DNA of 36,955 bases from Candidatus Kaiserbacteria bacterium RIFCSPHIGHO2_01_FULL_46_22. GTDB taxonomy: Bacteria; Patescibacteriota; Minisyncoccia; Phycocordibacterales; UBA918. Below are positions 1 through 36,955 of the stretch, piece by piece. The first letter of the stretch is position 1. Each line of letters opens with the position of its first letter. Made by a program: the position numbers and the translations under genes. The notes beneath the pieces are model-generated. The model saw only the letters and a program-made list of their open reading frames with translations, searched no databases and was not told where the DNA came from. The stretch spans positions 48,236-85,190 of the forward strand of contig MFKO01000008.1 of the NCBI GenBank assembly GCA_001779595.1, read 5' to 3'.

Positions 1-408
1 TCCTCGCCAATGGTCAATAACGGTTCGTATGTGTGAAATTGTGTTTTCAGGAATATTGTCGAGGTCAAACCAGGCCAAATCATCATGTTTATCTAGTTCA
101 TTGATTTTCGGACTTCCTTTCCAATCTTTTGACTCTAAGAAAAAATCAAAGTATTCGCGCTCACCGGAGTTTCTATGAAGTACATGCACAATCTTCAACG
201 AGCCAGGATCTATATCTAGATCTACTTCCTCTTTAGCCTCACGAATAACTGCATCCTCTACTGTTTCGTTACCCTCCAGATGACCAGCGGGCAAATCGTA
301 CATTCCATCTTGCCATCCGGTATTAAATCTGCGGATCAGCAGGATTTTATTATCCTGACTAATGATCAAATAGGCCGCCGAGAAAAATTGGAATCGGGGT
401 TTGGACAT
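1..408 (-). CDS. NUDIX hydrolase (3' end truncated by window edge)
   Basis: Reverse-strand translation MSKPRFQFFSAAYLIISQDNKILLIRRFNTGWQDGMYDLPAGHLEGNETVEDAVIREAKEEVDLDI...; Nudix box G-x5-E-x7-REAKEEVD-L. ORF runs off the window start. Confidence 0.88.
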   Translation of the reverse strand, partial: MSKPRFQFFSAAYLIISQDNKILLIRRFNTGWQDGMYDLPAGHLEGNETVEDAVIREAKEEVDLDIDPGSLKIVHVLHRNSGEREYFDFFLESKDWKGSPKINELDKHDDLAWFDLDNIPENTISHIRTVIDHWRG

Positions 409-436
409 AGAGTTATTCTACTCCCCATTTTAAAAA

Positions 437-1168
437 TTAGAATTCTATGGTTAAAGCCTTGTGATCGGAAGCAATGTCATCCAGCACCTGAAAATTCTTC
501 ACTTCGATATCTGGATTGGTAAAGATGTAGTCACAAGCTTCAGTCTTGTGCGTTAATGGAGTACGGGTAGTCAAAACTCCCTTTTCCTTAACGTGATTGA
601 CCAATATTTCATTGATTAGTTCTATAGATGGGCTATCCGGCACTAGGTTAAAATCTCCACACAACACAACCTGACCTTCTAACTTACGCACATAATCAGC
701 AATCAGACCGCATTGGCGTAATGTCTCGTCGTCACCATTTTTATGTGAGCCAATGTGGTAGCCGTGATGGTTGAGAATGTGTAACAAACCATCTTTTGTG
801 TCTACCGCAACATGCTGCAAAGCACGGCCAAGGTTGTAATCTGTCTCTTCCAGGTAGTCAAAATCTACTGTGGCTTCTTTGTAGGTGTAAACATTGTGGG
901 TTTCGAGAAACGGCAGACGACTTATGATGGCGTTACCCCACTTTGCCTCGCGCTTCATATATTTGAAGTTATGAGAAGCGGTGTGATAGGCGTAGTCGTA
1001 ACCGGTATGCTTCTGTAACTCTTCTAGATCCTCAAAGAAAAAGCTTGAACCACCACCAACGGCGACCACCTCCTGCATACATACAATGTCTGCTTGTTCA
1101 CGCACCAACAGATTTACCAGTTGTTTATCTAACTTACCGCCCCAGATATTGAGTTGTAGAATTTTCAT
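437..1168 (-). CDS. Endonuclease/exonuclease/phosphatase (EEP/DNase I-like) family protein
   Basis: MKILQLNIWGG..., CMQEV, CGDFNLVPDS, C-terminal SDHKAL motifs. Confidence 0.85.
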   Translation of the reverse strand: MKILQLNIWGGKLDKQLVNLLVREQADIVCMQEVVAVGGGSSFFFEDLEELQKHTGYDYAYHTASHNFKYMKREAKWGNAIISRLPFLETHNVYTYKEATVDFDYLEETDYNLGRALQHVAVDTKDGLLHILNHHGYHIGSHKNGDDETLRQCGLIADYVRKLEGQVVLCGDFNLVPDSPSIELINEILVNHVKEKGVLTTRTPLTHKTEACDYIFTNPDIEVKNFQVLDDIASDHKALTIEF

Positions 1169-1195
1169 TGGTAGCGCTTTATTTTCTATACTTCA

Positions 1196-1317
1196 AAACT
1201 TACAAAATGAGATGAAGTTGTGTTCGCTGGAGGGATGGCTGCGCTGGAGCCGTATATAACATACGGTGACAAGTAGTCAGACTGAAGCGAATACAAATTC
1301 GCTCATTTTGTAAGTTT
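1196..1317. repeat. Imperfect inverted-repeat element (about 122 bp) overlapping the nrdA 3' end
   Basis: Outer arms AAACTTACAAAATGAG (1196-1211) / CTCATTTTGTAAGTTT (1302-1317), 16 bp perfect; inner arms TGAAGTTGTGTTCGCT (1213-1228) / AGCGAATACAAATTCG (1286-1301), 13/16 matches; internal hairpin CCGTAT-ATAAC-ATACGG (1250-1266). Confidence 0.75.
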
Positions 1318-2982
1318 CTGTCGGGTGAGCGCCTGTGCCGCATTCATCGAGTGCTGGTAATAGAGTGCTTTAACTCCCTGCTTCCAGGCATTTAGATAAA
1401 GCTGATTGATGTCCTTAGCTGACACGCCAGGCGGCACCATTATATTGAGTGACTGACCCTGATCTATATACGCTTGGCGCGCTGCTGCCTGCTCAATAAT
1501 GATAGCCTGATCCATCTCTGGAAAAGTTCGGAAAACTTTTTTCTCTTGATCACTTAGGAAATCGAGATGCTGTACAGAACCATCGTGATCACGGATCGAA
1601 CTCCATACCTCCTTAGTATTCTTATCTTTTTCCACTAAGATCTCTTCCAAAAATGTATTCTTAATGGTCACCTTGAGTTTAGCCACATCCTTAACATAAG
1701 CATTGCTCCAAACCGGCTCAATCGATTGTGACACCTGTCCCAAAATGAAAGCGGAGGAAGTAGTCGGGGCAATTGCGAAGATTGTGGTATTACGACGGCC
1801 GTAACCCTTCAATACTTCTGGTTCACCAAACTCCTTGGCCAAATCCTTCGAAGCGGACTCTCCTTTTTCTTTTAGACCTTTCCAAATATCCACGTTCATC
1901 TTGGTAGCTTCTTCACTTTCGAGAGCAATACGCTTGGACTGGAGATATGAGTGCCAACCTAGAACACCCAAACCTAAAGCTCGATGATTCTTAGCAAAGT
2001 TGTAAGTACGCTCCATAAACTGGAAAGCTTGTTTGTCGGACTGCTTTTCGGAATCACGTAATGTCTCTAGTCGAGTACAGAAGTCACTTATCACCGCATC
2101 TAATAAGGCAACCATAGTCTCCACAAGATCAGTGTCTTTCCATTCATCATAGTGAAGAAGATTCATTGAAGAAAGACAGCAAACGAACGAGTTGTTCTCA
2201 TCAGACGGCAACATAATCTCCGAACAAAGATTGGAAGCATAGATCTTCATATCCTTATCCTTGTACACATCTGGTTTGTTGTTGTTGGCATTATCGGTAA
2301 AAAGAATGTACGGATAGCCAATCTCGCCGCGACGCTGAATCACTTTGGCCCAGACTTTCCGCTTATCCTGATCACCTTCAACCATCGATTTCATCCACTC
2401 ATCCCCCACTGTGACAGCGTGGGTCATATTTTGAATCGGGTTTCCCTCAGTTCCTATGTCGAGAAATTCCATCACGTCTGGATGTTCCAACGGTAAATAC
2501 GGAGAAAAAGAACCGCGGCGTACTTTGCCTTGTGACACCACATGGATCAAAGTTTCAAACATCTGCATAAAGTGTACTGGACCGTTTGAGGAACCGTTGT
2601 TTTTGATCTCAGCGCCACGGGCCCGGAGGGCGCCAAAGTAGCCAGATGTACCTCCTCCATATTTAGACATCATTCCATTCTCCGCATGGGTGTACATGAT
2701 GCTCGACATATCATCAGCAATATAAGAACCGAAACAACTGATCGGGAAGCCGCGACCTAGTCCAAAGTTGGCCCAAACTGGTGTTGAGAACGATATCCAC
2801 CCGCGCGAGACATATTCATAGAGTTTATCGGCATAACCGGGTCGCTTTAAAATACTTTCTGCTGTATCAGCAATTTGTCGCACACGTTCCTCCGGGGTCT
2901 GTCCCTCAAGGGTATAGCCACGCGACATAAATTGACGCGAACTTTCGTTAAGCCAGTACCAGGGTTGCTTCCTGTCGATCAT
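1303..2982 (-). CDS. nrdA: Ribonucleoside-diphosphate reductase, alpha subunit (class I-type, no N-terminal ATP-cone, no C-terminal Cys pair)
   Basis: Contains PISCFGS, SNLCSEIMLP, FVCCLSSMNL and ALYYQHS, matching the catalytic Cys and YY positions of NrdA/NrdE; 559 aa. Confidence 0.93.
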   Translation of the reverse strand: MIDRKQPWYWLNESSRQFMSRGYTLEGQTPEERVRQIADTAESILKRPGYADKLYEYVSRGWISFSTPVWANFGLGRGFPISCFGSYIADDMSSIMYTHAENGMMSKYGGGTSGYFGALRARGAEIKNNGSSNGPVHFMQMFETLIHVVSQGKVRRGSFSPYLPLEHPDVMEFLDIGTEGNPIQNMTHAVTVGDEWMKSMVEGDQDKRKVWAKVIQRRGEIGYPYILFTDNANNNKPDVYKDKDMKIYASNLCSEIMLPSDENNSFVCCLSSMNLLHYDEWKDTDLVETMVALLDAVISDFCTRLETLRDSEKQSDKQAFQFMERTYNFAKNHRALGLGVLGWHSYLQSKRIALESEEATKMNVDIWKGLKEKGESASKDLAKEFGEPEVLKGYGRRNTTIFAIAPTTSSAFILGQVSQSIEPVWSNAYVKDVAKLKVTIKNTFLEEILVEKDKNTKEVWSSIRDHDGSVQHLDFLSDQEKKVFRTFPEMDQAIIIEQAAARQAYIDQGQSLNIMVPPGVSAKDINQLYLNAWKQGVKALYYQHSMNAAQALTRQKLTK

Positions 2983-3018
2983 AGGATAGTAAATAGGGAT
3001 TAGTAAGAAGTGTAACGT

Positions 3019-4332
3019 TTAGAACAAGTCATCCGATGTAACCGAGCTTTGTCGTTTGCTGTAGTTGATGGATCGTTTATCGAAGAAATCAACGTGCTTA
3101 GTGGCAATCACTTCGTCGTTAAACCATTCGGTTTTGTCTAGTAATGCCTCGTCAACTGAAAAGACAGCTGACATACCGATCGATTGGAGTGAATTGTTAA
3201 GACGATGCTTAACAAATTCCTTCACTTGATCCTTTGGCAAAAATTCCAACTCGCCGGTTTCAAAAATCCAATCAATGATAGCGCTCTCAGCCTGATAAGC
3301 TTCTACACACATCATTCGAACCGTCTCACGATGAGACTGATCGAACCATTCCGGATGTTCATCACGGATAATATTGATGAGGTCGATACCAAACATTCCA
3401 TGAATCTGCTCCTCCTTAGAGGTAGCCTCAACGGCATTTGAAATACCCTTAAACAGGTTCTTATGCTTGTTGAAGGACATCATTATAAGAAACTGTGAGA
3501 ACAAAGACACGTGTTCAATAAAGAGTGAGAACAACAGAATTGCCTGCGAATACTCTCGCATTTCGCCAGTTTTAGAAAAAGTAATCACTTTTTCCAGATA
3601 CTCCACACGTTTCTTGATAACTGGTATATCCGTTAGTTTTTTGAATTCATCATTCAAACCAAGAATATCAAGGAGGTGGGCGTAAGCGTCCATATGTCGC
3701 ACTTCTGACTCAGCAAAAGTGAATCCAACAGCGCCAATTTCAGGTTTTGGGATTCGGCCATAAATGTTGCCCCAAAAACTTTTCACAGCAACCTCAATCT
3801 GCGCAATTGCTAACATCGTCTTCTTAATTGCGTCGCGTTCATGATCAGCTACACGAGTCTTGAAATCATCAATATCACGCGTGAAATTAAATTCGGTATG
3901 TAGCCAGTAGGAGTGACGGATTGCAGTTACGTATTCGAGTAATTCTGGATACTCATAAGGCTTCAAGTTGGTGCGCTTGCGGAAAATATCTCGCTGACGA
4001 AGTCGCTTTCTTTCAGCTCGATAGATAATGTAGGCCTTTGCCGTCTCAAAAAAACTGAGCTCCATCAGCGCTGCCTCTACCAAGTCCTGTATTTCCTCGA
4101 CCGTAGGATAACCATCGACACATTTGCCGTAGTGATGGTCGCCCGGTTCAGCGGAACCCGCGGCGTCGCACATCGCCAATATTTTTTCGTTGACCAACGT
4201 AGCGACTTTCGCAGCGTCCTGTGCAGAACCTTCGCCAGTTTCACCAAAGGCCTTCAGCACTGCTGCTTCTATCTTCGCTACCTTGAAATCAACGACCGAA
4301 CCGTCTCTTTTTCGGATCTGTGTGATCTCCAT
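3019..4332 (-). CDS. nrdB: Ribonucleoside-diphosphate reductase, beta subunit with N-terminal ATP-cone domain
   Basis: N-terminus MEITQIRKRDGSVVDFKVAKIEAAVLKAF...PTVEEIQDLVEAALM..AYIIYRAER (ATP-cone); then diiron/dimanganese carboxylate motifs SEVRHMDAYAH and EEQIHG; C-terminal ..SDDLF tail. Confidence 0.92.
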   Translation of the reverse strand: MEITQIRKRDGSVVDFKVAKIEAAVLKAFGETGEGSAQDAAKVATLVNEKILAMCDAAGSAEPGDHHYGKCVDGYPTVEEIQDLVEAALMELSFFETAKAYIIYRAERKRLRQRDIFRKRTNLKPYEYPELLEYVTAIRHSYWLHTEFNFTRDIDDFKTRVADHERDAIKKTMLAIAQIEVAVKSFWGNIYGRIPKPEIGAVGFTFAESEVRHMDAYAHLLDILGLNDEFKKLTDIPVIKKRVEYLEKVITFSKTGEMREYSQAILLFSLFIEHVSLFSQFLIMMSFNKHKNLFKGISNAVEATSKEEQIHGMFGIDLINIIRDEHPEWFDQSHRETVRMMCVEAYQAESAIIDWIFETGELEFLPKDQVKEFVKHRLNNSLQSIGMSAVFSVDEALLDKTEWFNDEVIATKHVDFFDKRSINYSKRQSSVTSDDLF

Positions 4333-4393
4333 AAGCACAAAATTACCTAGCTAATAAAGGAGCCCGTTTACCTACGGAAAAAACAAACCGATC

Positions 4394-4492
4394 TCACGCA
4401 AAATTGATCGTCGAATATGCAATCAGTTCTGCAAAAGATCGGACAAAGTTGACCTCCAGCGCGATGCTCTCCTTGCCGTCGCGTAGATACAT
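4394..4492 (-). CDS. Possible 32-aa leader ORF upstream of nrdB
   Basis: MYLRDGKESIALEVNFVRSFAELIAYSTINFA*; no clear SD. Confidence 0.2.
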   Translation of the reverse strand: MYLRDGKESIALEVNFVRSFAELIAYSTINFA

Positions 4493-4562
4493 AATAACAC
4501 TTCAGAAAATATGTAAATTATGTCCATAACAGCACAGACATACAGAAAACGAGACAAATAAA

Positions 4563-4591
4563 GGGCGGTTTGGCCTCCGGCCAAACCGCCC
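4563..4591 (-). terminator. Hairpin terminator (13-bp stem, TCC loop)
   Basis: GGGCGGTTTGGCC-TCC-GGCCAAACCGCCC; T-rich (TTTATTTG) downstream on the minus strand. Confidence 0.75.
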
Positions 4592-4675
4592 TCCTTCCAG
4601 TTATCCACAACTGCCAAATTCGCAATCATTTTCGCGACCTACGCAACACTACCTCTCATGATTTCTAAATGAAAA

Positions 4676-4698
4676 CCCGTGCCCAAAGCAGGCACGGG
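4676..4698 (-). terminator. Hairpin terminator of the 4720-5355 gene
   Basis: CCCGTGCC-CAAAGCA-GGCACGGG followed on the minus strand by TTTTCATTT. Confidence 0.8.
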
Positions 4699-4719
4699 AG
4701 TGTTCAACAGCTTTGCAGA

Positions 4720-5355
4720 TCAGACCTCTACTCTACCAGCAGAACGTTGGCCGAGATGTATTGGCGTGAACAGTGGGTCTAAAGTAACAACTACCTCCTC
4801 TTCGTCGATCAATCCTAGGTACTCGCAAGCGCGGCGCAAACGCCAATACTCGACCGTTTCCGTATACAACACTTTCATGTGGTCGACAGAAGGGACCTGC
4901 GCTTCCTCGCATACAGAAGTGTGATGTTTGAGTTTGTAGCGAATTTCGTCTCTTTGTCTCACCAGACGTTTATTCGCCCAATTGACGATGTCAGACAAGG
5001 AAGTGCTTGCGCTCTTAATGCACAACTCCTTAACCAAATAGTCGTGATGGCGCTTAAACTCTTCCCATATTACGAACCATTGTTTATGCGCTGGTGTGAC
5101 ACCGCCAGCAACAAAGTACAACCCCGCGGCCAGAGTCATAAGGACCACCAAAGGTATAGCGGTGTCCATATGCAACGGGACGTCAGTCACTATCATAATT
5201 CCTAGAAGTGCCAGTGCCAGAATGACAGCAGACACTAGGAGGAAAATTATCCGTTTTCGTTGATAGTGCTCGACTCGCCGACCGATATCAAACGGCGATT
5301 CTCTGGACAGATTTTTTCTCTGCCAAGCTTCTCCCAAAGACTGAACTTGTACCAT
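4720..5355 (-). CDS. Hypothetical membrane protein (two predicted TM helices)
   Basis: MVQVQSLGEAWQRKN...IIFLLVSAVILALALLGIMIVTD..IPLVVLMTLAAGLYFVAGG; start chosen for upstream SD-like GGGAGTGG. Confidence 0.6.
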   Translation of the reverse strand: MVQVQSLGEAWQRKNLSRESPFDIGRRVEHYQRKRIIFLLVSAVILALALLGIMIVTDVPLHMDTAIPLVVLMTLAAGLYFVAGGVTPAHKQWFVIWEEFKRHHDYLVKELCIKSASTSLSDIVNWANKRLVRQRDEIRYKLKHHTSVCEEAQVPSVDHMKVLYTETVEYWRLRRACEYLGLIDEEEVVVTLDPLFTPIHLGQRSAGRVEV

Positions 5356-5459
5356 CGAACCACTCCCTGTTCCATCATCCATCATGGATGAACCAAATAA
5401 AACAATACACCGCCACCGTGGAGCGTCAAGAAATGGAGGTTCAAAACTATGTGCTGCTA

Positions 5460-5864
5460 CTATTTTTTAAGTGAATCGCGAATTTCGCGCAACAGTTTTA
5501 CCTCCTCTGTTGGCTCAATCTCCTTTTGAGACTCAGGCTTCTCGTCTTCAGTGCGTTGAAGACGACGCAAAACCTTTATCGCTACAAAGATCGAGAAAGC
5601 AATGAGGATGAAGTCAATCACTGACTGTAAAAAGATTCCGTAAGAGATAGTGGCTCCGTCTACTCGCACAGACCAGTCGCGGAAATCTATGCCACCGAGA
5701 AGAATACTAAGCGCGGGCATAATAATATTTTCAACCAAAGATGAGACAATCTTGTTGAAAGCGGCTCCGACAACTACTGCTACGGCCAAGTCAATAACAT
5801 TACCTTTCAGCGCGAAGGCTTTAAATTCCTGTAACAACCCTTTGGCCTTTTTTTGATAGCTCAT
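5460..5864 (-). CDS. mscL: Large-conductance mechanosensitive channel MscL
   Basis: KAFALKGNVIDLAVAVVVGAAFNKIVSSLVENIIMPALSILLGGIDF. Confidence 0.96.
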   Translation of the reverse strand: MSYQKKAKGLLQEFKAFALKGNVIDLAVAVVVGAAFNKIVSSLVENIIMPALSILLGGIDFRDWSVRVDGATISYGIFLQSVIDFILIAFSIFVAIKVLRRLQRTEDEKPESQKEIEPTEEVKLLREIRDSLKK

Positions 5865-5884
5865 AAGATAAAATTAAAAATATT

Positions 5885-7006
5885 TTAATGATGATGGTGA
5901 CTGTGTCCATTACTTTCCGTGTCTAAAACCACTCTTTGTCCGAACCACCAAGCAGCGATGGCGGTTGTGGTCGGTACAGCTAGAATGAGACCAATTGAAC
6001 CAATCAAGATACGCGCCAGCTCCGCCGCAATTACTTCCTGATTAAGGGTGAAATATAAGGGAGCGTTACTGGTAGAGAACAACAGTACAAGTGGCAACGC
6101 AGCACCGACGTATGCGAACGCCAAAGTGTTCACCAAACTACCCACATGATCGCGACCGACTCGAAGCGCACGTTGATACAACTCGAAGGCAACCAAACTG
6201 TTGTTGGCGGCGCGCAATTCCCGCACTACCGAAGCCTGTGTGATAGAAATGTCATCCAAAACACCGAGTACACCAATAATGATACTGCCAAGCAATAGTC
6301 CTGCTAGATCAAGCTGACCTTCGGTTGCGAAATTAAGATAGACAGAAGCATCGCTTCCGTAACCAGAGAGTCGCAGACCTGAAACGAACAGCCAAGCGAT
6401 GCTGCTTGTGGCCAGCACGGCCAAAATCGTGCCGCTGAAAGCGATGGTAGACAACGCATTAAAGCCATGAGTACCAAACAGTGCCAGCGCCAATATGACA
6501 GCCGAGACCAAGAGACTCATCAAGATCGGATCATAACCAGCCAGAAGCGCTGGCAGAAGCACAAAGACTATACCAAGAATACTCAGGAGCAATGAGCCGA
6601 GCGCTCTGAGCCCTTGCTTTCCTGCCAGCCACAAAAGTAGACCGACGAAAAGTCCAAACAAAATAAGGAGACCGTGTCCGCGATCAACATCCTTAAGGAT
6701 AAAAATTTCACGGCCATCAATATCACGTAAATGACTAAGGTAGATACGATCGCCGCTTTCTAACATCACTAAATCATTCTCGAAAGTGATCACATCATCA
6801 GTCCTTTCTCCTTCAAGCAAACGTGCTTGCACTGTTTGTACAGTAGTGAAAGCCTCGGTGCCCATAATGCGTTCGCTTCGTTCGTCCGTCACCTCTATTA
6901 CTTCAGCACGCAGTATGGCCTGAAGTTCTTCGTAAGCAGTTTGCGCACTAACTACCGGTACCACGAACAAAGACGCTATTAATGTCCAGATGATTCTTTT
7001 GCGCAT
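5885..7006 (-). CDS. YibE/F-like multi-TM family protein, His-rich C-terminus
   Basis: MRKRIIWTLIASLFVVPVVSAQ signal region, many TM helices, GVLDDISITQASVVREL...; ends NGHSHHHH. Confidence 0.82.
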   Translation of the reverse strand: MRKRIIWTLIASLFVVPVVSAQTAYEELQAILRAEVIEVTDERSERIMGTEAFTTVQTVQARLLEGERTDDVITFENDLVMLESGDRIYLSHLRDIDGREIFILKDVDRGHGLLILFGLFVGLLLWLAGKQGLRALGSLLLSILGIVFVLLPALLAGYDPILMSLLVSAVILALALFGTHGFNALSTIAFSGTILAVLATSSIAWLFVSGLRLSGYGSDASVYLNFATEGQLDLAGLLLGSIIIGVLGVLDDISITQASVVRELRAANNSLVAFELYQRALRVGRDHVGSLVNTLAFAYVGAALPLVLLFSTSNAPLYFTLNQEVIAAELARILIGSIGLILAVPTTTAIAAWWFGQRVVLDTESNGHSHHHH

Positions 7007-7065
7007 ATTGCCCAGTGTACTTTTTAAGCAAGTAAAAGAAAAGTGCCCTTTTCCCACAATGGTTA

Positions 7066-7313
7066 TTGCATTTATATTGTAGTTGGGTGTATAACACTAA
7101 TAGAGTGGTGAGCGGACGCCACTTTGTTTTTAAGGAATAGTCCGCATGGAGAAGCATAATGAGGATGTACAGGATATTTGGAAGGGTACTTACTGCCTTC
7201 GGATTCCTCCTGAATTTCATCAACCCAGATCCGTGAAGACTACGAGGCTCTCACGGATCCCGCTCGAGCGGTAATCTCGGGAAATATCAGCCGGACAGGT
7301 AAAACTGTCCGGC
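7066..7313 (+). other. Small transcription unit / possible structured RNA encoding a 25-aa peptide
   Basis: Promoter-like TTGCAT-18-TATAAC; SD GGAGAAG before ATG 7159; hairpins 7228-7259, 7260-7271 and 7290-7313. Confidence 0.45.
7159..7236 (+). CDS. Possible small hydrophobic peptide (25 aa)
   Basis: MRMYRIFGRVLTAFGFLLNFINPDP* with upstream GGAGAAG. Confidence 0.4.
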   Translation: MRMYRIFGRVLTAFGFLLNFINPDP

Positions 7314-7332
7314 ATTTATGTACCTGGGATAC

Positions 7333-7366
7333 AAAAAGCCGCGGGCTAAAGGCCCACGGCTTTTTG
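7333..7366. terminator. Bidirectional hairpin terminator downstream of rpsJ
   Basis: AAAAAGCCGCGGGC-TAAAG-GCCCACGGCTTTTT. Confidence 0.85.
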
Positions 7367-7380
7367 TTTTCAAATGGCAA

Positions 7381-7749
7381 CTAGTTCATTTTAACGTCGA
7401 TCGAGACACCGGACGGTAGAGAGAGGTTAGTCAACGCTTCTACTACCTTCCCGCTCGGATTTAGGATGTCGAGTACGCGCTTATGGAGGCGCATCTCGAA
7501 TTGTTCTCGCGCATCTTTATCGATGAACGTCGAGCGGTTAACGGTGTACTTTTTGATTTCAGTTGGCAGAGGAATCGGTCCAACTACCTTGGCGTCAAAA
7601 CGCAAAGCAGTGTCGATGATCTGTTTTACCGAAGCATCAAGAATCTTGTGCTCGTAAGCACGCACGCGAATACGCAATTTCTGCGCGTCAGCCGGTGTGG
7701 CCTCCTTTTTCGTTGCGCGTTTTACGGTCTTTTTAGTTGCAGTTGCCAT
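7381..7749 (-). CDS. rpsJ: 30S ribosomal protein S10 (uS10), basic N-terminal extension
   Basis: KLRIRVRAYEHKILDASVKQIIDTALRFDAKVVGPIPLPTEIKKYTVNRSTFIDKDAREQFEMRLHKRVLDI. Confidence 0.96.
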   Translation of the reverse strand: MATATKKTVKRATKKEATPADAQKLRIRVRAYEHKILDASVKQIIDTALRFDAKVVGPIPLPTEIKKYTVNRSTFIDKDAREQFEMRLHKRVLDILNPSGKVVEALTNLSLPSGVSIDVKMN

Positions 7750-7767
7750 GTCAATTTACGATTAAGC

Positions 7768-8955
7768 TTAGGCGACGATCTTAGTGACCACGCCGGCACC
7801 TACGGTCTTGCCGCCCTCGCGAATAGCGAAAGACTGCTTTTCCTCAAGTGCTACTGGAGCTACCAACTTCACTTTGAAGGTGGCAGTGTCACCAGGCATA
7901 ACCATCTCTACGCCGTCAGCCAAAGTAACCTCGCCGGTTACGTCAGTAGTACGTACATAGAACTGTGGTTTGTAACCAGTGAAAAATGGTGTGTGACGAC
8001 CTCCTTCGTCCTTAGATAGAACGTATACCTCAGCTTCGAAGTCAGTGTGAGGCTTTACAGAACCCGGAGCAGACAATACCTGACCACGGTGTACATCCTC
8101 CTTCTTGATACCGCGGATAAGGATACCAGCGTTGTCACCAGCTTGTGCAGCATCGAGTGACTTGTTGAACATTTCAACTCCAGTCACTGTTGACTTAGCA
8201 GTGTCCTTGATACCGACAATTTCAATTTCAGAACCAACCTTGATAGCACCACGCTCTACACGACCAGTTACTACCGTACCGCGACCTTCAATTGAGAAGA
8301 TGTCCTCAACTGGCATAAGGAACGGCTTGTCGAGCTCACGCTCAGGCATTGGGAAGTAAGTGTCCATAGTGTCAGCAAGTTCAAGAACTTTTTGACCCCA
8401 TTCGCTTGAAGTGTCTTCAAGAGCCTTAAGACCAGAACCCTTGATGATTGGGGCTTCCTTGTCGAAACCGTTCTTCTCAAGAAGTTCACGGAGCTCTTCT
8501 TCTACGAGCATAAGCATCTCTTCATCTTCAACCATATCGCACTTGTTGAGGAAGACGATGATCTTTGGTACGCCTACCTGCTTAGCAAGAAGAACGTGCT
8601 CACGAGTCTGTGGCATCGCACCGTCGGTAGCAGCTACCACTAGGATAGCGCCGTCCATCTGTGCAGCACCAGTGATCATGTTCTTGATGTAGTCAGCGTG
8701 GCCCGGAGCGTCAATGTGTGCGTAGTGACGATTAGGAGTCCAGTACTCGCTGTGAGAAAGCGAAATAGTAATACCGCGCGCCTTTTCTTCAGGTGCTTTG
8801 TCGATGTCCTCTACAGCCTTTACGTTGGCGCCATAATCGCCGCCCTTAGCATTGAGAACATTTAGGATAGCAGCAGTGAGCGTAGTCTTACCATGGTCCA
8901 CGTGACCGATGGTTCCCACGTTCATGTGCGGCTTGGAACGATCGAAATCTGCCAT
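7768..8955 (-). CDS. tuf: Elongation factor Tu
   Basis: [55 protein letters not shown]; full length. Confidence 0.99.
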
Positions 8956-9215
8956 AACTAATTTAGTTAAATAAATTTTTTAATGGCCCGCACACTGCAT
9001 TTAATCCGTGGAAAACGGAACTTGCGCAAAGTGGCAACGGCGCGAGAACATCGCGTTGCCGCTTGGCACACGTCTCCTTTGCAAAGATCGCTTATTCCCA
9101 CGGAAAAACCGTGTACAGGTGGGCGTATCGTACAGGAATAAGCCAGTGATTGCAACGCTTCGCAAGGTTGACCACGCACCTAACCTATGGCCTAAAAGGG
9201 CCAAAGTAGGTGCTG
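8956..9215. other. Highly structured intergenic region / possible tuf leader RNA
   Basis: Nested stems: TTGCAA 9079-9084/9150-9155, GCTTATTCC/GGAATAAGC 9090-9098/9135-9143, CACGG/CCGTG 9099-9103/9109-9113, GGCAACG/CGTTGCC 9033-9039/9054-9060, GCACCTA/TAGGTGC 9176-9182/9207-9213 enclosing TGGCC/GGCCA. Confidence 0.5.
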
Positions 9216-9237
9216 GGTTGACACATCCACATATCTA

Positions 9238-9265
9238 TTGAAAAATCTGTGATTTGTGCTATACT
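9238..9265 (+). promoter_or_regulatory. Sigma70-like promoter for the BTLCP gene
   Basis: TTGAAA-16 bp-TATACT. Confidence 0.6.
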
Positions 9266-9303
9266 GAAGGTTGGTCAACATCCTGAAAAAGGAGGGGAAC
9301 GAA

Positions 9304-10017
9304 ATGTTCGCAGTTTTTTTGAGAATCGTCGCAACAGTGATGGTAATCGCTGTCATCAGCCCCGTTTCGGCCAGAGCCGAATTCACCCTCAGAGATTTCC
9401 TCTTTGAGCCAACTAAAAAATCTACCCGGGCGCACAATGTGCCCGGTAACACATCGTCTGAATTACAGACTCTGATGGAAGAGCTGACGTTTATGGCTAC
9501 TGGTAAAAAGACAGAAATGCTAGTGGGCCACTACGTGTACTGCAAGACCCATCCGTCTGACTGTAAACCTCATAAGGAAGTGAGGGTTGTGGCTTTGAAT
9601 AACTATACCTGGGGGCTGATAACATCGGTCAATGCTGAGGTCAACCGGACAATTCAATCCATGACCGATCAGGACCAGTACGGCGTCGAGGAGAAGTGGG
9701 TATATCCAGTATCTGGCTACGGCGATTGTGAGGACTACGTCCTTGTAAAACGTCAAAAATTGGCAGCCTTGGGACTTCCGATTTCAGCGTTGCTAATTAC
9801 CAAAGCTGTCAGCAATGGTGAAGGCCATGCCATCTTGACTATAAGAACTAATAAAGGCGACCTCATCCTGGATTCACTCACCTACAAAGTATGGGCCTGG
9901 CATAAGTCGCCATATCTAATACTTGCTCGCCAATCTCCGTTCCACGCCGGAAAATGGGAGAGAGTGAGAGATTTGAGGAAAGAGGAAGCGTTTACTGCAG
10001 TTTCAAATAACCGCTAG
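9304..10017 (+). CDS. Secreted bacterial transglutaminase-like cysteine proteinase (BTLCP family)
   Basis: Signal peptide MFAVFLRIVATVMVIAVISPVSARA; GYGDCEDYV (Cys), GEGHAIL (His), LILDSL (Asp); SD AAGGAGGGG before ATG 9304. Confidence 0.82.
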   Translation: MFAVFLRIVATVMVIAVISPVSARAEFTLRDFLFEPTKKSTRAHNVPGNTSSELQTLMEELTFMATGKKTEMLVGHYVYCKTHPSDCKPHKEVRVVALNNYTWGLITSVNAEVNRTIQSMTDQDQYGVEEKWVYPVSGYGDCEDYVLVKRQKLAALGLPISALLITKAVSNGEGHAILTIRTNKGDLILDSLTYKVWAWHKSPYLILARQSPFHAGKWERVRDLRKEEAFTAVSNNR

Positions 10018-10048
10018 TCAAGGTGATTTGACTCAGTCACACACAGAT

Positions 10049-10080
10049 CGCCTGTTCACACATCGTGGACAGGCGGTTTT
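10049..10080 (+). terminator. Hairpin terminator of the BTLCP gene
   Basis: CGCCTGTTC...GGACAGGCG followed by GTTTTCTTTTT. Confidence 0.8.
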
Positions 10081-10112
10081 CTTTTTCCAATATTAAAAAT
10101 TAAAAACACTGT

Positions 10113-10140
10113 GGCCCGGCTTTCTTCTGAAAGCCGGGCC
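10113..10140 (-). terminator. Hairpin terminator of the 10148-10648 gene
   Basis: GGCCCGGCTTTC-TTCT-GAAAGCCGGGCC, 12-bp stem; T-rich on the minus strand. Confidence 0.82.
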
Positions 10141-10147
10141 TTATTCT

Positions 10148-10648
10148 TCAGTGAACAGTGACATTCTCTTTTACTCCTAGCATGGTCAGTTCGACCCATC
10201 TTGCGACAGTATTTTCTTCCGTGCATCCCTTCTTAGCACAATAATCAACTACTCCATACACCAGTTGCATCACGTTAAGTAGATCATTGCATTCTGTTAG
10301 AAATACTTTCATACGCTCCGGAATGAAGTGACCGCTCTTTCTTAAAACATCCGGCAATGTAAGTCCTAAAACTACAGTGTACGGTGGCGCTTGAGTAACA
10401 TGAACATTATGCTCTTCAAGCGCAAATTCCAGCTGACGCAAATATTCTTGCGACAGCTGATGTTCAATCGAAGGGCGGGTAAGTTGCACTTTTACAGACA
10501 TTCCTGCAGCCATTGGTACAGGGGACACTCCGATAGCAACAACCACATCTTCGTCTTCACAATATACGTATTTGGCCGTTTGCCCGCCAGGCTGAACGGT
10601 GAGTTGTGGATAGTACTGTCTGAGACACTTAAGAGCTGGATGCGTCAT
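10148..10648 (-). CDS. Hypothetical protein
   Basis: MTHPALKCLRQYYPQLTVQPGG...; SD GGAAGGAGAAAACG immediately upstream of ATG 10648. Confidence 0.65.
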   Translation of the reverse strand: MTHPALKCLRQYYPQLTVQPGGQTAKYVYCEDEDVVVAIGVSPVPMAAGMSVKVQLTRPSIEHQLSQEYLRQLEFALEEHNVHVTQAPPYTVVLGLTLPDVLRKSGHFIPERMKVFLTECNDLLNVMQLVYGVVDYCAKKGCTEENTVARWVELTMLGVKENVTVH

Positions 10649-10713
10649 CGTTTTCTCCTTCCTTTCAAGGGTGCTCCTGTTTTTAGTATGGACCCGAATT
10701 GTCATCTCTGCAA

Positions 10714-10749
10714 ACAAAAAGGGCGGGTCTAACGAGCCGCCCTTTTTGT
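10714..10749. terminator. fusA terminator hairpin
   Basis: ACAAAAAGGGCGG...CCGCCCTTTTTGT. Confidence 0.85.
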
Positions 10750-10764
10750 TTAATTTCAAAATTC

Positions 10765-12936
10765 CTATTCTTCAACATCCTTCGGTACGAAGCCACGAGC
10801 TTTTTTGATATCTTCCGCAATGTTCGGAGGAACAACTTCGTAGTGATCAAATTCCATTGTCATATTGGCACGACCTTCGGTCATAGAGCGAAGTGTAGTG
10901 GTGTAACCAAAGAGTTCAGATAGCGGAACTTTGGCGCGAATAACCTTCACCAAGTCACGATCTTCAAAACCTTCCACCATACCGCGCTTGGAAGCCAAGT
11001 TGCCGTTGATGTCACCCATAAATTGCTCCGGTGTAGTGATCTCGATACGCATCACCGGCTCAAGGATAACAGCGCCGGCTTTCTTAGCAGCCTCACGGAA
11101 AGCGTTAATAGAAGCGAGTTTGAAGGCGATTTCTGAGGAGTCCACATCGTGGAAGGAACCGTCATAGAGTTCCACTGATATATCTTCCATCTTGTAACCC
11201 GCCACCTGTCCACGAGCCATCGCTTCTTTGGCACCCTTCATGATTGGAGAAATAAATTCACCTGGAATAACACCGCCCTTGATGCTGTTGATGAACTCGA
11301 AGTGCTCATCACGAGTAACGTTCTTCTTAACCTCCTCACCTTCAGCCAAAGGCTGCATTGGTCGGATGCGGATCTTAACGTGACCGTACTGACCACGACC
11401 ACCAGTCTGTTTGATGTATTTGTATTCTGCTTCAGCCTCACGCTGAATAGTTTCACGGTAGGCTACCTGTGGCTTTCCAACATTCGCCTCAACACCGAAT
11501 TCACGCTTCATACGATCCACCAAAATTTCCAAGTGAAGCTCACCCATACCAGCGATAATGGTTTCCATTGTCTCGTCGTCAGTTGAAACACGGAAAGTTG
11601 GGTCCTCGTCAGACAACTTCTTCATTGCGATACCCATTTTCTCCTGGTCGTTCTTGGTCTTCGGCTCAATACGCATTGCCACCACTGGTTCTGGGAAGGT
11701 AATTTGCTCAAGAGTTAGTTGGTGTGTCTCGTCACAAAGAGTGTGGGATGTTTTAACATCCTTAAGACCCACACCAGCAGCAATTTCACCCGCAAATACC
11801 TCTTCAATTTCCGTGCGCTTATCGGCCTGCAAACGAACGATACGGCCTAGACGCTCTTTCTCGCCAGTGTTGGCGTTGTAAATGTAACTACCAGACTTCA
11901 CGGTACCAGAGTAAACACGGAAGAAAGTGAGCGCGCCAACGAATGGGTCGGTCTGGAGTTTGAAGGCGAGCGCGCAGAACGGCTCTGAGTCATCAGCCTT
12001 ACGGAACTCTTCCGCATCAGTTTTTGGATTGATGCCTCTAACTGGAGGTAGGTCAACTGGTGACGGCAAGTAATCCACCACGGCGTCAAGCACGCGTTGT
12101 ACACCAATGTTCTTTAGAGAAGAACCGGTCATCACTGGGAAAATCAGGTTACCGATCACTGCTTTACGCAAAGACGCTTTCAATTCATCAAGAGCAATTT
12201 GTTCACCGCTGAAGAAGCGCTCCATCAAAGTGTCGTCGGTTGAAACGATGCGCTCCACCAATTCGTCATGATACTTCTTGGCCTCTTCGGCGTAGTCAGC
12301 TGGAATATCGACTGGAGTCACGGTCATACCCATCTCACCGGTGAAGGTGTAAGCTTTCATCTCAAGCAAGTCGATAATACCCTGAAGGTTTTCTTCTGCT
12401 CCCCAAGGCAATTGATAACGAACAGCCTTTGGTGAAAGGCGCTTTAAGATAGATTCGTAAGAACGTTCGAAAGATGCACCCGTACGGTCCATCTTGTTGA
12501 TGTAACAAATACGCGGTACCCCGGCTTCGTCAGCGTAACGCCAGTTGGTCTCCGACTGTGGCTCCACACCAGCCACACCGTCGAACACCACAACCGCGCC
12601 GTCGAGTACACGCATCGAACGCTTCACTTCAGCCGTGAAGTCGATGTGGCCTGGAGTGTCGATGATGTTGAAAGTGTACATCTGTGCCTTGTCCTTTCGA
12701 TCCTCAACATCGGTCTTTGACCAGTTACAAGAAATCGCCGCAGCGGTGATGGTGATACCACGCTCTCGCTCCTGCTCCATCCAGTCGGTCACGGTAGCAC
12801 CATCGTGCACCTCACCGATCTTGTGCGACATACCAGTATAGAAAAGCACACGCTCGGAAGTGGTAGTCTTGCCGGCGTCTACGTGGGCGACGATACCGAA
12901 GTTACGCAATTTTGCTAGAGGGAATTCACGGGCCAT
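10765..12936 (-). CDS. fusA: Elongation factor G
   Basis: AREFPLAKLRNFGIVAHVDAGKTTTSERVLFYTG...; 723 aa full-length EF-G. Confidence 0.99.
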   Translation of the reverse strand: MAREFPLAKLRNFGIVAHVDAGKTTTSERVLFYTGMSHKIGEVHDGATVTDWMEQERERGITITAAAISCNWSKTDVEDRKDKAQMYTFNIIDTPGHIDFTAEVKRSMRVLDGAVVVFDGVAGVEPQSETNWRYADEAGVPRICYINKMDRTGASFERSYESILKRLSPKAVRYQLPWGAEENLQGIIDLLEMKAYTFTGEMGMTVTPVDIPADYAEEAKKYHDELVERIVSTDDTLMERFFSGEQIALDELKASLRKAVIGNLIFPVMTGSSLKNIGVQRVLDAVVDYLPSPVDLPPVRGINPKTDAEEFRKADDSEPFCALAFKLQTDPFVGALTFFRVYSGTVKSGSYIYNANTGEKERLGRIVRLQADKRTEIEEVFAGEIAAGVGLKDVKTSHTLCDETHQLTLEQITFPEPVVAMRIEPKTKNDQEKMGIAMKKLSDEDPTFRVSTDDETMETIIAGMGELHLEILVDRMKREFGVEANVGKPQVAYRETIQREAEAEYKYIKQTGGRGQYGHVKIRIRPMQPLAEGEEVKKNVTRDEHFEFINSIKGGVIPGEFISPIMKGAKEAMARGQVAGYKMEDISVELYDGSFHDVDSSEIAFKLASINAFREAAKKAGAVILEPVMRIEITTPEQFMGDINGNLASKRGMVEGFEDRDLVKVIRAKVPLSELFGYTTTLRSMTEGRANMTMEFDHYEVVPPNIAEDIKKARGFVPKDVEE

Positions 12937-13053
12937 ATAAATTTAAGGTAAAGGATTAGGGTTCAGGGACTAGTAAACTTTCTAAATAATAAAAGCGCGC
13001 GGGCGCGAACTAAAACTCATACAGATGGATGAGGCCTAGACGAAAGTGCCGGT

Positions 13054-13082
13054 ACTATACGGTATTTGTGCCAAAACGGCAA
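13054..13082 (-). promoter_or_regulatory. Sigma70-like promoter for fusA
   Basis: Minus strand TTGCCG-17 bp-TATAGT. Confidence 0.6.
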
Positions 13083-13086
13083 CCGC

Positions 13087-13121
13087 GAAGGGGCCAAAAA
13101 GTGAAGCTTTTTGGCCCCTTC
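13087..13121. terminator. Strong hairpin (15-bp stem) between divergent promoters
   Basis: GAAGGGGCCAAAAAG-TGAAG-CTTTTTGGCCCCTTC. Confidence 0.75.
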
Positions 13122-13122
13122 A

Positions 13123-13150
13123 TTGACTTTTCACTAAAATATGCTATTAT
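13123..13150 (+). promoter_or_regulatory. Sigma70-like promoter for the 13178 gene
   Basis: TTGACT-16 bp-TATTAT. Confidence 0.65.
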
Positions 13151-13177
13151 TAACAAAGCTAAACACAGGAGGGACTA

Positions 13178-13465
13178 ATGTTCGCCAGAATACTGACTTT
13201 TTTGACTGTCCGAGGAATAGCCATGATACTCGGCACGGCTCTGTACATCTACAGCGCTGTGGAACAGGCTCCAGCTCTTCGCTACATTCAGGCCGGAACC
13301 CGTTGGCTAGCCGACAATTTGGAAGCTGTCCTTACTGACGAATGGGCCGTATGGGTACCACTCTTGAATCTGGAACATTCGTTTGCATATGCACTATTCG
13401 TTGTCGGTGCGTACGCAATCATTGAGGTCTTCGAAGGAATAGTCGGACTATTCTTCCGCAAGTGA
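13178..13465 (+). CDS. Small membrane protein of unknown function
   Basis: MFARILTFLTVRGIAMILGTALYIYS...AYALFVVGAYAIIEVFEGIVGLFFRK; SD AGGAGGG. Confidence 0.65.
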   Translation: MFARILTFLTVRGIAMILGTALYIYSAVEQAPALRYIQAGTRWLADNLEAVLTDEWAVWVPLLNLEHSFAYALFVVGAYAIIEVFEGIVGLFFRK

Positions 13466-13490
13466 CCCAGCCATCCTATGAGACATCTAA

Positions 13491-13521
13491 GGCCGCGAAT
13501 CAGAAATGATCGCGGCCTTTT
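13491..13521 (+). terminator. Hairpin terminator
   Basis: GGCCGCGA...TCGCGGCC-TTTTT. Confidence 0.88.
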
Positions 13522-13579
13522 TACGTGTGCTACTATTTTAATTAAGTCACTGGTTCTACAGCGCGAAAGGAGGTATCCG

Positions 13580-13858
13580 ATGCGCATGATCTTCATAGTT
13601 AGTGGACTGCTGGCAGCGACCTTTCAGAATGCACTCAGTGCCGAGCCTTACGACAAATTCAGCACTGAGGCTGATCAATGTATTCGTACCGCGCAGATGG
13701 TACGAAATAGAAAAGTCTTCAGTACAGACGAAGCGAATCCACGAGCGTTTCTGTCGGCCGCAGATGCAAAGTCGTATGTCGAATGGTCAACTCCCTTCGG
13801 CGGCGAAGACAACTCAAGATGTATTGAGACACTCCGCATATACATAATTAAGAAATAA
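13580..13858 (+). CDS. Small secreted protein of unknown function
   Basis: MRMIFIVSGLLAATFQNALSAEPYDKF...; signal peptide; SD AAAGGAGGT. Confidence 0.65.
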   Translation: MRMIFIVSGLLAATFQNALSAEPYDKFSTEADQCIRTAQMVRNRKVFSTDEANPRAFLSAADAKSYVEWSTPFGGEDNSRCIETLRIYIIKK

Positions 13859-13875
13859 TTCGGAGAGGAAACAAT

Positions 13876-13908
13876 AAGGCCGCCACATCAGACGTGGCGG
13901 CCTTTTAC
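13876..13908. terminator. Hairpin terminator
   Basis: AAGGCCGCCAC-ATCAGAC-GTGGCGGCCTTTT. Confidence 0.88.
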
Positions 13909-13924
13909 GTTTGTCATCTTTGAA

Positions 13925-14368
13925 TCAAAGGATGAGGCGCATTAGGTGTTCGTCACCTTTTCGTCCCATTGACTTGAAACCGAACTTGCTCCGATAGAAC
14001 GACACGAGCGAACCTCGCGCTGTTAACAAAGCGAATTTCGCTCTGTCCTGCTCTTTTATGTATGCCAAGGTGTGAGCTACCAACGCCTGACCAATTCCCT
14101 CTCCTTGATACTTTGGCATTACATTTACCCAAAGTATCTCGTAAGCGCCGTAATCCATCCAAGACACTACGCAGCCAGCAAAACCGACTATTCTGCACCT
14201 CCTTTCTGCTACGAAATAAATGGGCCGGAAAGGAGCGCCGTTAAACATAGCCCGCAACTCAACCTTTGATTGGATTTCGTATTTGGTGGAATAGTTTTTC
14301 CCGACAATCTGCGCGGCTTCGGATACCTCACCCACGCGCAGCCTTCTAATTCTTACTTGGCTACTCAT
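13925..14368 (-). CDS. GNAT family N-acetyltransferase
   Basis: VMPKYQGEGIGQALVAHTLAYIKEQ (acetyl-CoA binding motif), FYRSKFGFKSMG; SD AGAGGAGGTT upstream. Confidence 0.85.
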   Translation of the reverse strand: MSSQVRIRRLRVGEVSEAAQIVGKNYSTKYEIQSKVELRAMFNGAPFRPIYFVAERRCRIVGFAGCVVSWMDYGAYEILWVNVMPKYQGEGIGQALVAHTLAYIKEQDRAKFALLTARGSLVSFYRSKFGFKSMGRKGDEHLMRLIL

Positions 14369-14427
14369 CTTAAGAACCTCCTCTAAGAAAAGCCTACGTC
14401 ATTTAAACCATAACGACTCCACAAACA

Positions 14428-14460
14428 CAAAGCCTCGGACACGTAGTGTCCGAGGCTTTG
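14428..14460. terminator. Hairpin terminator downstream of rpsG
   Basis: CAAAGCCTCGGACAC-GTA-GTGTCCGAGGCTTTG, 15-bp stem. Confidence 0.85.
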
Positions 14461-14479
14461 AAAAAATATTTGAATACTC

Positions 14480-14950
14480 CTACCAAGCGAAGTGAGCGAA
14501 GGCACGGTTGGCTTCCGCCATCTTGTGCACATCATCACGCTTCTTCACGGCTGTTCCTTCATTCTTGGCAGCAAGAAGAATTTCAGAAGCGAGCGCTTTG
14601 AACATTGGAATGCCTTTTGCATTACGGGCAGAGCCGATAATCCAACGGAGTGCCAAACTGGTGCGTCGCTCTGGACGAACCTCGCGAGGAACCTGGTAGT
14701 TAGCGCCACCTACGCGGCGACTACGCACTTCCATCAAAGGACCGGCATTCTGGAGAGCAGTTTTGAAAACCTCTACCGGATCACCTCCCTCCTTGTCATT
14801 CTTAATTACATCAAAAGCGGCGTACACGACTTTGCGAGCAGTCTCTTTTTGACCACGTAACATTACGTAGTTAATCAACTTCTCCACCAACACATCGCCG
14901 AACATTACGTCCGGTCCTGGAATATTTCGTTTTTTTACTGGTCTTCGCAT
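14480..14950 (-). CDS. rpsG: 30S ribosomal protein S7 (uS7)
   Basis: [43 protein letters not shown]...[16 protein letters not shown]. Confidence 0.98.
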
Positions 14951-15000
14951 ATGGTTCCTGTCTATTATCTATAGCGATTTATAAATTTGTCTTGTCTTGG

Positions 15001-15408
15001 TTACTTAGGGCGCTTGGCACCGTAGCGAGAACGACCTCGGCGACGCTTGTCCACGCCAGTAGCATCGTACTTACCACGAACCACAGTGTAGTTAACACCG
15101 ATGTCCTTCACACGACCGCCGCGCACAAGCACTACGGAGTGCTCCTGAAGTGAGTGACCAATACCTGGGATATAAGCGGTGATCTCCTGACCGTTAGTAA
15201 GACGGACACGAGCAATCTTACGAATAGCTGAGTTCGGCTTACGAGGAGTCTTAGTAGTAACACGAGTACAAACTCCACGCTTGAACGGAGATTCGTATTC
15301 GTTTGGGCGGTTTTTGATTTTATCAAAACCGGACGCCAAAGCACCCACCTTGCTCTTTCGAACTGGGTTAACGCGCTTCTTCTTAATTAGTTGTCTGATC
15401 GTTGCCAT
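15001..15408 (-). CDS. rpsL: 30S ribosomal protein S12 (uS12)
   Basis: [24 protein letters not shown]...[39 protein letters not shown]. Confidence 0.98.
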
Positions 15409-15464
15409 AAAGCCCGCACACTCTACTATAGATAGATAATTTTGCAACCGTTTTCTAACGAAAA

Positions 15465-15508
15465 GCGGCCTCGACACTCCTTGGAGGAGGAGAGGGTGTC
15501 GAGGCCGC
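15465..15508 (-). terminator. Hairpin terminator downstream of the M50 protease gene
   Basis: GCGGCCTCGACAC...GTGTCGAGGCCGC (13 bp), TTTTCG on the minus strand. Confidence 0.8.
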
Positions 15509-15514
15509 CTGAAT

Positions 15515-15553
15515 GGGGAGCGTTCTTTTGAAGAACTTGATGCTACGCTCCCC
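15515..15553. repeat. Second hairpin between the M50 gene and rpsL
   Basis: GGGGAGCGT...ACGCTCCCC with internal GTTCTT-TTG-AAGAAC. Confidence 0.6.
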
Positions 15554-15596
15554 GCCACTGTTATCGGGCAAGAACTGTTTCGTTAACTTAAATGTA

Positions 15597-16241
15597 TCAC
15601 ATTCCAGGTAAACCAGTAAAGGCAGTGAATACGGACGAAACGACCACAGAGAACGGGCCCCAGAAGAAATTTATGAAGATAAATATAAATAGGAAGGTGC
15701 CGATCAATCCCCAACGTTCAAAACTATGCACGAAATTACGGTAGCCAAGCTGGGCCCGAAGTGGTAAAAACGGCTGGATGATCTTAGAACCATCTAGAGG
15801 TGGGATAGGAATTAGGTTAAAAAACGCCAGTAGCAAGTTGATATAGACCACATAGGCAGCAATATCAGTGAAGGCCATTGGCAAACCGAGTGGCGCCGCA
15901 AACCGGATAAGAAGAGCAAAAAGAAGCGCTAGTGCGACATTGGTAACTGGACCAGCAGCGGCCACCTTGGCTTCACCCCACTTTTGGTCGGAAAGGTTGT
16001 AGGGATTGTATGGCACTGGTTTAGCCCAGCCGAACATCAGGCCAGCGTTGGATAAGAAGAGCAGCGCCGGTACTACAACTGACCCTAATGGATCAATGTG
16101 AACTAATGGGTTAGGTGACAACCTGCCCTGCAAACGGGCTGTAGGGTCTCCCAAACGGTCGGCGGCGAAGCCGTGGGCCATTTCATGCAAAATGATTGAA
16201 ATGATTAAAACGGCGATGGTTGCTATAACTGTGATTTCCAT
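15597..16241 (-). CDS. Site-2 protease family (M50) membrane metalloprotease
   Basis: IILHEMAHGFAADRLGDPTA (HExxH) and NLIPIPPLDGSKI (NPDG-like) motifs. Confidence 0.92.
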   Translation of the reverse strand: MEITVIATIAVLIISIILHEMAHGFAADRLGDPTARLQGRLSPNPLVHIDPLGSVVVPALLFLSNAGLMFGWAKPVPYNPYNLSDQKWGEAKVAAAGPVTNVALALLFALLIRFAAPLGLPMAFTDIAAYVVYINLLLAFFNLIPIPPLDGSKIIQPFLPLRAQLGYRNFVHSFERWGLIGTFLFIFIFINFFWGPFSVVVSSVFTAFTGLPGM

Positions 16242-16272
16242 AGATAAGCAATGGTAACGTATTGGCGGATGG

Positions 16273-16300
16273 TTGCAAAATCTGATTCGTATGATAGTAT
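16273..16300 (+). promoter_or_regulatory. rpmB promoter; transcript likely near-leaderless
   Basis: TTGCAA-16 bp-TAGTAT with ATG at 16312. Confidence 0.55.
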
Positions 16301-16311
16301 TTCGCGCACAT

Positions 16312-16554
16312 ATGGCTAAGGTTTGCGACATCACAGGAAAAGGCACCCAAGTGGGTGGCCGTTACTCTAACCGCACTCGTGCGACGCAGTTTAACCCTTG
16401 CGGCAAGGTTCGTCGTTCTCCAAACCTACAGAAAAAGCGCATCTTCGTACCAGAGATCGAAACCTACGTAACACTCAATGTTTCAACCAAAGCTTTACGT
16501 ACTATCGCCAAAAACGGCGCCTACAAGACTCTGAAGACTGCGGGACTTATTTAA
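16312..16554 (+). CDS. rpmB: 50S ribosomal protein L28 (bL28)
   Basis: MAKVCDITGKGTQVGGRYSNRTRATQFNPCGKVRRSPNLQKKRI. Confidence 0.93.
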   Translation: MAKVCDITGKGTQVGGRYSNRTRATQFNPCGKVRRSPNLQKKRIFVPEIETYVTLNVSTKALRTIAKNGAYKTLKTAGLI

Positions 16555-16568
16555 TCTTTTCAGAAGTG

Positions 16569-16611
16569 AAATACAAAAGACGCGAGGCAGAGCCTCGCGT
16601 CTTTTGTATTT
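16569..16611. terminator. Bidirectional terminator (20-bp perfect stem, AGA triloop)
   Basis: AAATACAAAAGACGCGAGGC-AGA-GCCTCGCGTCTTTTGTATTT. Confidence 0.92.
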
Positions 16612-16627
16612 ACAAGAATCAACGCAA

Positions 16628-17257
16628 TTACTTCTCTACGGTTGTAAAAACTACTCCGTTCCACTGACACTCCAAAGTATCGCCAGCCTTTATCCCATAT
16701 TGTGCTGTGTCACCGTAAGCCTGGACGCATTTTGCACGCGCTTCCTGCTCACTGATGTCCGCGACAGACAAGACTGTCTTGCCGTTTAGATCAACCTTCA
16801 ATTCCGCGACTGTGAATTCGAACGGAAGTGCAAATTTTTGACGCAAGAAGCCATTTAAGTAGAGCACGAATTCATTTTCACCAAGCGGTAAGGCCGTTGT
16901 CACTTGGTGTGACCAAGGCCCGTCTTCTGTCTTGATTTCAATCGGTCCATAAACTGATTTCCCTTGATTAAAGATGGCGAGCGTAACCTCCTCCACCCCT
17001 TTTGCACGGCCATATATGCGAGGTGTGGCGCTTTTTGATACCGAACTTATGCTTGCCTCTGAATTAGACTGAAATGTTACCACTGCTTTGATGTTGGCCT
17101 GTTGCAACTCTGCAATACGCGCTTCTAACTGATCAATCAATTGCAAAACCTCGGCCCTTTGTACCGTGTCTAAAGTAGTGCCAGTTGATGCGGCTTCTGC
17201 TAGCGGTGTAAACGCTAAAAAAATAAATAACGCGATCAGTAAATGAATTTTCCGCAT
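16628..17257 (-). CDS. Secreted or membrane-anchored protein of unknown function (Ig-like fold suspected)
   Basis: MRKIHLLIALFIFLAFTPLAEAAS signal; PRIYGRAKGVEEVTLAIFNQGKSVYGPIEIKTEDGPWSHQV. Confidence 0.6.
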   Translation of the reverse strand: MRKIHLLIALFIFLAFTPLAEAASTGTTLDTVQRAEVLQLIDQLEARIAELQQANIKAVVTFQSNSEASISSVSKSATPRIYGRAKGVEEVTLAIFNQGKSVYGPIEIKTEDGPWSHQVTTALPLGENEFVLYLNGFLRQKFALPFEFTVAELKVDLNGKTVLSVADISEQEARAKCVQAYGDTAQYGIKAGDTLECQWNGVVFTTVEK

Positions 17258-17349
17258 ACCTGAGTTGATCATGAACGAGTGTATTTTATCGAAATAAATG
17301 TTTATTGAAACATTATAACTTAGACAAAAGCGACCGCCGAATTGGCAAT

Positions 17350-18240
17350 CTATCTTAGATTGATTACTTGCCCATCCGACCAAATAACAACCTGGCCGTG
17401 CTCAATTGTACTCAATATTTCCACTCCACTATTAAACAAAAGGTCAGTGACTTCTAAATGCGGGTGTCCGTAGGAATTATCTTTACCGGCTGAAATAACC
17501 GCATAAGTTGGTGCAACATGCTCCAGAAACAATTCCGAAGTTGAGGTACGAGACCCGTGATGTCCCACTTTAAGAACATCGCTTTTTAAGTGCTCTCCTT
17601 CAACCAAAACCAAATACTCTTCGATTGCTTTCGGGGAATCTCCCGTCAACATAAGTGAGGTCTCACCAAAAATCAGATGGGCCACTATGGAAGCAGTATT
17701 ACTTTCCATTTCGCGTGGGTCTGTATCGGGAAACAGAATCTCCAACACAACACCCGCGCCTAAATCGTAGCTTTGACCGCGAGTAGCGTAATAAACTTCT
17801 GACCTCTCAGCTTCGATTGCTTTTTCCACTGATTGCCAAATCGCCGTATCACTTTCATTCTCTGTCCTGATAACTTTGGACACACCATACCGAGCCAAAA
17901 CTTCCGCGAAGCCTCCAATATGATCGGCATCGGGATGGGTAGCGACTATGTAATCTAGGTCTTTATCGGAAAACTCCATAACCTGACTAAGTTCACGTAA
18001 TACGGCATTGTCTCCGCGCCCGGAATCAATCAGCATTTGAACACCGGTCGGTGACTGAATAAAGATTGCGTCGCCCTGGCCAACGTCCAGAAAAACCACA
18101 CAAAGCTGTGACGGATCACACGTGTCAACACCAAACAGCCGGAATTTGCCTCCGGAAAATTCCGGCCACCACACCACCGCTACCGCCAAGAAAAGCGTCC
18201 CGAGTATTACTAAACGTCGTTTAATCAGCGTTTCATCCAT
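17350..18240 (-). CDS. ComEC C-terminal-type metallo-beta-lactamase-fold hydrolase
   Basis: VVFLDVGQGDAIFIQSPTGVQMLIDSG; THPDADHIGG; LMLTGDSP; VGHHGSRTSTSE. Confidence 0.92.
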   Translation of the reverse strand: MDETLIKRRLVILGTLFLAVAVVWWPEFSGGKFRLFGVDTCDPSQLCVVFLDVGQGDAIFIQSPTGVQMLIDSGRGDNAVLRELSQVMEFSDKDLDYIVATHPDADHIGGFAEVLARYGVSKVIRTENESDTAIWQSVEKAIEAERSEVYYATRGQSYDLGAGVVLEILFPDTDPREMESNTASIVAHLIFGETSLMLTGDSPKAIEEYLVLVEGEHLKSDVLKVGHHGSRTSTSELFLEHVAPTYAVISAGKDNSYGHPHLEVTDLLFNSGVEILSTIEHGQVVIWSDGQVINLR

Positions 18241-18259
18241 ATCGTTTTATTGTTATCAT

Positions 18260-18826
18260 ATGCCAATGAAATACGAAGCAAAAACGTTTGATATCCCGGA
18301 CCTTAAAGGCATCTCTTCCCTGTCGATAAATGAGCACTTGAAGCTTTACCAGGGCTACGTAAAACACGTCAATCACATTCGTGAGGAACTGGAAAAAGTT
18401 AACGATTCATACGCCAAATCAGAGATGCTGCGTCGCATGGGCTTTGAGTTTGGTGGGATGCGCAATCACGAATACTACTTTGCGCAGTTTGTGGGTGGTG
18501 CCAAAGAATTGTCCGATGGAAAGATGCTCCAAATGATTTTAAAGCAGTGGGGATCGCTAGAAAACTTTATTGAACACTTCAAGAGTGTTGCCATGACTCG
18601 CGGCGTAGGCTGGGCAATGCTTTACCTAGATCGTCAGTCTGACCAACTAGTTTCCGCCTGGGTCGACGAACAACACTTTGGTCACCTAGCCGATCTGGAC
18701 ATAGTTCTAGGCATCGATATGTGGGAGCACTCTTATATGCTCGACTATCCGCCGAGTGAAAAAACTAAGTATATCGAAGCAGTGTTTGAAAATCTAAACT
18801 GGGAAGTGGTCGCGAGTAGAGTTTAA
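18260..18826 (+). CDS. sodA: Fe/Mn-family superoxide dismutase
   Basis: NEHLKLYQGYVKHVN, RNHEYYF, GWAMLYLD, GIDMWEHSYMLDY. Confidence 0.88.
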   Translation: MPMKYEAKTFDIPDLKGISSLSINEHLKLYQGYVKHVNHIREELEKVNDSYAKSEMLRRMGFEFGGMRNHEYYFAQFVGGAKELSDGKMLQMILKQWGSLENFIEHFKSVAMTRGVGWAMLYLDRQSDQLVSAWVDEQHFGHLADLDIVLGIDMWEHSYMLDYPPSEKTKYIEAVFENLNWEVVASRV

Positions 18827-18845
18827 AGCTAAAAATAGAAGGTCT

Positions 18846-18882
18846 ATAAAATGGGTGAAGGCAAAGCCTTCACCCATTTTAT
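18846..18882. terminator. Bidirectional terminator (17-bp stem, AAA loop)
   Basis: ATAAAATGGGTGAAGGC-AAA-GCCTTCACCCATTTTAT. Confidence 0.92.
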
Positions 18883-18886
18883 GTTT

Positions 18887-20371
18887 TCAGCTGTTAGTTT
18901 CAACAATCGTCCACCCTTTCAAGGAGTTATGAGGCCGGTTCAACTTCCAAACCAAATAACCCAACAGCAAATATCCAATCGGCACGAAGCAAAACGAAAA
19001 CGCTGGGACCATAAACGAAGCAAACGGTAACGCACCAAACCACGCGGCCACTTTTATAATGTAAGCAAGTGAAAGATGCGTAACGTAAGCGATTGGAAGA
19101 GCGGCAGCTGGTGATACAAAAGCGATTACGCCAGTCAGGAAAGTAAGGAGCATTGCCGGAGCGACCATCGGCAATGCAAGTACATTAACTATGATCGCCA
19201 CTGCGGAAAATTCCCCGATCTGGTAAAGGAGGAGTGGTAAAACAAATAGCTGGGTAACTACCGTCGCTACCAAAAATTCGCGTAACTTAAATGCACTCGG
19301 CATCCACTGTAAACGTTCTTCTAGGTGTGGTGTGAGTAATATCAGCCCCAGTGTAGCCAGAAACGACAATTGAAACCCTACGTCAAAAGCTAGCGAATAT
19401 GGATTCCATAGAAGCATCAAAACACCCGCCAGAAGCAATCCGTTTAAGGCCAAATAAATACGTCCAGTCAAACCCACAACGAGTAGGAGTACGGCCATAA
19501 TACTGGCCCGTATTACGGTCGCTCCCATTCCTACCAACACTGCAAACGCGACAATCGCCAAGATGCCAAAGAAAGTACTAATGCGCTTGCTTAAAAAACT
19601 TCGGCATAAATAAAGGATAAAATAAACAACGATCATTATGTTGTAGCCAGACAAAACCACGATGTGAATAATGCCCGTCCTACGAAATGTCTGCTCCAAC
19701 TCTTCACCGAGTGATTGCTTAACCCCTAGCAATAAGCCTTCGCCGAGTCCAGCCGATGGCTCAGGTAAATAAACTTCTATTCTCCGCATAAATGCATGTT
19801 TGAGATCGAACAAGCGGCCGACCAGGGCGCTACCTTGGTCGGCCGCTTTTCGGTTTACTTTCGCATAGCTGATCATATATGAAACCCGCTGCGCCAGAAG
19901 ATACCCTGGGTAATTAAACGTGCGACCAAGATCAGTTTCGAATGATTCTGGACGTTTCAATGTACCCTGCAAAAAAACCAAATCACCATAACGCCAATCA
20001 CCGCCGCTTTCTGTTGTCGCTAATATCAGACCGTGTTCTGTTTTTACATAAAGATGCACCGAATTTGCCCGCACTTCCGGATCACGTGTTACGACACCTT
20101 CTAAAGCTACTTGATCACCAACCAAATCTTCAAGAAAAGGTTTGATTGCGTTATCACTTTCAAGTTGAAGACGGACCGCGCCGAGCGCGAAACACAAAAT
20201 TGCAATTGAAAATAAAACAACGGGCGCAGAATGGGCGGAGCCCATTCTGCGCCCGTTTAGGGCCACTGCCGTTCCAACCAATGCTATCCACAAGATTACC
20301 GAAAGTGACACCTCATAAAACGATCTAACTAAGATACCAAAAGCGAAAGCAGCAACAGCAAGGTACAACAC
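18887..20371 (-). CDS. comEC: ComEC/Rec2 competence domain (membrane channel portion)
   Basis: GLGEGLLLGVKQSLGEELEQTFRRTGIIHIVVLSGYNIMIV and multiple TM helices; DUF4131-like N-terminus. Confidence 0.9.
   Translation of the reverse strand: MLYLAVAAFAFGILVRSFYEVSLSVILWIALVGTAVALNGRRMGSAHSAPVVLFSIAILCFALGAVRLQLESDNAIKPFLEDLVGDQVALEGVVTRDPEVRANSVHLYVKTEHGLILATTESGGDWRYGDLVFLQGTLKRPESFETDLGRTFNYPGYLLAQRVSYMISYAKVNRKAADQGSALVGRLFDLKHAFMRRIEVYLPEPSAGLGEGLLLGVKQSLGEELEQTFRRTGIIHIVVLSGYNIMIVVYFILYLCRSFLSKRISTFFGILAIVAFAVLVGMGATVIRASIMAVLLLVVGLTGRIYLALNGLLLAGVLMLLWNPYSLAFDVGFQLSFLATLGLILLTPHLEERLQWMPSAFKLREFLVATVVTQLFVLPLLLYQIGEFSAVAIIVNVLALPMVAPAMLLTFLTGVIAFVSPAAALPIAYVTHLSLAYIIKVAAWFGALPFASFMVPAFSFCFVPIGYLLLGYLVWKLNRPHNSLKGWTIVETNS
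19812..19848. repeat. Intragenic terminator-like inverted repeat in comEC
   Basis: AAGCGGCCGACCA-11 nt-TGGTCGGCCGCTT, 13-bp perfect stem. Confidence 0.8.
20219..20257. repeat. Intragenic terminator-like inverted repeat in comEC
   Basis: AACGGGCGCAGAATGGGC-GGA-GCCCATTCTGCGCCCGTT, 18-bp perfect stem. Confidence 0.88.
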
Positions 20372-20372
20372 T

Positions 20373-20786
20373 TTAATCTTTATCTAGAGCTTCGTTCACC
20401 AGTCGATCTGCCTCTTTATTAAATTCACGACGTACATGGACGAAGTTAAGTTGTGGAAAATGCACTCTTAAATCTTGAATCTGCAAATACAACTCGCGTA
20501 GCCCGGGATTTTTGATCTTGTAGGCGCCTGCCAATTGCCTCTCCACGAGCTCACTGTCCAGTTTCCATTCGATTTCCAATTCCTTAGTCTCTGCTCCAAA
20601 GCGCGAGCGCAAAACTTCAAGGCCCCGCAGTACGGCAGTATATTCAGCAATGTTGTTGGTAGCGTCACCAATCGCTTCAGAAATTTCTTCCAACAAATTT
20701 TCACCTTCTTTTATCACAACACCAATCGCGGCTGGACCGGGATTACCCCTAGCTCCACCATCGCTCCATACCGTAATTTTTTTCAT
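20373..20786 (-). CDS. RNase HI-family protein
   Basis: KITVWSDGGARGNPGPAAIGVVI...TNNIAEYTAVLRGLEVL...DSELV...REFNKEADRL. Confidence 0.92.
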   Translation of the reverse strand: MKKITVWSDGGARGNPGPAAIGVVIKEGENLLEEISEAIGDATNNIAEYTAVLRGLEVLRSRFGAETKELEIEWKLDSELVERQLAGAYKIKNPGLRELYLQIQDLRVHFPQLNFVHVRREFNKEADRLVNEALDKD

Positions 20787-20851
20787 AGAGATATTCTAGC
20801 AAAGAAAAAAGGCCGCCTGTGAGCGACCTTTTGTGACGAATCGGAAATGAC

Positions 20852-21019
20852 TTACTTCGGAGGATGGAAAGTGCCTTCGCACCTAGGGCCTCGGGGTGGA
20901 TGGACTGAAACCACCTCCCGATCTCCATAGTATGACAATCTGATTCTCGTGCCACATTTGCGGCAAGTTCCCAATGCTGGGTTAGTAGTGGGAAAGTCCG
21001 GGTATTCCATTAAGAACAT
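20852..21019 (-). CDS. Small Cys-containing protein (possible zinc ribbon), 55 aa
   Basis: MFLMEYPDFPTTNPALGTCRKCGTRIRLSYYGDREVVSVHPPRGPRCEGTFHPPK*; SD AAGGAGAG upstream; below the ORF-track length cutoff. Confidence 0.6.
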   Translation of the reverse strand: MFLMEYPDFPTTNPALGTCRKCGTRIRLSYYGDREVVSVHPPRGPRCEGTFHPPK

Positions 21020-21048
21020 TCTTCTCTCCTTGTTGGCCGGCCGAGATA

Positions 21049-22728
21049 TTAGAACGAATTCTCAATAATGTCAACGATACGTAGGCGGGTTTGCGCTCGG
21101 TTCATAAAGAATGACTCCTCGACGTGCGCTATTAGTTGAAGCGGCTGCCCTACCTCTGGAGTAACAGCGTATTGATCGACGGTGGCAAAAAATGCGATAG
21201 CCTCCATTTGCCCACGCGGGGTTTCAAAGATGAGTTTCAGATGCTCCTTGGTTTTACCAAACTGCTCTACCTTAAGTGGTGAAACACCAGCAAAACTGAA
21301 AAGTGGTTTCGAATTGCCGGCACCAAACGGTGCCAACTGACGCAGATGACCAAGTAGTGACGAATTTATATCAGCCAAATTTAAAGTAGCGTCTATTACT
21401 TTTTCGTCATTAGCTAAAGCTGCGGCCCCTAAGTCTTGATGGGCTTGATTTAAGCTTTTAGAAAGAGTGAAAACTGATTCCTCTTTAACTGAGAAGCCGC
21501 CAGAAGCGTGATGTCCTCCGTGTTCCAAAAAATGTTCTGAGATCTTGTCCATTAGTCGCACCACAGAAACACCACCGCCACTTCGACATGAACCTTTTAT
21601 CACACCCTGTCCATCCCGACCCCATAAAAAAACCGGCCTACGATACTCCGAAGAAAGTCCGTTAGCACAAAGCCCGACCAATGCCGGCCGCCATTCCGGA
21701 TTACCCATTACCAATACATCTGGTATCTCCACCATCTCACTCAAGCGACGTTTCAACTCTTTAGTCATTGACGCGACCACTCCTTTTCGTTCGTTATTTA
21801 ATTTTTCCAAGTGATTAACCCGCGCACCAGCTTCTCCTTCATCTTGGAGAGACAACATCAGGAAAGCATCTTCTGGTGTATCCATTCTTGAAGCAGCATT
21901 GATCCGTGGACCGATAGTAAATCCAATATCGTCTTCAGTCAGACGTCTTTGATCCGTGCGCACCTTGCGCAAAAGCTGGTGCAGACCCGGCCGGCGTGAC
22001 TTACGCAAAACCTGCAATCCGAATGAAGCCAACACTCTGTTCTCACCTAAGAGCGGCACCATATCACCGACTGTAGCTATACCGACCATATCGAGCCACC
22101 ACTTCTCTTGGCCAGGTTTCAGAGAAAAATTGCCGCGCTCGATTAACGCTTCAGCTAATTTGAAGGCGACCGCCGCTCCACACAAGTGAGGAAATGGATA
22201 ACTGTCGCCAATTCGAGGGTTAACAATTGCTACTGCTTCTGGTAACACAGAAGGTGGCTCGTGGTGATCAGTGATTATGAGATCGATTTTGAGGGCAGCG
22301 GCCCGCAGACTCGCTGCCCTATCGGACGTGCCGCAATCTATCGTAATGATGAGTTGTACTCCATCTCGATGCATCTCTTCTACTGCACTCTCACTCAAAC
22401 CAAAGCCGTCAAAGTGCCGATGTGGGATCCGAATTATGAAGTTATCAAAACCAATGGCGCGAAAAAAATCATTCAATACGACGGCTCCGGGAATACCGTC
22501 ACAATCGTAGTCAGCATAAACAGCAATTTTTTCACCATCTTTAACAGCTTGAAGTACCCTCTCCACAGCCTTGTCCATATCGTGAAGAAGAAAAGGATCA
22601 TGCCTGTGCTTGTTGTAATCGGGGTAGAGGAAATCCCCAATCGCCTTTTCTTCAGTTAGACCTCGGTTATGTAGGAGTTGCGTCAATAAATCTTCGCTCA
22701 CCCGCTCCGCCAAACGATAAGTTGCCAT
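21049..22728 (-). CDS. recJ: Single-stranded-DNA-specific exonuclease RecJ
   Basis: AVYADYDCDGIPGAVVL, LIITIDCGTS, LIITDHHEPP, INASRMDTPEDAFLML, HGGHHASGGF. Confidence 0.95.
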   Translation of the reverse strand: MATYRLAERVSEDLLTQLLHNRGLTEEKAIGDFLYPDYNKHRHDPFLLHDMDKAVERVLQAVKDGEKIAVYADYDCDGIPGAVVLNDFFRAIGFDNFIIRIPHRHFDGFGLSESAVEEMHRDGVQLIITIDCGTSDRAASLRAAALKIDLIITDHHEPPSVLPEAVAIVNPRIGDSYPFPHLCGAAVAFKLAEALIERGNFSLKPGQEKWWLDMVGIATVGDMVPLLGENRVLASFGLQVLRKSRRPGLHQLLRKVRTDQRRLTEDDIGFTIGPRINAASRMDTPEDAFLMLSLQDEGEAGARVNHLEKLNNERKGVVASMTKELKRRLSEMVEIPDVLVMGNPEWRPALVGLCANGLSSEYRRPVFLWGRDGQGVIKGSCRSGGGVSVVRLMDKISEHFLEHGGHHASGGFSVKEESVFTLSKSLNQAHQDLGAAALANDEKVIDATLNLADINSSLLGHLRQLAPFGAGNSKPLFSFAGVSPLKVEQFGKTKEHLKLIFETPRGQMEAIAFFATVDQYAVTPEVGQPLQLIAHVEESFFMNRAQTRLRIVDIIENSF

Positions 22729-22759
22729 ACGTGTTATGGGCAATATAATAGCATTTATG

Positions 22760-23164
22760 ACTAATTCGATTTTTTCTAAAATAATCGCCCGCGAAGTGCC
22801 GGCACACTTCATCTATGAGGATGATATTTGCGTGGCAATACTCGATAAATTTCCAACTGTATCGGGCCAGTCTTTAGTAATTCCAAAGAAAGAGCTTGAT
22901 TATGCTTTTGATTTAGACGACGAGACTTACCTACATCTATTCACGGTAGCCAAGAAAATTGCCCGCGCGTCTGATCTTGCACTACAAACCGCTCGTACCT
23001 GTTTGGTAGTCGAAGGTTTCGAAGTTCCTCATACTCATATCAAGCTTTACCCGATGCCAAAGGACAATCATGATCTAGGCTCTCTACTTTCTGGAGGAAA
23101 AATGGCCGACGATGAAACTCTTGCGGCAATCGCAGAGAAAATAAAGTCCACCCTAGCGTTTTAA
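22760..23164 (+). CDS. HIT family protein
   Basis: SIFSKIIAREVPAHFIYEDDICVAILDKFPTVSGQSLVIPK; HTHIKLYP HIT-like motif. Confidence 0.88.
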   Translation, partial: TNSIFSKIIAREVPAHFIYEDDICVAILDKFPTVSGQSLVIPKKELDYAFDLDDETYLHLFTVAKKIARASDLALQTARTCLVVEGFEVPHTHIKLYPMPKDNHDLGSLLSGGKMADDETLAAIAEKIKSTLAF

Positions 23165-24325
23165 AACAGCTTCTATCGCCGGTAATGTTCCGGTCTCTAA
23201 GAATGTAAGCATCGCGCCGCCAGCCGTCGACAAGAAACTGAAGTCGTCATCCAAATGAAGTCCATTTATAGAAGCTACAGTATCACCTCCTCCTACAATA
23301 GAGTTGGCCTGACTACGAGCTATCGACTTTGCCAAACCTTCAGTCCCATCTACAAACCCTTGTTCAAAATTGCCAAGCGGACCATTCCACAAAATCGTAC
23401 TGGCGGAAGTGATGTAAGGAGAAAGCATTTCAATAGTCGCTGGTCCAACATCCATTATCATTTCATCTTCTCTTACCTCCTCTGGTTTGACCGTTCGTCG
23501 TCCAGACGGACTACTGGTTATCACATCAACCGGAAGAATGATGTTTGATTTTGTTAAAATATCACTCTTGGTGAGATCGATATCTGAGGTCAGCGACTTT
23601 CCAACCGGAAGACCGCGTGCCTTGAAAACGTCATTGACTAAAGCACCACCGATAAACACCTGCGTGTAACGAGAGGAAAATTTCTCAATTAGTGGCATCT
23701 TAGTTTCAAATTTGGCCCCGCCGATAACAAAAAGAGAAGGTTTGGTTGGTTCCAAGGCACTAGATAAAGCTGTGTATTCTTTTATAAATGATGCGCCAAA
23801 GTAACTTGGTAAATACTTTGGAATGCCGACGATCGAACTGTGATCACGATGCGAATCAGCGAAAGCATCATTGATATAAACCTCAGCCAAGTCCGCTAAT
23901 TCAGCGGACAATGAGTCGTCTCCTTTTACTTCTCGCGGATCGCGGCGGACATTTTCCAGCAAAAGTACTTCACCTTCCCCTAGTCCCTCAGCAAGAAGAG
24001 CTGTCTGGCTTGAAAGCTCTCCACCCCATTTAGCGCCGACTGAATCGCGAAGTACTTCATAAACTGGTTCTAAGGATTCTTCCGGTGCGCGCCCAATGTG
24101 ACCAATAACGATTACCTTTGCTCCCTCGGCTTGTAAGTACTTAATGGTTGGAAGAGCCTGTTCGATACGAAAAAATTCTGCCACCTTTCCATCTTTTACG
24201 GGAACATTGAGGCCAGCACGAAGCAGCACTTTTTTACCTCGTAATTCAGAAATGTCCTCAAAAGACGGAAGCTTGGATATAGACACCGATTGTCCCCGTT
24301 TAAACCAATTAAGCCAATTTTGCAT
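23153..24325 (-). CDS. pgk: Phosphoglycerate kinase (variant)
   Basis: KKVLLRAGLNVPVKDGKV, GHIGRAP, VYINDAFADSHRDHSSIVG, FVIGGAKFETKMPLIE, GGGDTVASI. Confidence 0.93.
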   Translation of the reverse strand: MQNWLNWFKRGQSVSISKLPSFEDISELRGKKVLLRAGLNVPVKDGKVAEFFRIEQALPTIKYLQAEGAKVIVIGHIGRAPEESLEPVYEVLRDSVGAKWGGELSSQTALLAEGLGEGEVLLLENVRRDPREVKGDDSLSAELADLAEVYINDAFADSHRDHSSIVGIPKYLPSYFGASFIKEYTALSSALEPTKPSLFVIGGAKFETKMPLIEKFSSRYTQVFIGGALVNDVFKARGLPVGKSLTSDIDLTKSDILTKSNIILPVDVITSSPSGRRTVKPEEVREDEMIMDVGPATIEMLSPYITSASTILWNGPLGNFEQGFVDGTEGLAKSIARSQANSIVGGGDTVASINGLHLDDDFSFLSTAGGAMLTFLETGTLPAIEAVLKR

Positions 24326-25091
24326 ACTGATCAGATATCTTCACTATCTCTACAAACTTTTTTGCTTCCAAACTTGCCCCACCAACCAAGAAACCATCTA
24401 TTGCTCCTTGTTTCAGTAATTCTGCGGCATTGTCCGGAGTTACTGAGCCACCATATAAGACACGTATAGCTTCAGCAGTGGCGCGATCATAGAGATCCGT
24501 CAAAACTTTGTTGATAAAGAGACGCATTTCTTCCACATCCTCCGGTCGAGCATTAACTCCGGTGCCAATCGCCCAGACTGGTTCGTAAGCAATGACCATA
24601 CGTTTAACATCATCCATTTTTATATCCAAAAAGGCGCTTCTCAACTGATCCTCAACCACCCCGAAGTAATTCCCGTTACCGTCACGTTCGCTTTCTCCAA
24701 CACACAAAATTGCTACCGACTTAACTGCAAGCAAGGCGTGTAATTTTTTATTTATACTTTCGTCACTCTCACCTGCCGCCCGCATTTCACTATGACCAAC
24801 GATGGCGCATTTGATACCGTGACTGCGCAACATGGCTGCACTAATTTCACCAGTATGTGCACCACTTTCGTGCGTCGACACATCCTGCGCCACAAATTCT
24901 ATCTTTTGCGGACCTGAAAGTTCAGACAGCGCACCAACATAGAGAAGTGGCGGAGCAATCGCCATATCAACTCGTAACGTTTTATTCTTAATAGTTTTCT
25001 CGACGTCTACAAAAAGTTTTTCAGCCCTAGCGAGGGTTGCTGGATTCATTTTCCAGTTTCCTACTACCAGTATCCGACGACGCTTTAGCAT
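24309..25091 (-). CDS. tpiA: Triosephosphate isomerase
   Basis: VVGNWKMN, CAIVGHSEMR, VIAYEPVWAIGTG, VLYGGSVTPDNA. Confidence 0.96.
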   Translation of the reverse strand: MLKRRRILVVGNWKMNPATLARAEKLFVDVEKTIKNKTLRVDMAIAPPLLYVGALSELSGPQKIEFVAQDVSTHESGAHTGEISAAMLRSHGIKCAIVGHSEMRAAGESDESINKKLHALLAVKSVAILCVGESERDGNGNYFGVVEDQLRSAFLDIKMDDVKRMVIAYEPVWAIGTGVNARPEDVEEMRLFINKVLTDLYDRATAEAIRVLYGGSVTPDNAAELLKQGAIDGFLVGGASLEAKKFVEIVKISDQYAKLA

Positions 25092-25119
25092 GAAACAATT
25101 TTATCACAGCCTCTAGCTT

Positions 25120-26868
25120 CTACATTTCAAAAATCCGTTTCACCTCTTCGATGGAGGTTGCACCCCGAGCGGCTTTATAGAGACCATCCTCAAAAAGCGT
25201 TGGCATTCCCTCTCTTCTGGCTACCGTCAAAATATCAGCAGCCGAACCATTACTCTCGATAGCTGCCAAAACAGCCTTGGAGTTGGACATTATTTCATGC
25301 AAAGCAAACCGCCCCTGATACGCCTCATCCTCGACAACATCAGGTTTTGGCTGATAAAAAGGTACGGAAGTCCAAGTAGCGGCGCCATTCAAAATTCCTT
25401 CTTCTTTTAAATGCATCATTACCAAATCCAAATCAGCCTTTTGAGACAACTCTTCCCGATCGGTGGTTTTTAGTGTGTATGGTTCCTTTTCATTTGTGAG
25501 CGCCCGGCAAAGCCGTTGGCCGATCGCCAAAGTAAAAGCGTTCGCTAGTCGTGCAGGGTCAACAGCTAAAGAAAGTAGCTTCTTGACCGCGTCCGCAGCA
25601 CTAGAAGCATTGACTGTGGCAAGTACCAATGTGCCAGTCTCGGCAGCTTGTACTGCTAACCGAGCCGTTTCTATATCGCTTATTTCTCCAATTGCCACCA
25701 CATCAGCATCACTGCGCAACATCGCCCGTAATCCGGCAGAGTAAGTCAGACCGACATCTTCCCGAACTTCAGTCTGACTGATTCTTGGCATCTGATATTC
25801 AATTGGATTTTCAATCGTAGCCAATGATAAAGATGGTGTATTCAAAAGATCCAATAATGTGTAGAGCGTAGTCGTACGGCCGCTGCCTGCAGGACCACCG
25901 ATTAAAATAAGTCCGCTCTTTTGGCGCAACGCCGTGTAAACCCGTTCAAGCGGCAAGCCGTGGAAACCAATACCTTCCAAGGTAAAGCCGCTTCTATTCT
26001 CCCGAACCAAGCGCAAAGTCACTTTCTCACCCTGAAATACTGGCAAGGTAGAGACCCGAACCGAAATTTTTTGTCCGTCTATCTCCATCTTAAAACGTCC
26101 TTCCTGCGGACCACGACGATTAACTGGATCAATACGTGCCAATGTTTTCAGTCTAGAAATCAAAGCCGCATCAACATACCGCGGTAATGTCAGGCTATTA
26201 CGAAGAATTCCATCAATACGGTAACGGATAAGAATTTCTCTTTCAGGCGCTTCAATATGAACGTCTGTAGCTTCCTGAATGAGCGCGTGTCGCAAGAGAG
26301 CATCTACAATCCGTGCCGAAGAAGGCGCATTACCTAGCTTAAGCAGTACGGCGTCAGTAATCTCTGTGTTGCTGTATTCATTAGAGAATTCCTTAACGGC
26401 ACCGGCGATAACGTCACCAAACTGGTTCTTTAGGGTTTTTTGATATTGAAGCAAAGCTCCTCTGATGCTTTCTGTAGAGGTGAGGCGTGGCAAAAGGCGT
26501 AATCCGTTTTTCTTTCCTACAAATTCCACGGCGGACAAGTCGGCGATACTAAGGAGAGCGACTTCAAGCGTCCCGTCTGTTCTTTTGAACGCAACGATGT
26601 TATGGTCACGAGCAATCGGCTCTGGGATCAGAGATAAAACAGAGAAATCAATTGAATGAGGATCGAGCGTGACGAACGGGATTCCTAAAATGTAAGCCTC
26701 AACGCGACGCATATCGTCCTCATTCAGGTAACCCATAGAAAGAAGCGCTTCGCCCAAAGAGCGACCACTCGATGTTGCCATCTGTTCGGCTGCCATCAGG
26801 TCCTTTTTAGTCACCAAGCCGGCAGACGAGATAAAACGATGTAGTTGTGAATCTTCTATAGCACTCAT
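25120..26868 (-). CDS. PilB/GspE-type ATPase, motif-degenerate
   Basis: N-terminal T2SSE_N-like region; GGPAGSGRTTTLYTLLDLL (Walker A-like), TIENPIEYQM, DADVVAIGEISDIETARLAVQAAETGTLVLATVNA. Confidence 0.9.
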   Translation of the reverse strand: MSAIEDSQLHRFISSAGLVTKKDLMAAEQMATSSGRSLGEALLSMGYLNEDDMRRVEAYILGIPFVTLDPHSIDFSVLSLIPEPIARDHNIVAFKRTDGTLEVALLSIADLSAVEFVGKKNGLRLLPRLTSTESIRGALLQYQKTLKNQFGDVIAGAVKEFSNEYSNTEITDAVLLKLGNAPSSARIVDALLRHALIQEATDVHIEAPEREILIRYRIDGILRNSLTLPRYVDAALISRLKTLARIDPVNRRGPQEGRFKMEIDGQKISVRVSTLPVFQGEKVTLRLVRENRSGFTLEGIGFHGLPLERVYTALRQKSGLILIGGPAGSGRTTTLYTLLDLLNTPSLSLATIENPIEYQMPRISQTEVREDVGLTYSAGLRAMLRSDADVVAIGEISDIETARLAVQAAETGTLVLATVNASSAADAVKKLLSLAVDPARLANAFTLAIGQRLCRALTNEKEPYTLKTTDREELSQKADLDLVMMHLKEEGILNGAATWTSVPFYQPKPDVVEDEAYQGRFALHEIMSNSKAVLAAIESNGSAADILTVARREGMPTLFEDGLYKAARGATSIEEVKRIFEM

Positions 26869-26942
26869 TGCAAAACTCGAATTTATTGTATCACCTCGAT
26901 ATGGTTAACGACCAAAAGAAAGATGTGGGCTATAATCATACG

Positions 26943-27536
26943 ATGATACGAACTGTACACGGCCAAGTAACCGAAGTCCGACCACCCGAAGTGGTGATTG
27001 AAGTTGGTGGAATCGGTTATTTGATACACACCAACCGTCCCGCTGATACTATGCCACTCGGCATACCGGCTCTCTTTCACACTTATCTAGCCGTACGAGA
27101 AACCGCGCTTGATCTTTACGGTTTTGAGACTCGTGATGAATTAGAAGTTTTTCAACACCTCATTTCTCTGCCAAAGATCGGTCCTAAGACAGCTCTCCAA
27201 ATAATGCTGCAGGCTGATGTTGGTCTTATTAAGGAGGCGGTAGCCAATGATGATCCGGTTCGACTCTCGAAACTCTCAGGTATTGGCAAGAAAAGCGCAG
27301 AGAAGATAGTTGCCGGTCTGCGTGAAAAATTTGAAGACGAGGCATTGGTTGGCACAAATATGACTGGCAGTAGGTCGGCAGACCATACCTCCGACACGAT
27401 CGATGCCCTAATATCACTCGGTTACCCCGCTACTGACGCTCGGCGCGTGACTATACAGATCACAAGCGACAATCCCCAAGTATCGACTTCAGCCGAAGCT
27501 CTGAAGTTGGCCCTTAAACTCCTGAACACTCTATAG
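26943..27536 (+). CDS. ruvA: Holliday junction branch migration protein RuvA
   Basis: MIRTVHGQVTEVRPPEVVIEVGGIGYLIH; FQHLISLPKIGPKTALQIM; LSKLSGIGKKSAEKIV. Confidence 0.96.
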   Translation: MIRTVHGQVTEVRPPEVVIEVGGIGYLIHTNRPADTMPLGIPALFHTYLAVRETALDLYGFETRDELEVFQHLISLPKIGPKTALQIMLQADVGLIKEAVANDDPVRLSKLSGIGKKSAEKIVAGLREKFEDEALVGTNMTGSRSADHTSDTIDALISLGYPATDARRVTIQITSDNPQVSTSAEALKLALKLLNTL

Positions 27537-27645
27537 ACCCCTAGTTTGAATTTATAAGGGCGTGTGTTATAGTGTAAACACGATTGAAATGCTCGGCTTC
27601 TGGCCGGGCCTTCATTTTATTTAAAAACCTAGAACCTAGATTATT

Positions 27646-29004
27646 ATGTTTGATTTAAAAGTAATTAACGCAGTACTGGCCGAGATGGAGGAGGAGCGCG
27701 GCATTCCGCGTCAAAAGATGCTTGAGGCAATCGAGCAGGCCTTAGCTACCGCCTACAAAAAAGAATTTGGTAAGCGTGGTCAAATCGTGCGGGCTGTTTT
27801 TGATATTGGAAGCGGCACCACCTCCTTTGAGCAAGTGAAGCTTGTTGTTGATGAGTCTATGTTGAAGGCAGAGACCGACGAAGATGATGAGGAAGAAGCC
27901 CAAGAAGACACTCTGCAGATAACTGCTGACAAGAAGGTACGTTTTGATCCTGAGAAACACATCATGATCGACAATGCCCGTCTTATCAAAAAAGACGTAA
28001 CCGTTGGCGGAGAAATGATCTTCCCTCTCGAGCCTAAGGACGACTTCGGCCGCATTGCTGCTCAGACCGCTAAGCAAGTGATCATCCAAAAGGTACGCGA
28101 AGCAGAAAAAGACGCTGCTCTATCAGAATTCGGACAGAAAGAAGGCGATATCGTTATGGGTCACGTTCAACGCTTTGAACGCGGCAATCTTTATGTAGAT
28201 CTCGGCCGTATCACAGCAGTGATGCCTTACGAAGAACAGATACCCGGCGAACGTTTTCGACCAGGAGAACGCGTACGTGCCCTACTTTTGGAAGTCGACG
28301 AAACGTCTCGCGGTGTGTTTCTAAAACTCTCACGTTCTCATCCTGATTTTCTAGCCGCCTTGTTTGCTATTGAAGCACCCGAACTTCAGAGTGGTGCTGT
28401 CGAGGTTAAGGCAGTGGCTCGTGAAGCTGGTAGCCGATCTAAGATAGCTGTTATGGCACGTGATCAACACCTAGACCCAGTTGGTTCTCTAGTTGGACAA
28501 CGTGGAGTACGTGTCTCAACTGTAATGAGTGAACTTGGAGGTGAAAAAATAGACATCATCGAATGGTCTTCTTTGCCAATTTCATTTATTGAAGATGCTC
28601 TCTCCCCGGCTCGTGTTTTGTCAGTCAAAATAGATCAAGAGCCTAATGACGAAACTGGTGAACACGGACGTGCTACCGTCGAAGTTGCACCTGACCAGCA
28701 ATCTCTAGCCATTGGACGCGGCGGACAAAATGTACGCTTAGCAGCAAAACTGACCGGTTGGAAGCTAGATATCATATCTACTAAGGGTGAAGAATTGGCT
28801 GAGGCCGATGCAGAAAACACCGCGCCAGAGTCTGCTACCGTAGCAGAAACCGAAGAGGAGACCGAGACTTCAGTAGCCATCGACGATACAGTTGAAGCTG
28901 TTGAAACCGAGGCCGATGAACCGACTACTGACCGTGACGCGATCGCCTCCGATGAGGAGGGTGAAATCGACACTCCTGAAGAAGCCGAGAAAGAATTAGG
29001 TTAA
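27646..29004 (+). CDS. nusA: Transcription termination/antitermination factor NusA
   Basis: EERGIPRQKMLEAIEQALATAYKKEFG; S1 and KH regions (VGQRGVRV; IGRGGQNVRLAAKLTGWKLDI); acidic C-terminal tail. Confidence 0.96.
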   Translation: MFDLKVINAVLAEMEEERGIPRQKMLEAIEQALATAYKKEFGKRGQIVRAVFDIGSGTTSFEQVKLVVDESMLKAETDEDDEEEAQEDTLQITADKKVRFDPEKHIMIDNARLIKKDVTVGGEMIFPLEPKDDFGRIAAQTAKQVIIQKVREAEKDAALSEFGQKEGDIVMGHVQRFERGNLYVDLGRITAVMPYEEQIPGERFRPGERVRALLLEVDETSRGVFLKLSRSHPDFLAALFAIEAPELQSGAVEVKAVAREAGSRSKIAVMARDQHLDPVGSLVGQRGVRVSTVMSELGGEKIDIIEWSSLPISFIEDALSPARVLSVKIDQEPNDETGEHGRATVEVAPDQQSLAIGRGGQNVRLAAKLTGWKLDIISTKGEELAEADAENTAPESATVAETEEETETSVAIDDTVEAVETEADEPTTDRDAIASDEEGEIDTPEEAEKELG

Positions 29005-29041
29005 GATATTCGTAAGTAACTTTAGTATCTAAATTCACACT

Positions 29042-29563
29042 ATGAATCTATTACACGACATTGATCCAGGAAGCGCTGACGAGATGAATGTGATTGTTGA
29101 GATTCCAAAATTCTCAAAAAATAAATACGAAATAGATAAAGAGACTGGCATCATTGCACTTGATCGTGTTATGCATTCGGCCCAGGATTATCCTTTTGAC
29201 TACGGATTTGTGCCACAGACATTATTCGACGATGGTGATGCCCTCGATGTCGTACTAATAACGACTCACCCACTGGCACCAGGTATATTGGTAAAAGCTC
29301 GACCGGTCGCCATTATGGAAATGATTGATGGTGGAGAGCGCGACGATAAGGTGGTGGCTGTACCGGTTGACGATCCTCGTTTCGAAAACGTGCGAGATAT
29401 TGCTGACTTGAATCCACATTTCCAAAAAGAGATGACTCATTTCTTCGAAACATACAAGAAAGTACAGAACAAAGAAGTAACAGTTGGCGCTTGGCATGGC
29501 GCTGCTGAGGCAAAAGCAGCATTCGCAAAGAGTCGCGAAATGTACCAAGCAGCTAAGAACTAA
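29042..29563 (+). CDS. ppa: Inorganic pyrophosphatase
   Basis: VIVEIPKFSKNKYEIDKETG; DYPFDYGFVPQTLFDDGDALDVVLI; DDKVVAVPVDDPR. Confidence 0.97.
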   Translation: MNLLHDIDPGSADEMNVIVEIPKFSKNKYEIDKETGIIALDRVMHSAQDYPFDYGFVPQTLFDDGDALDVVLITTHPLAPGILVKARPVAIMEMIDGGERDDKVVAVPVDDPRFENVRDIADLNPHFQKEMTHFFETYKKVQNKEVTVGAWHGAAEAKAAFAKSREMYQAAKN

Positions 29564-29586
29564 ACTGCACTGATTGTGACGTTGTG

Positions 29587-29625
29587 TATAAAACGGCTGG
29601 GAGCTTCGCTCCCAGCCGTTTTATA
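29587..29625. terminator. Bidirectional-type terminator (18-bp stem)
   Basis: TATAAAACGGCTGGGAGC-TTC-GCTCCCAGCCGTTTTATA. Confidence 0.92.
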
Positions 29626-29720
29626 ATATACAAATGAAACGCGCCGCCTTGCGGTTAGCTTTCGGTATCAAAAATAACATCTCGCTACGCACCTTCAATT
29701 CATTTAGATCCATATAAATT

Positions 29721-30563
29721 ATGTACAAACAACAAAAACCTCTAAGCCTATCGTCGAGCCTCTGGGCAGGCTGCATCACTGCCCTAGTATTAGTGATTGC
29801 TAGCGCTGCCAACGCACAGGACACGAGCACCAGCAGCGACGCTACACAACCGATCATAAAACGTGATGCCGTTGAAGCGCCACGAGCCGCCAGAGCTGCC
29901 GACGCAGAATCTAGACAAGCTGAACTTGATGCGAAAGTAGCCGAGCGAAAAAGTGCTATGGAAGCTAGCCGACTTGAACGCGAAGAAAAAATGGCTGCCC
30001 GTAAGACTGAAATGGAAACCAAGCGAGCTGAATGGGAAACCAAAATAACTGATCGTAAAGCAACGATTGAACAAAAACGTCAGGAAATGGCTAGCAGTAC
30101 TGCTGCCCGAAAAGCCGCTCTCGAAGAACGTGTACAAAAAAAGATCGAGCAGGCTGGAGCACGAGTAACGGAGGCTTTGAATCGGGCAATTGTTAAGATT
30201 GGAGAACTAAACGCCCGTCTACAGGCACGAGCAGATGGACTTGCTGATCGTGGAGTGGACACTAGTGAGGTCAACGCATTGTTAGAAGAAACAGATAGCA
30301 CTCTAGACGCGGCTAAAGCGGCTTTAGCCGGCATTGATGTAAACGTAGAATACGCCGCTACTTCAGATGACCCACGTACTGACTGGCAAGATACCAAAGC
30401 ACAATTCCAAGAAGTGCGTGAGCTTATTCGTACAGCACACTCTTTACTACGCGAGGCTTTAGCAGCTCTTAAAACAGCTGTATCGGAGTCTAATCTTGAA
30501 CGTGGTGTAAGTGAAGCCACTCGACAAAACAATACTGGGAGCACTAGCCCCGAGCAGGAGTAA
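29721..30563 (+). CDS. Secreted charged-helix/coiled-coil protein of unknown function
   Basis: Hydrophobic signal SLWAGCITALVLVIASAANAQ then long Ala/Arg/Lys/Glu-rich helical region. Confidence 0.65.
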   Translation: MYKQQKPLSLSSSLWAGCITALVLVIASAANAQDTSTSSDATQPIIKRDAVEAPRAARAADAESRQAELDAKVAERKSAMEASRLEREEKMAARKTEMETKRAEWETKITDRKATIEQKRQEMASSTAARKAALEERVQKKIEQAGARVTEALNRAIVKIGELNARLQARADGLADRGVDTSEVNALLEETDSTLDAAKAALAGIDVNVEYAATSDDPRTDWQDTKAQFQEVRELIRTAHSLLREALAALKTAVSESNLERGVSEATRQNNTGSTSPEQE

Positions 30564-30594
30564 ATTACCAATCAATCGAAGTGATCATTAAACT

Positions 30595-31008
30595 ATGGAT
30601 AATAATCAAAATCAGCAACAGGCAGCACCTGTACCAGAAATCCCAACTGGCGAACTGAAGATGCCGGCTGAAAGTGTACCCGCAGAAGCAGCTACGATTC
30701 CAGCACCAAAGCGTCACATATCACCACTCTTGGTTATCTTACTTGTGTTTTCACTTGTTCTGCTAGGAGCAGTGATTGTATGGGGTGACAAAATAATTGA
30801 AACTCTAATTCCTATGGAGCAAGTCCCAGCAATGGACGCGGCGATGGATACCAGCACTTCCACTGACAGCGACGGCGCATCCACACAAACAACCGAAGAA
30901 GAACTTGCGGAAATAGAAGCCGAGGCATCAACAACTGAAGAAGAACTTAATGAAGCCGACGCAGAACTAGATGCAATCGAAGCAGAGATTGACGCGGAAT
31001 TGGAATAA
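30595..31008 (+). CDS. Single-TM protein with highly acidic C-terminal tail
   Basis: HISPLLVILLVFSLVLLGAVIVWG TM; TTEEELAEIEAEASTTEEELNEADAELDAIEAEIDAELE. Confidence 0.65.
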   Translation: MDNNQNQQQAAPVPEIPTGELKMPAESVPAEAATIPAPKRHISPLLVILLVFSLVLLGAVIVWGDKIIETLIPMEQVPAMDAAMDTSTSTDSDGASTQTTEEELAEIEAEASTTEEELNEADAELDAIEAEIDAELE

Positions 31009-31023
31009 ATTAGTTAGGGTTAT

Positions 31024-31055
31024 AAAGCGGCGGGGCCTATGGCCCCCGCCGCTTT
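31024..31055 (+). terminator. GC-rich hairpin terminator
   Basis: AAAGCGGCGGGGCC-TAT-GGCCCCCGCCGCTTT. Confidence 0.85.
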
Positions 31056-31090
31056 GCTTTTTCCCGGTCTCAATGCTTTAATGCGGCACT

Positions 31091-32227
31091 ATGTCTAATG
31101 ATTTTGTTAAAAACTTTTCTATTACCAAAGAAGCCGGCTCCCAAATTAAGGTAGCTGGGGAAATACCCGAAACTGAACTTGCAAAACACCGCTCCGCTGC
31201 GCTTAAAAAGCTTGGCGAAAACGTGAAAGCAGATGGTTTCCGCCCCGGACATCTTCCGGAGAGTGTGCTTGTCTCTAAAATTGGTGAGCTCAATATAATG
31301 ACTGAGATGGCCGAGCGAGCCTTGGCCTCTGTGTACCCTCACATCTTGTCTGAACACAAAATTGACGCCATTGGTCATCCACAAATCGAAATCACTAAGA
31401 TAGCCGCCGGCGATCCGCTTGGTTTTATCATCACTATATCTGTGATGCCTGAAATAACTCTGCCTAACTACAAAGCTACTGCGCAAGAACTGAATAAAAA
31501 CAAAACCGAAGTCTTAGTTACCGACGAAGATGTCGATAAGCAAATTCAGGATATCCTACGACAAAAGGCTGCTTATGAACGTTTGCAAAAGAAAGCCGCT
31601 GACGGAGTGAAGGAAACGCATACTCACGACGATGGCACAGTACACGAAGGGCCAGCGCATGACGACGAAGGTAAACCAATTGAAAATATCGAAGACCTAC
31701 CGATACCAGAGTTGACCGATGACTTGGTTAAAACCTTGGGTACGCCGGGACAATTTGAAACCGTAGATGATTTCAAGGCTAAGTTGCGTGAACACCTAGC
31801 TATTGAAAAAACCCGTGACGCCGCGGCCCTACACCGCGCCACCCTGACCGACAAAATCATCGCAGACAGCACTTTTGAATTGCCTCAAATTATGATTGAC
31901 GGAGAACTCAATCAGATGTTTGCGCAAATGGATGAAGATATCAAACGTGCTGGTCTTAAAATGGATGATTATCTGACCCACATTAAGAAAGACCGTGAAG
32001 ACCTGAAGAAAGAATGGACTCCTGCGGCCGAAAAGCGCGCTCGCCTACAATTGGTATTGAACGAGATTGCCAAACAAGAAAAGATTGAACCGGAGAAAGA
32101 AAAACTAGAGGAGGAAGTGAAAAACCTACTCGAACATTACAAGGATGCCGACCAAAATCGCGTCCGCATCTACGTTGCTTCTGTTCTACAAAATGAAGCG
32201 GTGATGAAATTCCTAGAGAGCCAATAG
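31091..32227 (+). CDS. tig: Trigger factor-like chaperone lacking a recognisable FKBP/PPIase domain
   Basis: N-terminal ribosome-binding signature GFRPGHLPESVL; C-terminal chaperone region DDFKAKLREHL...ALHRATLTDKIIADSTFELPQIMIDGELN. Confidence 0.88.
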   Translation: MSNDFVKNFSITKEAGSQIKVAGEIPETELAKHRSAALKKLGENVKADGFRPGHLPESVLVSKIGELNIMTEMAERALASVYPHILSEHKIDAIGHPQIEITKIAAGDPLGFIITISVMPEITLPNYKATAQELNKNKTEVLVTDEDVDKQIQDILRQKAAYERLQKKAADGVKETHTHDDGTVHEGPAHDDEGKPIENIEDLPIPELTDDLVKTLGTPGQFETVDDFKAKLREHLAIEKTRDAAALHRATLTDKIIADSTFELPQIMIDGELNQMFAQMDEDIKRAGLKMDDYLTHIKKDREDLKKEWTPAAEKRARLQLVLNEIAKQEKIEPEKEKLEEEVKNLLEHYKDADQNRVRIYVASVLQNEAVMKFLESQ

Positions 32228-32253
32228 AAACTCAAAGATAAACTGAACAAAAG

Positions 32254-32285
32254 AAAAGGCGATTGCACATGTGCAATCGCCTTTT
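32254..32285. terminator. Perfect palindrome terminator (32 nt)
   Basis: AAAAGGCGATTGCACA|TGTGCAATCGCCTTTT. Confidence 0.9.
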
Positions 32286-32305
32286 TAGAAAGAACTCTGG
32301 CTAAA

Positions 32306-32734
32306 TTAGCCTAGCCTACCCAGACAAACACCAGCACTTTTATAGCTAAAGAACGTAAGTACGTCTGGATCCTCAACTACTCCCTTTTCCTTCGACGGAG
32401 CATGAATTACCGTTAAGTCGCCAGTAACAAAACCAACATGCCCAACAGCAAGAGTTGGATCATCAAGATACTGCGGCTGATGTCCAGTTCTAAAGATCAA
32501 ATCCCCTGCCCTTGCTTCCAAGGGATCGAATACAATTTGGTTACAAAAATGTAACTGCTCAAATGCCAACCTAGGCAAAGCAATTCCTTCCAGAGAAAGC
32601 AGCCATTGTACAAATGACGAGCAATCTACTACTCCTGGAGCTTGTGTAGGATCTGCTTTTAATTTATAGACAGAAACCCCTATGCAAGCTCTGGCCTCGT
32701 TAGTAAGCCGATTGTTATTTATTTTCCTTTTCAT
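32306..32734 (-). CDS. NlpC/P60-like cysteine peptidase
   Basis: GVVDCSSFVQWLLS (Cys), AVGHVGFVTGD (His), VIHAPS. Confidence 0.82.
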   Translation of the reverse strand: MKRKINNNRLTNEARACIGVSVYKLKADPTQAPGVVDCSSFVQWLLSLEGIALPRLAFEQLHFCNQIVFDPLEARAGDLIFRTGHQPQYLDDPTLAVGHVGFVTGDLTVIHAPSKEKGVVEDPDVLTFFSYKSAGVCLGRLG

Positions 32735-32766
32735 TTTACCCTCGCTTTTTGGTCCTCCCGAGACAG

Positions 32767-32792
32767 AAAATCCGCCTCAGGAGGCGGATTTT
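32767..32792. terminator. Hairpin upstream of the NlpC/P60 gene
   Basis: AAAATCCGCCTC-AG-GAGGCGGATTTT. Confidence 0.75.
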
Positions 32793-32992
32793 AATTACAA
32801 ACATTAAAAGCTACCTCCTGCTGCGGATTATTTGGTAGTTATTTTGGCAGAAGCTACTCCAAGTGGAGAGGGTGTTACTAAGCAACATGGTGTTCCGATT
32901 ATAAACCTGCCGATTAAATTGGGCAATTTTATTTTCTTTCTCAAACCTGCTACTATGCGCTCGTAGCTAAATTGAAAATTTGAATTTGAAAT

Positions 32993-33595
32993 ATGGAAAT
33001 TAAAAATACAGACATCCAGAACCAACTGGTGCCGATGGTGATTGAGAAGACGATTGGCGGCGAGCGAGCCTATGACATTTACTCTCGCCTGCTCAAGGAA
33101 CGAATCATTTTCGTTACCGGCGGGATTGAGGATCATATGTCTAATCTGGTGGTGGCTCAACTTCTCTTCCTAGAAGCTGAAGATGCGAAGAAGGACATCT
33201 ACCTATATATAAACAGCCCTGGCGGAAGTGTCAGTTCTACACTGGCAATGATCGACACAATGCATCACATCAAGCCTGATGTGGCCACTGTGTGTGTCGG
33301 TATGGCAGCTTCAGGCGGAGCGTTATTGCTTTCACAAGGAGCTAAGGGTAAACGATTTATCCTGCCGAACGCTGAAGTAATGATTCATCAGCCACTTGGC
33401 GGAGCACAGGGACAAGCGACTGACATCGAGATCACTGCACGGCACATCTTGAAAACTCGTGATCGTCTAAACAAGATGCTAGCTAAAGCCACCGGCCAGA
33501 AACTAGCGCAGATCGAAAAAGACGTTGAGCGTGACTTCTTTATGGATGCTGAAGAGGCCAAAGCCTACGGCATCGTCGACGAAGTTTATAAATAA
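32993..33595 (+). CDS. clpP: ATP-dependent Clp protease proteolytic subunit
   Basis: [76 protein letters not shown]. Confidence 0.97.
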
Positions 33596-33609
33596 GAGGT
33601 GTTTGAAGT

Positions 33610-33650
33610 AAAACCGACGCCGCGGCCCTTTGGGCCGCGGCGTCGGTTTT
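33610..33650 (+). terminator. clpP terminator (19-bp stem)
   Basis: AAAACCGACGCCGCGGCCC-TTT-GGGCCGCGGCGTCGGTTTT. Confidence 0.92.
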
Positions 33651-33742
33651 CAATTATTTGATTTAATGCTACCCTGAAATGGCTTTTTGGCTGTCACGAT
33701 AGAAACGACTGGAAAGAGGATTATTCATTTAGAAACGACCCT

Positions 33743-35263
33743 ATGCCGATACCGGTATTACTCGGTGCGGCACTCGTAATTGGTCTTATTGTCGGTTACT
33801 ACGTAAGATACCGACACGCCCTGTCCCTGCGCTCCTCCTTGGAGCTGGACCTCAAGGAAAAAGCTCTTGATGCGGAAGAAAAAGCCCTCAAGATCATAGA
33901 AAAAGCAGAGAACAAGGCTGCCGAATTGGAAAAAGAGACTAAGGCCGAATGCCGTGCACTCGAAGAGAAGCTGGATAGTAAGGAAAACCGCCTAAATAAA
34001 CGCGAGGAATTACTTGATCAAAGACAAATCGACGTTGACTCACAGGTTGAAAACGTAAGAACAAAAATCGAGGAGGTAAAAAGCATCAAAGCCCGACTTG
34101 ATGATCATGCGATGGAGCTAGATCGTAAGTTAGAGGCCGTAGCTGGATTGTCTCGCGAGGAGGCTTATGCGCGTTTGACAGACGCTCTCCTGAAAGAGCG
34201 CTCTGAAGACCTTCTTGGTCGCCTGCGCAAACTCGAACAAGGCAACGAAGATCAATATGAAGAAAAGGCTCGCAATCTGTTACTTGCAGCTATTCATCGT
34301 GTCGGTAACTCCATGCCAGGCAACGTTATGACGGCCAGTGTCGAACTAACAAGCGACGACATCAAGGGAAAAGTGATCGGCAAGGAGGGCCGTAACGTTC
34401 GTGCATTTGAGCGATTAACCGGAGTTGATGTGCTCATTGATGATACTCCTGGTTACATCGTGCTCTCCTCTTTCGATCCGATCCGTCGTGAAATTGCCCG
34501 CGTAGCACTTGAGATGTTGCTCAAAGATGGCCGTATCCAACCTGCCAAAATTGAAGAAATGGTTGAAGAAGCCCGTAAGGAAGTCGCTAAAATGGTGCGC
34601 CAGATGGGCGACAAGGCTGCTTACGAAGCCGGAGTACAAGGTCTCCATCCTGACCTTATTACGATTCTTGGACGACTACATTTTAGAACTAGTTACGGGC
34701 AGAATGTGCTTTGGCATTCGGTTGAAATGGCTCATATCTCCGGCATTATTGCTAAGGAAATTGGCGCCGATGAAAGTGTTGCCCGTGCTGGCGCCCTTCT
34801 TCATGACATTGGCAAAACAGTCAGTCACGAAGTACAAGGCACTCACGTTGAGATCGGTATTCGCATCTTAGAAAAGTATGGTGTTGATGAAAAAGTGATC
34901 CTAGCAATGCGCGCTCACCATGAAGAGTATCCGTACGAAACCCCTGAGTCGATTATTGTGCAGGTAGCCGATTCACTTTCTGGTTCTCGTCCGGGAGCAC
35001 GCCGTGATTCAATCGAAAATTACATTAAACGCTTGTCTGAGTTGGAGTCGATTGCTACCCATCTACCTGGGGTTGAGAAAGCCTTCGCTATTGCCGCCGG
35101 CCGCGAGGTGCGTGTGTTAGTCAATCCAGAAAAACTTTCGGATTTAGAAATGCACGAGCTGGCACGCACTATTGCCACAAGCATCGAAGCGCAGTTGCGC
35201 TATCCGGGAGAAATCAAAGTACACGTTATTCGCGAGACACGAGTGATATCGTACGCAAGATAG
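33743..35263 (+). CDS. rny: Ribonuclease Y
   Basis: N-terminal TM, coiled-coil, KH (GKVIGKEGRNVRAFERLTGVDVLIDDTP), HD domain (HSVEMAHISGIIAKEIG...LLHDIGK). Confidence 0.97.
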   Translation: MPIPVLLGAALVIGLIVGYYVRYRHALSLRSSLELDLKEKALDAEEKALKIIEKAENKAAELEKETKAECRALEEKLDSKENRLNKREELLDQRQIDVDSQVENVRTKIEEVKSIKARLDDHAMELDRKLEAVAGLSREEAYARLTDALLKERSEDLLGRLRKLEQGNEDQYEEKARNLLLAAIHRVGNSMPGNVMTASVELTSDDIKGKVIGKEGRNVRAFERLTGVDVLIDDTPGYIVLSSFDPIRREIARVALEMLLKDGRIQPAKIEEMVEEARKEVAKMVRQMGDKAAYEAGVQGLHPDLITILGRLHFRTSYGQNVLWHSVEMAHISGIIAKEIGADESVARAGALLHDIGKTVSHEVQGTHVEIGIRILEKYGVDEKVILAMRAHHEEYPYETPESIIVQVADSLSGSRPGARRDSIENYIKRLSELESIATHLPGVEKAFAIAAGREVRVLVNPEKLSDLEMHELARTIATSIEAQLRYPGEIKVHVIRETRVISYAR

Positions 35264-35266
35264 CAG

Positions 35267-35300
35267 AAACAAAAAACCGCCACGTGGCGGTTTTTTGTTT
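35267..35300. terminator. Perfect 34-nt palindrome terminator
   Basis: AAACAAAAAACCGCCAC|GTGGCGGTTTTTTGTTT. Confidence 0.92.
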
Positions 35301-35872
35301 TATTCGGCCAATCGTGTGGCTACTACAAAAGTAGTGTAGTTATACTTAAGATCCTGAATGGACTCTTCTAAAATATCTAGACCATAAAGTTCAGCCGCGC
35401 GACGCGAGGCTATGACAGCAGTAGTATCGGCCAATTCGCCAGCGTGAAGCGCATTAGCAGCTGCTGCAGTGTCTTTAAACGGTAAAATGTCGGCGTTTGG
35501 CCAAACGCGCTTCAAGTACATCCGACATTGTTTCAATGCCTGATCGTGAGAACTGATGCTTTTAATATGCGAGGCGGTAATTCCCTTTTTGACGAGCAAA
35601 TTATGATGAACGTCTAATTCAAACATCTTTTCTATGACGAAACGATGCTTGGCCATAGCGTGCACCGCTTCTATCACAATCCCTCCGTTACTGTTTTCAA
35701 TTGGAAAAATACCTTTACCACACAAGCCTTTTTCAAGACCATCTAACACAGCCTCGGCAGTTACTAGAGTTAGTATTTCTGCATCAGATAAAGACTCTTT
35801 CTTTATATATTGTTCGCCGGCCATTTCCGAAAAACTGCCGCGATCACCCATCACTCCGATCTTGATAGACAT
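35300..35872 (-). CDS. pheA: Prephenate dehydratase-like protein without ACT domain
   Basis: IKIGVMGDRGSFSEMAGEQYI; GIFPIENSNGGIVIEAVHAM; NYTTFVVATR; ends at 190 aa. Confidence 0.82.
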   Translation of the reverse strand: MSIKIGVMGDRGSFSEMAGEQYIKKESLSDAEILTLVTAEAVLDGLEKGLCGKGIFPIENSNGGIVIEAVHAMAKHRFVIEKMFELDVHHNLLVKKGITASHIKSISSHDQALKQCRMYLKRVWPNADILPFKDTAAAANALHAGELADTTAVIASRRAAELYGLDILEESIQDLKYNYTTFVVATRLAE

Positions 35873-36021
35873 AGCCGAAAGATTAACATAGGTAGCCCTC
35901 TCACCAAAGAGAGAAATTTCAACACACTTTATTCGTTACACAAGTCGTTGCGACCGAAAAAGCTTGCTATATAATGCTTTGTAAGCCAACGAATAGGCAT
36001 TATCAACTCACATCACATTTT

Positions 36022-36294
36022 ATGAACAAGGCAGACATAATCAATAAAGTGCATGAGAAGATCGGCGTCACTAAAGCCGACGCTGAACGCGCTGTTGAGT
36101 GTATGATCGACTCCGTCGTTGATTCTCTCAAACGAGGACAGGAAGTTTCAATTGCTGGTCTTGGTATTTTCTCAGCCAAGATGCGCGAAGCCCGCACTGC
36201 TCGTAACCCTCGCACCGGCGAGTCTATCGAAGTACCGGCGATGCGCGTGCCAAAATTCCGCGCTGCAAAGGGACTTAAGGATGCGGTGAAGTAG
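36022..36294 (+). CDS. HU family DNA-binding protein
   Basis: MNKADIINKVHEKIGVTKADAERAVECMIDSVVDSLKRGQEVSIAGLGIFSAKMREARTARNPRTGESIEVPAMRVPKFRAAKGLKDAV. Confidence 0.96.
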   Translation: MNKADIINKVHEKIGVTKADAERAVECMIDSVVDSLKRGQEVSIAGLGIFSAKMREARTARNPRTGESIEVPAMRVPKFRAAKGLKDAVK

Positions 36295-36310
36295 ACCATT
36301 ATTCTGCAGA

Positions 36311-36346
36311 ACAAAACCGCCACGACTATAGTCGTGGCGGTTTTGT
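36311..36346. terminator. Perfect 36-nt palindrome terminator
   Basis: ACAAAACCGCCACGACTA|TAGTCGTGGCGGTTTTGT. Confidence 0.92.
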
Positions 36347-36355
36347 ATATAAAAT

Positions 36356-36658
36356 CTAAAGAACAAAATAGGCAAGGTTAATAAAAAAGAGGATAAAACC
36401 AATAAATGAGAGGATGGGGAGTCCTATAGCTATCACCGCCAGTCTATTATCTCGTCTATGCTGAGACATGACGATTAAAACGGCCATCAAGAATATAATG
36501 GCGACCCAAAATAGTAATAAGATTGAGGAAAATGAACTAGATGACGGGTTGTTAATAATACTCTTTATAAACAATAAAATTGGAATGGATACGATCAACG
36601 AGATGATATTTAATATCCCAATTAACCACCTGCTACTTTGTTTAATGTTTGGTTCCAT
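36356..36658 (-). CDS. Small multi-TM membrane protein
   Basis: MEPNIKQSSRWLIGILNIISLIVSIPILLFI...ILLLFWVAIIFLMAVLIVM...IGLPILSFIGFILFFINLAYFVL. Confidence 0.55.
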   Translation of the reverse strand: MEPNIKQSSRWLIGILNIISLIVSIPILLFIKSIINNPSSSSFSSILLLFWVAIIFLMAVLIVMSQHRRDNRLAVIAIGLPILSFIGFILFFINLAYFVL

Positions 36659-36696
36659 GTGAGCCTAACTATATCAGCATAAATACGAAATGGTTT

Positions 36697-36924
36697 ATGC
36701 GGGCAGGGGGAATCGTTCACCGCTCGCGATTATGGCTGTTCGCTTCGCTCCAATATTTTGGAATCGACCCAGAATAGCGGCTGTTTTATTTCGCTCCGCT
36801 TATAAAACAGGCTCGCGTTCTTGGTCGGTGTCTCCTCGTTTTTCTCGCAAGGGATGCGAGAAAAACATCGTCCGACGCTTCGATTCCCCACGCAAGAGCC
36901 TCAATGGCTCTTGCTCTGCCCGCA
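36697..36924. other. Multi-stem structured element / candidate ncRNA
   Basis: Outer stems TGCGGGCAG/CTGCCCGCA (36698-36706/36916-36924) and GGGGAATCG/CGATTCCCC (36707-36715/36881-36889) enclosing several hairpins. Confidence 0.55.
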
Positions 36925-36934
36925 CCGCATATGC

Positions 36935-36955
36935 AAAAAGCTCCCAGCTGGGAGC
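36935..36955. terminator. Palindromic terminator cut by window end
   Basis: AAAAAGCTCCCAG|CTGGGAGC..., same architecture as the other terminators. Confidence 0.6.

Follow-up and report, generated by a model that had tools for sequence, protein, structure and literature searches.

Genomic islands at the ssrA gene of Dehalococcoides are inserted at the T-loop, are flanked by a 20-bp direct repeat of the 3′ end, and form tandem arrays downstream of ssrA; they carry genes, many of them encoding a serine integrase (PMC3146451). T-loop insertion, the direct repeat of the 3′ end, and tandem arrays are shared with the units described here, which differ in being ~0.2 kb long and gene-less, in lying at many tRNA genes, and in having an extra inverted copy of the target. 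Integron cassette arrays also grow at one end, and attC sites fold as single-strand hairpins with conserved extra-helical features, as the present units may also do. However, the units have no cassette gene or integron integrase, and their target is the T-arm of a tRNA, not attI. In CTX-phi attP and IMEX, a stem folded from single-stranded DNA may be the recombination site and the host Xer may be the enzyme. In the present case, the target is a tRNA gene instead of dif, and no phage was found. Rickettsia palindromic elements, REP/BIME, and MITEs are small palindromic non-autonomous repeats. The units resemble them in these three properties but have target-specific tRNA arms and direct repeats, and no Y1 transposase was found in the two genomes compared most closely below (G000 and G002). 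Our literature search on tRNA-linked palindromes in CPR found nothing relevant, although its coverage was incomplete and does not prove absence.

The window, the whole 36,955-nt stretch that was analysed (G000:C8:48236-85190), belongs to a 647-kb genome in eight contigs (G000). The element near its end is probably a non-autonomous, gene-less mobile DNA cassette targeted to the T-loop/3′ end of tRNA and tmRNA genes. Such a cassette of ~200–260 bp would enter site-specifically at this position. Once integrated, it would replace the 3′ end of the tRNA with its own (a, the 3′ strand of the T-arm, and b, the acceptor strand) and would also contribute a terminator palindrome, the inverted copies b′ and a′, and a core with a three-way junction. 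On the far side, the 3′ end that the tRNA had originally would remain as a direct repeat. New units would enter beside the tRNA, and arrays would grow there and decay distally, as the comparison of relatives supports. At the level of sequence comparison, tRNA targeting, the direct repeat, the 3′-end replacement at tRNA-Gln, array growth at tRNA-Asp and tRNA-Ala, and DNA-like pairing are supported.

Structure of the window copy and its tRNA-Gly context

The palindromic element at 36697–36924 is real and folds far above chance. The folding energy of the minus strand was −108.6 kcal/mol with RNA parameters, compared with −67.0 ± 4.7 for shuffled sequences (z = −8.77, 0/200), and −66.8 with DNA parameters, compared with −33.7 ± 3.8 (z = −8.68). 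All the stems listed in a preliminary description of the window were found at the quoted positions when the coordinates were recomputed, but that set does not coincide with the conserved fold. GTCGG 36824/CCGAC 36872 is not the conserved P2, which on comparative support is formed by GTGTC 36828–36832 and GACGC 36874–36878, and CCGCT 36720/AGCGG 36776 lies outside the conserved structure. P3 is closed by GACC 36766–36769 and GGTC 36823–36826, and 96–99% of the cells in its helices 4–6 were paired. As the same description had stated, the element matched no RNA family (no Rfam covariance-model match in the whole window at gathering cut-offs, or in the element plus flanks at E ≤ 1), and no conserved ORF was seen in it.

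A palindromic terminator is indeed present at the window end, but it is only the centre of a much larger palindrome, of which the rest lies beyond the window in an N gap. Past this assembly gap lie the other half of the terminator and the tRNA-Gly gene, whose 5′ half (GCGGGCATAGTTTAGTGG.., minus strand) was found ~27–59 nt past the window end (locus L001). The gene was not called by ARAGORN because of the N gap, and since it sits just outside the window, neither the gene nor the origin of both outer arms as copies of its 3′ end could be seen in the preliminary description. On the minus strand, starting from tRNA-Gly, the order is terminator palindrome, inverted acceptor copy, hpA, inverted T-arm copy, and three-way-junction core; after the core come the direct T-arm copy, what is left of another unit, and finally the T-arm and acceptor end copied directly in full (Table 1). 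The region is composite, with 36719–36759 resembling the leftover 3′ end of an older element. The distal copy at 36698–36718 pairs with 36879–36889 and with 36916–36924, and the hpA loop is CTGC in many relatives.

Table 1. Features of the window copy and its tRNA-Gly context, in window coordinates
Feature	Position	Strand	Basis
Distal copy, in direct orientation, of the tRNA-Gly 3′ end (3′ strands of T-arm and acceptor, ..CGATTCCCCCTGCCCGCA)	36698..36718	-	Sequence; match to the tRNA-Gly(TCC) 3′ end in relatives G002/G008
Probably what remains of the 3′ end of an older unit with a different core subtype (..GGAGCGAAGCGAACAGCCATAATCGCGAGCGGTGAAC)	36719..36759	-	Similar 3′ end (..ACGAGCGGTGACCGA..) in a subtype-D unit, locus L020; by eye
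a, direct copy of the T-arm in the newest unit (TCGATTCC), P1 base with 36880-36887	36760..36767	-	Covarying helix 1
Core arm P3: GACC/GGTC, mismatched AGAA..TTCT helix, hairpin CTGTTTTAT..ATAAAACAG (36781-36810), GA-rich tip	36766..36826	-	Covarying helices 4-6
Core arm P2: GTGTC/GACGC stem bearing a 12-bp hairpin GTTTTTCTCGCA..TGCGAGAAAAAC (36838-36866)	36828..36878	-	Covarying helices 2-3
a′, inverted copy of the T-arm (minus strand: GGGGAATCGAA); antisense to T-stem and T-loop of the tRNA upstream	36879..36889	-	Such inverted copies are specific to the adjacent tRNA
Hairpin hpA, between acceptor copy and T-arm copy (GCAAGAGCC..GGCTCTTGC)	36892..36914	-	Same place in most copies
b′, inverted copy of the acceptor (minus strand: TGCGGGCAGA)	36915..36924	-	Reverse complement of the tRNA-Gly acceptor 3′ strand
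One half + centre (GCTCCCAGCTGGGAGC, 36940-36955) of the palindromic tRNA terminator	36925..36955	.	L001

At the orthologous tRNA-Gly (TCC) gene of G002 (L023), an older type-A unit is interrupted, within its inverted T-arm copy, by a nested insertion of a different element. Before the window element, at 33743–36294, ORFs resembling RNase Y (506 aa) and an HU-type DNA-binding protein were observed; these are unrelated to the element.

Distribution and association with tRNA and tmRNA genes

BLASTN gave three matches in the genome of the window, including the element itself, and copies were found in 11 of 38 genomes of the genus. A covariance model built from 13 cores gave seven matches in the same genome at E ≤ 0.1, four of them strong. 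With this model, core matches were detected in 40 of 49 family genomes (E ≤ 1e-3) and in 13 of 384 genomes sampled from the class (E ≤ 1e-6). Carriers in the named collection were nearly all Candidatus Kaiserbacteria and other Paceibacteria/Patescibacteria MAGs. The core occurs as subtypes A (that of the window), B, D, and S, which have a common outer architecture; B, D, and S were described by eye, and units were assigned to subtypes by eye. In addition, a typical type-A unit was observed on a short contig labelled Opitutia (L134, PXDN01000175.1) in a MAG of another phylum, a placement that is probably a binning error.

Units were found after the genes for tRNA-Gly, His, Phe, Ser, Thr, Arg, Lys, Leu, Val, Asp, Glu, Cys, and Pro and after tmRNA. 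Among 55 covariance-model matches, 41 lay within 160 nt 3′ of a tRNA or tmRNA gene on the same strand, mostly at 50–90 nt; the chance expectation for such proximity is ~0.5% per site. Six of the remaining 14 were at 217–253 nt, the distance expected of the second unit of an array, and in two others, L104 and the window copy, N gaps interfere. Units without a recognisable adjoining tRNA were L066, L013, L053, and L134. The L066 unit (G020:C1, ~199762–199888) lies 3′ of an apparent rpsI gene (ribosomal protein S9), and its ends resemble the flanks of the terminator of that gene, so targeting may not be strictly tRNA-bound.

Assembly gaps were observed at palindrome centres (L001 1857–1882, L017, L020, and L104). 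Since assemblies break in the palindromes, the unit counts are lower bounds, and tRNA genes beside units can be missed in such MAGs. If the proposed cassettes recombine as folded strands, this would help account for the breaking of some Kaiserbacteria assemblies at tRNA genes.

Occupancy was measured in three genomes, with tRNA flanks being sampled. In the genome of the window, 13 of 37 tRNA genes had an inverted copy (≥10 nt) of their own 3′ end at most 420 nt downstream; the window copy at tRNA-Gly TCC and a unit at tmRNA (L042) are additional to these. In G002, a tRNA-specific inverted copy of ≥10 nt was found at 12 of 37 tRNAs, and the ends of other tRNAs rarely match the inverted copies. 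A single inverted copy, at position 4, was found among the 31 tRNAs of G046, a member of the same family, and is likely due to chance. Approximately one-third of the tRNA genes in a streamlined 0.65-Mb genome apparently have a DNA cassette at the 3′ end, an unexpected load for reduced cells. These cassettes provide a testable handle on the mobile DNA of uncultured Patescibacteria.

Comparison of orthologous tRNA sites

Between the genome of the window and its close relative G002, the tRNA-fMet, Gln-CTG, Arg-TCT, and Tyr sites were occupied in one of the two only. The occupied tRNA-Gln ends in CCGGCAAC, and its distal repeat retains CCGGCAGC, the end found in the unoccupied relative. At tRNA-Asp and tRNA-Ala, a newer unit adjoins the tRNA, and the distal older terminator/unit matches that of the other species. 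Different cores were present at the same orthologous site at tRNA-Val and tRNA-Asp. Direct repeats of the tRNA 3′ end flanked the insert at L071 (27 bp, extending into the trailer), fMet, Gln, Asp, and L005; they were often decayed, and the distal copy was frequently just 8–10 nt. Units formed tandem arrays at L005 and L121. In the CSBr16_63 MAG, three tRNA-Ser genes had cores 94–96% identical and closely similar terminator segments, and the near-identity of these cores reflects recent spread. Counting against mobility, many sites were common to several species, indicating slow turnover, and neither an excised circle nor active transposition was observed. The site comparisons, direct repeats, and arrays are nevertheless characteristic of site-specific T-loop insertion, as known from the larger ssrA islands (PMC3146451).

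The inverted copies might instead be products of quasi-palindrome correction (template switching primed by hairpins) at the terminators of tRNAs, with the cores as mere passenger repeats. Under this process, a′, b′, and t′ would stay matched whatever the tRNA, and it is in line with near-perfect palindromes that extend from the loop of the terminator across the tRNA 3′ end as far as the T-loop. However, it leaves unexplained the spread of one core over many tRNAs, the direct repeats, and the replacement of the tRNA 3′ end, and we consider it quite unlikely as the whole explanation. Template switching may act alongside mobility, and correction of the palindromes in this way may help to keep the arms of the proposed cassette matched. 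Two observations count against the cassette explanation. At tRNA-fMet in G002, the acceptor part b′ mismatches its tRNA. At tRNA-Leu-TAG, the terminator and hpA vary while the core stays constant, which is not predicted by the insertion of a single unit.

Simple tandem duplication of the tRNA was rejected: where the T-loop is non-palindromic (tRNA-Ser, L006), a′ copies the T-arm in inverted and not in direct orientation. Two candidate empty sites were also discarded: the flanks of tRNA-Ser-CGA were not homologous, and at tRNA-Phe, G002 retains a remnant of the acceptor copy, indicating deletion. At tRNA-Thr TGT in the genome of the window (L075), the 3′ half of the gene from the anticodon arm on is directly repeated shortly downstream with no element between, and this repeat looks like the scar of another tRNA-targeted insertion.

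Apparent DNA-level pairing and candidate enzymes

Among 41 distinct sequences, double changes were found in 31 of 35 pairs, and 94.7% of cells pair; cells with double changes numbered 295, compared with 77 in shuffles. Folding and covariation are present, and the fold may be that of a recombination site. In RNA under selection, A-C mismatches are avoided and G-U pairs are tolerated. The core helices of 29 distinct best-scoring sequences contained 15 G-T and 8 A-C mismatches, whereas the acceptor and T stems of tRNAs from two of these genomes contained 48 and 0, respectively (Fisher p ~5e-5); with an alignment fitted to the structure and decayed copies included, these counts are evidence and not proof. 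Since the core helices have no G-U bias, it is apparently as DNA that their pairing is maintained, and selection on folded DNA is favoured.

These data bear on the possibility that the element is a structured non-coding RNA co-transcribed with tRNAs, for example one that acts in processing or regulation and whose acceptor stem, resembling that of a tRNA, could be recognised by RNase P. The strong covariation, the conserved unpaired bases, a b′/b stem identical to the tRNA acceptor stem, and the association with tRNA and tmRNA genes are consistent with such an RNA. By contrast, the terminator palindrome separates the tRNA from the core, and pairing goes on beyond its T-run. The lack of G-U bias, the absence of the element at all but possibly one of the 31 tRNAs of G046, and the differing cores at the orthologous Val and Asp sites also argue against this explanation, which we consider unlikely. 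The preliminary interpretation as a structured RNA or mobile repeat is therefore partly supported: its second half is borne out by copies in relatives, strong covariation, presence or absence at orthologous tRNA genes, and tandem arrays, and its first half is disfavoured by the mismatch spectrum.

Under the cassette explanation, the most likely recombining form would be a folded single DNA strand, since a hairpin is formed by a/a′ together with the core, which is conserved as Watson-Crick pairing in DNA; the a/a′ stem would imitate the double-stranded tRNA target, in the manner of the attC sites of integrons and of CTX-phi attP. We propose this recombination step tentatively. The intermediate would be circular or single-stranded, and the recombinase would be either the only Xer that each genome has or an enzyme provided in trans. 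With somewhat more reserve, the whole could represent a previously undescribed CPR mobile system, in which gene-less cassettes with tRNA-matched arms enter tRNA genes by recombination of folded single DNA strands and rebuild the 3′ end and terminator, driven by the only Xer or by another enzyme. If the cassettes do recombine as folded strands, they would provide another natural case of integron-like recombination at a single-strand site.

A retro-type mobility, in which an RNA with the tRNA 3′ end as its terminus undergoes reverse transcription and then insertion at the T-loop, would agree with copies that begin at the T-loop, and judging from its sequence a unit could fold as a rod-like circle. 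However, reverse transcriptase, present in 11 of 48 genomes, was not found in the element-bearing G000, G002, G036, and G015, and the mismatch spectrum is DNA-like; this route is very improbable. Y1 transposase was found in neither G000 nor G002. Y1 transposase, reverse transcriptase, and serine recombinase were each missing from several element-rich genomes, and G002 lacked all three. With no consistent link to element-bearing genomes, these three were rejected as the mover. A phage origin was likewise rejected, as two core patterns scanned over IMG/VR gave no match.

No dedicated integrase was found, and the units (~0.2–0.26 kb) contain no ORF able to encode one. The enzyme may be Xer, something supplied in trans, or an unrecognised protein. 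No integron integrase was detected among the recombinases tested from G000, G002, G008, and G042, which scored 71–142 bits compared with the 265 required and looked XerC/D-like. One tyrosine recombinase was present in nearly every family genome, and those examined were XerC/D-like. Across the family, this lone Xer falls into three sequence types (L202, L203, L204, L206, and L146), which do not track element content; the type in G000 and G002 scored far under the curated cut-offs for XerC/XerD.
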